Assembly (NCBI GenBank): GCA_007693505.1 | Contig: REDL01000064.1 | Span: 62,001-126,000 of the forward strand | Source of the DNA: Desulfovibrionales bacterium | GTDB taxonomy: Bacteria; Desulfobacterota; Desulfovibrionia; Desulfovibrionales; Desulfonatronaceae | DNA length: 64,000 nucleotides | Direction: 5' to 3' | Part shown: piece after piece, positions 1-64,000 of the stretch | Layout of the letters: each line of letters starts with the position of its first letter | Position numbering within the stretch: position 1 is the stretch's first letter | The notes under the pieces: model-generated | What the model was told of the DNA's origin: nothing | The model's database searches: none | What the model saw: only the letters and a program-made list of their open reading frames with translations | Program-made: the position numbers and the translations under genes

Positions 1-327
1 ATGTTTGTCAACGATGAAGCCGGCGAACTCAGACAGTTTTTGGAAAATATCGTGGCGCATCTCGCTGAAGCCGCCAGGGTTGTAATCATTTCATTCCATT
101 CCATCGAGGACCGGATCGTCAAGCAGTATTTCGTGCAGCAAGCCAAGGCGTGCCTCTGTCCGCCACTCCAACCCTTTTGTCTGTGCGGGCACAAGGCAAC
201 ATTGAAGATCCTGACAAAAAAACCACTCATTGCCACCAGTGCCGAACTGGCCGCCAACCCCCGGAGCCGAAGCGCCAAGTTGCGGGCTGCGGAACGGATC
301 AATGTCCACGAGGATACGGATTCCTAA
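1..327 (+). CDS. rsmH: RsmH (MraW) 16S rRNA m4C1402 methyltransferase, C-terminal end only
   Basis: This is the last ~108 residues of RsmH; the gene begins before the window. RsmH is the SAM-dependent enzyme that N4-methylates C1402 of 16S rRNA. The segment shows the family's C-terminal hallmarks: VNDEAGEL near the window edge, then ISFHSIEDRIVK around residues 30-41, followed by a short Cys-containing tail and a basic RSAKLRAAER end. The ATG at base 1 is an internal Met, not the start. As the usual first or second gene of a dcw cluster, it precedes ftsL by only 4 bases. Identification is firm; the full length cannot be judged. Confidence 0.93.
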   Translation: MFVNDEAGELRQFLENIVAHLAEAARVVIISFHSIEDRIVKQYFVQQAKACLCPPLQPFCLCGHKATLKILTKKPLIATSAELAANPRSRSAKLRAAERINVHEDTDS

Positions 328-331
328 CTGT

Positions 332-646
332 ATGGTACATGCCATGGCCGCAAATACGCATTTACCAAGCAAACAGGTTTCCAGGCGATGGGTTTGGCCC
401 ACGGTACTGCTGGGCTTCAGCGGACTGATCCTTGGGTTGGCAGTGGTTTGGATCAATATCGAGCGACTGGATCTGGCCTATGAGTTGAAGCAACTTCAAA
501 CCGAGTTGGAGCGAAAAGTCGATCTTCAGGCCAAGCTGGAGGTGGAGCGGATGAATCTGCTGTCCTCGTCACGGCTTCGAGTGCTGGCTGAGGAACATGA
601 GCTTCGACAGGCCGAGCCGGGTCAGATCAGAATTTTAACGCCCTAA
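332..646 (+). CDS. ftsL: Cell division protein FtsL
   Basis: Small bitopic membrane protein of the divisome that complexes with FtsB and FtsQ at midcell. About 104 residues: a short basic cytoplasmic tail, one transmembrane segment (around residues 18-38, rich in V, L, G), then a periplasmic coiled coil with regular Leu/Glu spacing (ELKQLQTELERKV). The family is poorly conserved, so the call rests on architecture and on position between rsmH and ftsI. The open frame extends upstream into rsmH, but starts at 332 or 344 give the usual FtsL length; a weak GAGGA lies ahead of 332. The start is uncertain. Confidence 0.8.
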   Translation: MVHAMAANTHLPSKQVSRRWVWPTVLLGFSGLILGLAVVWINIERLDLAYELKQLQTELERKVDLQAKLEVERMNLLSSSRLRVLAEEHELRQAEPGQIRILTP

Positions 647-661
647 TGCACAGTCGTCGCC

Positions 662-2719
662 ATGTTCGGGCGACTTTTTTCAGGTATGAAAAACGATCGG
701 ATGAAAAAAAACGCACCCCGCGATTGGGTCCGAATCCGTATGGTTCTGCTGGGGATGTGCGTCTTCGTGATCTGGGGCGGGCTGTGGTACCGGGCCTTCC
801 AGGTCCAGATCATCCGTGGGCCGGAGTTGACGGCCATGGCCTCCCGGCAGCACAAGGCCGCGGAGTTCGAGCGCGGGATGCGCGGGGAGATTTTTGATCG
901 CCAGGGGCGACTGTTGGCCAAAAGCACCGGCATCCAATCTGTTTACGTTCGTCCCTTGGAGTTGGAAGACCCGGCTGCCGCGGCACCGGTGTTGGCCGCG
1001 GCCCTGGAAATGCCGATTTCCCAGGTCCGGACGCAACTTGCCAGGCCCCAGAATTTCGTTTGGCTGGCCCGTCAAATCAGCGACCGCAACGCCCGGAACA
1101 TTGTGGATGCAGGTTTGCGAGGGGTTTATTTGGCTGAAGAAACGGCCAGATTTTATCCACATGGCCATCTGGCGGGACAGGTGTTGGGGTTCGTGGGATT
1201 GGACGGTGAAGGGTTGGAAGGGATCGAGCGGGCCTTCGACGAGATTCTGGCCGGAGACAAAGCCACGTTTGTGGCTCAGCGGGATGCATCAGGGCGGAGG
1301 ATGTACCTGGATGCCCAGGGCCGGGAGGTGGATCTTCGCGGCCAAAATGTCACACTGACATTGGATGCGCAGATTCAATTCTTTGCCGAGGAAGCCCTGG
1401 CCGAGGCCGTGCAGAACTTCAATGGCAAGTCCGGAATGGCTCTTGTTGTCCATGTTTCCAGCGGCGAAATATTGGCCATGGCCAATTATCCCTTTTTCAA
1501 CCCAAACATGTCCCGACAAAATCCGGAGCAATGGCGCAATCGACTCCTTCTGGATGCTCTGGAACCGGGATCGACGCTGAAGTCCATGTTGATGGCCGCA
1601 GCACTGGAAGAGGGTCTGATCACCAATGATACGATCTATTTCTGCGAAGAGGGACGCTGGCGGCTGACCGGGGTGACCATTCGCGATGTACGGGGTCGGG
1701 GCTGGCTCCCGGCGAACAAGATCCTGCGGTACTCCAGCAACATCTGTTCGGCCAAGATCGGACTGGATCTAGGCGCGACCAGGTACCATGGTTATTTGCA
1801 AAAAATGGGATTTGGCGAACGGACCGGGCTGCCGTTGCTGGGAGAAAATCCAGGTATATTGCGGCCTCCACGATCCTGGTATCCAGTGGATCTGGCTGCC
1901 GTCTCTTTTGGACAAGGCATGTCCGCCAACGCCCTGCAAATGGCCAGGGCGTATCTTGTTTTGGCCAATCGTGGCGTCATGCGTCCCCTGCAGCTTGTTC
2001 GCGATCCGGAACAGCCCGTGGCGCCCATGGCCGTGGTATTCCGGGAGGAGGTCGCCCAAACGGTGATGCGCATGCTCCAGGAAGTTGTGGAGGAGGACGG
2101 TACGGGAACCCAGGCGCGTATTCCAGGGGTCATCGGTGCCGGTAAAACCGGGACGGCACAGAAGGCTACCGCCGCAGGCCGTTATGGAGACCGCTACGTG
2201 GCCTCCTTTGCCGGTTTTTATCCGGGAGATGAGCCGGAGTATTTCATCTATGTGGTTGTTGATGAGCCACATCCACAACACTATGGGGGGGTCGTCGCTG
2301 CGCCAGCGGTTCGGGAAATTGGGCTCCGGTCTTTGGCTTATGCCGGACGATTGCCGGAAATCGGTGTCCTCTCGGCCGAAGGTCAGCGACATGGACACCA
2401 GGGGCAACAGACAGACCAGATTGTGACGAACAGGTCCTTGCAGGTAGAGCGAATCGGCCTGGAGCAGCCGATCCTCAGAGTTCCAGGGCCCAGCGAACCG
2501 GATGCATTCCCTCAATTGGATGGTCTCGAATCCGGAGAGCAGTTGGTGCCCAACGTGACCGGAATGAGCGTACGTCGAGCCGTGGAGCATTTGCGGGGAT
2601 TCGGCGTAATGCCGAAGGTCGAGGGCGGTGGGGGGATCGTATTTCGCCAGTCTCCTGAGCCGGACCAGCCATGGCCCCGGCAAGAACGCGAGGTTACCCT
2701 GTGGCTGGAATTGTCGTGA
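662..2719 (+). CDS. ftsI: Septal peptidoglycan transpeptidase FtsI (PBP3) with C-terminal PASTA domain
   Basis: Class B penicillin-binding protein that cross-links septal peptidoglycan in the periplasm. A membrane anchor lies near residues 25-45, followed by the dimerisation/pedestal domain (RGEIFDRQGRLLA). The transpeptidase domain has all three catalytic motifs: STLK with nucleophile Ser304, SSN at 358-360 and KTGT at 495-498. The last ~60 residues (LVPNVTGMSVRRAV onward) form a PASTA module, which E. coli FtsI lacks but which is usual in SpoVD-type proteins and in several deltaproteobacteria. At 685 residues it is longer than E. coli FtsI because of this tail. The start could instead be ATG 686 or 701; no strong ribosome-binding site decides. 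murE follows 10 bases later. Confidence 0.95.
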   Translation: MFGRLFSGMKNDRMKKNAPRDWVRIRMVLLGMCVFVIWGGLWYRAFQVQIIRGPELTAMASRQHKAAEFERGMRGEIFDRQGRLLAKSTGIQSVYVRPLELEDPAAAAPVLAAALEMPISQVRTQLARPQNFVWLARQISDRNARNIVDAGLRGVYLAEETARFYPHGHLAGQVLGFVGLDGEGLEGIERAFDEILAGDKATFVAQRDASGRRMYLDAQGREVDLRGQNVTLTLDAQIQFFAEEALAEAVQNFNGKSGMALVVHVSSGEILAMANYPFFNPNMSRQNPEQWRNRLLLDALEPGSTLKSMLMAAALEEGLITNDTIYFCEEGRWRLTGVTIRDVRGRGWLPANKILRYSSNICSAKIGLDLGATRYHGYLQKMGFGERTGLPLLGENPGILRPPRSWYPVDLAAVSFGQGMSANALQMARAYLVLANRGVMRPLQLVRDPEQPVAPMAVVFREEVAQTVMRMLQEVVEEDGTGTQARIPGVIGAGKTGTAQKATAAGRYGDRYVASFAGFYPGDEPEYFIYVVVDEPHPQHYGGVVAAPAVREIGLRSLAYAGRLPEIGVLSAEGQRHGHQGQQTDQIVTNRSLQVERIGLEQPILRVPGPSEPDAFPQLDGLESGEQLVPNVTGMSVRRAVEHLRGFGVMPKVEGGGGIVFRQSPEPDQPWPRQEREVTLWLELS

Positions 2720-2729
2720 GGGCGGTTCA

Positions 2730-4316
2730 ATGATCGGCATCCTCTGGGAAACACTTACGGACAAGGTCCGTGACGGCCTACTGGTTCGGACCCATTCCGG
2801 ACAGGTCCGTCCCGGCGAGGTGTTCCTCGCATTGCCAGGATCCCGCGTCGACGGGTCGTCGTTCATCACGGAAGCGATCAATCGCAAGGCCGGATATGTG
2901 ATCGCCCCGGCGGGGTACGGCGTCGGGCCAGAAGGGCAAAAGGTCGACTCCACGATGATTCTGGAACATGCCGATCCCCGTACGTTGCTGGGTGAACTCG
3001 CAGCGGTGCATCATGGCACGGATCGATCCTGCCCGCTCTTGGTGGGGGTGACCGGGACCAACGGGAAGACCACGGTGGTGGCCTTGATTGCCCATCTTCT
3101 ATCCGCTTTTGGGAAGAAGGTCGGGACCATCGGGACGATTGGAGCCCATTGGCCTGGTGGAAGCCATGATCTTGGGATGACCACTCCGGATTGCTGGCAA
3201 CTCCATAGGATTTTGGCTGAGATGCGCGAGGCGGGAGTGACCCATGTCTGTATGGAGGTTTCCTCCCACGCCCTCGTCCAGAAGCGGACAGCCGGACTCC
3301 TGTTCGAAGTCGCGGTGTTGACCAACATCACGCAGGACCACCTGGATTATCATCTCGACATGGAGAGTTATTTTCAGGCCAAGGCCATGCTCTTCGCACC
3401 CGGGAACGGCATATCCAACTTGTCTTGCATACCCGGCGCACACGGGACACCCGGACCAAGATATCGGGTGATCAATACCGATGACTCGTACGGTCGTCGC
3501 CTGTTCACCTTGTGGGGTGGGCTTGGCTATGGTTTCGACCTGGTGCCCCCGGAGCAAGAAAAAATGAATTCGGTGGATGAATCAACGGCGTATCTTCGTG
3601 GCGAGATCCTGGCTTGCAACCGTTCAGGGCTGGATTTGCGCACACATTGGGAGACATCCTCCTGGACCGTGCGATCCACATTGGTGGGCCGATACAATGC
3701 CGCCAATCTTCTGGCGGCCCAGGGAGCCGGAATATGTCTGGGGCTGGAACCGGATCACTTGACGGCTTTGGATTCTTTTTCAGGTGTTCCCGGCCGCCTG
3801 GAGCGGGTGCTCAATGCACACGGAGTTGACATTTTCGTGGACTACGCCCACACCCCCGATGCTCTGGACAATGTTTTGGGAACGCTTCGAGACGTGGGAT
3901 TTGAACGGTTGATTGTCGTGTTCGGTTGCGGCGGTGATCGGGATCGAAGCAAGCGCCCGTTAATGGGCCAAGCTGTATGTCGCCATGCGGATATTGCCGT
4001 CCTGACCTCGGATAACCCTCGACATGAAGAGCCGGAGAGAATTTTGAACGATGTCCTGCCGGGTCTCTCGGGCTGTGCCATGGTGTTCAAAGAGGTTGAC
4101 CGCAGAGTGGCCATGAATTGTGCTCTGGAACTGATGCGCCCGGGAGATGCCTTGTTGGTGGCTGGCAAAGGGCATGAGGCAACACAGCAGGTCGGGTCTG
4201 ACTATTTCCCATTTCATGACCCGACGGTCCTTCGGGAGTTGCTCCGGGAACGCCGGGAACATCCGGCCCAGGATGACACGGGACCCTTCAATCGGGAGGG
4301 TGTTGTATGCGACTGA
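2730..4316 (+). CDS. murE: UDP-MurNAc-L-Ala-D-Glu:meso-diaminopimelate ligase MurE
   Basis: Cytoplasmic ATP-dependent ligase that adds the third stem-peptide residue. The Mur ligase P-loop TGTNGKTT is at residues 108-115, and the DNPRHEEP motif at 428-435 is the signature of the meso-DAP-specific enzymes (lysine-specific MurE differs here). So this organism should have DAP-type peptidoglycan. About 528 residues, slightly longer than usual, with an insertion around residues 225-260. ATG 2730 is chosen because GAGG sits just upstream and the protein then begins as MurE normally does; the open frame upstream lies inside ftsI. The 3' end overlaps murF by 10 bases, indicating translational coupling. 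Confidence 0.96.
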   Translation: MIGILWETLTDKVRDGLLVRTHSGQVRPGEVFLALPGSRVDGSSFITEAINRKAGYVIAPAGYGVGPEGQKVDSTMILEHADPRTLLGELAAVHHGTDRSCPLLVGVTGTNGKTTVVALIAHLLSAFGKKVGTIGTIGAHWPGGSHDLGMTTPDCWQLHRILAEMREAGVTHVCMEVSSHALVQKRTAGLLFEVAVLTNITQDHLDYHLDMESYFQAKAMLFAPGNGISNLSCIPGAHGTPGPRYRVINTDDSYGRRLFTLWGGLGYGFDLVPPEQEKMNSVDESTAYLRGEILACNRSGLDLRTHWETSSWTVRSTLVGRYNAANLLAAQGAGICLGLEPDHLTALDSFSGVPGRLERVLNAHGVDIFVDYAHTPDALDNVLGTLRDVGFERLIVVFGCGGDRDRSKRPLMGQAVCRHADIAVLTSDNPRHEEPERILNDVLPGLSGCAMVFKEVDRRVAMNCALELMRPGDALLVAGKGHEATQQVGSDYFPFHDPTVLRELLRERREHPAQDDTGPFNREGVVCD

Positions 4317-5746
4317 CATTGGGTCAGGTAGCCCATGCCCTGGATCTGGTTACACCAGTTGACGGACCAAATCTCCTCCTCACAGGGGCGGCGATCGATA
4401 GCCGACAGGCCAAGCCTGGAGATCTGTTTTTTTGTCTGTCCGGCGTGCGAGTCGACGGCCACGACTTCGCCGCCCAGGCCGTGGCCAATGGGGCAGCGGC
4501 CGTGGTGGCCGCGCAAGCCTTGCCAGAGGTACAGGGAAAAACTCCGGTGTTAACGGTTCGCGACAACATGACCGTTCAGGACGCCCTGGGCAGGGTGGGC
4601 TTCTTGTGGCGGAACCTCTTTGCAGGTCGGGTGGTTGGCGTGACCGGAACGGCGGGCAAGACCACAGTCAAGGAAATGCTTGCCAGGGTGTGTGCACAGG
4701 CCGGTGAGACAAGCAGGAACCGGATGAACTGGAACAATCAGATCGGACTGCCGTTGTCATTGCTGGAGTGTACCGGTGCAGAGGGTTTTTGGGTCATGGA
4801 AGCCGGAATCAGTCGTCCCGGCGACATGGACGAACTTGGGACAATTCTGCGGCCGGACTTGGCAATTGTGCTCAATGCCGGTCCAGCCCATTTGCTCGAA
4901 CTGGGCGATGTCGCCCGGGTGGCCGGGGCCAAAGCCCGATTGACCAGGTACCTGACCAAAAACGGCATGGCCCTGGTCAACCAGGACTGTCCGGATTTGT
5001 GGCGGGAGTGCACGGCGTATACACAGCGGATTCATGGCTTTTCCATGCATGACCGGGATGCGGAGTTCTTCTGCGAAGAGCCGTTTTGTCTCAGCCCATC
5101 CAGCGTCGGACTGAAACTGCGACTTCGCGGTCGTCCATTGGAGGTGTCTTGGCCCGTAGAGAAGGCACCCATCGCCCAAAACGTCCTCGCGGTCGCGGCA
5201 GCAGCAACACTTTTGGGAATCAAATCCGCGGCCATTCGAGAGGCGCTCCAGGCTGAGGATTCCCTGCCGGGACGCTTTGTCGTGGAACAGCATGGTGCGT
5301 GGCTGTTGGTGGACGACACCTACAACGCCAACCCTCTCTCCATGCACATGGCCCTGCACAGAGCCAGATCCTTGGCCGGCCAGCAACCCCTGATCTGTGT
5401 CCTGGGGGATATGCTGGAACTGGGAACCGCCGCAGCTGCGGAACATGCGAAGCTTGGGCGATCCCTGGCCGGAGTCTGCACGGATGTCTTCTACCATGGC
5501 CACCATGCCGGCGAAGTACTTGCCGGCCTGAAAGCGGAAGAGAGCAGGGCCCGGTTCCTGGAATGCGATTCCCCGAAACGGTTTATCGAAGGATGGCGGG
5601 CCTCGGTGCGAGCCCAAGCCAAAGATGGCGAAATGGCTGTTGAAACAGTCGGAGCAATGGAGGGGGGCGTGGTCCTGTTCAAGGGATCGCGGGCCGGTCA
5701 AATGGAAACCTATCTCCACGCCCTGCAAAAGGAGTTGCGCACATGA
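4307..5746 (+). CDS. murF: UDP-MurNAc-tripeptide:D-Ala-D-Ala ligase MurF
   Basis: Cytoplasmic ligase that adds the D-Ala-D-Ala dipeptide to complete the UDP-MurNAc pentapeptide. The P-loop TGTAGKTT is at residues 113-120, followed by the MurF-typical [16 protein letters not shown] segment, and [11 protein letters not shown] near residue 340 is the conserved C-terminal ligase motif. At 479 residues it has the expected length. It starts inside the murE 3' end and its stop overlaps the mraY start as ATGA, so it is in the middle of a coupled operon. No ddl gene (the source of its substrate) is present in this cluster. Confidence 0.96.
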
Positions 5747-6819
5747 TATATCACCTGCTCTCTCCTTTGGGGAGCGAATTCATCATTTTCAACGTCTTCC
5801 GCTACATCACCTTTCGCTCCGTGTATGCGTTGCTCACCGCCCTGCTTCTATCCATCCTGCTGGGGCCGCGGTTCATCGCCTGGTTACGACGTCTGAAGTG
5901 CGGCCAGCATATCCGCGCCGACGTTCCCGCGCACAACGGCAAAGCAGGGACCCCGACCATGGGCGGTCTCCTGATAGCGTTCTCTCTACTGACCAGTGTT
6001 TTGCTTTGGGGCGACCTGACCAACGTCTATCTTTGGTTGACCATCTTTGTTTTTGTCGGCTTTGGATTGGTGGGGTTCTGGGACGATTTCTTAAAAGTGG
6101 TCAAGAAACACAACCAAGGGCTCAGCCCAGGCGGCAAACTCCTGGGACAGATCGTGGTGGCCCTGGGTGCGATATCCCTGCTGTTACTGCAACCGGCCTA
6201 CTCCACGATCCTTTATTTTCCGTTTTTAAAAATGCTCCAGCCGGACATGCTTTGGATGTACATCCCGTTCGCCGTGCTGGTGATGGTCGGCGCTTCCAAC
6301 GGGGTGAACCTGACCGATGGACTGGACGGATTGGCCATCGGACCGTTGATCGTTGCCGCGGCCTGCTTCGGGATTTTTGTCTACGTGGCCGGCCATGTGC
6401 AGATTGCCAGGTATCTGCAGGTGGCCTACGTGCCCGGCGTCGGTGAAGTGGCGGTATTCTGTGGCGCCCTGGTGGGGGCGGGCCTGGGCTTTTTATGGTT
6501 CAATGCCTATCCGGCCCAGGTTTTCATGGGGGATGTGGGTAGCCTGAGCTTGGGCGGAGTGCTCGGGTTCATCGCCGTGCTGGCCAAACAGGAGCTGTTG
6601 CTGCTGATCGTTGGGGGGCTCTTCGTGGTGGAAACCCTCTCCGTGATTCTGCAAGTCGGCTACTTCAAGATGACCGGCGGAAAACGCATTTTTCGGATGG
6701 CCCCACTGCACCACCATTTTGAACTGAAAGGGGTACCGGAATCCAAAATAATTGTTCGTTGCTGGATTTTTTCGATTATCATGGCTCTGATCTCTTTGAG
6801 CGCACTCAAACTTCGATAA
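5743..6819 (+). CDS. mraY: Phospho-MurNAc-pentapeptide transferase MraY
   Basis: Integral membrane enzyme that transfers phospho-MurNAc-pentapeptide to undecaprenyl phosphate, making lipid I. Its 358 residues match the family length almost exactly. About ten hydrophobic segments are visible, with the conserved loops KAGTPTMGG (residues ~66-74), the aspartate-rich [12 protein letters not shown] and the C-terminal [12 protein letters not shown]. It overlaps murF by four bases (ATGA) and is followed 15 bases later by murD. Nothing unusual. Confidence 0.97.
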
Positions 6820-6834
6820 GGCTGTACAGAGCAT

Positions 6835-8241
6835 ATGTTCCAGGCAAAACCCACGACATCCAACCAGGAACCACGTCGGATTGGTGCCGGCGACATGGCG
6901 GTTGTGGTTGGAACCGGTCGATCCGGTCTGGCAGCAGCGGCCTTGCTGACCCAGCTGAGCGCGGCGGTTCGGCTTGTGGATTCCGGAAACATTGCCGCCT
7001 CGGTTCGGGAACAGGCCGCCCTGCAAGGGTGGGAGCTCCGGGAAGGGGAGCATTGCGCCGAGCAGTTTGCCCAGGCTGCGCTGGTGGTGCTGAGCCCGGG
7101 AGTGAACCGCCGCCTGCTGGAGCCATGGCTAAGGCATCTGGACCCGGAGCGAGTGATCGCGGAACTGGAACTGGCCCTGGGATTTGTCGATGCCCCGATC
7201 ATCGCGGTAACGGGAACAAGCGGCAAAACCACGACGACCACGCTGATCGGCAGATTCTTGCAAGCCCTGGGCCGCAGGGTGTTCGTGGGAGGAAATATCG
7301 GGACACCGCTTTCCAGCTACGTTCTGGAGTGTTTGGTCGCCTCCGGATCTGCTGAGGCTGGGCATTTTCTGGATGCAGAAGCAGGCACGGGAGTTTCGGG
7401 GGCCGGGTTTGCCGAGGCAGAGCTTCTTGTGCTGGAGGTGAGCAGTTTTCAGCTCTTGAATACGACCTCCTTGCGCCCCCGGGTGGGGGTTTTGCTGAAT
7501 GTCAGCCCGAATCATCTGGATTACCATCATGACATGGAGGAATACACCCAGGCCAAGTTGTCCCTGTTTGCCAGGCAAGACCAGGAGGATACGGCTGTTT
7601 TTCCCGAGGATCTGCGTGAACTCGTGCAAGGACGTCAGGTAACGAAAGCCAGGACGATTTATTTCGGTGCCCATTCCGGGTTGAGCTGTCCGGCCCTGCC
7701 CGGCCGACACAACCAAGCCAACATCGCCGCTGCCGTGGAAGCTTGTCGCCCCTTCGGCCTGACCGCGGAAACTGCCCAAAGCGTTCTGGACACCTTTTCC
7801 GGTCTGCCTCATCGTTTGCAAATCGTGGCTGAGCGCGGCGGAGTTCTGTTTGTGGACGATTCCAAAGGGACCACGGTGCAGGCCCTGCAGGCCGCCTTGG
7901 AGGCTTTTGATCGGCCCGTGCTGTTGTTGGCCGGAGGGGTGTTCAAGGGAGGGGATCTCATCGGACTGAAATCCTTGGTGCGTGAGCGGACACGAGCCGT
8001 TGGCCTGTTCGGGGCCAGCCGGGAAGTCTTCGAGGCGGCATGGTCCGACTCCGCCCCGGTGATGTTCTGGGAGCCAACCTTGGAACGGGCCATGGATCGA
8101 CTCTGGGCCCAGGCTCAAGCCGGAGACGTGATGCTCCTTTCCCCGGCCACGGCCAGTTTTGATCTCTTCAGGGACTACGCGCACCGGGGCATGACGTTTC
8201 AAGGATATCTTCGCGACCTTCCGGAGATGAGGCATGCTTAG
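6835..8241 (+). CDS. murD: UDP-MurNAc-L-alanine:D-glutamate ligase MurD
   Basis: Cytoplasmic ligase that adds D-glutamate to UDP-MurNAc-L-Ala. An N-terminal Rossmann-like GTGRSGLAAA motif (residues ~25-34) is followed by the P-loop TGTSGKTTTT from residue 126 and NHLDYHHDMEEY, with a C-terminal ligase domain containing VDDSKGTT. An insertion around residues 168-195, rich in Ala, Gly and Ser, sits between the P-loop and the EVSSFQL motif. 468 residues, a little above the usual ~440. The 3' end overlaps ftsW by eight bases. Confidence 0.95.
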   Translation: MFQAKPTTSNQEPRRIGAGDMAVVVGTGRSGLAAAALLTQLSAAVRLVDSGNIAASVREQAALQGWELREGEHCAEQFAQAALVVLSPGVNRRLLEPWLRHLDPERVIAELELALGFVDAPIIAVTGTSGKTTTTTLIGRFLQALGRRVFVGGNIGTPLSSYVLECLVASGSAEAGHFLDAEAGTGVSGAGFAEAELLVLEVSSFQLLNTTSLRPRVGVLLNVSPNHLDYHHDMEEYTQAKLSLFARQDQEDTAVFPEDLRELVQGRQVTKARTIYFGAHSGLSCPALPGRHNQANIAAAVEACRPFGLTAETAQSVLDTFSGLPHRLQIVAERGGVLFVDDSKGTTVQALQAALEAFDRPVLLLAGGVFKGGDLIGLKSLVRERTRAVGLFGASREVFEAAWSDSAPVMFWEPTLERAMDRLWAQAQAGDVMLLSPATASFDLFRDYAHRGMTFQGYLRDLPEMRHA

Positions 8242-9400
8242 GCTCGGAATCCTGTCCATGCAAGGCCCACAAAGAATCCGCGATGAGGGTGTGGATTTCT
8301 GGTTGCTCTCCGTGGCTCTGCTGCTGTCCGGTCTGGGACTCGTAATGGTCTTGAGTTCCACAGGGATCATGGCGGAACGTTTTTTTGCGGACAAGTACTA
8401 CTTTTTTAAACGACACGTGGTCTTTTTGCTGATCGGATTGGGCGTGATGATCGTGGCTGCGGTCATCCCGCGGCAGGTGTATCTCCGGTTTACCTATCTC
8501 TGGCTGGCGCTGGCAGGGATATTACTGGTCCTGACATTGGTATCTCCCCTGGGAGTTCAGGCAGGCGGAGCCACACGCTGGCTTTCTCTGGGGCCGATCA
8601 TGGTCCAGCCCTTGGAAATAGCCAAGGTGGCTCTCGTCCTTTACCTGGCTTCGTTTTTCAGCCGCAAGCAGGAAATGATCCGCACCTTCGGCATTGGCTT
8701 TTTGCCTCCAGTGTGCATCACGGTCATACTCTGCCTGCTGCTTTTGGCCCAGCCTGATTTCGGGGGTGCCGCTGCATTGATGCTGATTCTCTTCTGCATC
8801 AGTTTTGTGGGAGGGACGCGACTGGTTTATCTGGGAGCCACGTCCTTCATGGCCCTAATGGCCGGAATTTTCCTGGTGATGAGTTCTCCCTATCGATTCC
8901 GGCGCTGGTTCGCGTTCCTGGATCCGTTTCAGGACGCCCAGGATGTGGGCTATCAACTGGTTCAGTCCCTGTATGCCTTGGGCAGTGGTGGCTGGCTGGG
9001 CGCGGGGCTGGGAGCCGGCAAACAGAAATTATTCTTTTTGCCTGCCGCACATACGGATTTTATATTGGCCGTCATTGGTGAGGAGCTGGGATTTATCGGT
9101 GTATCGGTCATTTTCATCCTGTTCAGCGTGCTGTTGTGGCGCGGTTTGCGGATCGCCAGGCTCCAGGACGGATTGCAGGAACGGTTTATCGCCTTTGGCA
9201 TGCTGCTGATCCTGGCCCTGGGTGCTTTGCTGAACATGGCCGTGGTCCTGGGGGTGGTTCCGCCCAAGGGGGTACCCATGCCCTTTCTGAGCTATGGGGG
9301 CTCCAGCCTGGTCATGTCGCTGTTGTGCGTGGGCGTGCTCCTGAATCTTTCTCGTGGTGCGGTTTCACCGGGAAGCGGGCGAAACGGAGTGCTGGCGTGA
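8234..9400 (+). CDS. ftsW: Septal peptidoglycan glycosyltransferase FtsW (SEDS family)
   Basis: Polytopic SEDS protein that polymerises lipid II at the septum together with FtsI. About ten membrane segments span the 388 residues. Family motifs are visible: GATRWLSLGPIMVQPLEIAKVALVLY-type sequence near residues 113-137, a central QPDFGG, and the C-terminal GVVPPKGVPMPFLSYGGSS. The start at 8234 has a GAG/GGAG-like site in the end of murD; ATG 8258 is an alternative. Its stop overlaps the GTG start of murG. Confidence 0.96.
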   Translation: MLRLGILSMQGPQRIRDEGVDFWLLSVALLLSGLGLVMVLSSTGIMAERFFADKYYFFKRHVVFLLIGLGVMIVAAVIPRQVYLRFTYLWLALAGILLVLTLVSPLGVQAGGATRWLSLGPIMVQPLEIAKVALVLYLASFFSRKQEMIRTFGIGFLPPVCITVILCLLLLAQPDFGGAAALMLILFCISFVGGTRLVYLGATSFMALMAGIFLVMSSPYRFRRWFAFLDPFQDAQDVGYQLVQSLYALGSGGWLGAGLGAGKQKLFFLPAAHTDFILAVIGEELGFIGVSVIFILFSVLLWRGLRIARLQDGLQERFIAFGMLLILALGALLNMAVVLGVVPPKGVPMPFLSYGGSSLVMSLLCVGVLLNLSRGAVSPGSGRNGVLA

Positions 9401-10479
9401 AACGGGTGATCCTGACCACTGGCGGAACAGGAGGACACATTTTTCCGGCTCTGGCTGTTGCCGAGGAACTGCGGGAACGACATCCAGAGGTTGCCCTGCT
9501 CTTTGTTGGAGGAAGGCGTGGGCCGGAGGGGAAGCTGGCCTCCCAAGCTGGATTGGATTTTGTGGCGCTTCCTGTATCCGGGGTACTGGGCCGTGGCTGG
9601 CGCGCACTGGGAATTTTAGGATGGCTGCCGCGCAGTGTTTTGCGCGCAATGGCCATCATCCGTCGCTTCAAGCCGGACGTCGTGCTGGGTTTGGGGGGAT
9701 ACGCAGGCTTTCCCCTGGTTTTGGCAGCCTGGATAATTCGCGTGCCCACGGCGATCCACGAGCAGAACAGTCTGCCCGGCATGACCAACAGGCTGCTGGG
9801 GCGGATTGTGCCCAGGGTGATGCTCTCCATGCCGGACGACCATAACCTGTTCGCTGCCCGAAAGGTGGTCGTGACCGGAAATCCGCTTCGGAAGTCGATC
9901 CGCCGGTTGCGCTCGGCACATCCTGAAGGAGAAAGTCCACGACGTAATGTGTTGGTTCTTGGGGGCAGCCAAGGGGCCAAGGCCTTGAACCAAGCCGTCC
10001 TGGAATCCCTTGAGGGGTTTCGTGAAGAACGGATTTCGCTCCGGCATCAGACCGGCGCAGCGGACTGGGAACGGGTAAGCCAGGAATATGCCCGGTCCGG
10101 CTGGGAGCAAACCCAGGTGGAGCCCTTCATTGAGGATGTGGCCGAGGCCTACGGTTGGGCTGATTTGGTTGTCTGTCGGGCTGGGGCAACAACGCTGGCC
10201 GAACTGACGGTCATGGGCAAACCCAGTGTACTGGTGCCGTTCCCGTATGCAACGCATAACCACCAAATGCTCAACGCCCGGCATTTGGAGGAGTCCGGGG
10301 CGGCTCTGGTGTTGATGGAGAGCTATCTGGCCCAAGTGCAACTTTGGACCGTGATCAAGGATTTATTGGATATCCCAGGAAAACTCCGGGATATGCGCAA
10401 GGCAGCCTGGGAATTGGGCCGGCCGGAAGCCGGCGCCTTGGTGGTTCAGGAACTTGAAGGACTGGTGCATCACGAATGA
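9397..10479 (+). CDS. murG: MurG, lipid II-forming N-acetylglucosaminyltransferase
   Basis: Peripheral inner-membrane GT-B enzyme that transfers GlcNAc from UDP-GlcNAc to lipid I. The N-terminal glycine-rich [19 protein letters not shown], the middle [15 protein letters not shown] and the C-terminal [11 protein letters not shown] and [14 protein letters not shown] motifs are all intact. I place the start at GTG 9397, where the stop of ftsW overlaps as GTGA and the protein begins [10 protein letters not shown]. The open frame extends 261 bases further upstream, but that stretch lies in ftsW and gives no MurG sequence. That gives 360 residues, the family norm. It overlaps murC by four bases. 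Confidence 0.96.
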
Positions 10480-11840
10480 AGTCAAAAGTCAGGTCTATCC
10501 ACATGGTCGGCCTGGGTGGCTCAGGCATGAGCGGCATCGCTGAAGTGCTGCTGAATATGGGCTACAGGGTTTCCGGTTCGGACGTGGCCGCTGGACCGGT
10601 TTTGGAGCACCTGCGCAGTCTGGGAGCGGAGACATCCGTTGGGCATAGCCGCGGGCGATTGCGTGAAGCCCAGGTGCTGGTCAAGTCCACCGCCGTGCAG
10701 GACGACAACCCGGAAGTACTGGAAGCGCGGGAGCTGGGTATTCCGATTATTCCTCGCGCGGAAATGCTGGCTGAACTGATGCGGTTGCGAACCGGCATCG
10801 CCGTTGCCGGGACCCATGGCAAAACCACGACCACGTCCATATTGGCGACCATTTTCAAGGAGGCTGGGCTGGACCCCACGGTGATTATCGGCGGTCGGTT
10901 GCGCACTTATGGCAGCAACGCCTTGCTGGGCCAGGGAGAATATCTCATCGCCGAAGCGGATGAATCCGACGGCTCCTTTCTCTGCCTGTTTCCCATCATC
11001 AGCGTGGTGACCAACATCGATGCGGATCATTTAGATTTTTATCCGGACCTGGCGAGCATCAAGACGGCCTTTGCGCAGTTCATGAACAAAGTCCCTTTTT
11101 ACGGACTGAACGTCGTCTGCGGCGACGACCCGGGAGTGCAATCCGTCCTGCCACAGGTGCGCCGCCCTGTGGTGACCTATGGATTCGGCCCGGAAAACGA
11201 CGTCTCTGGGGAAATGTTGGAGGGACGGGGGGACAATGCTTTTCGGATTTCTTGGCGTGGGAAACCCTGGGCCGAGGTGAGCCTGGCTCAACCTGGGCGG
11301 CACAATGTGTTGAACGCCCTTGGAGCTGTGGGAGTGGCCATTGAGACCGGCTTGCCCAAAGAGGCCGTGGTGCGTGGGCTGACCCATTTTGGCGGAGTGG
11401 GACGACGCTTTGAAATCAAGGGTGAACGGAATGGCGTAACGGTTGTGGATGATTACGGCCACCATCCCAGGGAAATCGTCGCAACCCTGCAGACTGCGCG
11501 GGATTTTTTTCCAGGACGTCGCCTTGTCGTCCTTTTTCAGCCCCATCGTTTTTCACGAACCAAGGCGTTATTCGGCGATTTTTGCCGGGCTTTTCAGCAG
11601 GCGCATCGATTGCTGCTGTTGGAAATCTATCCGGCATCCGAGGCTCCGCTTCCGGGCATCAGCGGGAGCAGTCTGGCCCAAGGCGTCCGGCAGGTCAGCC
11701 AGACGCCGGTGGATTTTTTTCCGGACATGACCACGGCCGGACAGGCATTGCTGGAAATACTGCAGCCAGGAGACGTACTGTTGACTCTGGGTGCGGGGAA
11801 TGTCTGGCAGGTGGGGCAAGGCTACCTTGAGACAGCGTGA
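10476..11840 (+). CDS. murC: UDP-N-acetylmuramate:L-alanine ligase MurC
   Basis: First amino acid ligase of the pentapeptide pathway, adding L-Ala to UDP-MurNAc in the cytoplasm. The N-terminal domain has the MurC-type [17 protein letters not shown], the P-loop is GTHGKTTTT from residue 112, and [12 protein letters not shown] near residue 323 marks the C-terminal domain. 454 residues, normal length. ATGA overlap with murG. murB follows after 10 bases. Confidence 0.96.
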
Positions 11841-11850
11841 CGGTGAATCC

Positions 11851-12750
11851 ATGAGGGTGTTGCCTGGCCCGCTATTGGCCGATCGGACCACCCTGAGACT
11901 GGGCGGCAAGGCCATGGTTGAGATCGTAGTGCAAGGCGAAGCCGACATGGATGAACTGGCCGGGAGCCTGGATGAGCGGACGACCAGGCTGGGGGGGATG
12001 CCCATGATCCTGGGGGCAGGGAGCAATATTCTGGCTGCGGATCATGAACTGGGGTTGGTTTTGATTCGACTCCACGGCGGCGGAGAACCCAGTCTTGCGC
12101 AACAGGATGCAGGTCGCGATACCTTGTTGATTCGCGTTCCGGCAGGCCTCCGCCTGCCGAGGCTGCTGGGATGGTGCTGTACAAGGGGAGCAAAGGGACT
12201 GGAGCCGTGGGCCGGCATTCCCGGTACCGTGGGCGGGGCCGTAGCCATGAATGCCGGCTCATATGGACTGGAGATGGCCGATGTTCTGGAGCGGGTTTTG
12301 ATTTGGACTCCGGGGTTGGGCTGTGTTTGGCGGAAGGCTGTGGATCTGGGCTTTGGGTATCGATGGTTTGACTCCGGACTGGACGAACTGGTTCAGTTGG
12401 TGCTGGCCGTCGAACTTCGCCTGGATCGTGACGAACCCGATGCGGTGCGCACCCGAATGCGACAGTTTTACGGCCGCAAGAGACAAAGCCAGCCGGTCAC
12501 CATGGCTTCGGCCGGATGCGTGTTCAAGAATCCTTCCTCCGAATATCCAGCGGGCAAGCTCTTGGAGCAAGTCGGGATGCGAGGCTATCGACGGGGGAAC
12601 ATGGCTTTTTCAGAGCAGCATGCGAATTTCCTGGTCAATCTGGGAGGTGGGACCTCAAGTGACGCGTTCGCCTTGCTGGACATGGCCCAAGAGCGGGTCG
12701 AGCGGCGCTTTGGCCTGGAACTGAAAACCGAGGTCAGGGTAATTGCATGA
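11851..12750 (+). CDS. murB: UDP-N-acetylenolpyruvoylglucosamine reductase MurB
   Basis: FAD- and NADPH-dependent reductase that produces UDP-MurNAc. The FAD-binding GAGSNILAAD (residues ~52-61) and WAGIPGTVGGAVAMNAG motifs are present, as is the active-site loop SAGCVFKNP. Residue 223 is Cys at the position of the proton-donating Ser of E. coli MurB, a substitution I recall from many MurB proteins, so it need not mean loss of function. About 299 residues. ATG 11851 is preferred because an upstream start would run deep into murC without adding family sequence. ATGA overlap with ftsQ. Confidence 0.93.
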   Translation: MRVLPGPLLADRTTLRLGGKAMVEIVVQGEADMDELAGSLDERTTRLGGMPMILGAGSNILAADHELGLVLIRLHGGGEPSLAQQDAGRDTLLIRVPAGLRLPRLLGWCCTRGAKGLEPWAGIPGTVGGAVAMNAGSYGLEMADVLERVLIWTPGLGCVWRKAVDLGFGYRWFDSGLDELVQLVLAVELRLDRDEPDAVRTRMRQFYGRKRQSQPVTMASAGCVFKNPSSEYPAGKLLEQVGMRGYRRGNMAFSEQHANFLVNLGGGTSSDAFALLDMAQERVERRFGLELKTEVRVIA

Positions 12751-13670
12751 GCGTGGCAGCGGTTCGACTCAGGGCCGGAGGCTGGTTCAGCCCAGGGGCG
12801 CGCAAGAGTAATACCTGGTCGAGCAAGAAACACGGCACGGCCACCCTGCCAAAACGTGCGGTCAAACCGGCCCGCAACAAGGCCGCGAACAAACGGCAGA
12901 TAGGGATCGGCGAGCTTCTTGTGGCCACTGTGCTGCTGACGTTGCGGGGCCTGGGCTGGGCTCTTGGGGTGATATCCGTAGTGGCCCTGCTTGGCGGTAT
13001 CAGTCTGGGCTTGGTCTACGGATACCGGGGATTAACCAGCTCCGCCCATTTTGCCGTTTCCCACGTGGAGATTGCCGGTAACAATCAGTTGAGCGTGTCG
13101 GAGGTTCTGAATCTGAGCGGAGTGGCCGTGGGCGCGAACGCCCTGGAGGTCAGCCTGGGGGACGTCAGCCGCAGGCTCCAAGGCAGCCCATGGATTGAAC
13201 GTGCTACAGTCCGCAGGGTGCTTCCGGATGGCGTGGCCATCGAGATTGTGGAACGTGAGCCGTTTTTTTGGGTCAAGCATGGAGAATCTCTCTATTATGC
13301 GGATCGAAGCGGGACACCCATTGCCGCCCTGGAACTGGGGCGGTTCGTCTCACTCCCCTTGTTGCTTCTGGAGAGCGAACTGGATCCGAACTGGCGACTC
13401 CTTGAGGAATGGATGCGGGCCGTGGAGCGACTGGAATTCCCGTTCGGATTTTCGGATATAGCATGGTTGAGGGTGGAGGATGCGAATATGTTGCGAATCT
13501 ACCTGGAAGACAGAGGCATAATGATTGATTTTGATCTGAGTGACTGGCGTGTGCATCGGGGAATTTTGGGCCAAGTCTGGGAGGATTTGCGCTCGCGTGG
13601 GGAACTGAATTCCATTGAACGAGTGACCGTTATGTCAGGCAAGGCCTGGGTTCTGGCACAAGGGTCCTGA
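12747..13670 (+). CDS. ftsQ: Cell division protein FtsQ (POTRA domain)
   Basis: Bitopic divisome protein linking cytoplasmic and periplasmic division factors. A long basic cytoplasmic tail (residues 1-50, many K and R) precedes one membrane segment (around 56-92). The POTRA domain begins at FAVSHVEIAGNNQLSVSEVL, and the beta domain carries the family pattern of paired motifs (WIERATVRRVLPDGVAIEIVEREPFFWV). 307 residues. It lies directly between murB and ftsA, as expected when ddl is absent from the cluster. Confidence 0.92.
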   Translation: MSVAAVRLRAGGWFSPGARKSNTWSSKKHGTATLPKRAVKPARNKAANKRQIGIGELLVATVLLTLRGLGWALGVISVVALLGGISLGLVYGYRGLTSSAHFAVSHVEIAGNNQLSVSEVLNLSGVAVGANALEVSLGDVSRRLQGSPWIERATVRRVLPDGVAIEIVEREPFFWVKHGESLYYADRSGTPIAALELGRFVSLPLLLLESELDPNWRLLEEWMRAVERLEFPFGFSDIAWLRVEDANMLRIYLEDRGIMIDFDLSDWRVHRGILGQVWEDLRSRGELNSIERVTVMSGKAWVLAQGS

Positions 13671-13692
13671 CGGAGAAACGAGGAGCGGCGAA

Positions 13693-14934
13693 ATGGCGAA
13701 GAAATCATCATCCAAGTCCGATCTGATCGTCGGGCTGGACATCGGCACCACCAAAATCTGCACCGTGGTCGGTGAGGCGACGCCCAATGGCGTGGACGTG
13801 GTCGGCATCGGCACTGCCCCGTCTTCTGGACTGCGCAAGGGCGTGGTGGTGAATATCGAGCAGACCGTCCAGTGTATCAAAAAAGCCCTGGAAGAAGCAG
13901 AGCTGATGGCTGGCTGCGAAATTCGCTCCGTCTACTCCGGGATAGCCGGAAGCCACGTCAAGGGATTCAACAGCCATGGAGTGATCGCGGTCAAGGGCGG
14001 CGAGGTATCACCCAAAGATGTGGAGCGGGTGCTCGATGCGGCCAAGGCCGTGGCCATTCCTCTCGATCGCGAGGTGATTCATATCCTGCCGCAGGAATTC
14101 ATTGTCGATGAGCAGAACGGCATTGCCGACCCCATCGGAATGGCCGGGGTGCGACTGGAGGTCAAGGTGCATATCGTGACCGGGGCGGTGAGCAGTGCCC
14201 AGAACATTATCCGTTCTTGTCACCGGGCAGGTCTGGACGTGGCCGACATCGTCCTCCAATCCCTGGCATCCACCGAGGCGGTCTTGACCCCGGAAGAACG
14301 TGAAATCGGGGTTGCTTTGGTGGATATTGGCGGAGGAACCACGGATGTGGCCATTTTTTCAAACAATTCAATCAAGTATACCTCGGTTCTGGCCCTTGGC
14401 GGCAGCAACCTGACCAATGACATTGCGTTTGGTCTGCGTACACCGATGCTGGCCGCGGAAAAGATCAAAATCAAGTACGGGTGTGCACTGACGGATATCG
14501 TCCAAAAAGATGAGATCATCGACGTGCCCAGCGTGGGGGGGCGCGAAGCACGGCGAGTTTCTCGGCGGGTGCTGGCAGAGATCTGTGAACCGCGGATGGA
14601 GGAAATCATGGCCCTGGTGGAACAGGATTTGAGTCAATCCGGATGTAAAAACCTGATTGGGGCCGGGATAGTCTTGACCGGCGGTTCAGCCCTGCTGGAC
14701 GGCATGCCGGAACTGGGAGAGCAGATTTTCAATCTGCCCACCCGTATCGGCTTCCCACGTGAAGTGGGCGGATTGAAGGACGTGGTGATGAATCCGATGT
14801 ATTCCACGGCGGTTGGCCTGCTGATGTATGGTGCCCGCAAGGAAGGTCTGGATCAGCGGTTTCGAATTCGGGACACCCATATTTTCAATCGTATCCTGAA
14901 CCGGATGCGGAAATGGTTTTCGGATGTTTCCTGA
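13693..14934 (+). CDS. ftsA: Cell division actin homologue FtsA
   Basis: Actin-fold ATPase that tethers FtsZ filaments to the membrane. The phosphate-1 motif GLDIGTTKICTVVGE is at residues 14-28 and VDIGGGTTDVAIF forms the phosphate-2 loop. The extreme C-terminus (RILNRMRKWFSDVS) is the amphipathic membrane-targeting helix. 413 residues. An AGGAG site is present ahead of the ATG. The 132 bases between ftsA and ftsZ contain no gene and may hold the ftsZ-proximal promoter, but I see no convincing -35/-10 pair. Confidence 0.97.
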   Translation: MAKKSSSKSDLIVGLDIGTTKICTVVGEATPNGVDVVGIGTAPSSGLRKGVVVNIEQTVQCIKKALEEAELMAGCEIRSVYSGIAGSHVKGFNSHGVIAVKGGEVSPKDVERVLDAAKAVAIPLDREVIHILPQEFIVDEQNGIADPIGMAGVRLEVKVHIVTGAVSSAQNIIRSCHRAGLDVADIVLQSLASTEAVLTPEEREIGVALVDIGGGTTDVAIFSNNSIKYTSVLALGGSNLTNDIAFGLRTPMLAAEKIKIKYGCALTDIVQKDEIIDVPSVGGREARRVSRRVLAEICEPRMEEIMALVEQDLSQSGCKNLIGAGIVLTGGSALLDGMPELGEQIFNLPTRIGFPREVGGLKDVVMNPMYSTAVGLLMYGARKEGLDQRFRIRDTHIFNRILNRMRKWFSDVS

Positions 14935-15066
14935 TATCAAGAGCCAATGCGAATAGAGCAAAGCGGACAGAGAGAACACGGATTGGGCGCGGGACGCAAG
15001 AAAGGTCCTTTTACGAGGAACATAAAAAATTTGCCGATCAGGTAATCAATCAGGGAGGAGAATCGT

Positions 15067-16335
15067 ATGCAGTTCATGGAACTCGAAAATGACACCAATG
15101 CATTGATCAAGGTCGTCGGCGTCGGTGGAGGCGGCAGCAATGCCGTGAACAACATGATCAGCTCATCGCTGAAGGGTGTCACCTTCATCGCAGCCAACAC
15201 GGACCTTCAAGCCTTGAACAGGTCCCAGGCTGAACACAAGATTCAACTGGGCGACAAACTGACCAAGGGACTTGGGGCCGGGGCGAATCCGGATATTGGC
15301 CGCGAGGCTGCCCTGGAAAGCGTGGATCAGATCCGCAAAATGTTGGAACCGGCGGACATGGTGTTCATTACCGCGGGAATGGGCGGGGGCACCGGTACGG
15401 GAGCGGCACCGGTGATCGCCGATGTGGCCAGGGAAATGGGTGCCTTGACCGTGGCCGTGGTGTCCAAGCCGTTTTATTTCGAGGGCAAGAAGCGGTTGCT
15501 GCAGGCTGAGAAAGGTGCTGCCGCCCTGGCCGAGTCGGTGGACACGATCATTACCATTCCCAATGACCGGCTGCTCTCTCTGGCTTCTCAAAAAGCCGCC
15601 TTTTTGGATATGCTGAAAAAGGCCGACGAGGTGTTGTTTTATGCGGTCAAGGGCATTTCCGATCTTATCATGGTGCCAGGCTTGATCAATCTGGATTTTG
15701 CCGATGTGAAGGCGGTGATGTCCGAGATGGGGCTGGCCATGATGGGAACAGGTATTGCCAAGGGCGAAGGCCGGGCCAGGGAGGCTGCATTGAAGGCCAT
15801 CAACAGCCCCTTGCTGGAAGATGTAAGCATTGACGGAGCCAAGGGCGTTTTGCTGAACATTACCTGCGCCCCGGATATGACCATCGATGAGGTCAGTGAG
15901 GCGGCCAGCATCATTCACGAGGCGGCCCATGACGAGGCCAAGATCTTCTTCGGAACCGTATTCGACGAAGACGCTGGTGATGAGATGCGGATTACCGTTA
16001 TTGCTACGGGCATCGGAGCTGAAAGTGCGACCGGCAATCGCAGTGATGATACCTCCCGGGTGATCGATCTGGGTGGCGTTCGCAACAACTCCGGAAATTC
16101 CGGGAACGTGGTGCGGCGTCCGTACATTCCTTCCAATAACGAGGATCGAAGTATTCCGGCCTATCTTCGCAAAGGACTGCGCGGCGACCATGGTCAGCAA
16201 CAAGGATCTACGCAAACGCCGCATCAATCTCCGAATCGGATGCTACGGGTGGCTTCAGGCGGAGGCGGAGAGGACTTCATTTTTGATGAAGAAGAGTTTG
16301 AAATTCCTTCTTTTTTACGGAAGCAGGCGGATTGA
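15067..16335 (+). CDS. ftsZ: Cell division tubulin homologue FtsZ
   Basis: GTPase that polymerises into the Z-ring. The N-terminal [13 protein letters not shown] motif and the tubulin signature GGGTGTG at residues 106-112 are intact. After the GTPase core comes a variable linker (roughly residues 320-400, rich in N, S, G and Q), then the acidic tail and the conserved C-terminal peptide EIPSFLRKQ that binds FtsA. 422 residues. A strong GGGAGGAG site lies upstream. It is the last gene of the dcw run. Confidence 0.98.
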
Positions 16336-16423
16336 TCAGAGCGCATCATCACAACCAGCAGGCGCGATCTGGCACAGGCACGTTTAATCTGCCGGTGAGG
16401 CGCGCTTTGTCCGGCATGATCGA

Positions 16424-18127
16424 GTGAAACGCGGACGACGTTCGGCCAGACCGGCCGCCATTGCGGAACAGGAGTGGGGTGGTCGTCTGCCCATCGCCTT
16501 GGTGTTTCCCCAGAAGCCGGCTTTGGCCTATTCAAGTCTGGGGTGGCAGGGAGTTCTCACACAGGTGCGTTCCCTGGCGACACTGGCCCCTGAGCCGGTC
16601 TTCTGGGATCCGGATAAGGGCCGACTGGTCCGGCCTTACGGTCGGCGAGGGCTGGATGCGTTTGGTGTCCTGGCCTTCAGCCTGACATACGAGTTTGATT
16701 ACCTCCATCTGGTTCGAATCCTGATGGCCTCCGGGATCACTCCCGAAGCCGCGAAACGCCCCTCCTGGCCCTTGGTTATGGCCGGAGGGGCGTTGGCGTT
16801 CATGAATCCAGCACCTATCGCTCCCTGTGTCGACATGTTTTGGGTGGGCGAAGCTGAGGCCGGCCTTTTGGAATGCCTGGCAGTTTTGGCCGAAGTCCAT
16901 GTGCGACATGGTTCCCGACATGACGCTCTGGAGCGCGTCGCCGCCATGCCGGGGGTTTATGTGCCCGGCAACAGTCCTCTCCCTGTTCGGCGGGCCATGT
17001 ACATCCATCCTCGGCACACCGGCGAACTTGAAACGCCAGTGAGTTCATGCTTCGTGACGTCGGATGCGGTGTTCCGGGATACCTTGCTGTTGGAGGTCAA
17101 CCGGGGCTGTCCGCATGGCTGCCGATTCTGTGCAGCCGGGTATGTTTACCGACCACCTCGGCTGACGTCCCTGGAGACATTACAAAATATCGTTCGCCAC
17201 GAGCAGCCGCGCAAGGTGGGCCTTGTTGGTACAGCCCTTACGGACTGGCCTGAGCTGACTCGATTTCTGGCTTGGCTTGGGGACCAGAAGGTGGATGTAT
17301 CCCTGTCCTCTCTGCGGGCTGAGGGTTTGACCGAAGAACTTTTGGACGCCCTGCGGGGACTGGGCACGCGTACGGTAACCCTCGCTTTGGAGGGGCCCAG
17401 CAGATCCCTTCGGGACGCGATGAATAAGCATGTTCGTGAAGAGGCGTTCTTGCAAACAGTGGCCCAACTCTCCCGCAAGGGCTTCAATCATCTGAAAATC
17501 TATCTGTTGGTGGGCTGGCCTGGCGAGACCGACGCGGACTGGGAGGAATTCAGTCTGTTTTTGCGGGACGTCAACCAAGCACGGACCGGTGGTGTCGTCG
17601 GGGGGAAAACCAATTTGAAATTGATCACCCTGGGGCTGGGTTGCCTGGTGCCGAAACCCTGGACACCATTGCAATGGGCGGCCATGGCCAGTGAACAAGT
17701 CTTGAAGGAGCGAATTTCTTACGTCCGCAAAGTGGCCAAAAACATGTCCGGAGTACAGGTCCGCTCGGACGCGCCAGGGTTGGCCAGGGTACAGGGGTTG
17801 TTGGCCCGGGGGGACCAACGGGTTCATGAATTGATCCATTTGGCAGCCGGATTGAAAGGTCGCGAACTGGATGTCTGGGCTGCGGCTTTGGGAGAGTGGC
17901 CTCGTGATCCGAATTGGTTTCTGGATCGGGAACGATCCAGAGAGGAAATATTCCCCTGGGAGGTCATTAATCCGGGGCTTGACCGGGAATATCTGTGGCG
18001 GGAATGGGAGAAGGTCGGTGCACGGCGCACGTCGTCGCCGTGTCCCATGGAAATCGCCCAGGGCGGACTTCAGGCGGGCTGCCTGAAGTGCCGCCGGTGT
18101 GGGTTGGAGAAATGGCTTCAGACCTGA
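16424..18127 (+). CDS. Radical SAM protein with B12-binding-like N-terminal region
   Basis: A 567-residue radical SAM enzyme of unassigned substrate. The [4Fe-4S] motif CxxxCxxC is at Cys229, Cys233 and Cys236 (GCPHGCRFCAAG). The ~200 residues before it resemble the B12-binding-type N-terminal region found in this branch of the superfamily (for example LVMAGGALAFMNPAPIA), but I cannot confirm cobalamin binding. A second cysteine cluster, CLKCRRC, lies close to the C-terminus (about residues 555-561) and could bind metal. Translation starts at GTG 16424; the nearby ATG 16416 is out of frame. It follows ftsZ by 88 bases and is convergent with fmdB. The function is not predictable from context. 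Confidence 0.87.
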   Translation: MKRGRRSARPAAIAEQEWGGRLPIALVFPQKPALAYSSLGWQGVLTQVRSLATLAPEPVFWDPDKGRLVRPYGRRGLDAFGVLAFSLTYEFDYLHLVRILMASGITPEAAKRPSWPLVMAGGALAFMNPAPIAPCVDMFWVGEAEAGLLECLAVLAEVHVRHGSRHDALERVAAMPGVYVPGNSPLPVRRAMYIHPRHTGELETPVSSCFVTSDAVFRDTLLLEVNRGCPHGCRFCAAGYVYRPPRLTSLETLQNIVRHEQPRKVGLVGTALTDWPELTRFLAWLGDQKVDVSLSSLRAEGLTEELLDALRGLGTRTVTLALEGPSRSLRDAMNKHVREEAFLQTVAQLSRKGFNHLKIYLLVGWPGETDADWEEFSLFLRDVNQARTGGVVGGKTNLKLITLGLGCLVPKPWTPLQWAAMASEQVLKERISYVRKVAKNMSGVQVRSDAPGLARVQGLLARGDQRVHELIHLAAGLKGRELDVWAAALGEWPRDPNWFLDRERSREEIFPWEVINPGLDREYLWREWEKVGARRTSSPCPMEIAQGGLQAGCLKCRRCGLEKWLQT

Positions 18128-18143
18128 AGCCGGATTACACGCC

Positions 18144-18362
18144 TCAGGAAAAACCCTGGCCAGGGCCGCAACCGGATGGCAATGGGCCTCCGTATGGTGC
18201 ATCGGATGTCCTGCCGGAAGCGAGCTGTCCACAAACCGATGGAACTTTTGCAGCCTGTTTCCAGCCACATTTCGGGCATGGCTTGGTTTCCTCTTCAGAA
18301 GATCGGGTCAATTCTTCGAAGGCGTGGTTGCAGTGGGGGCAGGAATATTCAAAAATGGGCAT
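18144..18362 (-). CDS. FmdB-family zinc-ribbon protein
   Basis: A 72-residue protein opening with MPIFEYSCPHCNHAFEEL, the characteristic start of FmdB/CxxC_CXXC_SSSS regulatory-type zinc ribbons. Two CxxC pairs (CPHC around residues 8-11 and CPKC around 29-32) would form one zinc knuckle. The C-terminal third is Gly/Ser/Pro-rich and probably disordered. A good AGGAG site is present on the minus strand 7 bases before the ATG. The family was named from formamidase operons, but most members have no established role. It is convergent with the radical SAM gene, 16 bases apart. Confidence 0.88.
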   Translation of the reverse strand: MPIFEYSCPHCNHAFEELTRSSEEETKPCPKCGWKQAAKVPSVCGQLASGRTSDAPYGGPLPSGCGPGQGFS

Positions 18363-18470
18363 GAACGGGCTCCTGGGGGTTGGGATAATGAAATCGCCAC
18401 GGCGGCACGCCGTGACCCCTTTTGCTTACGCGGCAGACCGGAATGTTTCAACCGGCATGGCCGCCCAAAT

Positions 18471-18721
18471 CAGGGCATTTTTGTTCTCACCAATTTTTTC
18501 TTGCAAAGACGGCTGTCGTGGCCTGTTTGGAACGGCTCGAAACTCCTTCACTGGCCTCGCAACATCAAGCCGTTGCGCCATAATAACAGGAAGTTGTACT
18601 TTGAGCGCCCGGCAACGGCTTGATGAACGATTCCTGGCTCAGCCAAACAGTCGATCCGTCCCAAACAGGGCACGACAGCCTCAAAAATTTCATATCGTTA
18701 CGTCAGAACAGAAATGCCCTG
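18471..18721. repeat. Imperfect ~251-bp foldback element (nested inverted repeats)
   Basis: The non-coding 397 bases between fmdB and the glycosyltransferase gene are dominated by a large inverted repeat. The outer arms, 18471-18488 and 18704-18721, match at about 16 of 18 positions. Further in, 18511-18530 and 18661-18680 match at 19 of 20. A CGG(C/A)TCGA tract continues the stem for about 8 bases. An inner perfect 14-bp stem (18563-18576 with 18612-18625) closes around a 35-base loop. The short arms between these blocks are diverged. No transposase is present, and no convincing ORF runs through it. It could be a MITE-like relic or a structured RNA or DNA element in a divergent promoter region. 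Confidence 0.75.
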
Positions 18722-18759
18722 CCGCCCAGATAGTGATCCGGCGTTGACGAGACCGTACC

Positions 18760-20388
18760 ATGCGTCTTTGCGTCATCAATTGTTCACTACAGAATGAGTT
18801 GCGATCCCTGGGGCATACGGTCCTGGGGCTGCATCCCAAGCCTGGAATTCACGATCTGCCCGGCTTGTTGGCAGAACACCGCTTCGAGCCGGACGTGGTG
18901 ATTCAACAGGAGACCCTGGGCCCACGGGTGCTTCTGCAAGGCTTGGATAAGGCTCCCGGGCTCAAGATTTTCTGGTCCATCGACACCCACCTGAATGCCT
19001 TCTGGCAGGTGGAGTACGTCCGTCTGTTCGACCTGGTTTGCTCCACCCAGCGGAACTGGAGCGAGTATCTCCAGAAACTGACCGGTACCCCGGCATACTG
19101 GTTGTCCTGGTTCGGACAACGTCTGCCTTGGAGAGGCTGGGATAAACGCTCACGAGAGGTCGGCTTCGTGGGGCGGGTGACCGAACATCGTCCTTCCCGC
19201 CAGCGGTTTGTTGATTTCTTGCGCCGGGAATTCCAGATGGAACTGGTCCAGGATGTATCATTCCAGCAAATGCTGGTATTCTACCGGGAAACCCGTCTGG
19301 CCCCAAATGAGTCCATTTTTGGAGAAATCAATTTTCGGTTGTTCGAGGCTGCGTCCTGTGGCTGTCTCGTGCTCAATCCTGCCGGAATTCCTGGGCTGGA
19401 AGAGACCTTTCTTCCGGACAGGGAAATCGGAGTATTCAGCCACGCCCTGGAACTCAAATCCAAGATCAACCATTACTCTCGTAATCACCACTTAGCGGAG
19501 GAAATGGCCAAAGCGGCATGGGCTAGGATTCAGGAAGAGCATTTGGCGGTCCATCGCGCTCAAAGACTGCTTGAGGTGGTGACCCGGGCAACGGGCCGAT
19601 CATTAAGCGGATCCGAACCTCCAGCCCTATCGTGGGCCTTGACCCTTTATCGATTGTGGCAGGCGCGACGAGCCCCCCTAGCCACGGAAGAATTGAGGCA
19701 TTTGCTGCTGGCCTTGCCGGAATCCTCCCGCAAACGCGAGGCCCTGCTGGGATTCTGGCTTGGGACCCACCAAGATAACCTGGTCCTCCATGACCTCAGA
19801 GCACTGCTTCAGTCCGACCTTCCCTTCGGGAACGACCCGTCGCTTGCAAGGACCGCTTCCCTGGCGGCGCTGCATTTGGGCGAGCCTGCCCTGGCCAAGG
19901 CGTTTTGGTTGCGTCGCCAAAAGCACTCCGTGCACGCTCCCAGACCGCCCCGTACTCCCTTGGAGATGTATCGATTCTGGGGAGGGACGTTTCAGCGCGA
20001 AGATCGCCTGGCTCGGCCCGGTCTGCCCTTTGACCATGAGCGCCATATTCCGGAATCTACCCTGGAATGCCTGATACTTGGTCATCGTCTGGACTCTCGC
20101 GAGATGAACGTTTGTCGGGCCATGGACGCCCTGCTGGAAAAACAGTCCGGTTTCGAACCGTTGCGATTGTCACTTTTGTCCCATTTGACCCTGCACCAAC
20201 CAGGCAACTGGCTGGCGGGGCTCAAACTGGGTCTGGTCAACCTCCAGGGGTTCAGGCTAGAAGAGGGCTTGGAAGAGCTGCATTTGGCCGTATTGAGGGC
20301 CGAACAGCACGGTGAAACAAGAAAACTCAACAACGCCCTGGCCGCTACCGACCCTGAAGGCTCAATCCGCGCGGTCTTGGGCATGTAA
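18760..20388 (+). CDS. CgeB-like glycosyltransferase family protein
   Basis: A 542-residue protein. Its first ~290 residues look like a GT-B glycosyltransferase of the CgeB / DUF3880 type: LKIFWSIDTHLNAFWQVEY, a VGFVGRVTEHRPSR loop, and the C-terminal nucleotide-sugar-binding pattern INFRLFEAASCGCLVLNP followed by a Glu. The remaining ~250 residues are helical and TPR-like in composition, without a motif I recognise. Likely role: transfer of a sugar to a surface polymer or flagellin-type protein; donor and acceptor unknown. A related but distinct glycosyltransferase lies at 60556-61896. It is separated from fmdB by the foldback element and precedes recN by 35 bases. Confidence 0.75.
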   Translation: MRLCVINCSLQNELRSLGHTVLGLHPKPGIHDLPGLLAEHRFEPDVVIQQETLGPRVLLQGLDKAPGLKIFWSIDTHLNAFWQVEYVRLFDLVCSTQRNWSEYLQKLTGTPAYWLSWFGQRLPWRGWDKRSREVGFVGRVTEHRPSRQRFVDFLRREFQMELVQDVSFQQMLVFYRETRLAPNESIFGEINFRLFEAASCGCLVLNPAGIPGLEETFLPDREIGVFSHALELKSKINHYSRNHHLAEEMAKAAWARIQEEHLAVHRAQRLLEVVTRATGRSLSGSEPPALSWALTLYRLWQARRAPLATEELRHLLLALPESSRKREALLGFWLGTHQDNLVLHDLRALLQSDLPFGNDPSLARTASLAALHLGEPALAKAFWLRRQKHSVHAPRPPRTPLEMYRFWGGTFQREDRLARPGLPFDHERHIPESTLECLILGHRLDSREMNVCRAMDALLEKQSGFEPLRLSLLSHLTLHQPGNWLAGLKLGLVNLQGFRLEEGLEELHLAVLRAEQHGETRKLNNALAATDPEGSIRAVLGM

Positions 20389-20423
20389 CCCGGTTCGGGT
20401 CATTACCTCCGTACCTTCGCCCC

Positions 20424-22046
20424 ATGCTTGAACTGCTGCGTATCCGCAATCTCGCCCTGATCGAGGACTTGGAACTGGAATTCGGCACCGGTCTGAACGT
20501 GATCACCGGAGAAACCGGGGCCGGCAAGTCATTTATTCTCCGCGCTCTGGACTTTCTGCTGGGAGAGAAACTGGCCGTCAACCTTGTGCGCCCGGGGCAT
20601 GAAAAGGCCAGGGTGGAGGCGGTTTTCATGATGGGCGAAAACGGCTCCTCCACGGAAATGGTTATTCGCCGGGAACTCTCCGCGCAGTCCGGCCGCTCCC
20701 GGGTCTGGGTCAACGACGAGTTGGCTTCCCAGGAGAGCCTGAAGCGTTTGCGCCCTCGGTTGATCCTTCATGCCAGCCAACATTCGCAGCAACAACTGCG
20801 TTTGCCGTCTTTTCATGCCCGCCTTTTGGATCGGTTTCTGGGGCAGCCGGAACTTGTCCACGAGAAAGAGCGCTATCTGAATGCGCTGACCACCTTGGTG
20901 GAGCGCCGGAGAGAGTTGGAAGAGCGGCTGCGGGATCTGCGGGATCGCAAGGACCTCCTTGAGTATCAACGCGGGGAAATTGCCAAGATCGATCCAAAAT
21001 CCGGGGAGGAAGAGGAACTGGAGGCGCGCAAGCAAACCCTGCGTGACCAGACCCAGGCGCAACAGCACGTTGATGAGGCCATCGGATTGCTGTGCACGCC
21101 GGAAACCGGGTTGCACGATGCACTGGGCAGGTTGCGCAAGGTTGTCCTCAGCCTGGAGAGTTTGGTTGCTCCCAGGGCTTCCGAGACAGCCCCGAAACCA
21201 ATTTCCGATTCCGAAACACTGCTTCAGTTTGAAGAACACCTTCACGATCTGGAGCAGAAATTGCGCGGCGTGGCCAGGATCCAGACCGCCCAGGGGGAAC
21301 TGGATTCCATCGAGGCCCGGCTCTGGGAGCTGTCTCAACTTAAACGTAAATTGAAGCGGCCACTTGATGAAATCGTCCGGCTCAAGGAGGAGGTGGATGC
21401 CAATCTGTCCTATCTGGATGCATCTGGACTGGATCTGAAGCAACTGGAGCGCGAGATCCATCAGGCGAAAAATAGTCTGCGCGAAGTCCTGGACAGGCTG
21501 GACAGGGAGCGGCGGCAAACCGCCAAAGACGTCGGCCAGCGCCTCAGCCTGGATTTGCGGGAGTTGGGGTTTTCCGAATATTTGAAGTTGGAGTTCACCT
21601 TTGTCTCTTTGGAAATTTTTCCCGGCTTGACTGAATACCGGCCCCGCCTGCTTTGGGCTCCGAATCCGGGCCAGCCCTTTCAGCCCTTGGAAGACATTGC
21701 TTCCGGCGGTGAACTGTCCCGCGTGCTCCTGGCAATTATTGGCCTGATGGCCGATGCGGACAACCCTACGCTGATCTTCGATGAGGTGGATGCCGGCATC
21801 GGGGGGATGACGTTGCACAAAGTTGGTGATCGACTCCGCAGCCTGGCCGCGGTCCAGCAAGTCCTGGTGATCACCCACTGGCCGCAGCTGGCAGCCCAGG
21901 GCGACACACACTTTCAGGTTCGCAAGGAAGTTCTGAACGGCGCCACGTATACCCGCTGCACGGCACTGGAAGCAGCAGAACGTGAAGATGAGTTGCGGCG
22001 GATGGCCGGGGGTGGATGGCGTGTTGAAGAAGACACGGCACGATGA
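20424..22046 (+). CDS. recN: DNA repair protein RecN
   Basis: SMC-like ATPase recruited early to double-strand breaks. Walker A GETGAGKSFIL lies at residues ~30-40. A long central coiled coil (about residues 150-370, Glu/Lys/Arg/Leu-rich) follows, then the C-terminal ATPase lobe with signature ASGGELSRVLLAI and Walker B LIFDEVDAGIGG. 540 residues, close to the usual ~550. No LexA box or other SOS operator is obvious upstream. Confidence 0.95.
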   Translation: MLELLRIRNLALIEDLELEFGTGLNVITGETGAGKSFILRALDFLLGEKLAVNLVRPGHEKARVEAVFMMGENGSSTEMVIRRELSAQSGRSRVWVNDELASQESLKRLRPRLILHASQHSQQQLRLPSFHARLLDRFLGQPELVHEKERYLNALTTLVERRRELEERLRDLRDRKDLLEYQRGEIAKIDPKSGEEEELEARKQTLRDQTQAQQHVDEAIGLLCTPETGLHDALGRLRKVVLSLESLVAPRASETAPKPISDSETLLQFEEHLHDLEQKLRGVARIQTAQGELDSIEARLWELSQLKRKLKRPLDEIVRLKEEVDANLSYLDASGLDLKQLEREIHQAKNSLREVLDRLDRERRQTAKDVGQRLSLDLRELGFSEYLKLEFTFVSLEIFPGLTEYRPRLLWAPNPGQPFQPLEDIASGGELSRVLLAIIGLMADADNPTLIFDEVDAGIGGMTLHKVGDRLRSLAAVQQVLVITHWPQLAAQGDTHFQVRKEVLNGATYTRCTALEAAEREDELRRMAGGGWRVEEDTAR

Positions 22047-22227
22047 TACGGTTTGACGCTACCAAGGAAAATGGGCGAGGTTGCAGCCGATTCTGCTCGA
22101 ATTCGAGGCTTCCCCATCTCCACGGGTCCTGCCTTGCGACGAACAAGGGCAGAAGAATTCCATTGCCGTTTCTTTCTGGCAAGCACGTATCTGCCAGGAC
22201 TGAATCCTGAACAGAAGGAGAACTCTC

Positions 22228-23190
22228 ATGCCGAATCTGCTGGAACAACTCAAGACACATTCGACCATTGTCGCGGATACGGGTGATTTTGCCAGCATCA
22301 AGGAGTATCAGCCCCAGGATGCCACCACCAACCCCAGCTTGATTTTCAAGGCCGCCGGTATGCAGGAATATCGGGAGGTAGTGGATGGAGTGATTGCCCG
22401 GGTCAAGGCGGATTCCGGGTCTAAGGAAGAGTTCCTGGCCGAGGCCATGGACAACCTGTTCGTTGCTTTTGGTGTGGAAATTTTGAAAATCGTTCCCGGA
22501 CGGGTTTCCACGGAGGTGGACGCTCGGCTCAGTTTCGACGTACGGGGTGCAGTGGAGAAGGCCAGGACGTTGATCGACCTCTATGAACAGGCCGGAGTGG
22601 ATCGCGAACGGGTGCTCATCAAGCTGTCCAGCACCTGGGAAGGCATTCTTGCCGCCAAGATTTTGGCCAAGGAAAATATCCGTTGCAATATGACCCTTTT
22701 GTTTTCCTTTGCCCAAGCCGTGGCCTGCGCCGAAGCAGAGGTGCAGCTGATTTCTCCGTTCGTGGGCCGGATCATGGACTGGTACAAGAAACATGAGGGC
22801 AAGGAAGGATATGCGCCCCAGGATGACCCGGGCGTGCACTCCGTGACCCGGATCTATAACTACTATAAAAAACATGGCTTTTCCACGGAGATCATGGGGG
22901 CAAGTTTCCGCAATGCCGGAGAGGTCATGGAACTGGCCGGCTGCGATCTGCTGACCATCAGCCCGACCTTGCTCCAGGAATTACGGGAGGGCTCGGGAAC
23001 TGTTGAGCGCAAGCTCGACCCCAAATCAGCACTCCAACACGGCGAAGAGAGAATATCCCTGGATGAGAAAACATTTCGCTGGATGCTCAACGAGGACCAG
23101 ATGGCCACGGAAAAGCTCTCCGAAGGCATTCGCCTCTTTGCCGCGGATGCTGTCAAGCTGGAGCGGGTGATTCTCGAAAAAAGCGCTTGA
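22228..23190 (+). CDS. tal: Transaldolase
   Basis: Pentose phosphate pathway enzyme that moves a dihydroxyacetone unit from sedoheptulose-7-phosphate to glyceraldehyde-3-phosphate. The DATTNPSLI motif is at residues ~30-38, and the Schiff-base lysine is Lys132 in [10 protein letters not shown], the same number as in E. coli TalB. 320 residues, type 1 length. AAGGAG precedes the ATG by a normal distance. The 181 bases before it hold no gene. Together with rpe (63152-63826) it supplies interconversion of sugar phosphates, including the C7 sugar used for heptose. Confidence 0.96.
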
Positions 23191-23338
23191 GTTCTGACGA
23201 ACGGTTCGCTGACGGGCATGGCCACATTCATCTCGGACAGGAACGGAAAACAGAATAAATCTGATATGATCTCGGCCTGCCCAGTGGTTTTCTTGTGCCT
23301 GACGCCGGAAAGCAGAAAGGGAAAAAGGGATATGGCCG

Positions 23339-23923
23339 GTGCTTTTGCGTTGCCTTTTGTTCATCATCACGTTCAGTAGCATGGTCAACATCGTGGTGCC
23401 TGGCGATGCCGGGAGCGAAAGCTTTCATGACTCTGACGGAGCCTTGGCCGGGATTTTGGAGCAGTCGGGACACGTTCTGTTGGTCCGGCACGCTCTTGCG
23501 CCAGGCACTGGGGATCCTGTCGGGTTTCAGATTGATGAATGCGCAACGCAGCGCAATCTTTCGGCTCAGGGGCGTGAGCAGGCCCGCAATCTGGGTAATC
23601 AGCTTCGTGCCGAAGGTGTTACGACGGCTCGCGTTTTCTCCAGCCAGTGGTGCCGTTGTATGGAGACGGCTGAGCTCTTGGGGGTGGGTCAGGTTGACCT
23701 GCTCCCGGCGTTGAATTCCTTTTTTCAGGAAATGCGACTGCGGGAAGAGCGGACCAAGGAGCTCCTGGCATTTTTGCGTAACCTCCCGGATGGTCCTCCG
23801 GTGGTCATGGTCACGCATCAAGTGAACATCTCCGCCCTCACTGGGCGCTTTACCTCTTCAGGCTCCGGGGTTGTGGCGCGGATTGATCCCCAGGAGGTTC
23901 ACGTGGTCCGAACCTGGCCGTGA
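23339..23923 (+). CDS. Probable exported histidine phosphatase family protein
   Basis: About 194 residues with a hydrophobic N-terminal signal-like segment (residues 1-22), then a phosphoglycerate-mutase-type fold. The catalytic loop is LLVRHALAP with Arg50 and His51 (RHA in place of the common RHG), the second His is in VVMVTHQVNI, and SSQWCRCMETAELL supplies the conserved Arg. Likely a periplasmic phosphatase of the SixA/PhoE broad superfamily; the substrate is unknown. The start is taken as GTG 23339, with an AAAGGGA-like site before it; an upstream ATG at 23332 is in another frame and stops quickly. It is flanked by 148 and 238 non-coding bases. Confidence 0.8.
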   Translation: MLLRCLLFIITFSSMVNIVVPGDAGSESFHDSDGALAGILEQSGHVLLVRHALAPGTGDPVGFQIDECATQRNLSAQGREQARNLGNQLRAEGVTTARVFSSQWCRCMETAELLGVGQVDLLPALNSFFQEMRLREERTKELLAFLRNLPDGPPVVMVTHQVNISALTGRFTSSGSGVVARIDPQEVHVVRTWP

Positions 23924-24111
23924 CCCTCTCGGCACAGGTTGTCCAGGTATTTCCGCCTTTGGGCCAGGGTAGTTTTGTTCTTGAACCATAGGGAGCTCTG
24001 AATCGGTATCAAAATCGTAATGTTTCCAGAAATCGATGTCGATGTTTTGTGATCCAGCCAGGCGGAACCCACTGGGCAGTCTTTGTTTTAAAATATGAAA
24101 ATTACTGCATT

Positions 24112-24142
24112 TTTTTGAAAAAAGGCCTGCTCTTTGCGCAGG
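24112..24142 (-). terminator. Rho-independent terminator of era
   Basis: Read on the minus strand just past the era stop, a CCTGC/GCAGG stem with a 7-base loop (24126-24142) is followed by CCTTTTTTC. It is short but correctly placed for termination of era transcription. Confidence 0.6.
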
Positions 24143-24161
24143 TTCCCGCAACATTTGTCGT

Positions 24162-25178
24162 CTACCTTTCACTGTCTCTGGCCATATTTCCCGTGTCCGA
24201 GACATCACGAGCGCCCATGAGGTCCGGTGTCTCACGGAAATCCATGGCATCCGGTGCCATGCCAAAGCCCAGGGAGAGGAGAAAGCGCTCGTCTTCACTC
24301 CATCTGGAGCGGATTTTGACCCACAGCTCCAGATAGATCCTGGTTTCCAGTAGTTCTTCCAACTCCATCCGGGCATTTTGGCCAATCTGCTTCAGGTTGC
24401 GGCCCTGCTTGCCGATGACCATGGCCTTGTGGCTGTCCCGTTCCACGAAGATTACGGCATGGATGCGAGTCAGGCCGGGCTTACTCGTGTCGTCCCAGTT
24501 TTCGATGTCCACGGCGGTCCGGTAGGGCAGTTCCTCGTGCAGGTTCAGAAAGAGTTTTTCCCGGATGATTTCCGAGGCCATGAATCGCAGGGGCACCGTG
24601 GAAAGTTGGTCGTCGGGAAACAATGGCGGCCCAGTGGGCAGGGACTTGGTAATGCCGGTGATCAGGGTTTCCACGTTCTCTCCCGTGGCCGCGGAGAGGG
24701 GGATGATCTCCGCATCCGGCCAAACCGCGGCAACCTGTTCCATCAATGGCAATAAACGTTTACGATCCTTGACCTTATCGATCTTGTTCACGGCGATCAG
24801 CAGCGGCTGGGGCAAGCGGATCCGGGAACCCTGCAAGGGCTGGAGATCCTCGGAAAAGAGGCGGGGGCGGTCGGCATAGAGCGCGCCGTCCAGGACGATC
24901 ACGGTCATGTCCGCTCTGGCAAGAGCCTGCCAGGCGGCCTTGAGCATAAAGGCGTTCATTTTGCCCCGCAGGCGATGCAAGCCGGGCGTGTCCAGAAATA
25001 CGACCTGCAAATTGTCCCTGGTGAGAATCCCGGTAACCTGGTTGCGGGTGGTCTGGGGCTTGGGACTGACGATGCTCACCTTCTGGCCCAACATGGCGTT
25101 GAGCAGGGTGGATTTGCCGGAGTTGGGCGGCCCGAGCAGCGCTGTCCAGCCGGTTCGAAATGTTTCGGTGTTGTGCAT
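24162..25178 (-). CDS. era: GTPase Era
   Basis: Ribosome-associated GTPase needed for 30S maturation; it binds 16S rRNA through its KH domain. G1 GPPNSGKSTL is at residues ~16-25, G3 DTPG near 59-62 and G4 NKID near 131-134. The C-terminal KH type 2 segment is KAMVIGKQGRNLKQIGQNAR. At 338 residues it is longer than the ~300 usual, owing to a ~35-residue hydrophilic tail after the KH domain. AAGGAG lies upstream of the ATG. It follows the BPL_N gene on the same strand with a 105-base gap. Confidence 0.96.
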   Translation of the reverse strand: MHNTETFRTGWTALLGPPNSGKSTLLNAMLGQKVSIVSPKPQTTRNQVTGILTRDNLQVVFLDTPGLHRLRGKMNAFMLKAAWQALARADMTVIVLDGALYADRPRLFSEDLQPLQGSRIRLPQPLLIAVNKIDKVKDRKRLLPLMEQVAAVWPDAEIIPLSAATGENVETLITGITKSLPTGPPLFPDDQLSTVPLRFMASEIIREKLFLNLHEELPYRTAVDIENWDDTSKPGLTRIHAVIFVERDSHKAMVIGKQGRNLKQIGQNARMELEELLETRIYLELWVKIRSRWSEDERFLLSLGFGMAPDAMDFRETPDLMGARDVSDTGNMARDSER

Positions 25179-25283
25179 GCGTTTTCTATCTCCTTTTGAT
25201 CATTCTTCAGTTGGGTCGCTGTGCCCTCAAAGATGCGCTGGGGACTGCTCGAAAAGGGAGCACGCGGTATCCGGAGAGGCCGT

Positions 25284-26636
25284 TCATGTGCATGGCGAGG
25301 CTGGTGATGCGGTTTTCGTTGCCGTAATGGCCTGTCGCCAAACCAACTCATCCAACTGGTTGGCAATCCGGCCAAACAGGCCGCCGTATCCAGGAAAACG
25401 GCCGATCAACTCTCGGCGTTGATTCTGAACCCGCTCACAGGCGCTACCTTCCGGGGAGGAGGGTGCACGCTGCATGACCAGACGTTCGGCGACAAGGTAG
25501 GCGTCCATTTTCCGACGAAATTCCTGGACCAGAATCTCCACGTCCTGGCCGTGACGTGCCCAAAAGACCTCGGATGGTGCATGGGGTGGCAGGGACCGGA
25601 TAGTCTGTGCCTGGGCGTAAAGGGTTGTCAGCACGAAGCCGGGAATGCCCCGTCGCCATCCCAGCAGCCACGGGCGGCGCCAGGACAAGAGAAAATGGCG
25701 GATGCCCAGATTGATGATTGCTTCCAGGTGCTCGGCGATACGGGTCAAATGCGGATCTTCCCAGACGACGGGGGTCAAGGCAAGATTCCAGGCCGGAGCT
25801 TCGAGGTTTTTGGGAAGGTGCGGGGGTTGCCCCAAGAGGAAAGAAAGCATATGGCCCAGCCAGGAATTGGCCGCCGGAGCCCCAGGGGTTTCCAGGTGGG
25901 CATAGCTCAGGATATAGCGTCCAGCACCTGCGGGCCCTGTGACGATGCATGGCTCACCCCGAAGCAGTTCCGGGTTGAGGTTGATCCCATAAAGTCCCTC
26001 CCAGGAGCACCGTTCCTGTTCCGCTATCTGCTCCAGGGCAAGGTCGGAAACCCAGAAGTCCGGCCCGGGGTGGATATAGGCGGCCAGGATGTCAATTTCC
26101 GGAGGCATGCCGGGAAGCGAATGGGGGGGCGTGGTTGATGCTGGCAAGGCAAACTGGGAAGGCCACCAGACCGGGAGGTCAATGTGTGGATCGATGCTCC
26201 CCGGAACAAGAGGGTGGCCGCGTAGCGGCTTGCAGATCATTGATCCGCTGAAGTTGGGCAGACGCTGGGACATGGGCTTGCGGCATAACGGACACACGGC
26301 CAAGCCGTGATTGTCCGGCAGGGCCAGCCCAGCCCCGCCGCACAGACCGACATAGGCACCGCCGGAGCGAAGGTAGATATCCACAGCCCGCATTCCGGCT
26401 GCTCCGAGGGCTTCGGCCTTGAATCTGGCCCATCCCCCCGGAACCAACAGCGCTGCCGGGGGCTGGTCGCGCAGAATTCCCGCGGCGATTTCCCGCGCCC
26501 GGACCAACCGCAGCGGAATACCCCAGGCCGCCAGGCATCGCCAGAGCAGGATCGCCCAAAAGTGGGATTCGTCCCACAAGATAAAAATGGAACCGGGCCG
26601 CGCCGTCCTGGCGCGATGAGCATGCGTTAGGGTCAT
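25284..26636 (-). CDS. BPL_N-domain protein, class I glutamine-amidotransferase-like, unknown function
   Basis: About 450 residues. The first ~200 match the N-terminal domain of biotin-protein ligases (BPL_N): a flavodoxin/glutaminase-like fold with ALLVPGGWA, then GGAYVGLCGGAGLA, where the Cys at the nucleophile-elbow position would be about residue 99 from this start. No biotin ligase catalytic domain follows. The C-terminal ~200 residues are helical with many Trp, Arg and Leu and match nothing I know. ATG 26636 is preferred; the frame also opens at TTG 26672. It is divergent from valS with ~94 bases between, and upstream of era. Function unknown. Confidence 0.75.
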   Translation of the reverse strand: MTLTHAHRARTARPGSIFILWDESHFWAILLWRCLAAWGIPLRLVRAREIAAGILRDQPPAALLVPGGWARFKAEALGAAGMRAVDIYLRSGGAYVGLCGGAGLALPDNHGLAVCPLCRKPMSQRLPNFSGSMICKPLRGHPLVPGSIDPHIDLPVWWPSQFALPASTTPPHSLPGMPPEIDILAAYIHPGPDFWVSDLALEQIAEQERCSWEGLYGINLNPELLRGEPCIVTGPAGAGRYILSYAHLETPGAPAANSWLGHMLSFLLGQPPHLPKNLEAPAWNLALTPVVWEDPHLTRIAEHLEAIINLGIRHFLLSWRRPWLLGWRRGIPGFVLTTLYAQAQTIRSLPPHAPSEVFWARHGQDVEILVQEFRRKMDAYLVAERLVMQRAPSSPEGSACERVQNQRRELIGRFPGYGGLFGRIANQLDELVWRQAITATKTASPASPCT

Positions 26637-26730
26637 GACCGAGGCAGTAGCAGGACCGCTGCCGTGAAACAAGCCATGACCATGATGCCGGTTCAGCGTT
26701 TACGACGATTTGAGATGGAGAATCGAACAA

Positions 26731-29430
26731 ATGATCGAATCAAGATTGCCCAAGGGGTACGAACCTCATGACGTTGAGGCTAAGTGGCTGGAGTACTGGG
26801 AGGAGCAGTCCACGTTCACTGCTCCGGCTCAGGCTGAGCGCCCCGCCTATTCAATGGTCATTCCTCCGCCCAATGTCACCGGCTCTTTGCACATGGGGCA
26901 CGCCCTGAACCTGACCCTTCAGGACATCCTGGCCCGGTTTCACCGCCAGAAGGGCTTTGACGTGCTTTGGGTGCCGGGAACCGATCACGCGGGGATTGCC
27001 ACGCAGAACGTGGTGGAAAAATCCCTGGCTGCCCAGGGGAAGAGCCGGGAGGAACTGGGGCGGCAGGCCTTTGTGGAGCGGGTTTGGGCCTGGAAGGAGG
27101 AATACGGTGGCAAGATTTTAAATCAGGTTCGTCGCCTGGGTGCCTCGGTGGATTGGACCCGGTTGCGCTTCACCATGGATGACGGGTTGTCCAAAGCCGT
27201 CCGGGAAGTTTTCGTTCGGTTGTACGAAGAGGGATTGATCTACAAAGGCGACTACATCATCAACTGGTGTCCTCGCTGCAACACCGCTTTGGCGGACCTG
27301 GAAGTGGAACATGCCCAGACCGAGGGCCGGTTGCACGCCATCCGGTATCCATTGGTCGATGGCTCCGGGGATTTGACGGTGATGACCACCCGGCCGGAGA
27401 CCATGCTCGGGGATACTGCGGTGGCCGTGCATCCGGAAGATGAGCGTTTCGCCCATTTGGTGGGCAAGGAGATCATCCTGCCCCTGGTGGGCCGCAAGCT
27501 GCCGATCATCGCCGACAGCTATGTGGACCGGGAGTTTGGCACCGGCTGTCTCAAGGTCACTCCGGCCCATGACATGAACGACTTTGAATTGGGGCGGCGG
27601 CACGGCCTGCCTTCGGTCAAGGTTATTGACGACCAGGGCCGAATGAGCGCTGAAGCCGGGCCGGATTACGCCGGCCTGGATCGCATGGACTGCCGGAAGC
27701 GCATTGTCGCGGACCTGGAGGAAAAGGGCTTCCTGGTTCGCGTGGAAGATCATCCACACAGCGTCGGGCACTGCTACCGTTGCCGGACCGTAATCGAACC
27801 ATCGGTCTCCAAGCAATGGTTTGTCAGCGTCGCCCCCCTGGCAGCCACGGCACGCAAAGCCGTGGAAGAAGGGCGGACCGTGATCGCTCCAAGCCAGTGG
27901 GAGCGGACCTACTTTGATTGGTTGGACAACATCCGGGATTGGTGCATATCCCGTCAGATCTGGTGGGGCCACCGCATCCCGGCCTGGACCTGTCAGGCTT
28001 GTGGCGAGATGATTGTCTCTCGTGAAGATCCCAAAAGCTGTCCTACCTGTCCGGGCAAGCTGGTTCAAGAGAGCGACGTGCTGGATACGTGGTTTTCCTC
28101 GGCTCTTTGGCCCTTTTCGACCTTGGGCTGGCCGGACGAGACACCGGAGTTGAACAGTTACTATCCCACCTCCGTGCTGGTCACGGGTTTTGACATCCTT
28201 TTTTTCTGGGTCGCCCGGATGATGATGATGGGGCTGCATTTTCAAGACGAAGTCCCCTTCCGGCATGTCTACATCCATGCCCTGGTTCGGGACAGTGATG
28301 GTCAGAAAATGAGCAAATCCAAAGGAAACGTGATCGACCCCCTGACCATGGTCGACAAGTACGGCACGGACGCCCTGCGGATGACCCTGACGGCCATGGC
28401 TGCCATGGGCCGGGACATCAAGCTTTCCGAGGAGCGGATTCAAGGGTATCGTTTTTTTGTGAACAAGCTCTGGAATGCGGCCCGGTTCGCCCTGATCAAC
28501 CTGCCCCAGGAAGGCGTTCAGGGCGAGCTTCCGGCCGCGACTGAACTTGATCTGCGTCATCGCTGGATCTTGACCCGCCTGGAGCAGGTCAAGCAGGAGA
28601 CCGCCTCGGCCATCACCGAATACCGATTCAACGATGCGGCCATGGGGCTGTACCAGTTTATCTGGCATGAACTCTGCGACTGGTACCTGGAGATGATCAA
28701 GCCGGATCTGCCCGGCGCGAACTCAGCCGGATTGGAGCAGATCCAGGCGGCAGATCGCAGTGCAAAGCAGGCAACGGCCCAGGCTTGCCTGCAAACCGTG
28801 CTTTCCGAGGTGCTGACTCTTTTGCACCCCATCATGCCGTTTGTCACCCAGGAGATCTGGAGCTGTCTGCCCGGCCTGGAAGGGCAAGACAATCTGGCTG
28901 CTCAGCCATTTCCTCCCGCCCGACCCGAGTTGCTCGACGAAGATGCCCTGCGGGCCATGGGACTGATTCAGGAGGTCGTGGTCAGTGTGCGCAACATCCG
29001 CTCCGAACTCAGCATCGGGCCGTCCCAAAAGTTGGATGTGCTGATCCGGTGTCCGGAAACGGCTCTGGGGAAAGTGCTCTTGACGAACAGGGAGGCGATC
29101 ATGCACTTGGCCCGTCTCGAGGGATTTCAGGTGGAATCAGACTTGGTCCCGCCTAAAGCTTCGGCTTCAGCCGTGGTCCAGGGTGTGGAAGTGTTCGTGC
29201 CTCTGGCTGGGGCCGTGGACTTTCAGACCGAGCTGGCTCGTTTGGAAAAGGAGCTGGCCAAGGCGGCCAAGGAGCTGGACATCGTCACGCGTAAGGTGAA
29301 CAATGACGATTTTCTGGCCAAGGCGCCGGACGAAGTGGTGGAAAAAGAGCGGGCCAAGGCCAAAACTCTCGCTGAAAAACAATCCAAACTTCTTGCCCTG
29401 CGCGAACGGCTGCAGGGACTGATGGAGTAA
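26731..29430 (+). CDS. valS: Valyl-tRNA synthetase
   Basis: Class I aminoacyl-tRNA synthetase charging tRNA-Val. HIGH-type motif HMGH sits in PPPNVTGSLHMGHA (residues ~41-54); KMSKS occurs intact in GQKMSKSKGNVIDP. The CP1 editing domain contains TTRPETMLGDTAVAVHP. A zinc-type CxxC pair appears in the insert (CQACGEM). The C-terminal coiled-coil arm typical of ValRS is clear in the last ~65 residues. About 899 residues. ATG 26731 is chosen with GGAG ten bases before it; the open frame from TTG 26710 adds only seven unsupported residues. Confidence 0.97.
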   Translation: MIESRLPKGYEPHDVEAKWLEYWEEQSTFTAPAQAERPAYSMVIPPPNVTGSLHMGHALNLTLQDILARFHRQKGFDVLWVPGTDHAGIATQNVVEKSLAAQGKSREELGRQAFVERVWAWKEEYGGKILNQVRRLGASVDWTRLRFTMDDGLSKAVREVFVRLYEEGLIYKGDYIINWCPRCNTALADLEVEHAQTEGRLHAIRYPLVDGSGDLTVMTTRPETMLGDTAVAVHPEDERFAHLVGKEIILPLVGRKLPIIADSYVDREFGTGCLKVTPAHDMNDFELGRRHGLPSVKVIDDQGRMSAEAGPDYAGLDRMDCRKRIVADLEEKGFLVRVEDHPHSVGHCYRCRTVIEPSVSKQWFVSVAPLAATARKAVEEGRTVIAPSQWERTYFDWLDNIRDWCISRQIWWGHRIPAWTCQACGEMIVSREDPKSCPTCPGKLVQESDVLDTWFSSALWPFSTLGWPDETPELNSYYPTSVLVTGFDILFFWVARMMMMGLHFQDEVPFRHVYIHALVRDSDGQKMSKSKGNVIDPLTMVDKYGTDALRMTLTAMAAMGRDIKLSEERIQGYRFFVNKLWNAARFALINLPQEGVQGELPAATELDLRHRWILTRLEQVKQETASAITEYRFNDAAMGLYQFIWHELCDWYLEMIKPDLPGANSAGLEQIQAADRSAKQATAQACLQTVLSEVLTLLHPIMPFVTQEIWSCLPGLEGQDNLAAQPFPPARPELLDEDALRAMGLIQEVVVSVRNIRSELSIGPSQKLDVLIRCPETALGKVLLTNREAIMHLARLEGFQVESDLVPPKASASAVVQGVEVFVPLAGAVDFQTELARLEKELAKAAKELDIVTRKVNNDDFLAKAPDEVVEKERAKAKTLAEKQSKLLALRERLQGLME

Positions 29431-29438
29431 GAGCATTC

Positions 29439-30977
29439 ATGTCCAAAGTCTACCTGCTGGGCGCCGGGCCCGGCGATCCGGAGTTGATCACGCTCAAGGC
29501 CAAGCGGCTGCTGGAAAGCGCTGATACCGTGGTGTACGATTACTTGGCCAACCCGCGTTTTCTGGCTTGGTGCCGACCGGATGCGGAAATATATTACGTG
29601 GGCAAGAAAGGCGGAGATCATACCCTGCCCCAGGACAAGATCAATGACCTGCTGGTGGAACGCGCCAAGGCGGGTAAAATCGTGGCCCGGCTCAAGGGTG
29701 GTGATCCGTATGTTTTTGGTCGCGGAGCGGAAGAGGCTGAGGAACTTTTGGAGCATGGCATTGCCTTCGAGGTGGTCCCTGGAGTGACCTCGGCCGTGGC
29801 TGCCCCGGCGTATGCCGGCATTCCTTTAACCCATCGCCGTTTCGCTTCCTCGGTATCCTTTATTACCGGCCATGAGGATCCGACCAAGACGGAGAGCGCC
29901 CATGATTGGGAGGCATTGGCCCGAAGCACCAGCACCCTGGTTTTTTTCATGGGCGTGAAAAACTTGCCGGAAATTTCGGCCAACCTGATCAAGGCCGGTC
30001 GTCCTGGAAACACCCCGGCGGCTCTGGTCCGCTGGGGAACAACCTGCCGCCAGCGTTCGCTGATATCCACGTTGGCCGACATTGCCGAGCAGTCCCAAAA
30101 ACAGGGATTCTCGCCTCCCTCGTTGCTGGTGGTGGGCGAAGTCGTCTCCCTGCATGACAAGTTGAACTGGTTCGAAGAACGGCCCCTGTTGGGCAAAGGC
30201 GTGGTGGTCACCCGCTCGCGGGAACAGGCCAGCGACGTGGTCGCCTCCCTGGAAAATCTCGGAGCCTGTTGTCACGAGTTCCCCACCATCGCCGTCGCGC
30301 CCATGGAAGACGCAAAGCCCATCCAGGAAGCCGCCATGCGGCTTGGTGAATACGATTGGGTGGTCTTCACATCGGTCAACGGAGTGCGGACATTCTGGGA
30401 AGTCCTGGAAGACCGGGGGATGGACGCCCGAGCCTTTGCCGGAACCCAGGTCGCAGCCATTGGCCCGGCCACGGCCGAGGGCTTGGCCCGTCGGGGCATC
30501 CGGGCCGATTTTGTCCCGGAAAAGTATGTGGCTGAAGACATTGCCCAGGGGCTTCTGGACCGGGACGTGGCCGGCAAGCGGGTGCTGATTCCCAGGGCCA
30601 AGGAGGCTCGGGAGGTTTTACCCGAGGAACTGCTCCGGGCCGGGGCCCAGGTGGAAGTCTTGCCGGTGTACCGGACCCTGCCGGTGGCCAAGGGGGCCGC
30701 AGAACTGGCTACAGCCCTGGACAATGGTGAAATCCACTACATCACCTTTACCAGTTCTTCCACGGTAACCAACTTTTTTGCGGCCATCAGCCCGGAGTTG
30801 ATCCAAACCCATCGATCCCGGTTGCAGTTGGTTTGCATTGGACCGGTCACGGAAAAGACACTGCAAGGCCATGGCTTTCAGGGGGACATTCAGCCGGAAA
30901 ACTATACCATCCCGGATATGGTCCGGGCGTTACTGGACCATGCCACCCAGGGAAAACAGGGGAGAGCGGAAACGTGA
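29439..30977 (+). CDS. cobA-hemD: Fused uroporphyrinogen-III methyltransferase (CobA) / uroporphyrinogen-III synthase (HemD)
   Basis: Bifunctional tetrapyrrole enzyme. Residues 1-~245 form the SUMT domain: YLLGAGPGDPELIT, the GGDPYVFGRG loop near 88-97, and the PGVTSAVAAPAYAGIPLTHR motif. Residues ~250-500 form uroporphyrinogen-III synthase, with weakly conserved but recognisable VVFTSVNGVR and YITFTSSSTVTNF. It would cyclise hydroxymethylbilane and then methylate the product to precorrin-2, feeding siroheme, cobalamin or the alternative heme pathway. Such fusions are common in Firmicutes and sulfate reducers. It follows valS by 8 bases and overlaps purN by four (GTGA). Confidence 0.95.
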   Translation: MSKVYLLGAGPGDPELITLKAKRLLESADTVVYDYLANPRFLAWCRPDAEIYYVGKKGGDHTLPQDKINDLLVERAKAGKIVARLKGGDPYVFGRGAEEAEELLEHGIAFEVVPGVTSAVAAPAYAGIPLTHRRFASSVSFITGHEDPTKTESAHDWEALARSTSTLVFFMGVKNLPEISANLIKAGRPGNTPAALVRWGTTCRQRSLISTLADIAEQSQKQGFSPPSLLVVGEVVSLHDKLNWFEERPLLGKGVVVTRSREQASDVVASLENLGACCHEFPTIAVAPMEDAKPIQEAAMRLGEYDWVVFTSVNGVRTFWEVLEDRGMDARAFAGTQVAAIGPATAEGLARRGIRADFVPEKYVAEDIAQGLLDRDVAGKRVLIPRAKEAREVLPEELLRAGAQVEVLPVYRTLPVAKGAAELATALDNGEIHYITFTSSSTVTNFFAAISPELIQTHRSRLQLVCIGPVTEKTLQGHGFQGDIQPENYTIPDMVRALLDHATQGKQGRAET

Positions 30978-31654
30978 GTCTTCCCGTCGGTGTGCTGATT
31001 TCCGGGGGCGGTTCCAATTTGCAGGCACTGATAGACCGGAAGCAAGCCGGGGTGCTGGACGTGACGATCCAGACGGTGATTTCCAACAACATCGGGGTCA
31101 AGGGGTTGGAGCGGGCGGTGGAACACGGTATTCCGGCGCAGGTGCTCTCCCATCATGACTTTCCCGATCGCCAATCCTACGACCGGGCGCTGGTTCGCGC
31201 TCTTCGGGATGCCGGAGCCCAGGCCGTGGTGCTGGCCGGATTTATGCGCCTCGTGGGGCCGGAACTCCTGGCCGGCTTCCCGGGGCGAGTGCTGAACATC
31301 CATCCGGCATTGCTTCCGTCTTTTCCCGGATTGCATGCCCAGGACCAAGCCGCGGAATATGGTGTGCGGCTGGCAGGCTGTACCGTGCATTTTGTGGACG
31401 AGGAGGTGGATCACGGCCCGATCATCATCCAGGCCGCGGTTCCAGCCTTGCCCAATGAGGGGGCCGAGGCCTTGGGCCGACGCATTCTGGCCCTGGAACA
31501 CCGAATTTTTCCCCAGGCGCTGCAGTGGCTGGCCGAAGACCGTCTGGAGACGCAGGGCCGCCACGTGCTGGTCCGCCCGGGTGCGCGCCCCATGGCCATC
31601 AAGGACGCCCTGCCGCCCTGTTTGATTTTTCCTCCATTGGAGGAAGGGTTTTAG
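30974..31654 (+). CDS. purN: Phosphoribosylglycinamide formyltransferase PurN
   Basis: Folate-dependent GAR transformylase, third step of purine synthesis. GVLISGGGSNLQALID lies at residues ~6-21, and the active-site segment NIHPALLPSFPGLHAQ and the later VHFVDEEVDHGPII (catalytic Asp) are intact. About 226 residues. The start is GTG 30974, overlapping the cobA-hemD stop; upstream frame extension lies inside the previous gene. It precedes ammA by 38 bases. Confidence 0.95.
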   Translation: MSLPVGVLISGGGSNLQALIDRKQAGVLDVTIQTVISNNIGVKGLERAVEHGIPAQVLSHHDFPDRQSYDRALVRALRDAGAQAVVLAGFMRLVGPELLAGFPGRVLNIHPALLPSFPGLHAQDQAAEYGVRLAGCTVHFVDEEVDHGPIIIQAAVPALPNEGAEALGRRILALEHRIFPQALQWLAEDRLETQGRHVLVRPGARPMAIKDALPPCLIFPPLEEGF

Positions 31655-31692
31655 ATTTGCGTCATGAATGGCTTGGAACCAGAGGAACACGT

Positions 31693-32238
31693 ATGAGTGA
31701 TTTTCAATTCCAGCTGACCCAGGCGGAACAGGACTATCTCCGGGAACTGGCCTTGCTCAGTATCGCTGGCCGGTTTGACCCCCAAGTCACCCTGCCAAAG
31801 CCGGTTTCTGAAAGGCTGCAACAGACTTTCGGTGCGTTTGTGACCCTGAAAAAGCAGGGCCGTTTACGGGGGTGTATCGGAAATATCGTTGGTGATCGCC
31901 CTGTCCGTGAGACCATCATCGACATGGCCCAGGCCGCGGCCTTCAATGATCCCCGCTTTCCTCCGGTCAGCAAGAAGGAATTGGCCGAGTTGCACGTGGA
32001 AGTCTCGATCCTCAGCCCCCTGACGAAATGTGACCCCGAGGATGTCGAGCCCGGCAGGCACGGTCTGTTGGTTCGCAGCGGTCCATACAGCGGGTTGTTG
32101 TTACCCCAGGTGGCTGTGGAGCATGGCTGGGACAGGGAGGCGTTTCTGTCCCAGACCTGTCGCAAGGCCGGGCTTTCCCCGGATGCATGGCAACAGCCGA
32201 ATACACAGATTTTCTGCTTCGAAGCGGTTATTTTCTGA
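31693..32238 (+). CDS. AMMECR1-domain protein (AmmeMemoRadiSam protein A-like)
   Basis: About 181 residues forming one AMMECR1 domain. Family marks include FGAFVTLKKQGRLRGCIGNI (residues ~50-69, with the LRGCIG core), a PVSKKELAELHVEVSILSPL segment and PQVAVEHGWDREAFLSQTCRKAGL. In many bacteria this protein sits with Memo and a radical SAM enzyme (the AmmeMemoRadiSam set); neither partner is nearby, so this is an orphan copy. AGAGGA precedes ATG 31693. Function remains unsettled for the family. The next gene begins 38 bases after. Confidence 0.9.
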   Translation: MSDFQFQLTQAEQDYLRELALLSIAGRFDPQVTLPKPVSERLQQTFGAFVTLKKQGRLRGCIGNIVGDRPVRETIIDMAQAAAFNDPRFPPVSKKELAELHVEVSILSPLTKCDPEDVEPGRHGLLVRSGPYSGLLLPQVAVEHGWDREAFLSQTCRKAGLSPDAWQQPNTQIFCFEAVIF

Positions 32239-32276
32239 CAGCCGGGCAAGTTTTTTTTGTGTTTGAGGGATTTTTT

Positions 32277-34655
32277 ATGCATCCAGATCAACCTTCTTCT
32301 CCAGGCTTGATCCTCATTGTCGATGATGAGGCAGTGAACAGGCTGATCCTGGAATCCAACCTGAAGCGACAAGATTTTCGAACGCATTCGGTTGCGTCGG
32401 GACAGGAGTGTCTGGAGGCGATCCAGAAGGTGAGACCGGACTTGATTCTTCTGGATATCATCATGCCCGAAATGGACGGCTTTCAAACGTGCCAGGCTCT
32501 CAAGGCCGCTGCAGAAACCCGGGATGTCCCGGTTATCTTTCTGTCCGCGCTCACGGATGTCGACATCAAGACCAAAGGGTTTGAAGCGGGTGGGGTGGAT
32601 TACGTCAGCAAGCCTTTTGACACCCGTGAACTTCTGGCCAGGGTGCGGACGCACCTGACCTTGCGCAACCAGGAAATGCAGTTGCGTGGCTACTCCGAAA
32701 AATTGGAGGAGATGGTCGACGAGCGAACCAGCAAGTTGAAGCAGGCGGAGCAGGAACTGCAACGGAATTATGACATGCAGACCGCGCTGAATCGACTTCT
32801 GCGACTGACACTGAAGGATCTGCCCCTGGAGGAGCTGCTTCAGCACTGCCTGGAGAGTCTGCTGAACATTTCCTGGCTGACACTGCAAGACCGCGGCTGC
32901 ATCTATCTCCGTGACGTCGAATCCACCGAATTCCGCATCGTGGCCCAACGCAATCTGTCACAACAGCTTCTAAATAAATGCGCGACCATCGCGGCCGGGG
33001 AGAGTGCCTGCGGCAAAGCCCTGGCGGAACAACGCATTGTCGTGGTCCAGGGTGAAGATCCCATCCATACCCAATCCGGCCTTGGAACGGACGAGCCGCA
33101 TAGCAACGTCTGTATCCCGATTTTCTCTTCGCACGGGAACCTGGGGATGCTGAATCTGTTCATGCAGCGGGACAGCCGGTTGACTCCTCAGGAGTCAGCC
33201 TTTTTCGGGGCTGTTTCCAACACCTTGATGCAGATGATTTTGTATAAACGGGCTGAAGAGCGGATGCTTCACCATGTCCTGCACGAGCCGTTGACCAATC
33301 TGCCGAATCGAACGGCCCTGCTGGACGCGTTGCACCGGGAGGTCCAGCGAACCCATGAAGCCGTTGATTACCGGTTTGCCCTGATCCTGGTGAACCTGGA
33401 TCGCTTTAATCGTTTCAACGAGAGCCTGGGATACGACCTGGGGGACAAGTTGATTCGCTCCAGCGTTCGGCGCATCCAGGATGCCCACAAGACGGAACAG
33501 GGCGTCTTTCATCTTGGAGGAGACGGTTTTGCCCTTCTCGTCCGGGAGGTGTCGGAGGTTTCCAATGCACTGCTGCTGGTTGAGAGCATTCTGGATGACC
33601 TGCGCCAGCCGCACCAGCTTGATGGTCATGAAATTCAGACTTCGGCCTCGGCCGGGGTAGTGTACTCCGACTCCCGGTACACCTGCGGCGAGGATTTGCT
33701 TCGCGACGCAGACATTGCCCTGCATTTGACCAAATCCAGGGGGCGAGGACGGTTCCAGGTTTTCAGCCATGTCATGCATGAAAAAGCCAAACAGTCCATG
33801 CAAACATCCATGGATATGCGGCAAGCCTTGCAACGTGAGGAGTTCGTCCTTTTTTACCAGCCGATCATCTCCCTGCGAACCGGGGTAACCACCGGAGTGG
33901 AAGCTCTGATCCGCTGGTTCCACCCAGATCGGGGCATGGTCAGTCCGGCGGAGTTCATTCCCTTGGCCGAAGAGACCGGTTTGATCCTGCCCATGGGCCA
34001 CTGGGTCCTGCAAAACGCCTGCTCTGATCTGTGCGATATTGCCAGGAATGCGAACACATCTGAGCCGTTCATGGTTAGTGTCAATCTTTCGGGAAAGCAA
34101 TTTGCCCAGCCGGATCTCTACGAGCAGGTGGAGGCCATCCTCCACCGTACGGGCTTTCCTCCGGAATGTCTCAAGCTGGAGATCACGGAGAGCGTGGTCA
34201 TGGACAATGCCGAGGAGGCGACCCGTATCCTGGAGCGCCTCAAGAAATTAAACATTAAAATTTCCATCGACGACTTCGGCACCGGCTACTCTTCATTGTC
34301 CTATCTGCATCGCTTTTCCGCGGATATTCTCAAGGTGGACCGTTCGTTTGTCAGCCGGATGCACTTGGGAGGTGAGAATCTGGAAATCATTCGAACCATC
34401 ATCACCCTGGCCCAAGCCCTGAAAATGCAGGTCATCGCCGAGGGCGTGGAGACCAAGGACGAATTGATTGCCCTGGCATCACTCAATTGCGATTACGCCC
34501 AAGGATTTTATTTTGCCAAACCCATGCCGTTGGACCAATTGCAACGCACAGCCTTACAGGACATCATGCAAGGTCTTGGGCCTCTGTTCCTTGAACGGCG
34601 GGAAGGCTCGACGGATCGCCGAAAAAATACTGGACGCCGCAGCACGGACTGCTGA
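32277..34655 (+). CDS. Response regulator with receiver, GAF-like, degenerate GGDEF and EAL domains
   Basis: About 792 residues, cytoplasmic, no membrane segment. The receiver domain (residues ~10-125) has LIVDDE and a phospho-acceptor Asp60 in LLDIIMPEMDG. A coiled-coil linker follows (~130-170), then a GAF-like sensor (~175-330). The GGDEF domain has GGDGF at 414-418 in place of GGDEF, so diguanylate cyclase activity is probably lost. The EAL domain starts with intact EAL at 542-544 and keeps KLEITES, DDFGTGYSSL and AEGVET, so cyclic-di-GMP hydrolysis is expected, tuned by phosphorylation. ATG 32277 has GAGGGA six bases before it. No histidine kinase is adjacent. Confidence 0.92.
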   Translation: MHPDQPSSPGLILIVDDEAVNRLILESNLKRQDFRTHSVASGQECLEAIQKVRPDLILLDIIMPEMDGFQTCQALKAAAETRDVPVIFLSALTDVDIKTKGFEAGGVDYVSKPFDTRELLARVRTHLTLRNQEMQLRGYSEKLEEMVDERTSKLKQAEQELQRNYDMQTALNRLLRLTLKDLPLEELLQHCLESLLNISWLTLQDRGCIYLRDVESTEFRIVAQRNLSQQLLNKCATIAAGESACGKALAEQRIVVVQGEDPIHTQSGLGTDEPHSNVCIPIFSSHGNLGMLNLFMQRDSRLTPQESAFFGAVSNTLMQMILYKRAEERMLHHVLHEPLTNLPNRTALLDALHREVQRTHEAVDYRFALILVNLDRFNRFNESLGYDLGDKLIRSSVRRIQDAHKTEQGVFHLGGDGFALLVREVSEVSNALLLVESILDDLRQPHQLDGHEIQTSASAGVVYSDSRYTCGEDLLRDADIALHLTKSRGRGRFQVFSHVMHEKAKQSMQTSMDMRQALQREEFVLFYQPIISLRTGVTTGVEALIRWFHPDRGMVSPAEFIPLAEETGLILPMGHWVLQNACSDLCDIARNANTSEPFMVSVNLSGKQFAQPDLYEQVEAILHRTGFPPECLKLEITESVVMDNAEEATRILERLKKLNIKISIDDFGTGYSSLSYLHRFSADILKVDRSFVSRMHLGGENLEIIRTIITLAQALKMQVIAEGVETKDELIALASLNCDYAQGFYFAKPMPLDQLQRTALQDIMQGLGPLFLERREGSTDRRKNTGRRSTDC

Positions 34656-34717
34656 CCGCCGAACCATCTCCGCTGCTTGCCCCGACGGGCATTGCAGGGT
34701 AAGGAACCCCCCTCATC

Positions 34718-36517
34718 ATGATTGACCAGCAAGCAATTCGTAACTTTAGTATCATCGCGCATATCGACCATGGAAAATCCACTCTGGCCGATCGGATTCT
34801 GCAGATTACCGGGTTGGTCGACGCCCGCCAGATGAAGGAACAATATCTGGATCGTCTGGATTTGGAGCGGGAACGCGGGATCACCATCAAGGCGCAAAGC
34901 GTGCGCATCCCCTATACGGCCCGAGACGGTCGCAAATACATTCTGAACCTGATCGACACCCCTGGGCATGTGGACTTCAGCTATGAGGTCTCTCGGAGCC
35001 TGGTGGCCTGCGAAGGGGCTTTGCTGGTGGTGGACGCTTCCCAGGGGGTCGAAGCCCAGAGTTTGGCCAACGCCTATCTGGCCTTGGAGAACAATCTGGA
35101 GATCATTCCCGTCCTGAACAAGATTGACTTGCCCAGTGCGGAACCGGAACGGATCAAGGCTGAAATCGAAGAGGTGATTGGCCTGGACTGCCGGGATGCA
35201 CTGATGATCAGCGCCAAAACCGGTCAGGGCGTTCCAGAGGTGCTGGAGCGAATCATCACCGAACTGCCAGCGCCCAAAGGTGAGGAATCGGCCCCGCTCA
35301 AGGCCTTGATCTTCGACTCCTGGTACGACACCTATCTTGGGGTTGTTATTTTGTTCCGGGTCATGGACGGCCGGATCCGCAACGGGCAATTCATTCTCCT
35401 GCACTCCACAAAGACGCGCTTTGAGGTCACCAAGCTCGGAGTCTTTTCTCCGGATCCGCTGGCCGTGGACGAACTGGGTCCCGGTGAGGTCGGTTTTCTG
35501 TGCGCCGGGATCAAGAATCTGACCGATGCCCGGGTCGGAGATACAATCACGGATCCGGACAACCCGACCCCCAACCCTCTGCCTGGCTTTCAGAAGATCA
35601 CGGCCATGGTCTTCTGCGGTATGTACCCCGTTGAGCCGAATGAATACGGTTCATTGAAGCATTCCCTGGAAAAGCTGCAACTCAACGATGCGGCGTTTTC
35701 TTTTGAACCGGAAACGTCTCACGCCCTTGGCTTTGGATTCCGTTGCGGCTTCCTTGGCCTGTTGCACATGGAGATCATCCAGGAACGTTTGGAGCGGGAG
35801 TTTCAGGCCCGATTGCTGGTCACCGCGCCCTCGGTGATCTACGAGGTTAAGACGCTGGACGGCGATATTCTCTCCGTGGACAATCCAAGCAAGCTCCCTC
35901 CCGTGGCAAAGATCGAATACATTGCCGAGCCCTACGTGCATATGGAAATCCATGTGCCCAACGATTATCTGGGCGCGGTGCTCTCCCTGTGCGAGGAGTG
36001 CCGGGGCAAGCAGAAGGACCTGCGTTTTCTGTCGTCCACACGGGTCATAGTCACCTATGAGCTGCCCTTTGCCGAAATTGTCTATGATTTCTTTGACCGA
36101 CTCAAGTCCGTGACCCGAGGCTATGCCTCCCTGGACTACGAGTTCATTGATTTCCGGCCCTCGGAATTGGTCAAGCTGGATATCCTGATCAACAACGAAG
36201 GTGTCGATGCGCTGTCCATCATTGTGCACAAGGAAAAAGCCTACACCCAGGGACGGGAGTTGGCTGGCCGGCTGCGCCAGGTCATTCCTCGACAGCTTTT
36301 CGAGGTGGTCATCCAGGCCGCCATTGGTCAACGTGTCATTGCAAAAGAACGGATCCCGCCCATGCGCAAGAACGTAACGGCCAAATGTTACGGGGGGGAT
36401 ATCACCCGCAAGCGCAAGCTTCTGGAAAAACAGAAAGAAGGGAAACGGCGCATGAAACGGATGGGCAATATCGACATCCCGCAGGAAGCCTTTCTGGCTG
36501 TGTTGCGCAAGGAATAG
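34718..36517 (+). CDS. lepA: Elongation factor 4 (LepA), ribosome back-translocase GTPase
   Basis: Translational GTPase that acts on stalled or mis-translocated ribosomes. G1 [15 protein letters not shown] is at residues ~14-28, [11 protein letters not shown] the switch I region, [16 protein letters not shown] the G3 and [12 protein letters not shown] the G4 motif. The LepA-specific C-terminal domain ends with [17 protein letters not shown]-like basic sequence ([18 protein letters not shown]). 599 residues, exactly the family length. lepB copies follow 16 and 628 bases downstream, the classic lepA-lepB arrangement. Confidence 0.97.
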
Positions 36518-36533
36518 GAAACAAGGAGTCGTC

Positions 36534-37133
36534 ATGAACCCCCGCTGGCAAACCGCGCTCAAGGAATATTCCGAGGCCCTGATCATCGCCCTGATCCTGG
36601 CCTTGATCATCCGGACGTTTATCATCCAGGCCTTCAAGATTCCCTCCGGCTCCATGCTGGAGACCCTGCAGATCGGTGACAGGCTGTTTGTGACCAAGTT
36701 CGCCTATGATATCAAAGCCCCGTTTACCGATTGGAGCATGTTGTCCCTGCAAGATCCCGCTCACGGCGATGTTATCGTCTTTCGATATCCGGAGGATCCT
36801 TCCAAGGATTTCATCAAGCGCGTTACCGCTCTTCCCGGGGATGAGGTGGAGGTCCGGGATCAGACCCTTTACCTGAATGGCGAGCCGGTGAACGAACCCT
36901 ATCTGACCCTGCATCCCGGACCGACCAGAACCCATTTCGGGCCGGAAGTCGTCCCGGAAGATCATTATTTCGTCCTTGGGGACAACCGCTTCAATTCCCA
37001 TGATTCCCGCTTCTGGGGATTCGTTTCTCGCGAACAGATTCGGGGCAAGGCCTGGCGGATTTATTGGTCGGCCAATCCGCGCTGGTTCTTGAGCGACGTG
37101 CGCTGGGACCGGTTTGGTCAGCGGATTGAGTAG
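36534..37133 (+). CDS. lepB: Signal peptidase I, copy 1
   Basis: Inner-membrane serine protease that removes signal peptides from exported proteins. One N-terminal membrane anchor (residues ~15-35), then the catalytic Ser40 in IPSGSML and the general-base Lys95 in KDFIKRV. The conserved box E-type GDNRFNSHDSRFWG is near the C-terminus. 199 residues. An AAGGAG site precedes the ATG. It is directly followed by a second, related signal peptidase. Confidence 0.95.
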   Translation: MNPRWQTALKEYSEALIIALILALIIRTFIIQAFKIPSGSMLETLQIGDRLFVTKFAYDIKAPFTDWSMLSLQDPAHGDVIVFRYPEDPSKDFIKRVTALPGDEVEVRDQTLYLNGEPVNEPYLTLHPGPTRTHFGPEVVPEDHYFVLGDNRFNSHDSRFWGFVSREQIRGKAWRIYWSANPRWFLSDVRWDRFGQRIE

Positions 37134-37145
37134 GGCCTTGCACAC

Positions 37146-37814
37146 ATGCCCAAATCCATGAAGGCCACCCTCTGGGAATATTTCAAGGCCATCCTGCTGG
37201 CGGTGATTCTGGCCCTGCTGATCCGTTCCTTTATTGTCCAGGCCTTCAAGATCCCCTCCGGATCCATGGAGGAAACGCTTTTAATCGGTGACCACCTGCT
37301 GGTCACGAAATTTGCCTACGACATCAAGATCCCCCTGGCAGGGGTTGTCTTTGACCTGGATGAGCCGGAGCGGGGGGATATTGTGGTTTTTTTGTTTGGC
37401 CAGGACGTTCCCGCGCTGCGCCAGGAACCTGCCCGGTGGCTGCAATGCAACCTGCCCGGCTTGGCTGACGAGGCCTGTCCACAAGACTTTATCAAGCGGG
37501 TGGTCGGCCTGCCTGGGGATATCATTGAGGTACGCGAAAAACAGGTCCTGGTGAATGGGCGTGAGTTGGAGGAGCCCTATGCCCAGTTTCGCGACACACG
37601 GCACTCCATCGTGCCCCGGGACAAGCTCGGCCCGCTCAGGGTGCCCGAGGGCAAGTACTTCGTACTGGGAGACAACCGGGACGAATCATTGGACTCTCGG
37701 TTCTGGGGATTCGTGGACCGGGAGCGCATTAAAGGCAAGGCGTGGCGGATCTACTGGTCCTGGGATGCAGGTGCAGGGCCGCGCTGGGAACGGATTGGTC
37801 GCCTTCTGGAATAA
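37146..37814 (+). CDS. lepB: Signal peptidase I, copy 2
   Basis: Tandem paralogue of the preceding gene, with 12 bases between them. Membrane anchor residues ~15-33, catalytic Ser40 in IPSGSMEE, Lys117 in DFIKRVVGLPGD and GDNRDESLDSRFWG near the end. At 222 residues it differs mainly by a ~20-residue insertion before the lysine segment (around residues 90-112, with two Cys). Both copies appear active from their motifs, so a division of labour over substrates is possible but not shown by the sequence. Confidence 0.95.
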   Translation: MPKSMKATLWEYFKAILLAVILALLIRSFIVQAFKIPSGSMEETLLIGDHLLVTKFAYDIKIPLAGVVFDLDEPERGDIVVFLFGQDVPALRQEPARWLQCNLPGLADEACPQDFIKRVVGLPGDIIEVREKQVLVNGRELEEPYAQFRDTRHSIVPRDKLGPLRVPEGKYFVLGDNRDESLDSRFWGFVDRERIKGKAWRIYWSWDAGAGPRWERIGRLLE

Positions 37815-37841
37815 CCTGGCGGGGAATTTAAGGAGAGGGGC

Positions 37842-39383
37842 ATGCTGGCGAAGATCGCCACTTCCGCATTGATGGGCATCGAGGCCTTCCACGTGGAACT
37901 GGAAGTGGACTTCGCCCGTCAGGGCATGCCCTCATTCACCATGGTCGGCCTTGCGGAAGGTGCGGTCCGGGAAAGCAAGGAACGGGTCTTCGCAGCCCTG
38001 AAGAACAGCGGCTATAAATTGCCGCCGGCCCGGATCACCGTGAATTTGGCCCCTGCGGATATGCGCAAGGAGGGTAGCGCCTATGATCTCCCCCTGGCAG
38101 TAGGACTGCTCACAGGGGTCGAGGTACTGGGCCAGGAGCAGGTTCAGGGCTTTTTTTTGGCCGGTGAGCTCTCCCTGAATGGTGAGCTGAAGCCGGTATC
38201 CGGCATTCTTCCTTTGGCCCTGAAAGCACGGGCGCAAGGCGCACGCGGGTTGATCGTTCCGGTGGATAACGCGCAGGAAGCCGCGGTTGTCCAGGAGTTG
38301 CCCGTGTACGGAGTGGCCAGTCTGGCCCAGGCCGTGCGTTTCCTCCTGGGGGAGGAGACCCTACCCAAGGCGTCCTGCGATCTGGAAGACCTCTGGAAAA
38401 ATCGTGGTCGCTCACTCCTGGACTTCAGTGAGGTCAAGGGGCAGGAGCACGCCAAGCGGGCCATTGAAATCGCCGCTGCGGGTAGCCATAATTTACTGTT
38501 TCTGGGACCTCCAGGCAGTGGCAAAACCATGCTGGCCAAGCGCCTGCCCTCGATCCTCCCGGCTCTTGAATTCGAGGAAGCCTTGGAGGTGACGAAAGTC
38601 TACAGCGTGGCCGGAATGCTCTCCAAGGAGCAGCCGCTGGTGGTCACCAGACCGTTTCGTTCCCCGCACCACACCATTTCCGATGCCGGGCTGATTGGCG
38701 GCGGCCACTACCCTCGCCCCGGGGAGGTCTCCCTGGCTCATCGTGGCGTCCTCTTTCTGGACGAGCTGCCGGAATTCAAGAAGCATGTCCTGGAAGTACT
38801 CCGTCAACCCTTGGAGGATGGTGTCGTCACCATTTCCCGGGCTGCGATGTCCCTGACCTATCCCGCGAATTTCATGCTTGTAGCCGCCATGAACCCCTGT
38901 CCCTGCGGCTACCTCTCCGACGAACAGCATCAGTGCACCTGCTCCCCACAACAGATTCAGCGCTATCGTTCACGCCTTTCCGGGCCGCTCTTGGACCGGA
39001 TCGACTTGCATGTGGAGGTTCCCGCGGTGCCCTACAAGGAATTACGACGACAACGCGGTTCCAGGGATTCTTCCGCCATGCTTGAGAGCATCGAGCGGGC
39101 CAGAGCCATGCAGCACCAACGCTTTCGCGACACCCCGCTGCTGACCAACAGCGACCTGGATGGGAGGTGGTTGAATGCCTTTTGTCCGCTGGGTGAGGCG
39201 GAACATGCTTTCCTGGGTTCGGCAGTCCAGCGGTTGAGTCTCAGCGCCCGGGCCTACACCCGGGTGTTGCGCATCGCCCGGACCATTGCGGATCTGGAGG
39301 GTGTGGAAACCCTGGCCGCGAACCACCTCGCCGAAGCCATCAACTACCGCACCCTGGACCGGCAAGTTCAGACCTGGGCATGA
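37842..39383 (+). CDS. comM: ComM/YifB-family AAA+ ATPase (Mg-chelatase-like)
   Basis: Hexameric AAA+ helicase family acting in branch migration during natural transformation where studied. The N-terminal Lon-protease-like (ChlI-type) domain includes MVGLAEGAVRESKERV. Walker A GPPGSGKTMLAKRLPSILP lies near residues 225-243 and Walker B LFLDELPEF near 303-311. A cysteine-rich NPCPCGYLSDEQHQCTC segment is at about residues 350-366, and a C-terminal Mg-chelatase domain follows. 513 residues. GGAGAGG lies ahead of the ATG. No other competence genes are in the window. Confidence 0.94.
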   Translation: MLAKIATSALMGIEAFHVELEVDFARQGMPSFTMVGLAEGAVRESKERVFAALKNSGYKLPPARITVNLAPADMRKEGSAYDLPLAVGLLTGVEVLGQEQVQGFFLAGELSLNGELKPVSGILPLALKARAQGARGLIVPVDNAQEAAVVQELPVYGVASLAQAVRFLLGEETLPKASCDLEDLWKNRGRSLLDFSEVKGQEHAKRAIEIAAAGSHNLLFLGPPGSGKTMLAKRLPSILPALEFEEALEVTKVYSVAGMLSKEQPLVVTRPFRSPHHTISDAGLIGGGHYPRPGEVSLAHRGVLFLDELPEFKKHVLEVLRQPLEDGVVTISRAAMSLTYPANFMLVAAMNPCPCGYLSDEQHQCTCSPQQIQRYRSRLSGPLLDRIDLHVEVPAVPYKELRRQRGSRDSSAMLESIERARAMQHQRFRDTPLLTNSDLDGRWLNAFCPLGEAEHAFLGSAVQRLSLSARAYTRVLRIARTIADLEGVETLAANHLAEAINYRTLDRQVQTWA

Positions 39384-39496
39384 CTCCTGGGCCTGTCACC
39401 TGATGTTTTCAAAACGCAGTTCCGCTCAATAAGAGGAGTGGATGAGCCACTCTCCCTGAACTCTTTTGAACGCAAACCGTGACCCATAACCGGATC

Positions 39497-40435
39497 ATGA
39501 GGACATCCCTGAACATCACCAATCCGAAGACCGTTTATGGGTTGCTGCAAGTTACACGCGACCGACGCACCAACGTGATTATCGTTCCCGCTGGTCATGG
39601 CCGCTACCGTAGTGTCATTGGCTCTCTGCGGGATGTTGCGACCAGAGGCGTGACGGTGGAGGTTCCCGGATTGAATGCCGCCTCCACAACCTGGATTGGG
39701 CGCATGGTCGTCTGTTATTTCAGGGTGCGGGACCCAGCCAGAAACGCAGACATATTTTACAACTTCACCAGCCCAATTCTCGATGTCGCTCTTTCTCGGA
39801 CCGGCTCCAGCCTGACGCTGGAACTGCCCGCCACCATGGACATTGGGCAACGCCGGAGCAACATTCGTCTGGATCCGGCCTCGGGTGACATTCTGAACTT
39901 TTCCCTCTGGGAAGAAAGTGCCCTGTTCGCACGCTGCACCCAGGCCGGACGAACCAGGCTATGTTCGCCCGTGATAACCGGACAGCATTTTGCAAAAGGG
40001 GTTGTGAGTGTTCAGGATGTATCTGCCGGAGGGATCAAGGTGCGCTTGCGAAAAAGGCTGTTCACGGCGTCACAAACTGAATCGGATCCTGGGGTACACC
40101 AGAGAGCGGGCACTGGAGAGGAAATACTGTCACCAGGAGGAAATGTTTCGGGACCATTGGCCTGGGGCCGAGGAGTTAAACTGGTGATCTGGCTGGTCTT
40201 GGCCGAACATGCCGGAAACACGCACAGGGTGTTTTGGTTGAGAGGGCGGATTCGATACAAGAGGGAGGACTATCAGACCAAGGATCTCGATTTTGGCGTG
40301 GAATTGTCCCATTTCGGGAAAAATGACCAGCAAGGCAAGTTCACCTGGAGTGCCGTTCAGGAAAATGAGATTCAGGAATTAGGGGCGTGGGTGTATCACC
40401 GGTACCTGGAGCGGTTTCGACGCGGAATCGCCTAG
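39497..40435 (+). CDS. PilZ-domain protein (probable cyclic-di-GMP receptor)
   Basis: About 312 residues. The N-terminal ~100 residues resemble a YcgR-type flagellar-brake domain. The PilZ signature follows: GQRRSNIRLDP (the RxxxR box) at about residues 121-131 and DVSAGGIKVRLRK (the D/NxSxxG box) around residue 180. A loop of ~50 residues rich in Gly, Ser and Thr (about 195-240) interrupts the PilZ domain, and the C-terminal part (YQTKDLDFGVELSHF) resumes the beta-barrel. The start could be GTG 39479 or ATG 39497; neither has a strong ribosome-binding site. It is convergent with the response regulator gene. Confidence 0.8.
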   Translation: MRTSLNITNPKTVYGLLQVTRDRRTNVIIVPAGHGRYRSVIGSLRDVATRGVTVEVPGLNAASTTWIGRMVVCYFRVRDPARNADIFYNFTSPILDVALSRTGSSLTLELPATMDIGQRRSNIRLDPASGDILNFSLWEESALFARCTQAGRTRLCSPVITGQHFAKGVVSVQDVSAGGIKVRLRKRLFTASQTESDPGVHQRAGTGEEILSPGGNVSGPLAWGRGVKLVIWLVLAEHAGNTHRVFWLRGRIRYKREDYQTKDLDFGVELSHFGKNDQQGKFTWSAVQENEIQELGAWVYHRYLERFRRGIA

Positions 40436-40589
40436 CAGGCGTGGAATTCTTTAGACAACGGTCATGGGGGCAGGGAAAGCGGCCGAGAGAGCGAGCACCA
40501 CTTTTTTTCGTTGCATGGCCACGGTACTGTTTCGTCGATGTGTCCTGAACGGGGCCAACTCAGAGCGCAACGCAGAAAAGTCCGATTTT

Positions 40590-40988
40590 TTAAATACGCA
40601 AACCGGTATTGCGGATCACTTCCAGGAGCAATCCCTTGTCTATGGGCTTGACCAGGTATGAACTGGCACCTCCCTTGTAGTAGGCATCAACCACGTTTTT
40701 TGGATCACCCAAGGCCGTCAGCATGATCACCCGTGTCTCATCCTTGGGGCTGATACCATGGGTTTGCTCATACTCCCTGATTTCCAGAAGGGCTTGCTGA
40801 CCGTCCTTGACCGGCATCATAATGTCCAGCAGGATGAGGTCATATGGCTGGCCTTCTTCATGGGCCATCTTAAAAGCCTGGACCGCCTCGTCGCCGTTGA
40901 CCGCCAAATCGCATTGCGCATACGGCTTGATGATCCGTTGGAGCATCAATCTGCTGGTAAAGTCATCCTCAACGATCAGAAAGCGCAT
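40590..40988 (-). CDS. Single-domain response regulator (CheY-like)
   Basis: About 132 residues forming one receiver domain with no output domain. The acidic pocket (LIVEDDFTSRLML near residues 4-16), phospho-acceptor in LLDIMMPVKDG (Asp about residue 54), conserved Thr in MLTALGD and Lys in YLVKPID are all present. ATG 40988 is chosen for the GAGGTGG site five bases before it; the open frame upstream adds 26 residues of no family character. No kinase is beside it, so the partner is unknown. It lies downstream of tRNA-Asn on the same strand, beyond a terminator. Confidence 0.9.
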   Translation of the reverse strand: MRFLIVEDDFTSRLMLQRIIKPYAQCDLAVNGDEAVQAFKMAHEEGQPYDLILLDIMMPVKDGQQALLEIREYEQTHGISPKDETRVIMLTALGDPKNVVDAYYKGGASSYLVKPIDKGLLLEVIRNTGLRI

Positions 40989-41223
40989 ATCCACCTCGCT
41001 GGTTTTCAGGACAGCCACTGAGATTCTCTGCTGTATCGCCCTGTCGGGCAAACCGGGGTCGAGCAAGCCACTGCCAAGCGTATTGTTTCAGCCGAACCAA
41101 AGGAAAGAATTCGGGATTCCCTGGTGGCATTTCTTCTGTATTTGCCGGGGTAAGATCTATCCCAAGTCTTTCGGTGGTGCAAGGACAGGTGGGATCGGCT
41201 TGGTTTCTGGAGCATGATGCTAC

Positions 41224-41254
41224 AAAAAAACCCCGTCGGGTGAGGACGGGGTTT
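41224..41254 (-). terminator. Rho-independent terminator after tRNA-Asn
   Basis: On the minus strand an AAACCCCGTC stem, 7-base loop and GACGGGGTTT arm run into TTTTTTT. It sits 9 bases past the tRNA 3' end and is a strong, textbook-shaped terminator. Confidence 0.9.
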
Positions 41255-41262
41255 GATTGTCT

Positions 41263-41338
41263 TGGCTCCCCGGGACGGACTTGAACCGCCAACCTAGTGG
41301 TTAACAGCCACCCGCTCTGCCGATTGAGCTACCAGGGA
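41263..41338 (-). tRNA. tRNA-Asn(GTT)
   Basis: 76 nucleotides including an encoded CCA. The acceptor arms TCCCTGG and CCGGGGA pair with one G-T, the D-loop has AGCTCAATCGGCAGAGC, the anticodon loop CTGTTAA carries GTT (Asn, AAC/AAT codons), and the T-arm is GGCGGTTCAAGTCCGTC. It has its own terminator downstream and a plausible promoter upstream. Confidence 0.97.
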
Positions 41339-41357
41339 ATGCGTTGGAAAAAAGACG

Positions 41358-41384
41358 TCTATATCAGACCCATTCACCCGTCAA
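41358..41384 (-). promoter_or_regulatory. Probable sigma-70 promoter of tRNA-Asn
   Basis: On the minus strand TTGACG (41379-41384) is followed after 15 bases by TATAGA (41358-41363), 19 bases before the tRNA. The spacer is short, but both boxes are good. It overlaps the 3' end of the TorD-like gene by four bases. Confidence 0.5.
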
Positions 41385-42052
41385 GCGTGTTGCTCAGAAA
41401 AAGGAATATTTTTTTTAGCGATGGTCGAAATCAAGACGACCAAGAGTTCCCCGGCCAGGCGAAACAATTGCGAGGCTTGGGCCTCGATCAAACGCCGTCG
41501 CAACATGTCGACCCAGGGGTGAAGCATTGTTGCGGCAAAAATGGCAGGCGACTCCTGAGAGATGTCAGTCGGTCTGTTGCGTTGCAAAGGGGCAGCCTCA
41601 GGGAAGAGGGTCATGAGGTAGGCCAGTTCTATGGCCAGATGGTCCGGCGGCATGGGCATGGATGTGTCGACGCGCAGCCCGGCCTGGTCCAGGCGGGACT
41701 GCATGGCCAGGGCTGGCTCACCCATCATGCGTCCTTCGCCGGTATAGCAGGATTGGCAGAGAGGGATGCTCAGTCCGTCCCGGTGGTTCACGAAGAGACG
41801 AACGTATTCCTGCTCAAGGCTTTCCGGGGCCAGAAGCGGATCCTTTGCCTCCACCAGAGCGTGGACTTCCTCAGCCATATCCAGCACGACTTCGTCGACC
41901 AGGTTCCGGGACTCCAGTGCCAGGAGGACAGCGGCCATCTTGGGCAGGCAAACGGTCCGGACCTCGGACCATTGTCCGCCTTCGGCCCCCTGGAAAACCC
42001 AGGCCAAGGACTCAAGGCCCCGTAAAAGCAGGTGATGATCATGGTCGCTCAT
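41381..42052 (-). CDS. TorD/DmsD-family molybdoenzyme chaperone
   Basis: About 223 residues, cytoplasmic, mostly helical. The family signature region EQEYVRLFVNHRDGLSIPLCQSCYTGEG (given in parts: EYVRLF, then PLCQSCY) matches TorD-like chaperones that protect cofactor-less molybdenum or tungsten oxidoreductases before Tat export. No molybdoenzyme gene is adjacent, so its client cannot be named. AGGAG lies upstream of the ATG. fdhD at 55287-56075 is another maturation factor for the same enzyme class. Confidence 0.82.
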   Translation of the reverse strand: MSDHDHHLLLRGLESLAWVFQGAEGGQWSEVRTVCLPKMAAVLLALESRNLVDEVVLDMAEEVHALVEAKDPLLAPESLEQEYVRLFVNHRDGLSIPLCQSCYTGEGRMMGEPALAMQSRLDQAGLRVDTSMPMPPDHLAIELAYLMTLFPEAAPLQRNRPTDISQESPAIFAATMLHPWVDMLRRRLIEAQASQLFRLAGELLVVLISTIAKKNIPFSEQHA

Positions 42053-42197
42053 TGCGGTAATTTCTCCTGATTGGATGAAGGGAGCAGACTGTCGGGGAAT
42101 TCGAAGAAACGTTGATTGGCGCGGCAGGACTCGGGGGGCTGAGTCCGTACGTATCGACTCAATCCGGTTGCAGTCAACATGGCGAAAATACTCAGAG

Positions 42198-42248
42198 CGC
42201 AGTCGGTATCGAAATCAGAATCTTTTTGCCTTTTCGATACCGACTGCG
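42198..42248. repeat. Perfect 17-bp inverted repeat
   Basis: Arms 42198-42214 and 42232-42248 (CGCAGTCGGTATCGAAA and its complement) flank a 17-base spacer that contains CTTTTTG. It lies in the 265-base non-coding gap between the start of the TorD-like gene and the end of uraA, both on the minus strand. It could act as a terminator hairpin for uraA, though no clear T-run follows, or as an operator. Confidence 0.7.
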
Positions 42249-42317
42249 TTTGCGACCTTGAGTCCGATATGAGATTGTTTGAGTCATTTGATTTGAAAAC
42301 AAAGCAGAGCCGGAAGG

Positions 42318-43571
42318 CTAGATTTTTCGATCCGGGAGGATCAGGTTGAGGATGATCCCGATGATGGCCGCAAGCCCGATACCTTTCAGCACGAATTCTC
42401 CGGTTTGAAACGCCATGCCACCCATGCCGAAGACCACGATTATGGAGATGATGATCAGGTTGCGAGGCTGCATCAGGTCTTCCTTGGCCCGCACCAACGT
42501 GTTCAGGCCAACCACCATGATCGCGCCGAAAAGCAGCACGAGAATACCACCCATCACCGGGACCGGAATGGTTTGCAACAGGGCACCCAATTTGCCCACG
42601 AAAGCCAGGATGATGGCGGCGATGGCCGCCCAGGTCATGATCGCCGGGTTGAAGGCTTTTGTCAGGGCGACACCGCCGGTGACTTCGGAGTAGGTGGTGT
42701 TGGGTGGCCCGCCAAGGCAGGCGGCCATGGAAGTGGCCAAGCCGTCACCAAGCATGGTTCGGTGAATGCCCGGATCCTTGACGTAGTTTTTGCCGGTCAG
42801 ACTGCTCACGGCTAGGATGTCCCCAAAGTGCTCGATGGCCGGCGCAATGGCGATGGGGACGATGAACAGGATGGCTTGCCAGTTCCATTCTGGAAGGACG
42901 AAATTGGGCATGGCCAGCCATGGGGCTTCACGGACCGGTGTGAAGTCAACCAGACCGTAGAGCAGGCAGAGCAGATAGCCCACAATGATGCCGAACATGA
43001 TCGGGACGAGGCGAAAAACGCCTTTGCCGAGCAGAGTGACCACGACTGTGGTCCCCAGGGAGACCAAGGCGATGGACAAAGCCAAACCCTCGCTGACCAG
43101 TTGCACCGAACCGTCCCCGGTCTTGCCCAGCGCCATGTTCACGGCCACGGGGGCCAGGATCAGTCCGATGACCATGATCACCGGCGCATACACAATGGGT
43201 GGCAATACGCGCATCAAAATCCCCGGGCCTTGCCATTTTATAAAGAGCCCGAGCAGGATATAGACAACTCCCGCCGCGGCCAAACCGGAGAGGGTGGCCG
43301 GAATACCCCAGGTTTGCACGCCAAACATGATGGCCGGGATGAACGCGAAAGAGGATGCCAGGAAGACTGGAACCTTGCCCTTGGTGATGATCTGGAAGAT
43401 CAACGTGCCGACCCCCGCAGTAAAGAGCGCCACGTTCGGGTCCAGGCCGGTAAGTAGCGGAACCAGAACCAGAGCCCCAAAGGCGATGAACAACATCTGC
43501 ATTCCCAGGAGGCTGTCCTTGAGACGGAAATGGTAGTCCGGCGAGGAGAGCGATGTGGTCTCTTCTTTCAT
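42318..43571 (-). CDS. uraA: Uracil permease, NCS2 family
   Basis: Polytopic inner-membrane uracil:proton symporter. About 417 residues with a dozen or more hydrophobic segments. NCS2 features include GMQMLFIAFGALVLVPLLTGL near the N-terminus, VPIAIAPAIEHFGDILAVS (with the substrate-binding Glu) and GGPPNTTYSEVTG in the second half. ATG 43571 is chosen for AAGGAG six bases upstream; the frame opens five codons earlier. It lies 213 bases downstream of upp, and together they import and phosphoribosylate uracil. Confidence 0.95.
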   Translation of the reverse strand: MKEETTSLSSPDYHFRLKDSLLGMQMLFIAFGALVLVPLLTGLDPNVALFTAGVGTLIFQIITKGKVPVFLASSFAFIPAIMFGVQTWGIPATLSGLAAAGVVYILLGLFIKWQGPGILMRVLPPIVYAPVIMVIGLILAPVAVNMALGKTGDGSVQLVSEGLALSIALVSLGTTVVVTLLGKGVFRLVPIMFGIIVGYLLCLLYGLVDFTPVREAPWLAMPNFVLPEWNWQAILFIVPIAIAPAIEHFGDILAVSSLTGKNYVKDPGIHRTMLGDGLATSMAACLGGPPNTTYSEVTGGVALTKAFNPAIMTWAAIAAIILAFVGKLGALLQTIPVPVMGGILVLLFGAIMVVGLNTLVRAKEDLMQPRNLIIISIIVVFGMGGMAFQTGEFVLKGIGLAAIIGIILNLILPDRKI

Positions 43572-43784
43572 GATGGCTCCTTCCATGGCGCTGGGAATCT
43601 CTTTTTTGATCCCCGCAGGTTGATGATTATCGTGGCGCTACCGAGGGCTGATGTAAGGTCACAGTCGGAAAAGTCCCGGGCGTGGGCCCGCGGGTCAATG
43701 CTGTCTCCACGGTGTGGAGGACGAATCCTTGGAATTGCGCTGCGCCTCTGCCGCTAACCAGGGGGCGGTTTGGGGGTGCTGCCC

Positions 43785-44411
43785 CTATTTCGTTCCAAAT
43801 ATCTTGTCCCCGGCATCACCCAATCCAGGCAGAATGTAGCCCTGATCATCGAGCCGTTTATCCACAGCGGCCAGATAAATCTCCACGTCCGGGTGCGCGG
43901 CTTCAATTCGGCGTAGCCCTTCGGGAGCAGCCACCAGAAAGACGCCCTTGATCTGGCGACAACCGGCCTCCTTCAGCAGGTCAATGGTTGCCAGTAATGT
44001 TCCTCCGGTGGCAAGCATCGGGTCCAGGATCAAGGCCATGCGCTGGTCCATGTTTCCGGCTGTCTTGACATAGTACTCTACGGGCTGCAGGGTTTCCTCG
44101 TTGCGATACATCCCGATCACGCTGACCTTTGCACCGGGGATCATGTCCAACACGCCGTCCAACATGCCCAAACCGGCTCTGAGAATGGGCACGACGGTGA
44201 TCTTTTTTCCCTTGATCCGCTCCACCTGCACACGGCCGCACCAGCCTTGGATGGTTTTAGGTTCGGTTGCGAGATCCTTTGTTGCCTCGTAGGTCAGCAG
44301 CCTGGCCAACTCTGAGGCCAATTCCCGAAAATTTTTGGTGCTGATGTCGTGTTGGCGCATGATCCCAAGCTTGTGCTGAACCAGCGGGTGGAGAACCACA
44401 TGAACGGACAC
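43785..44411 (-). CDS. upp: Uracil phosphoribosyltransferase
   Basis: Pyrimidine salvage enzyme making UMP from uracil and PRPP. 208 residues. The PRPP loop [13 protein letters not shown] lies near residues 128-140, and the uracil-binding [13 protein letters not shown] near the end. Translation starts at GTG 44411, preceded by a perfect AGGAGG at five bases. uraA follows on the same strand. The 213-base gap between them has GC-rich hairpins (for example around 43676-43695), but I see no defined regulatory element. Confidence 0.96.
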
Positions 44412-44476
44412 GGAAACCTCCTGTTGGAATAGGGAACTGCTGAGAAGAACATGGGTTGTGACGAAAAATCTCCGAT

Positions 44477-44505
44477 TCCTAAACCGTATTGAAAGAGGCG
44501 GTCAA
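44477..44505 (-). promoter_or_regulatory. Possible upp promoter
   Basis: On the minus strand TTGACC (44500-44505) is followed after 17-18 bases by TTAGGAA (44476-44482), about 65 bases before the upp start. The -35 is good and the -10 poor, so this is tentative. Confidence 0.3.
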
Positions 44506-44980
44506 GCTATGTGCCGAGCGGTAGGGAAGAAGGATCGAGCAAAGGGGGAATGGGGAAAGGTGGATATCCTTTTTCCCGTGCAACGATACCGTTGATATTT
44601 CCACTTGCGCGGAGAAACTCTGGGTTGTCCGCCTCTTCCGAGCCATTCGGCGTGCATCGCAATTCTGAAAATGACGTCATTGATGTGCGATTGTCCTGCC
44701 GTACTGCATGGTTATGAAAAAAATGCGTACATGGCTTCCTTTGGGTGATTTCTTGACGAACACTCGGAGTTGGCATACGCAAGCGAGTTGCCGTGATGTC
44801 CGAAGGCCTGTTTTGGGGGAGCGACGAACCCACCTCTTTTGCCGACATCAGCCCGTCCTGAGCAGCGTCTTTGTTGTTGGTCATGACGACAACCGGCCAA
44901 CCTGAGCGAGGCCAACCCGCAAATTACCCTTTTTTCGCCCCCTGAGTGGTCGGCAGCCATGAATCATTGAAGGATCGACC
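44506..44980. other. Divergent intergenic region, no gene recognised
   Basis: Between the upp promoter region and lysS there are ~475 bases with no open frame resembling a known protein on either strand; the short frames here lack ribosome-binding sites and family character. It contains a near-palindrome at about 44872-44892, centred on GTCATGAC and flanked by GTTGT and ACAAC. It presumably carries the lysS promoter and might be the site of a lost gene. Confidence 0.5.
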
Positions 44981-46489
44981 TTGACTACTGAGCAAAGCCA
45001 GAGCCGAAGCCAACTCCAAAAGCAGCGTCTGGAGAAATTCACGCAGCTTCAGGATTCCGGGGTGGCCCTCTACCCCAACGATTTTCGCAAAAATGCCGAA
45101 CTGGGCCAGATCAAGGTCGCATACGGCGGCCACGATGAATCGGCGTTGGAAGTCCTGGAAAAGTCATTTGCCGTGGCTGGACGGGTGATGAGCCAACGCT
45201 CGTTCGGCAAGGCCGCCTTTTTTCACCTCCAGGACGCCACGGACCAGATGCAGGTTTTTGTCCAGCGTGATGCCATTGGGGCGGAAAGCTACGCTCTGTT
45301 CAAAAAATACGACATCGGCGACATCGTGGGTGTCACCGGACGCCTGTTCCGGACCAAAACAGGAGAGCTGACCGTCAAGGCCGAAAGTGTGTGCCTGGTC
45401 AGCAAGGCCTTGCGGCCTCTGCCAGAGAAGTATCACGGACTGAAGGACGTGGAGGTTCGGTACCGGCAACGGTATGTGGACCTGATGGTCAATCCACGGA
45501 CACGGGAGATTTTTCATCGCCGAACCCAGGTCGTACGCTTTCTGCGTTCCTTTCTGGACAAAGAGGGGTTCATGGAAGTGGAGACGCCGATGATGCAGCC
45601 CATCCCCGGGGGAGCCACGGCCCGGCCCTTCGTCACCCACCACAAGGCACTGGACATGCGTCTTTTCTTGCGTATCGCCCCGGAATTGTACCTGAAACGG
45701 CTGCTCGTGGGCGGCTTCGAGCGGGTCTATGAGATCAACCGAAATTTTCGCAACGAGGGGATTTCCACCCAGCATAACCCGGAATTCACCATGCTGGAAT
45801 TCTACTGGGCCTATGCCGACTACCAGGATCTGATGGATCTGACCGAACGGATGTTTGCCGATCTGGCTCGGGATGTTTTGGGAAGCGAGGTGGTTCCGTA
45901 TCAGGGCGAGCTGATCAATCTGGGCGGCTCTTGGCAGCGGCTTACTTTTTACGAATCCCTGGAGTCCCTGGGCGGTCTGCGTCCGGAACAATACCAGGAC
46001 TACACCGAAGCCAGAAACCTGGTGCTCAAGCTGGGTGAAAAAGCGCATACCGAGGAAAAGCTCGGCAAGCTCCAGGCCAAGCTGTTCGATCTGCTGGTGG
46101 AGCCAAAGCTGATCCAACCTCATTTTATCTATCACTACCCCACGGATATTTCCCCACTTTCCCGACGCAACGATGCAGACCCCCAGGTAACGGACCGTTT
46201 TGAGCTGTTTATCGCCGGACGAGAAATGGCGAATGCCTTTTCCGAGCTGAATGACCCCTTGGATCAACGTGGCCGTTTCGAAGACCAGGTCAGGGAAAAA
46301 GAGGCCGGTGATGAAGAAGCCCATTTCATGGACGAGGACTACATTCGCGCCCTGGAGTACGGTATGCCTCCGGCGGCAGGTCAGGGCGTGGGCATTGACC
46401 GGCTGGTGATGCTGCTCACGGACAGCCCCTCGATCCGTGAAGTCATATTGTTTCCGTTGTTGCGTCCTGAGGCCAACCCGACCCCATGA
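44981..46489 (+). CDS. lysS: Lysyl-tRNA synthetase, class II
   Basis: Charges tRNA-Lys. 502 residues: an N-terminal OB-fold anticodon-binding domain (RVMSQRSFGKAAFFHLQD), then the class II core with motif 1 (around RSFLDKEGFMEVETPMMQP), motif 2 (FERVYEINRNFRNEGIS) and motif 3 (GQGVGIDRLVMLLT). The start is TTG 44981 with AAGGA seven bases ahead; the only nearby ATG (44960) hits a stop after two codons. It overlaps lolC by four bases (ATGA), tying it to the outer-membrane lipoprotein genes. Confidence 0.96.
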   Translation: MTTEQSQSRSQLQKQRLEKFTQLQDSGVALYPNDFRKNAELGQIKVAYGGHDESALEVLEKSFAVAGRVMSQRSFGKAAFFHLQDATDQMQVFVQRDAIGAESYALFKKYDIGDIVGVTGRLFRTKTGELTVKAESVCLVSKALRPLPEKYHGLKDVEVRYRQRYVDLMVNPRTREIFHRRTQVVRFLRSFLDKEGFMEVETPMMQPIPGGATARPFVTHHKALDMRLFLRIAPELYLKRLLVGGFERVYEINRNFRNEGISTQHNPEFTMLEFYWAYADYQDLMDLTERMFADLARDVLGSEVVPYQGELINLGGSWQRLTFYESLESLGGLRPEQYQDYTEARNLVLKLGEKAHTEEKLGKLQAKLFDLLVEPKLIQPHFIYHYPTDISPLSRRNDADPQVTDRFELFIAGREMANAFSELNDPLDQRGRFEDQVREKEAGDEEAHFMDEDYIRALEYGMPPAAGQGVGIDRLVMLLTDSPSIREVILFPLLRPEANPTP

Positions 46490-47715
46490 GGTTCGAGCGG
46501 TTCATCGCCCTGCGTTACCTCCTGACCAGGGGCAGTCACGCGTTCATTTCGGTCATTTCCTGGGTTTCCGTGCTCGGCGTTGCTTTGGGCGTGGCGGCAC
46601 TGATCGTCGTCCTAGGGGTGATGAACGGGTTCAGCAGCGAGCTGCGGGACAAAATTCTCGGCGTCAACGCCCATATTGTTGTCACCAGCCTGGAAGGCGT
46701 CATCCGGGACTACGACCACCTGACCGAACAAGCCCGCGGCGTCGCCGGGGTACTTGGGGCCATGCCTTTTGTGTACTCCGAGGTGATGCTCAGCACGGAC
46801 TTGGGGGTCAAGGGCGTCGTGTTGCGTGGCATTGATCCGGAGGACTCCCGTGACGTCATTGCCCTGTCCCGGGACATGATCATGGGCAGCGCCTCGGATC
46901 TCCACGACGATGCAACCGGCCGGGGCATTTTCGTCGGGTCGGAATTGGCCGGTCGCCTCGGGCTGCGGGTCGGCTCTGAAGTGAACCTGCTCTCGCCGGC
47001 CGGGCAACGATCCGCCGCCGGCTTTTCCCCCAGTGTTCAAACCTTTGTGGTTCGTGGCGTATTTCGGACCGGGATGTTCGAATACGACTCGTCCCTGGCC
47101 TATGTGACCATTCCTGCTGCACAGTCCGTGCTCGGGTTTCGAGGCGATTTGGTCAGCGGCTTGGAAATCCGCCTGCGTAATCCGGATGCCGCGCCGCAGG
47201 TCGCCGAGGAGCTGGAGCGTGTTTTGGGTGGATTTCCATTCCAGGTTCGCACCTGGATGGAAATGAACCAGAATCTGTTTGCCGCCTTGAAGTTGGAAAA
47301 AGCGGCGATGTTCGTGATTCTGGTGATGATCGTCCTGGTCGGATCCTTCAGTATCATCACCACCCTGGTGATGCTGGTCATGGAGAAGACCAGGGATATC
47401 GCCATTCTGGCCTCCATGGGGGCAGGGCCGAAGCGGATCGCCCGGATATTTATCTTTCTGGGGACGACTATCGGGGCCATGGGGACAGGATTGGGTTTTG
47501 CCATCGGCCTGCTGCTCAGTTTTCTGCTCCAGCGTTACCAGTTCATTCAGTTGCCCATGGACGTCTACTACCTGGATCATTTGCCCGTGCAACTGCAATG
47601 GACGGATTTGACCATCATTGCCCTGGCCGCCATGGTTATGTGTTTTCTGGCAACCCTTTATCCGGCCCACAAGGCGTCCCGGTTGCAACCCGCCGAGGCT
47701 CTGCGGTATGAATGA
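46486..47715 (+). CDS. lolC: Lipoprotein-releasing ABC transporter permease LolC/LolE
   Basis: Inner-membrane subunit of the LolCDE complex that extracts lipoproteins destined for the outer membrane. 409 residues. One N-terminal membrane segment (~20-45) is followed by a large periplasmic domain (~50-265) and three C-terminal membrane segments. Typical motifs are RYLLTRGSHAFISVISWVSVLGVALGVAAL and GVMNGFSSELRDKILGVNAHI. Only one permease gene is present, so the complex may use a homodimer or a hybrid LolF-type permease. It overlaps lolD by eight bases. Confidence 0.93.
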   Translation: MRFERFIALRYLLTRGSHAFISVISWVSVLGVALGVAALIVVLGVMNGFSSELRDKILGVNAHIVVTSLEGVIRDYDHLTEQARGVAGVLGAMPFVYSEVMLSTDLGVKGVVLRGIDPEDSRDVIALSRDMIMGSASDLHDDATGRGIFVGSELAGRLGLRVGSEVNLLSPAGQRSAAGFSPSVQTFVVRGVFRTGMFEYDSSLAYVTIPAAQSVLGFRGDLVSGLEIRLRNPDAAPQVAEELERVLGGFPFQVRTWMEMNQNLFAALKLEKAAMFVILVMIVLVGSFSIITTLVMLVMEKTRDIAILASMGAGPKRIARIFIFLGTTIGAMGTGLGFAIGLLLSFLLQRYQFIQLPMDVYYLDHLPVQLQWTDLTIIALAAMVMCFLATLYPAHKASRLQPAEALRYE

Positions 47716-48391
47716 GCAGTTTTTGCTTGACGTGCGCCAACTCAGTAAGGAAGTTCACAGCGCGGCGGAGCGCCTGGTCATCCTGAAACGCATCGAATTC
47801 ACTCTGGGTTCCGGTGAAACCGCGGCCATTATTGGTGCATCGGGTTCTGGAAAGTCCACGTTGTTGCATATCCTCGGGACGCTGGACCAACCAACTTCCG
47901 GGATGGTTTTTTTTTCCGGACGGGACATGGCTACCTTAAGCCGAGCTGAGAAAGACCGACTCCGCGGCGAAAGCATTGGTTTCGTCTTTCAGTTTCACCA
48001 CCTGCTTCCGGAGTTTACCACGCTGGAAAATGTTGCCATGCCGGGGCTGATTGCCGGACGATCCCACGCCTGGGCTCGACAAGAAGCCGCCTCTGTCCTG
48101 GAAATGGTCGGCTTGGCTGATCGTGGACGGCACCGGGTGACAACCCTTTCCGGAGGAGAGCGCCAAAGGGCGGCCATTGCCCGAGCCCTGCTGCTCAGGC
48201 CCAGGTTGATCCTCGCGGATGAGCCAACTGGAAACCTGGACGAGGAGGCTGGTGAGGTCGTAGGGCGGTTATTGCTGGAACTGAATCAAACCTTGGGAAC
48301 AAGCTTGGTCGTGGTGACCCATAATCGAGATCTGGCCCAAGCCATGCGCTACCGGTACGAGCTACGTGGCGGTGAACTGTTTTCCCTGTAA
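47708..48391 (+). CDS. lolD: Lipoprotein-releasing ABC transporter ATPase LolD
   Basis: ATPase of the LolCDE machine. 227 residues: Walker [16 protein letters not shown] (residues ~39-53), ABC signature [17 protein letters not shown], Walker [13 protein letters not shown] and an H-loop VVVTHN. ATG 47708 overlaps the end of lolC, and the upstream part of the open frame is only lolC in another frame. The dispersed repeat begins seven bases after its stop. Confidence 0.95.
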
Positions 48392-48397
48392 CTGAGT

Positions 48398-48535
48398 GTT
48401 GAATAAGTCCTTATCCGCAGACCGTTCAAAAAAACCAAGTGCAAGGAGCAAGAAAAGTTCAAGGTCGAAGCGTAGTTATTCATACGTGAGAGTTTGAACT
48501 TTTTGCAGCGACTTAGCAATTGGGATTTTTTCAAC
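48398..48535 (+). repeat. Dispersed ~138-bp repeat, copy A (MITE-like)
   Basis: Fills most of the gap between lolD and bamA. It is closely similar, over its whole length, to the reverse complement of 63848-63984; blocks such as CCGTTCAAAAAA, CCAAGTGCAA and GAGAGTTTGAACTTTTTGCAG are identical or nearly so. The ends form an imperfect terminal inverted repeat (GTTGAATAAGTCC against GTTGAAAAAATCC). An internal stem pairs GCAAGAAAAGTTCAA with TTGAACTTTTTGC. No coding capacity. Similarity continues a few bases past each end. Confidence 0.85.
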
Positions 48536-48572
48536 GGACTGGTAACCCCGGCATTGCTGTGAGGCACTGTTT

Positions 48573-51293
48573 ATGACTCCCAAATCCCCTTTGTGTTCAC
48601 TAACGTCAATTGCTGCGGGACCGATGTTTTTCCTTGTCCTGTTCGTGGTCGCCGTGTGCTCTACGGCCTGGCTGGGGCTCCCGGTCCAGGCTGCTGCCCA
48701 GACCGGACAGCCCGCAAAACTCATTGTTTTGCCGTTTGAAATCAATGCCGCTCCCGACCTCGAGCATCTTCAGGAAGGCCTTCCCGAGCTGCTGCGGGAG
48801 CGTCTGCGGGCCAATGGATTCGAGGTGCATCCAGGTGAGCAGACCTTGCAGTTGCTGCGCGCCCAGGAACTCACGGAGCTGGATTTGGCCTCGGCCCGGG
48901 ATATGGCGCTGCTCTCCGCATCCGGCCACAGTATCTACGGCAGTTTCAACCAGGTCGGAGAAAGCATCAGCTTGGATGTACGGCTCGTAGAGGCTTTTGG
49001 CCTGCGCCCGGCACGATCGTTTTTTGTGGTTCGCGAGGGAGTGATCAATTTGTTGCCGGCAGTGGACGAGCTTGCCGAACGTATTACCCGCGAACTGCGC
49101 CAGGTGGAAACCATCGCTGAAATTCTGGTGGAAGGGAACCAAACCCTGGGTTCGGACGTGGTTCTGCTACGCATTCGCAGCCAGCCGGGGGATATCTATG
49201 ATCCTCAAGTGGTCAATGAAGACATTCGGCGACTTTTCGAGCTGGGCTTTTTCGATGACATCACGGTCCGGGTCGAAGATGGCCCGGATGGCAAACTGCT
49301 GACCTTCGAGGTCAGCGAGCGTCCCCGGATTCAGGCCATTAGCGTGATCGGGGCCAGGGAGATCAGGGAAGCGGATATTCTCAAGGCCATTACCACCCGC
49401 ACCGGAGGCATCATCAACCCTCGAATTCTGGCCGACGACCTGGGCAAGATCCGGGAACTGTATCGTCAGAAGGGGTATTATCTGGCCCAGGTGGAGTACA
49501 ACCTGGAGCAAACCGATCCCCGCCAAGCCCGGCTGAACATTGTCATTGATGAAGGCAATCGGCTGTTCATTCGGGAGATCGTCATCGAGGGCGCCGAATC
49601 ATTGAGCGAACGGGAACTGCGGGGGGAACTGGTACTTGGTGAGCGGGGATTATTCTCCTGGCTGACAGGACGTGGGGTGCTCCGTGAAGAACTGTTGGAG
49701 CGGGATGCTGCGGCATTGGAAGCCTACTATGCCAACCGTGGTTTTCTGGATGCCCGGGTCGGACAGCCGGATGTGGAATTCCTGGAAGAGGGCATCCGGA
49801 TCACCTTCCGGGTAGATGAAGGACCTCGGTACAGAATCGGAGCCATCTCCTTCCGCGGCGACCTGTTGGAGCCGGAGGAGGAGCTGTTGAAATTGATCAG
49901 CATGGACGACCTGCAGGCCCGGGAGGCGTATTTTGATCGCTCGGTGCTGCGTCGGGATCTGCAGAACCTGGCTGACCATTACACCGAATTCGGCTACGCC
50001 TTTGCCCAAAGCGACGCCCAGCTGAACATCGAGCGGGACGACCTGGTGGTGGACGTGGTCTTCATTCTGGACAAGGGCTCGCTGGTTTATATCCGCCGTG
50101 TTTTGATCGAGGGCAATACCAAGACCCGGGACAACGTCATCCGTCGGGAAATGCGCCTGGGGGACGGCGATCTGTTCAGCGGCTCTCAGCTGACCCGGTC
50201 CAACGAGCGGCTCATTCGGCTGGACTTTTTTGAACTGGTGGACATTGAAACCCTGGCCACGCCTGATCCCAGTGAGTTGGATCTTAAGGTCACGGTCAAG
50301 GAAAAGCCCACGGGTATGATCAGTGCCGGAGTAGGGTATTCCAGCCTGGACAAGGCGTTCGTCTCTGGTATGGTCCAGGAACGCAACCTCTTCGGACGCG
50401 GCTATGACCTGGCCTTGCGGGGCACACTCAGCGGCCGCAGCACGCTGTACGACCTGAGCCTGACCAACCCCTCCTGGCGAGATTCTCCCCTGGGCGTGGG
50501 CATGGATCTCTATTTCAGGGAGCGCGACTACCGGGACTACGAACGAGAATCCGTGGGTGGACGCTTTCGATTGTCCTATCCCCTCGGTGAATACACCCGG
50601 GCATTCTGGAACTATCGCCTGGAACGCTATACCATCTCGGACGTCAAGGAAAACGCCGCCCAGAGAATTCAGGATGCGGAAGGCACCAACTGGGCCAGCT
50701 CCACGTACCTTGCGGCAAGTCGGGATACCACGGACAGGAGATTCAACCCCTCCCGGGGAACGGTGAATACTCTTTCCGTGCAGTATTCCGGAGGCCTGCT
50801 CCAGGGCGATGACCATTTCATCAAAACCATTTACGATTCCCGTTTCTACTATCCGCTATTCTGGGATACGGTCTTTCACTGGCGGGGGCAGGTGGGCTTT
50901 TTGTTCGACAACGACGGAAAGGAAGCACCTGTTTTTGAACGTTTCTACCTTGGCGGCATCGACAGCGTTCGCGGGTATCCTGGATGGGAGATATCTCCAC
51001 GGGATCCAGACACCGGGGACCGGATCGGAGGCACGAAACAGTTTTTTACCAACTTCGAATACCTGTTCCCCTTGAACAAGGATATGGGGCTGGTCGGATT
51101 GGTCTTTTTCGATGCGGGAAATGTCTGGGATCACGGCGATACGTTTGGATCAAAGCTGTTCAAGAGCGTGGGCACCGGCGTGCGTTGGTACTCGCCTCTG
51201 GGGCCGTTGCGCCTGGAGTACGGGTATGGATTGGATCGTCTGGAAGGCGAACGCCGCAGCGGGGTGGAGTTCTCCATCGGACAGGTGTTCTAA
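48573..51293 (+). CDS. bamA: Outer-membrane assembly factor BamA with extra N-terminal domain
   Basis: Omp85 protein that folds and inserts beta-barrel proteins into the outer membrane. 906 residues against ~800 for E. coli. An N-terminal signal sequence (to about residue 42, ending ...VQAAAQ) is followed by ~130 residues not found in E. coli BamA (LIVLPFEINAAPDLEHL through LAERITREL), which resemble the CsgG/TolB-N type alpha-beta domains. POTRA repeats begin near residue 180 (ILVEGNQTLGSDVV) and run to about 570. The barrel ends with GVEFSIGQVF and a terminal Phe, the outer-membrane C-signal. The barrel contains the VRGYPG motif of the L6 loop. A dispersed repeat lies directly upstream; skp follows. 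Confidence 0.95.
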   Translation: MTPKSPLCSLTSIAAGPMFFLVLFVVAVCSTAWLGLPVQAAAQTGQPAKLIVLPFEINAAPDLEHLQEGLPELLRERLRANGFEVHPGEQTLQLLRAQELTELDLASARDMALLSASGHSIYGSFNQVGESISLDVRLVEAFGLRPARSFFVVREGVINLLPAVDELAERITRELRQVETIAEILVEGNQTLGSDVVLLRIRSQPGDIYDPQVVNEDIRRLFELGFFDDITVRVEDGPDGKLLTFEVSERPRIQAISVIGAREIREADILKAITTRTGGIINPRILADDLGKIRELYRQKGYYLAQVEYNLEQTDPRQARLNIVIDEGNRLFIREIVIEGAESLSERELRGELVLGERGLFSWLTGRGVLREELLERDAAALEAYYANRGFLDARVGQPDVEFLEEGIRITFRVDEGPRYRIGAISFRGDLLEPEEELLKLISMDDLQAREAYFDRSVLRRDLQNLADHYTEFGYAFAQSDAQLNIERDDLVVDVVFILDKGSLVYIRRVLIEGNTKTRDNVIRREMRLGDGDLFSGSQLTRSNERLIRLDFFELVDIETLATPDPSELDLKVTVKEKPTGMISAGVGYSSLDKAFVSGMVQERNLFGRGYDLALRGTLSGRSTLYDLSLTNPSWRDSPLGVGMDLYFRERDYRDYERESVGGRFRLSYPLGEYTRAFWNYRLERYTISDVKENAAQRIQDAEGTNWASSTYLAASRDTTDRRFNPSRGTVNTLSVQYSGGLLQGDDHFIKTIYDSRFYYPLFWDTVFHWRGQVGFLFDNDGKEAPVFERFYLGGIDSVRGYPGWEISPRDPDTGDRIGGTKQFFTNFEYLFPLNKDMGLVGLVFFDAGNVWDHGDTFGSKLFKSVGTGVRWYSPLGPLRLEYGYGLDRLEGERRSGVEFSIGQVF

Positions 51294-51353
51294 GGTGTTT
51301 TGAACAAACGACCTCTTTTCAACCCTTCACACAAATCCTCAAGGAGGAGTTTT

Positions 51354-51875
51354 ATGCGCTTGTTTTTCAAAATGTTGCTCGTCGGTGCGATCGTCTTCGC
51401 TGCCGGCACGGCCTGGGCCCAAACCAAAATCGGCATAGTGGACATGCAGGCGGTTATCGCCGAATCCGTTCCTGGCGAGCAGGCAATGGGCGAATTGCGG
51501 ACTCGGTTCGAAACCATGAAGGAGGAACTGGACAAGCAAAACGAGGCTATTACCAAGTTGCGCGACGAATTGCAGCGTCAAAGCATGGTGCTCAGCCAGG
51601 AGGCCAAGCAAGACAAGGAATTGGAGTACCGTCGGGTGGTCCGGGACTTTCAGGACCAGTTTCAGGCCTTTCAGACCAAAATGCGCACAGAGGAAGACCG
51701 GCTGAGCGAGCCAATCCTGGAATTGCTGATCAAGGTGATCAACGACTATGGCGAGCGGAACAATTTTACCCTTATCATGGATGGGACTTCTGCCGGGTTG
51801 GTGTATGCGGATGATGCCGTGATCATCACCGACGCCGTCAAGGAAGAGCTGAACAAGGCTTGGCAGGCCAGGTAG
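51354..51875 (+). CDS. skp: Periplasmic chaperone Skp (OmpH)
   Basis: Carries unfolded outer-membrane proteins across the periplasm to BamA. 173 residues with a clear signal peptide ending at AWA-Q (about residue 22). The mature protein is the typical long helical hairpin (Glu/Lys/Gln-rich residues ~45-125) between short beta strands (KIGIVDMQAVI and NFTLIMDG). ATG 51354 has an AAGGAGGAG site; the open frame begins 54 bases earlier without support. The lpxD start is five bases after its stop. Confidence 0.9.
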   Translation: MRLFFKMLLVGAIVFAAGTAWAQTKIGIVDMQAVIAESVPGEQAMGELRTRFETMKEELDKQNEAITKLRDELQRQSMVLSQEAKQDKELEYRRVVRDFQDQFQAFQTKMRTEEDRLSEPILELLIKVINDYGERNNFTLIMDGTSAGLVYADDAVIITDAVKEELNKAWQAR

Positions 51876-51880
51876 CCGCC

Positions 51881-52960
51881 ATGATCCATAACCTTTCAGA
51901 GCTGGCGCACAGCTTGGGGCTGCCCATGCAGGGGCCGGATCTGTCGATCCAAGGGGTGGCTGCCTTGGATCGTGCCGGGGCTGAGGAACTCAGTTTTCTT
52001 TCCGGTCCAAAGCATTTTGATGTGTTCAAGCATACTGCGGCCGGGGCGGTGATCGTCCCGGCCGAACTCATCCCAGCCTTGGAGTCGGAGGTTGAGGGCG
52101 CGGGCCAGGCAAAGGGCCGCCAACCATCTTTGCTGATCAGCTCCAATCCCTACCAGGACTTTGTCCGCGCCGTGCGACTTTTTGCCGCTCCACAGGGTCG
52201 ATTTGCAGGACAAAGTGATGCGGCCCATGTTCATCCCACGGCACGGATTGATCCTTCCGTCACCCTCTATCCGTTCGTCTTTGTCGGCGAGGAGGTGGAA
52301 ATCGGCAAGGGGTCTCGATTGTTCAGTGGCGTGTACGTTGGCGAGGAGTGCCGGATCGGCGAACGGGTGATCATCTATCCCAACGCCGTGTTGCATTCTG
52401 GAACCGTCATCGGCAACGACGTTGTCATCCACGCCGGAACTGTATTGGGCAGTGACGGCTTTGGGTATATCCCCGGAACCCAGGGATTGGAAAAAGTGCC
52501 CCAGGTCGGCAATGTAGTGGTTGAGGATCACGTGGAGATCGGAGCCAATACGACTATTGACCGGGCTACCCTGGGGACCACACGGATCGGCATTGGAACG
52601 AAAATCGATAACTTGGTGCAAATCGGCCACAACGTGGAAGTGGGTGACCATTGCATCCTGGTTTCTCAAGTCGGTATCGCCGGGAGTTCCAAACTGGGAG
52701 ACCGGGTTACCCTGGCTGGCCAGGTGGGGATTGCCGATCACCTGCATCTGGGCGACGGATGCCGTGTTGGGGCAAAGGCCGGTGTGAATCGCTCCTTGCC
52801 CGGGGGGCAGGATTATCTCGGTTCGCCGGCAGTGGAGGCGCGAAAGTTCATGCGTGTCGCCGCCACCTGGAACCGTCTGCCGGAAATGGTCAAACGGCTG
52901 GCCTCTCTTGAAAAGGAAATTGAGGCACTGAAAACAAATCTTTGCAAGGATGAATCATGA
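51881..52960 (+). CDS. lpxD: UDP-3-O-acylglucosamine N-acyltransferase LpxD
   Basis: Third enzyme of lipid A synthesis. About 359 residues: an N-terminal uridine-binding domain (SFLSGPKHFDVFKHTAAGAVIV) and a left-handed beta-helix of hexapeptide repeats (residues ~105-315, for example IGERVIIYPNAVLHSGTVIGN), with the active His in LVQIGHNVEVGD. The extra residues beyond ~340 lie in the loop around GAGQAKGRQ. The open frame upstream from TTG 51860 overlaps skp and is unlikely. ATGA overlap with fabZ. Confidence 0.95.
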   Translation: MIHNLSELAHSLGLPMQGPDLSIQGVAALDRAGAEELSFLSGPKHFDVFKHTAAGAVIVPAELIPALESEVEGAGQAKGRQPSLLISSNPYQDFVRAVRLFAAPQGRFAGQSDAAHVHPTARIDPSVTLYPFVFVGEEVEIGKGSRLFSGVYVGEECRIGERVIIYPNAVLHSGTVIGNDVVIHAGTVLGSDGFGYIPGTQGLEKVPQVGNVVVEDHVEIGANTTIDRATLGTTRIGIGTKIDNLVQIGHNVEVGDHCILVSQVGIAGSSKLGDRVTLAGQVGIADHLHLGDGCRVGAKAGVNRSLPGGQDYLGSPAVEARKFMRVAATWNRLPEMVKRLASLEKEIEALKTNLCKDES

Positions 52961-53424
52961 GCAGTACCAACATTGCGCCCATCGACATTCGGGGCATCAT
53001 GGAATTGTTGCCCCACCGATATCCGTTTCTATTGGTTGACCGGGTTCTGGAATTCGAACCATTGGTCTCCATTCGGGCGATCAAAAATGTCTCATTCAAC
53101 GAGCCGTTTTTTCAGGGGCATTTTCCCGGGTATCCCTTGATGCCTGGAGTCTTGATTATCGAGGCCCTGGCGCAGACGGCCGGGTTGCTGTTACTCATGA
53201 GCAAACCAAAAGAGGAGCTGAAGAACAAGCTTTTTCTGTTCACCGGACTGGAGCGGGTCAAGTTCCGTCGGCAGGTCGTCCCAGGCGATCAACTGGAGTT
53301 GGACATGCTCCACGTCAAAAACAAAATGAACGTCTGGAAAATGGATGGGTCGGCCAAAGTCAATGGAAATTTGGTGGCCGAGGCGTCGCTTAGCGGAGCC
53401 TTCGTGGACCGGGAGCAGGTATAA
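52957..53424 (+). CDS. fabZ: 3-hydroxyacyl-ACP dehydratase FabZ
   Basis: Hot-dog-fold dehydratase of fatty acid elongation. 155 residues, with catalytic His in QGHFPGYPLMPGVL (about residue 53) and Glu in IIEALAQTAG (about residue 67). As in many Gram-negatives it sits between lpxD and lpxA, where it competes with them for 3-hydroxyacyl-ACP. It overlaps lpxD by four bases and shares one base with the lpxA start (TAATG). Confidence 0.97.
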   Translation: MSSTNIAPIDIRGIMELLPHRYPFLLVDRVLEFEPLVSIRAIKNVSFNEPFFQGHFPGYPLMPGVLIIEALAQTAGLLLLMSKPKEELKNKLFLFTGLERVKFRRQVVPGDQLELDMLHVKNKMNVWKMDGSAKVNGNLVAEASLSGAFVDREQV

Positions 53425-54245
53425 TGGGCACACGGATTCATCCCACGGCAGTCGTCGACCCGAATGCGCAACTGGGAACGGAGGTTCAGATCGGCCCGTT
53501 CTGCGTCATTGACGCAGATGTGACCATTGGGGATCGGTGCAAGGTGGATGCCCATGCCCGGATACATGCCCACACCCACATGGGAGCGGACAACCATGTG
53601 CACTCCTTTGCCTTTCTCGGCGGCGACCCCCAGCACCTGAAATACAAGGGAGAACCCACCCGACTGGAAATCGGCGACCGGAACCTGATCCGAGAATACA
53701 CGACCCTGCACCGCGGTACGGTCAATGCCGAAGGGGTGACCCGGCTGGGTTCGGACTGCATGTTGATGGCCTATGCACACGTCGCGCATGATTGTGTCGT
53801 GGAGGATATGGTGATCATGGCCAATGCGGCAACCCTCGGCGGGCATGTTCATGTGGGCACCAAGGCCGTGCTCGGCGGTCTGTGTGCCGTGCATCAGTTC
53901 GCTCGGGTCGGCGCCTACGCCTTTATCGGAGGCAAGGCGGGCATCAGCCTGGATATCCCGCCATACATGATTGCCACCGGAACACCGGCCAAGCTCTACG
54001 GTCCCAATGTCATCGGCTTGAAACGGCAGGGGTTTTCAACGGAGGCCGTATCCAACATCGAGCAGGCCTACAAGGTGATCTGGCGCTCTGGGAAAAAACG
54101 TCAGGACGCCATAAATGAGGTTCGCGCAGCGAGCCCTGATGCACCTGAAGTGACCTTCCTTATTGATTTCCTTCAAAAAACCACCCGCGGCGTCTCCGCG
54201 GACAACCAGCTTGCGGTCAACGGGCAGGATATTCCCGTCTACTGA
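53424..54245 (+). CDS. lpxA: UDP-N-acetylglucosamine O-acyltransferase LpxA
   Basis: First committed step of lipid A synthesis. 273 residues: a hexapeptide-repeat beta-helix from the N-terminus (IHPTAVVDPNAQLGTEVQIG), catalytic His in MLMAYAHVAHDC (about residue 121-124) and the family segments PQHLKYKGEPTRLEIGDRN and GGLCAVHQFARVG, then a C-terminal helical domain. Normal length. Followed by a 209-base gap before lpxI. Confidence 0.97.
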   Translation: MGTRIHPTAVVDPNAQLGTEVQIGPFCVIDADVTIGDRCKVDAHARIHAHTHMGADNHVHSFAFLGGDPQHLKYKGEPTRLEIGDRNLIREYTTLHRGTVNAEGVTRLGSDCMLMAYAHVAHDCVVEDMVIMANAATLGGHVHVGTKAVLGGLCAVHQFARVGAYAFIGGKAGISLDIPPYMIATGTPAKLYGPNVIGLKRQGFSTEAVSNIEQAYKVIWRSGKKRQDAINEVRAASPDAPEVTFLIDFLQKTTRGVSADNQLAVNGQDIPVY

Positions 54246-54454
54246 GTTGCCCTGTGAAAAACGAAAATCAAGGGCCAGGACCTGTTTGAAAAGAATAAAA
54301 GAGCGTTGCCCTGATTGGAAACGGTTCGATTCAGCCCGGGGCGTTTCCACCATTTTGATCAGGGCTGGCAAAACGTACCCGAATCCTTGCCTTTTCCCTG
54401 GTGCCAGTCCGTGCTGTCGCCAATTCAGATGAGTCTTGGGCTGGATTGTTGTTG

Positions 54455-55273
54455 ATGACCTCCTTATCCGGAACATTAGCGATTATTGCCGGCGGTGGGC
54501 GCCTGCCCTGTTTGGTGCTTGACGGCGCACGGGCCATGGGCTGGAGGGTGGTGGGCGTGGGCTTTGTCGGCGAGACGGAGCCGGAACTGGCCGAAAAGAT
54601 GGATGCCTGGAAATGGTTGCACCTGGGTCAATTGGGCAAGCTGATCGCCTTTTGCAAACAGCAAGGCGTCTCCCGGATTGTCATGGCCGGCAAGGTGCAC
54701 AAAGCCAGGGCCGTTGATTTCCGTCCGGATTGGCGAGCTGCGAAACTGCTTTGGAAAATCCGCAACACCCAGGACGACGTCTTGCTCCGGGCCATTACCC
54801 AGGAACTGGAAAGCGAGGGCCTGGCCGTGGGCGCAGCCCAGGACTTTCTCCCCCACTTGAAGACCCCGGAAGGGGCGCTGACACGGCGCAAGCCAACGAC
54901 GGATGAACAGAAAGACATCGATTTCGGGTGGCCGCTGGCGCAAAAAATGGGGGCTTTGGATGTCGGTCAGTGCATTGTGGTCCGCAAGCGCAGCACTGTG
55001 GCCGTGGAGGCCCTGGAGGGTACGGATGCGACAATTCTGCGGGCCGGCGAACTGGTCGGCCCGGGATGCGTGGTGATCAAGGTTTTCAAGCCGATGCAGG
55101 ATATCCGCCTGGATCTTCCAGCCATCGGCCCGCAAACCATCCGGACCATGATCCGGGCGCAGGCATCCTGTCTTGCCGTGGAGGCGGGTCGCAGCCTGTT
55201 TCTGGATCTCAAGGAAAGTCTGGAGCTGGCTGATTCGGCTCAAATCAGCATCGTCGGAATAGGCTCATCGTGA
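54455..55273 (+). CDS. lpxI: UDP-2,3-diacylglucosamine pyrophosphatase LpxI
   Basis: Releases lipid X from UDP-2,3-diacylglucosamine, replacing LpxH in many non-enteric Gram-negatives. About 272 residues. The N-terminal LAIIAGGGRLPCLVLDGAR, the central SRIVMAGKVHKARAVDFRPDWR and the C-terminal domain with ALEGTDATILRAGEL and GPQTIRTM are the LpxI (DUF1009) pattern. ATG 54455 begins at the conserved core; the frame opens 54 bases earlier at GTG 54401. No strong ribosome-binding site is visible. Convergent with fdhD. Confidence 0.93.
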   Translation: MTSLSGTLAIIAGGGRLPCLVLDGARAMGWRVVGVGFVGETEPELAEKMDAWKWLHLGQLGKLIAFCKQQGVSRIVMAGKVHKARAVDFRPDWRAAKLLWKIRNTQDDVLLRAITQELESEGLAVGAAQDFLPHLKTPEGALTRRKPTTDEQKDIDFGWPLAQKMGALDVGQCIVVRKRSTVAVEALEGTDATILRAGELVGPGCVVIKVFKPMQDIRLDLPAIGPQTIRTMIRAQASCLAVEAGRSLFLDLKESLELADSAQISIVGIGSS

Positions 55274-55282
55274 TTCACGATG
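55266..55282. terminator. Short palindrome between convergent lpxI and fdhD
   Basis: CATCGTGA-T-TCACGATG forms an 8-bp hairpin overlapping the lpxI stop codon, in the 13-base gap before the fdhD stop. It lacks a T-run, so it is a weak candidate for a bidirectional terminator. Confidence 0.35.
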
Positions 55283-55286
55283 CAGA

Positions 55287-56075
55287 CTAAACACTCTTCG
55301 GGGCATGGATGCGTCGGGGGGCGTGAAAGATGTTCAGACGGTTCGGCCGGACATATCCTGCCAGCGTCAGATCTGCTCGTTTGGCGATATCCAGCCCCAA
55401 GGAAGAGGGCGCGGTTCGGGAGAGGATGATGGGAATGCCGATTCTGGCGCACTTCAGAACCATGTCCGACGTCAGTCGTCCGGTGGTGTAGACAGCCCCA
55501 CCCGTGGGAAAGCGCCGCAGAAGTATCGCTCCAATGACCTTGTCCACGGCGTTGTGCCGTCCGACATCCTCGAAACTGCCCCAAAAGCGTCCTTCGGCCC
55601 AATAGCCGCATGCATGGACACAGTGGGTTTCCTGTTGCAAGGTGGATGCTCCCAATGTGCCGCGAATCAGCTCCCCAACCTGGGTCAGGGTGATTTGGCT
55701 TTCAGCTGCCAAAGGAAAATCCTCTTCCAGCATCTTTTTGCTGATTCGTCCGGTTCCGCCACACCCGGACGTGACGATGGTTTCCGGATCGTCCCTGTTG
55801 TCTTTCTCCTGGGCATAGACAGTGACCCGCCCCTGTTCACAGACTGTCACCTCCACGATATCCTCCGGCGCGCTCACATAGCCCTGGCCGAAGAGAAATC
55901 CAGCCCCAAACTCTTCCAGATCAAGGGCCAGGACCATGGCCGTGCCGATCAGCCGCTCATTCAGGGCCACCTCCACGGGCTGCTCAACGAGCACCCGTTC
56001 TTGGACATCCTGCGATCCATCCGGTCCCACAATGTGCGTTGAGGCAGTTCTATACAGCGGCAAGGCATCCTGCAT
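55287..56075 (-). CDS. fdhD: Formate dehydrogenase accessory sulfurtransferase FdhD
   Basis: Transfers sulfur to the molybdenum or tungsten bis-MGD cofactor of formate dehydrogenases. 262 residues. Visible marks are VTSGCGGTG (about residues 103-111), the Cys-containing THCVHACGYW with catalytic-loop Cys residues spaced CxxxC, SFEDVGRHNAVDKVIG and TTGRLTSDMVLK. No formate dehydrogenase gene is in the window. AAGGAG lies about 11 bases before the ATG. Confidence 0.95.
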   Translation of the reverse strand: MQDALPLYRTASTHIVGPDGSQDVQERVLVEQPVEVALNERLIGTAMVLALDLEEFGAGFLFGQGYVSAPEDIVEVTVCEQGRVTVYAQEKDNRDDPETIVTSGCGGTGRISKKMLEEDFPLAAESQITLTQVGELIRGTLGASTLQQETHCVHACGYWAEGRFWGSFEDVGRHNAVDKVIGAILLRRFPTGGAVYTTGRLTSDMVLKCARIGIPIILSRTAPSSLGLDIAKRADLTLAGYVRPNRLNIFHAPRRIHAPKSV

Positions 56076-56187
56076 GGCGTACGTATCTCCTTTGTATCGA
56101 ATCTTTGGCTAGGTAACAGATTCCCCGTTGGGCCGAAAGCGGTGAAAGCAGATGGCAAAACAAACGATACAAATCAGACAGCGCTGA

Positions 56188-56217
56188 TTGACGAAGGAAA
56201 GGTTGAAAGGCTAAATC
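56188..56217 (+). promoter_or_regulatory. Possible promoter of tRNA-Leu
   Basis: TTGACG (56188-56193) is followed after 18 bases by TAAATC (56212-56217), 11 bases before the tRNA 5' end. Good -35 and moderate -10. Confidence 0.45.
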
Positions 56218-56228
56218 GCTAGATGCGT

Positions 56229-56317
56229 GCCCGGGTGGTGGAATTGGTAGACACAAGGGACTTAAAATCCCTCGCTCAGAGATGGGCGTGCCGGTTCGAT
56301 TCCGGCCCTGGGCACCA
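56229..56317 (+). tRNA. tRNA-Leu(TAA)
   Basis: 89 nucleotides including an encoded CCA. Acceptor arms GCCCGGG and CCTGGGC pair with one G-T, the anticodon stem AGGGA/TCCCT encloses the loop CTTAAAA with TAA, and a long variable arm (CGCTCAGAGATGGGCG) marks a class II tRNA. The T-arm is GCCGGTTCGATTCCGGC. It stands at the left border of a decayed accessory region, a common integration site for islands. Confidence 0.97.
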
Positions 56318-56904
56318 TTTTTCAGGTTTTCGGGAAACTCTATTTCAACCTGTATAGGTACAATGTACGCAGTGCGTTGGAAATGGATGCGGTCAGGTGG
56401 TAGAAAATGCCGGACTGCCTATCTGTTTTTTTTAAATGGCGAAGGTCCTACCGTCTGGAACGGGTGCCAAGGCATGTCTTCCGGTTAATCCCGCATAAGT
56501 TTTTTGAACCTCACGCCCTCCTGCCGTCCCTCCCGAGCTGTCAGGGCCTTTCGAAGTCGGACTGACGAAAGGTGATCAAGAGTCAGGCTCGGGTGAACAC
56601 CCTCTGTTGCTGATCAATTCCGATTACGCCTCAATCCTCCTCATGCCCCTGGCCTTCAACCTTCAATGCCACACTGTTCTCGGTCACAATACGGATCACT
56701 TTATCCGGCCCCACTTCAGTAGCCAGTCCCTGGATCATGCCAAGCCCAGAGCGGCGGGCAGTCGCATTGTGCGGTCAAGGCTGCTCAGAACCAGGACCGG
56801 CCAGTCCAAGTTGTTCCTGACGCAATCGGAGAAGGCGTTCCGGCTACTGGAGAGCCTGCTGCTCAGGCGTTGAGGGTTCTGATGGGATTCAAGATGACAT
56901 CCTG
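56318..56904. other. Non-coding stretch after tRNA-Leu with nested inverted repeat
   Basis: No intact gene. A nested hairpin lies at 56532-56593: outer arms CCCGAGC (56532-56538) and GCTCGGG (56587-56593), inner arms CCTTTCG (56547-56553) and CGAAAGG (56566-56572). On the minus strand around 56636-56742 a short frame reads MIQGLATEVGPDKVIRIV and ends GHEED, possibly the tail of a lost gene; I cannot name it. No second copy of the tRNA 3' end was found nearby. Confidence 0.45.
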
Positions 56905-57790
56905 GACAGGCGGCTCCTGCCCATTACAACGTGGCTGAACTGAATCCGCCGTTCGTCCTGGCCGGTACGTCCAGGCCATCCAGAGCGCGGCAGAGGCCTG
57001 CTACGAGGTGCTGATCATCGAGAGCCTGACGCATGCATGGGCCGGTGAAGGCGGTATCCTGGAGTTCGTGGACAAGGCAACGCAGGCCATGAAGTACAAC
57101 TTCGCGGCATGGCGGGAGGCTTCGCCCAAACACAATGCCATGGTGGACGCGATCCTCGGGGCTCCAATGCATGTCATTACTGCCATCAGGGCAAAGACGG
57201 CCTGAGATATTTTCAAGGGTGAAAGGACGGGGAAGGCTAGGCCGGTGAAGATTGGCTTGGCTCCGATCCAGCGCGACGGGCTCGAATACCAGTTCACCGC
57301 CGTCCTGGAGCTTTTCGTTGACAGCCATATCGCCACGGCGACCAAGGACAGGATGGGCCTGTTTGACGGCTCCTACTTCACGCCAGAGAAAGAGACCGGC
57401 GAGAAGCTCATGGCTTGGCTCAACGGTGAGCCGTCCAACGGGAACGGTGACGACCAGCCTCTCGATCCGAGGCCTGCACGGAATATCGTACAGATTCCCA
57501 ACCCGCCGAAGGTGGAACCACGGACGGACCGAGGAACGACGGTGGTCGATCTGTTCAGCGTGTTAAGCACCCTGGGCCTGGGGGATCAGGTGGAGCATTA
57601 CGAGATGTATTTGGTCAAGAAGTACGGCCATTCCTCGAAAGACCTGACGACCGGTGAGATCAGCGAGCAGTACATTACGCTCAGTCTGTGCAAGAGGGAT
57701 CAAAAGATGCTCAAGCAGTTGACGGATTACTTTGCGGCTTTGGAGAGTTACCGGAAGGCTCACTTTGGGATTGAGAAAGGGAAGAGCTAA
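56905..57790 (+). pseudogene. Broken phage-type AAA/RecA-like ATPase (Sak4-like)
   Basis: Remnant of a nucleotide-binding protein of the type found in phages for recombination. From 56922 one frame reads HYNVAELNPPFV; near 56960-56966 the sense continues in another frame as RYVQAIQSAAEACYEV, then the Walker B-like LIIESLTHAWAGEGG. An in-frame TGA at 57203-57205 follows AIRAKTA, after which the same frame continues through KIGLAPIQRDGLEYQF to GEKLMAWLNG and a C-terminal extension ending at 57790. The Walker A region is missing. So at least one frameshift, one nonsense codon and a 5' deletion. The family call is from memory of similar proteins. Confidence 0.6.
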
Positions 57791-57832
57791 CAAGAGGTTG
57801 GAAACCTACGTTTCACACTGCCGAGACGCGGC

Positions 57833-58545
57833 GTGAAACGAGGTTCAATCTCGCCGTTCCGACCTGCAGGAAGAAATCCATGGAATTCGATGCACCAGAA
57901 GAGGCGATGCCCGGCCATTGCCCTGCTGGACGATCTGGGCTGGCCCCCGTTCAACGCCTATCAGGAATTCGATGGCGGCCTGCCGTGTGTGGGCCTACTG
58001 GGCGATGCCGTGGATGCCCTGTTGGGAACCGAGGAAGTCAAGCGCGGCTACCTTGATCTGACCAACGTGGTCCAGCGGCTCTACAAGGCTGTATTACCCG
58101 ATCCCGAGGCCAAGGACTTCGCGGCCCAGGTCATGCCCATTTGGATCATTGCCGGCAAAATCCGCGATTTGACCCCGCCTACGGACACTTCCTTGATCAT
58201 GGAGCAGGTGGAAGAACTCCTGGATCGTTCGGTGGTCACGGAAGGGTACTGTTCGACCTGCTGACCAAACCGGATATCGAACTCAGTGAAAAGGACAAGC
58301 TCAAGGTCAAAGCCACAGCCCGCGAACTTCTGGCCACCCTGAAAAAGGAAAAGCTGGTCCTGGACTGGCGCAAACGTCAACAGGCCCGCGCCGAAGTCCG
58401 CGTGATCATCGAAAAAGTCCTGGATGCAGGCCTGCCCAGAGTCTACAGCCCGGAGCTTTTCAACCAGAAAAGCTCAGCCGTCTACCAGCACGTCTATGAT
58501 GCCTACTTTGGTACCGGTGGGAACGTGTACGGAACGGCGGCGTGA
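57833..58545 (+). pseudogene. hsdR: 3' remnant of a type I restriction subunit HsdR
   Basis: C-terminal fragment of the helicase-translocase subunit of a type I restriction-modification system. One frame gives EEVKRGYLDLTNVVQRLYKA and DPEAKDFAAQVMPIWIIAGKIRD up to VVTEGY, then stops at 58262-58264. The next part continues in another frame from LLTKPDIELSEKDKLKVKATA to the end, including ARELLATLKKEKLVLDW, VRVIIEKVLDAGLP and SSAVYQHVYDAYFG. The break is a single frameshift near 58250. The nuclease and helicase motor domains (roughly the first two thirds) and hsdM/hsdS are absent. The 5' border of homology is uncertain. Confidence 0.72.
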
Positions 58546-58956
58546 TTGATAAGTGGTTATTTCTCAACGAAGAAGCGTTGAATTCAGGAAGACTGCCACA
58601 CCGACCTGCTCAGGTCGCCCACGGCAACTCCTTCCAGTCCGTTGCATATCTCGGGCTCAATGCGCCTGCCGCATTACCCAGCGCTGACAGGTACCTTCAC
58701 TTCTGACCGCGCAGGCGCTCCCCGACCTTGGTGGCATATCCGGACACGATCTGCTCCAACTGTTTGAGGTGTCCAGCAAAACTCTATACCAGTCCAGATG
58801 CCGAAATTTTTCTGGCGTTTCAACGAGAGAGCCGCTACGCTGGCCTATGAACTGGTGCCGGCTTTAGGGCATGTAGTTCTCAAGCAATCTGCGTCTGTTC
58901 AGGTGTCCAACTGTTTTTGGAGAATATCAAAACGTTCTACGACATAAGGGGAGACA
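58546..58956. other. Non-coding right border of the decayed region
   Basis: About 410 bases without a gene I can support. On the minus strand, 58697-58780 reads GHLKQLEQIVSGYATKVGER and ends LRGQK-stop, which looks like the C-terminus of some lost protein. On the plus strand a short frame begins MPKFFWRFNERAATLAYELV near 58799. Both are too short to assign. The last ~60 bases probably carry the nfeD promoter. Confidence 0.4.
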
Positions 58957-59421
58957 ATGATTCCCGATACCTGGATAACTCCATGGCTGGCCTGGTTTTT
59001 GGCCGCCATTGCTTTTGCAACTCTTGAAATGTTCCTGCCGATGTTCATCTTTTTGTTTATTGCCATCGGTTGCCTTGGGGTTGCTTTGGCCTTGCTGCTT
59101 TTTGATCTTTCGCTGACGCAACAGCTGATTCTTTTTATCATCGTTACCATTTCCTCCCTTCTTGTCCTGCGCAAGTCGATGATGCGTATCTTTCGTGGCG
59201 TCACCGCGGATCGCAGTGATACGGATTTCAATGATTTTCCCTACGGCGAGCGTGTCCAGGTGCTGCGAGACATCAAGCCCCCGCAGGCGGGACGTATTCA
59301 GCACCGGGGAACTGCCTGGGATGCCGTGGCGGATGAACCGGTCGACGCAGGAGCAACGGTTGAGATTGTTGGTTACGCGGGAAATTCTCGCCAAACATTT
59401 CACGTTCGGAAATCAAACTAG
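58957..59421 (+). CDS. NfeD-family membrane protein (short form)
   Basis: 154 residues: two to three membrane segments in the first ~75 residues (WLAWFLAAIAFATLEMFLP and later LILFIIVTISSLLVLRK), then a C-terminal OB-fold domain (residues ~95-150, GRIQHRGTAWDAVADEPVDAG with the family GTxW motif). Members are encoded beside stomatin-type SPFH proteins and are thought to cooperate with them in membrane microdomains; the exact role is unclear. AGGGGAGA precedes the ATG. The stomatin gene starts 10 bases after its stop. Confidence 0.92.
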   Translation: MIPDTWITPWLAWFLAAIAFATLEMFLPMFIFLFIAIGCLGVALALLLFDLSLTQQLILFIIVTISSLLVLRKSMMRIFRGVTADRSDTDFNDFPYGERVQVLRDIKPPQAGRIQHRGTAWDAVADEPVDAGATVEIVGYAGNSRQTFHVRKSN

Positions 59422-59430
59422 GAGATACTG

Positions 59431-60405
59431 ATGAGCGCTCCGCTTATTGCATTGCTGGTCCTCGCCGGATTTATCGTTCTCGTTCTGCTCAAGACCGCCG
59501 TGGTCGTTCCCCAAAAAAGCGAGTATATTGTTGAACGGTTGGGGAAATACAACAACACGCTCGGGGCGGGTTTTCACATCCTGGTCCCCTTTCTCGACCG
59601 TGTGGCCTACCGGTTTTCACTGAAGGAAGAGGTTTTCGACATTCCCAGCCAGACATGTATTACCAAGGACAACGTCACCGTTGAGGTGGATGGTCTCATC
59701 TATTTGCAAGTCGTGGACAGCAAACTTTCCGCTTACGGGATCAACGACTACCGAATGGCCGCATCCCAGTTGGCCCAAACAACTTTGCGATCCTGCATCG
59801 GCCGGATTGATCTGGACAAAACATTTGAGGAGCGCGAGACCATCAATGGTCAGGTTGTCGAATCCATCGATCAGGCAGCCCAGGCCTGGGGTGTGAAGGT
59901 CCTGCGTTACGAGGTCAAGGATATCCTGCCCCCGGAATCCGTGAAAAAGGCCATGGAAGCCCAGATGACCGCGGAGCGGGAAAAGCGGGCGGCCATCGCC
60001 CGTTCAGAGGGTGAACGCCAGGCCACGATCAACCGGGCTGAGGGCGACAGGCAGGACGCTATCCTGCGTTCAGAGGGGGAAAAGCAGAAACGCATCAACG
60101 AAGCGGAAGGGCGGGCCAAGGAAATTCTGATTGTTGCGCAGGCCACGGCGGATGGTTTGAGCACGATTGCCAAGCAACTGCAAGCGCCTGGTGGGCAGGA
60201 CGCCGCAAATCTTCGCGTAGCCGAGCAGTATGTCGGCGAATTCGGCAGGCTTGCCAAGGCTTCCAATACGCTGATCATTCCGGGCAATGTCGCGGATTTG
60301 GCCGGAATGGTCTCCTCAGCCATGGCCGCGTTTCAAAACATTACGTCCGTGCAGACCGCTTTTGGCCAGGAGCATGCTCCAATGCGCGACCACCCCAAAA
60401 GATAA
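59431..60405 (+). CDS. SPFH/stomatin-family protein (QmcA/paraslipin type)
   Basis: 324 residues. One N-terminal membrane segment (residues ~4-24) and then an SPFH domain (VVPQKSEYIVERLGKY, TKDNVTVEVDGLIYLQV, AYGINDYRMAASQLAQTTLRS). A long Ala/Glu/Arg/Gln-rich coiled coil carries near-repeats of the RSEGERQ / RAEGDRQ / RSEGEKQ type (about residues 190-225). Forms membrane-associated oligomers; bacterial members associate with proteases such as FtsH or with NfeD. An AGGAGA site lies five bases before the ATG. Forms a two-gene unit with nfeD. Confidence 0.93.
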   Translation: MSAPLIALLVLAGFIVLVLLKTAVVVPQKSEYIVERLGKYNNTLGAGFHILVPFLDRVAYRFSLKEEVFDIPSQTCITKDNVTVEVDGLIYLQVVDSKLSAYGINDYRMAASQLAQTTLRSCIGRIDLDKTFEERETINGQVVESIDQAAQAWGVKVLRYEVKDILPPESVKKAMEAQMTAEREKRAAIARSEGERQATINRAEGDRQDAILRSEGEKQKRINEAEGRAKEILIVAQATADGLSTIAKQLQAPGGQDAANLRVAEQYVGEFGRLAKASNTLIIPGNVADLAGMVSSAMAAFQNITSVQTAFGQEHAPMRDHPKR

Positions 60406-60555
60406 CCGGATTTTGCCCTGGAGCCGTTTGCTTCACATAGCGCCGGATGATTGACAAGGATTTTCTTCTGTGGTTGAGGCCACAGCGTTGAGATCATCCT
60501 TGCATGGGAGCGCAACAACGGTGTTCCTGAAGGGTGGAAGATCGTGTTCCGCCGC

Positions 60556-61896
60556 CTAGCGCTCTCCGAGATACTGTTTGCGCCACGCATCCAGGAAGAG
60601 CAGGGCCGTCTCCAACTCGCTGAGGGTGCCCTGGCGCTGGCGGATGGCCCAAATAAGATCATCAAAGCCAACTGAGGGTCGCAGATTCAGGTCGCGAAGC
60701 AGGCCATCCACCTGGGCGCGGAGGTCGGGAGAGAGTTCGTCCAGAGGCGATTGCCGCTGGTCAGGATCCAAGTCTCCAGGACCCTGGGCATTGGCGAGAG
60801 CTGACGGTCCTTGGGCCGGGATCTGCTTCTGTTCCTGGCCCAGCCCAAGTCGTTCCCGCAGAAAGGTCAAAAGGGTCGTCATCCTGTGCTGGTAGGTATG
60901 CTCGTGCAGAACCCGTTCCCGCGCCCGACGGCTCATGGCCTGCCGCTCCTCGGGATGAGCCAGGTAATGGCGGATTGCGTCGTGCAGGCCCTCCATGTCC
61001 TCGAATACGGCCACCTCATCATCCATGAACAGATCGGCCAGCAGACCACGGCGGTCAACAAGTTGGAAGGCCTTGCAGGAGGCCAGCTCAAAGGTCCGGG
61101 GGTTAACGAAGTCTCCGTCGGGGATCAGCGGTTCGGCCTTGACGCTGGAATGCAGATTCAGATTGATTTTTGCGGCGTTGAAGACCTTGACCGCCTCTTC
61201 CGGACTGATTCGCTCTCCGGGACGTTGCAGGAGCGGCGTCAGAGGGCCATGGGAAGGCCAGTCATTGCCCCAGATCTTGAAGTCCTGGGAGAGGAATTGA
61301 CGGAAGGCAGCCAAGCGATTCGGGTAGCCGGCGCCAAGGAAGGAGAGGTCCGATCCATAGCGGCGCTGCTCAACGGCAGACAGCTTCCGAGGGCAGTGAA
61401 TGTCCGGGTCCGCGGCCAGGGGCAGGTAGATGGCGTTGCGCTGGTCCAGCTCCTCCAAAAGGCCGAAAAACGGCTCTTTCTGGATCACCGCAAAGGCGTC
61501 GTACAGCCGGGCAAAGGCTTTCCAGTACGGGAAGACCTGGTAGTCCTCCACGAACCACATGGCCGTGGTCACCTTGTCCCGGCGCAGGCGTTGCAACGCC
61601 TGGCGGCTCAAGGGGGCCTGGGCCAGGGCCAGGACCAGATCCGGCTCAAAGTGTTCCACCTTGGCCAGAATGGTCTGGGCCACGAGCTGGAGAAAGGAAT
61701 TTTCCAGGGCCACCATCCGGTCCGCGGCAATACGCTGTTCTTTGAGTGCTCGGAAGGCCCCGTGAAATTCCGGCGCTTCGAAGCACTCCACTGTATGCCC
61801 CAGGCTGCGCAGAGCCCGGGTGCAGTAGCGGCCGATGGGCAGGGATCCGCCGTACAGGGGCAGGACCGTGAGAATTCGCAAGGGTGTGGCGGTCAT
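60556..61896 (-). CDS. CgeB-like glycosyltransferase family protein
   Basis: 446 residues. The GT-B-like fold has an N-terminal ILTVLPLYGGSLPIGRYCTRAL segment. The middle VTTAMWFVEDYQVFPYWKAF and DLSFLGAGYPNRL match the CgeB / DUF3880 glycosyltransferases, and VNPRTFELASCKAFQLVD is the C-terminal donor-binding pattern. The final ~75 residues are Gln/Pro-rich and then helical. ATGA overlap with the upstream GT9 gene points to one operon rpe-GT9-this gene. Donor sugar and acceptor unknown; a role in surface or flagellar glycans is inference. Confidence 0.8.
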   Translation of the reverse strand: MTATPLRILTVLPLYGGSLPIGRYCTRALRSLGHTVECFEAPEFHGAFRALKEQRIAADRMVALENSFLQLVAQTILAKVEHFEPDLVLALAQAPLSRQALQRLRRDKVTTAMWFVEDYQVFPYWKAFARLYDAFAVIQKEPFFGLLEELDQRNAIYLPLAADPDIHCPRKLSAVEQRRYGSDLSFLGAGYPNRLAAFRQFLSQDFKIWGNDWPSHGPLTPLLQRPGERISPEEAVKVFNAAKINLNLHSSVKAEPLIPDGDFVNPRTFELASCKAFQLVDRRGLLADLFMDDEVAVFEDMEGLHDAIRHYLAHPEERQAMSRRARERVLHEHTYQHRMTTLLTFLRERLGLGQEQKQIPAQGPSALANAQGPGDLDPDQRQSPLDELSPDLRAQVDGLLRDLNLRPSVGFDDLIWAIRQRQGTLSELETALLFLDAWRKQYLGER

Positions 61897-63131
61897 GGCA
61901 TATCGATCATCCAGTCGGTTTCATGGTACAGAGCCGTGGCCGCAGCCTGCTCCAAACGGACTCGGCGTGGTGTGGTTCGCAATCTGTGCGATCGCAGCAG
62001 TTCGCGATGGGCCAGGCGGGCGTCGCGTTCCGGCAGCTCTCCAGCAAGAGGTCGCAGGTCCTGGCCAAAGTCGTCCAGATGGGTACCCAGCAGGCAGAGA
62101 CCTTCCAAAGGGACAGGAAGAGCGGGACCGTTGGGCAACGTTTCCCTGGCCAGTCGGACCAGGACGGCCTTGTGCGCAAAAGACGTTGCGCAGGCCACTG
62201 CTCGGGAGCAGGATACGGCTTCCAGGCAGGGAACGCACGGCTCCACGGATTGCCAGATCAGGTGCCCCTCTCCGTAAGGTCCGGTCTCAAAGGCCCAGGC
62301 CGACGAAAGAAAAAAGGCCATGACCGGAGTGCCCAGGTGGGCTGCCAGGTGCATGGTCCCGGTATCCGGGGTCAGCAACAGGTCCAGATCTTGGACCACC
62401 TCGGCCAGTCCGTTCCAATCGGTGCGCCCGGTCAAATCGTTCAGCCTGCCCTGGATCGCCGCCGGAAGCAGGGGCCGCAAGGCCCTGGCCGCTCCACGCT
62501 CCGCCATGGTGCCCAGGAGATGGATCCTGCCCGTGCTCCGGGCGGCCGTGGCCTGGATGATCCGGGCCAATATAGGAACAGGCAGGGTGCGCCGAGCATG
62601 CCGGCCGGCCAGGACCACGCCCAGGCCGCCGCCCTTGGCGACTGCTGGAGGGTTGACCAGGCTTGGCGGCAAGGGCAGATCGAGAAAAAAACCCCAGTAG
62701 TCCATCAGGTTCAGGGGATTGGTCAGGCGGTGCGTGCTGAGGCGAAAGACCATTTCCGGCCAGCGACCGCGAACCAGCTGTCCCTGATTCCACTGGTAGC
62801 CCGCGACCTGCTCTGGTGCGAACAGTCCGGCCAGGGCGTGGTTGTATGCGGAGAGGTTCAGATTGTAGACCCGGGTGACGTCGGCGGCCTTCCACGCCGC
62901 AACGAGAGTGGCGCAGGCCCGAACAATGGAATCGGGTTCGGCCCGGGAAGCATGGACCGGCAGGCCGTGGACGATCACCCCTGGATAAAGCAACATGGCC
63001 AGCTGGACCAGCCCGGTATCCACGACCAGATGGACCTCCCGATTCGGATCGGTCTGCAGGCCGCGCACCAGTCGCTTTGTCTGGATGAGGTCCCCGAACC
63101 GGGCCAGTTGGATGACCAGGTGCGCGCTCAT
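61893..63131 (-). CDS. GT9-family glycosyltransferase (heptosyltransferase-like)
   Basis: 412 residues. The N-terminal VIQLARFGDLIQTKRLVRGL is the classic GT9 acceptor-side motif, and LLTPDTGTMHLAAHLGTPVMAFF (residues ~255-277) the donor-binding one. It then has PCVPCLEAVSCSRAVAC, a Cys-rich insertion seen in some deltaproteobacterial members. The C-terminal ~80 residues are helical, Arg/Leu-rich and beyond the usual domain. Likely transfers ADP-heptose or a related sugar to LPS core or a protein. Twenty bases downstream of rpe on the same strand and overlapping the next glycosyltransferase. Confidence 0.87.
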   Translation of the reverse strand: MSAHLVIQLARFGDLIQTKRLVRGLQTDPNREVHLVVDTGLVQLAMLLYPGVIVHGLPVHASRAEPDSIVRACATLVAAWKAADVTRVYNLNLSAYNHALAGLFAPEQVAGYQWNQGQLVRGRWPEMVFRLSTHRLTNPLNLMDYWGFFLDLPLPPSLVNPPAVAKGGGLGVVLAGRHARRTLPVPILARIIQATAARSTGRIHLLGTMAERGAARALRPLLPAAIQGRLNDLTGRTDWNGLAEVVQDLDLLLTPDTGTMHLAAHLGTPVMAFFLSSAWAFETGPYGEGHLIWQSVEPCVPCLEAVSCSRAVACATSFAHKAVLVRLARETLPNGPALPVPLEGLCLLGTHLDDFGQDLRPLAGELPERDARLAHRELLRSHRLRTTPRRVRLEQAAATALYHETDWMIDMP

Positions 63132-63151
63132 GGTTGTTGTGTGGAATCCCG

Positions 63152-63826
63152 CTATGACTCGTTGACGGCCCGCATGAAGGTTTTCAGGCGGTCCGCGTAG
63201 GGCGGATAGCCGAAAAAGGCCGATCCGGAGACAAAGACGTTTGCCCCGTGCTCGGCCAGTTTCCGGATATTATCCGGGGTGATGCCGCCGTCCACTTGAA
63301 TGAAGGTCTCGGCGCCGATTTCCTGGATCATGGCCCGCAGTCGACGGACTTTGTGCATGGTAAAGGGAATGAACGACTGCCCACCGAAGCCGGGATTCAC
63401 GGTCATCACCAGGACCATGTCCAGTTGGGGCAAAAGATACTCCACCATGCTCAGCGGGGTGTGCGGGTTCAGGGCCACTCCAGCCTTGGCGCCCAGGCGG
63501 CTGATTTCGGAAACCGTTCGTTCCAGGTGAACGCAGGCTTCGGCATGCACGCAGAGCATGTTCGCGCCGGCATCCACGAAATCAGCCAGATACCGATCCG
63601 GCTCCTGGATCATCAGATGGACATCGAAGAACAGTCCGCTTCGCTTGCGACAGGCCTTGATCACTGGTGGGCCGAAGGTGATATTGGGCACAAAAGCCCC
63701 ATCCATGACGTCCCAGTGCACCCATTCCAGGCCGGCCTGCTCCAGGGCGACCAGCTCTTCGCCGATGCGGCTGAAGTCCGAGGAAAGCAGGGAAGGGGTG
63801 AGGATGATGGGGGGTGTGGTCGGCAT
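63152..63826 (-). CDS. rpe: Ribulose-phosphate 3-epimerase
   Basis: TIM-barrel metalloenzyme interconverting ribulose-5-P and xylulose-5-P. About 224 residues. LTPSLLSSDFSRIGEEL opens the barrel; metal ligands fall in WVHWDVMDGAFVPNITFGP (His and Asp) and DVHLMI (His), and VDGGITPDNI with the final Asp. MTVNPGFGGQSFIP is the phosphate-loop motif. I place the start at ATG 63826: AAGGAG is seven bases upstream. ATG 63832 is too close to that site, and the longer frame (from 63889) reads through the dispersed repeat. First gene of an operon with two glycosyltransferases. Confidence 0.95.
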   Translation of the reverse strand: MPTTPPIILTPSLLSSDFSRIGEELVALEQAGLEWVHWDVMDGAFVPNITFGPPVIKACRKRSGLFFDVHLMIQEPDRYLADFVDAGANMLCVHAEACVHLERTVSEISRLGAKAGVALNPHTPLSMVEYLLPQLDMVLVMTVNPGFGGQSFIPFTMHKVRRLRAMIQEIGAETFIQVDGGITPDNIRKLAEHGANVFVSGSAFFGYPPYADRLKTFMRAVNES

Positions 63827-63847
63827 AAACATGCTCCTTGGCAGTTC

Positions 63848-63984
63848 GTTGTAAAACTCCCAATTACTGCGTGACTGCAAAAAGTTCAAACTCTCATGTA
63901 TGAGTAAAAACGCTTCGACATTGAGCTTTTTTGCTCATTGCACTTGGTTTTTTGAACGGACTGCCGGATAAGAACTTTTTCAAC
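63848..63984 (-). repeat. Dispersed ~137-bp repeat, copy B (MITE-like)
   Basis: Inverted copy of 48398-48535. It lies immediately 5' of rpe, its inner end 22 bases before the start codon. Terminal inverted repeat ends read GTTGAAAAAGTTC at one side and GTTGTAAAACTC at the other. The internal TTGAACTTTTTGC block is conserved. Relative to the downstream gene it has the same orientation as copy A has to bamA. Confidence 0.85.
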
Positions 63985-64000
63985 ACGCAGTTAGTGCGGC

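Follow-up and report, generated by a model that had tools for sequence, protein, structure and literature searches.

Among the closest described systems are the Correia element of Neisseria and ERIC, short dispersed palindromic MITEs that are found in transcripts. RNase processing sites are documented for both, and cleavage by RNase III is documented for the hairpins that Correia elements form in mRNA (PMC10969869). The Chunjie MITE of Geobacter uraniireducens (Chen et al. 2008) is intergenic according to PMC10969869, with dozens of copies that differ in length and many partial ones besides, and one copy is reported to lie within an operon, the structure of which is undisturbed. Here, a repeat located between the outer-membrane biogenesis genes lolD and bamA was analysed in a 64-kb stretch of DNA (the window, meaning the whole stretch), in the home genome and in relatives. 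The repeat is very probably a non-autonomous DDE-type MITE that occurs in Desulfonatronum and in further families of its order, here inserted at the GTAA that ends lolD. It resembles the Correia element and ERIC in being a short dispersed palindrome in transcribed surroundings but differs from them in host, sequence, ends and target, and its hairpin is a predicted one. With Chunjie, compared by description only, it shares the many intergenic copies alongside partial ones and the insertion into a presumed operon without disruption, whereas the length of 178-235 bp given for Chunjie differs from the 150 bp found here. A literature search on the end sequence of the element gave nothing relevant. 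We regard the repeat as a new MITE family of an ordinary kind, with a hairpin that is unusually well preserved across species, a modular interior and no parent found in the transposase families searched. In Desulfonatronum and related sulfate reducers, the family accounts for a large class of intergenic repeats, and its exact ends and targets are now available for annotation.

Limits of the element and its gene neighbourhood

Pfam assigned the neighbouring genes to lysS, lolC, lolD, bamA, skp/ompH and lpxD, the frames of which overlap or nearly adjoin; judging from this spacing, the lysS-lolCD-bamA-skp-lpxD series presumably forms one operon. A preliminary description made from the letters of the window had placed a repeat with terminal inverted repeats and an internal stem at 48398-48535. 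The sequence, the repeats and the stem were all found as described there, and the limits were moved slightly outward to 48392-48541 (150 bp), the terminal CTGAG..GGACTG having been overlooked together with the 4-bp GTAA target-site duplication that flanks the element (Table 1). The terminal inverted repeats have the consensus CTGAGTGTTGAAAAAGTCC and CAGTCCGTTGAAAAACTCC, the first six bases being imperfect.

Since the first GTAA copy includes the lolD stop codon (TAA, 48389-48391), lolD was left intact. The gene bamA retained its own ribosome-binding site downstream of the element, and the GAGG leader was kept in all lolD-bamA sites compared. Insertion on the GTAA ending lolD would have restored the lolD stop codon without touching the leader of bamA, so that the gene series would continue through the inserted element.

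Table 1. Coordinates of the element, its parts and the neighbouring features in the window.
Feature	Position	Strand	Remarks
lolC/lolE-type permease (MacB_PCD + FtsX)	46486..47715	+	Pfam
lolD ABC ATPase	47618..48391	+	mechanical ORF, with 47702 as the probable true start
Target-site duplication, copy 1, GTAA	48388..48391	+	matches the GTAA at 48542-48545 exactly; the empty sites of G004 and G007 have a single GTAA
MITE, basic (A) form, 150 bp	48392..48541	+	10 mismatches against the family consensus
Left terminal inverted repeat CTGAGTGTTGAATAAGTCC	48392..48410	+	family consensus CTGAGTGTTGAAAAAGTCC
Internal long imperfect hairpin	48418..48541	+	~125 nt; fold prediction and covariation in 45 copies
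Hairpin 5' arm CAGACCGTTCAAAAAAACC	48418-48436	+	base-pairs with the element's right end
Right terminal inverted repeat GGATTTTTTCAACGGACTG, doubling as hairpin 3' arm	48523..48541	+	
Target-site duplication, copy 2, GTAA	48542..48545	+	
bamA ribosome-binding site (GAGG) and ATG start, 3' of the element	48561..48575	+	same leader in empty-site relatives
bamA (POTRA repeats + Omp85)	48573..51293	+	Pfam
Second MITE copy, 149 bp	63842..63990	-	between the stop codon of the upstream ORF and the ribosome-binding site of an rpe-like gene

Copies in the window, the home genome and related genomes

The second copy that had been noticed within the same 64 kb was located upstream of a ribulose-phosphate 3-epimerase-like ORF, the rpe-like gene of Table 1; its target-site duplication is imperfect, as the flanks read CTAA and CCAA. 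The 23-mer core of the element, searched with up to 3 mismatches, occurred 2 times in the window against 0.00 expected from shuffles. The copy count also bore out the expectation of many copies genome-wide: the home genome (G000; 3.94 Mb in 136 contigs) gave 53 blastn matches to the element and 48 matches to a core 19-mer, compared with 0 for a reversed-pattern control, and ~55 elements with both ends, in addition to fragments, were recovered among the fetched loci (the underlying list has 56 rows, one element being counted on both strands). The elements have no coding capacity. The basic form measures 150-152 bp, longer forms extend mostly to ~290 bp, and there is no transposase inside.

All seven congeners searched carry the element. 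Among other families of the order it is patchily distributed, with 19 of 41 genomes positive, and the same element was found there with target-site duplications; across the phylum it is rare, being carried by 6 of 395 genomes including the home genome. Plasmid sequences gave no match to the element, and IMG/VR no exact match to its core.

Target sites and recent movement

Perfect 4-bp duplications flanked 20 copies in the home genome (mean 2.1 and maximum 8 when left and right flanks were paired at random) and 18 of 36 copies in the complete genome of the congener G006 (mean 1.9, maximum 8), and these fractions are conservative because the flank lists behind them held some antisense readings of the palindrome that were later removed. 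Among the G006 copies first fetched, 16 of 20 had a perfect duplication. The duplication was never longer than 4 bp and has a central TA, which describes an NTAR-like (N-T-A-R) target. Against the MITE reading it can be held that many copies in the home genome have no perfect duplication, so that some of them could have arisen by recombination; such a state is what is expected of old copies. Ten identical 151-bp copies in G006 indicate recent movement in that genome.

A long conserved hairpin at one end, many copies and the failure to find a resident DDE parent would also suit a single-strand element of the REP/RAYT or IS200/IS605 type, in which a Y1 (HUH) transposase moves the hairpin. This origin is highly improbable, given the clear 4-bp target duplications and the terminal inverted repeats at both ends, features that HUH Y1 elements are not known to make.

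Stop codons of ORFs were overlapped by 15 of 53 targets in the home genome, as against 90 of 1362 nearby NTAN sites (Fisher P = 2e-6), and in G006 by 5 of 22 targets as against 49 of 794 such sites (P = 0.01). The enrichment at stop codons is suggestive only, because the ORFs are mechanical; part of it comes from the loss of insertions within genes through purging. By landing on stop codons, the MITE can sit in an essential outer-membrane operon without breaking genes.

Occupancy of the lolD-bamA site

The site between lolD and bamA is filled at the same GTAA in two congeners (G002 and G006) and empty in five (G001, G003, G004, G005 and G007); in G004 and G007 the empty site reads ...CCTTGTAACC...ATG, with the element absent. 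A conserved leader acting in cis on bamA (riboswitch, attenuator or ribosomal-protein-like leader) would be compatible with the position directly upstream of bamA, with the strong predicted fold and with the retention of the sequence at this position in the sister species G002. As the primary nature of the repeat, however, a leader is refuted by the empty sites, and we consider it exceedingly improbable: neither the five congeners nor any of the other families examined have the sequence at bamA, it adjoins dozens of unrelated genes, and no Rfam family was matched at the gathering threshold, a permissive scan giving only a chance-level miRNA match. Dispersed copies, target-site duplications and the existence of both empty and filled lolD-bamA sites argue for a MITE instead. 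The preliminary description had read the repeat as a non-autonomous mobile element and had named two findings that would speak against this; the repeat is neither limited to two copies nor conserved at the same place in distant species, and with its many dispersed copies, precise duplications and empty sites in relatives that reading holds.

In a BamA tree the home genome and G002 are sisters (94% BamA identity), and the element is kept at the site in both, while G006 groups with the empty-site congeners G004 and G007. The disagreement between tree and occupancy points either to an old insertion followed by precise losses or to two insertions at one site. The MITEs of G006 (L233) and G002 (L230) occupy an identical lolD GTAA in non-sister lineages, which may represent repeated insertion there or precise loss in G004 and G007.

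Internal hairpin and modular interior

In an alignment of 45 copies, the internal hairpin spans approximately position 27 to the right end, so that the right terminal repeat also serves as the 3' arm of the hairpin. RNAalifold predicted 34 pairs; on the same alignment from which this structure was predicted, 96% of cells pair and double changes occur in 16 of the 34 pairs, although template switching can mimic such compensatory changes. None of 500 shuffles, which ignore the relatedness of the copies, reached any of the measures, and in slid versions pairing dropped to 22-47%. The same test detected no covariation in the pairing of the outer repeats. Judged from this alignment, the predicted internal hairpin is preserved by compensatory changes, unlike the outer-end pairing.

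Imperfect palindromes are known to mutate by template-switch correction, and the covariation could be mutational in origin, quasi-palindromes being corrected without any selection on structure. The fact that the arms change in blocks in some subfamilies is in favour of this origin. It is nevertheless doubtful, if possible, since correction should erase mismatches and yet a C-C mismatch of the stem is retained in 42 of the 45 copies and the internal loops are conserved; moreover, the outer repeats are a quasi-palindrome as well and have no covariation. The hairpin is presumably kept because its fold, at the RNA or the DNA level, contributes to survival of the element, and the simplest benefit would be that insertion into operons is made tolerable or that an RNase III-type site is provided.

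The interior of the element is modular, the same ends surrounding different hairpins in other copies: an extra module of ~78 bp, TCCGGCAC...GTGCCGGA hairpins, or both. The TCCGGCAC...GTGCCGGA hairpins, of ~68 bp, take the place of the interior, wholly or in part, at L066, L065, L081, L086, L090-L097 and L104-L106, and may be nested mobile hairpins in their own right. Elements from distant Desulfobacterota keep the frame around an unrelated interior; three of them (L266, L268 and L270) share the frame GCAAGGCG...GCAACGCAGC...TTTTTCAACAGCCTG with unrelated hairpin arms, suggesting by their sequences a phylum-wide superfamily.

A further idea, put forward tentatively and in our estimate somewhat unlikely, is that the hairpin and not only the ends forms the selected core of the element. 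The ends would then be constant and the stem-loop, preserved through compensatory changes, swappable for unrelated hairpins, acting either in the transposition of an orphan element that has no matching transposase resident in its genome or at the RNA level, where it would make insertions at stop codons in operons harmless. A preserved yet swappable hairpin, combined with recent amplification in a complete genome in which no parent was detected, makes the family a testable case for element survival.

Search for a parent transposase

The MITE would be mobilised in trans by a DDE transposase. A parent insertion sequence (IS) would be expected to carry the ends GTTGAAAAA. Within the transposase families searched, neither the home genome nor the complete genome of G006 yielded an autonomous element with the ends of the MITE, despite the ten identical copies in the latter. 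The comparison with resident IS ends covered IS701-type (PF13546) and IS1182/IS5-type (PF13751, PF05598 and PF01609) transposases, the search in G006 being confined to PF01609, PF13546 and PF05598, and none had matching ends; PF13751 and PF05598 had no match in the home genome, and PF05598 had none in G006. Lone ends in G006 were considered as ends of a long IS, but the ones inspected came from MITEs, from truncated copies or from nested ones.

An ISAs1-family IS with a DruA-like N-terminus, resident in contig 55 of the home genome and in G002, was rejected as parent because its own ends, CAGGG...CGTCAAAGT, differ. In G002 a MITE-like end ~80 bp from the ISAs1 transposase is a separate relic. 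The copy in the home genome (L205, C55:3215-5076) has the DruA-like region upstream and seems to be interrupted by a frameshift or stop codon; its contig terminates at the IS end.

In the relative G012, three copies of an IS1182-family IS were found (L271, L276 and L279) with the target-site duplications TTAA, TCAA and CTAA, the end GAGCCTGTTGTAAAACTCG and a transposase matching NF033551 at 326 bits. They resemble the MITE in the 4-bp duplication and in the terminal GAGCCTGTTGTAAAAC, which is similar to CAGTCCGTTGAAAAAC of the MITE, and differ from it at ~5 of 19 end positions, with no internal similarity seen; an IS of this type was not found in the home genome. As this is the sole IS found to combine the same 4-bp NYAA duplication with similar ends, and that in a relative, the IS1182 family is the best candidate type for the mobilising transposase, at what we judge from the sequences to be about an even chance, and the link is to be taken as a lead and not as proof.

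Possible effect on bamA expression

A sequence scan of the element at lolD-bamA detected no consensus promoter and no intrinsic terminator. The hairpin predicted for the transcript is very stable (-50.5 kcal/mol, z = -4.7), so an RNase III-type processing site in the lolD-bamA transcript is possible. One step further, the MITE might have turned functional, its hairpin acting in the lolD-bamA mRNA as a site of processing or insulation through which bamA levels are uncoupled from lolD. The predicted stability, the retention of the element in the home genome and G002, its presence at the same GTAA in the second lineage G006 and the documented RNase III cleavage of Correia hairpins in mRNA (PMC10969869) would all be consistent with such a role. 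Still, it appears unlikely, since the congeners G004 and G007 of the G006 clade do without the element; and because sites at stop codons are generally enriched as targets, the shared position need not mean selection.

Other repeats in the home genome

Another MITE-like repeat, GGTCACTGCAAAAAGTCCC...CTGCAGTAACATCA, was observed in the home genome at L053:1368-1389, L064, L069, L078 and L104. In G004, a DUF772/IS1182-type transposase element (L273/L278: ...GGACTTTTTGCAGTAACA) has an end that resembles the end of this second repeat, and from this resemblance the element is a plausible parent of it. At the end of contig C80 (L055:1462-1485), a CRISPR-repeat-like sequence, CCCCACACACACGGGGACGAACCG, abuts the right half of a MITE without the left half, and a second, diverged CRISPR-repeat-like repeat lies ~870 bp away.
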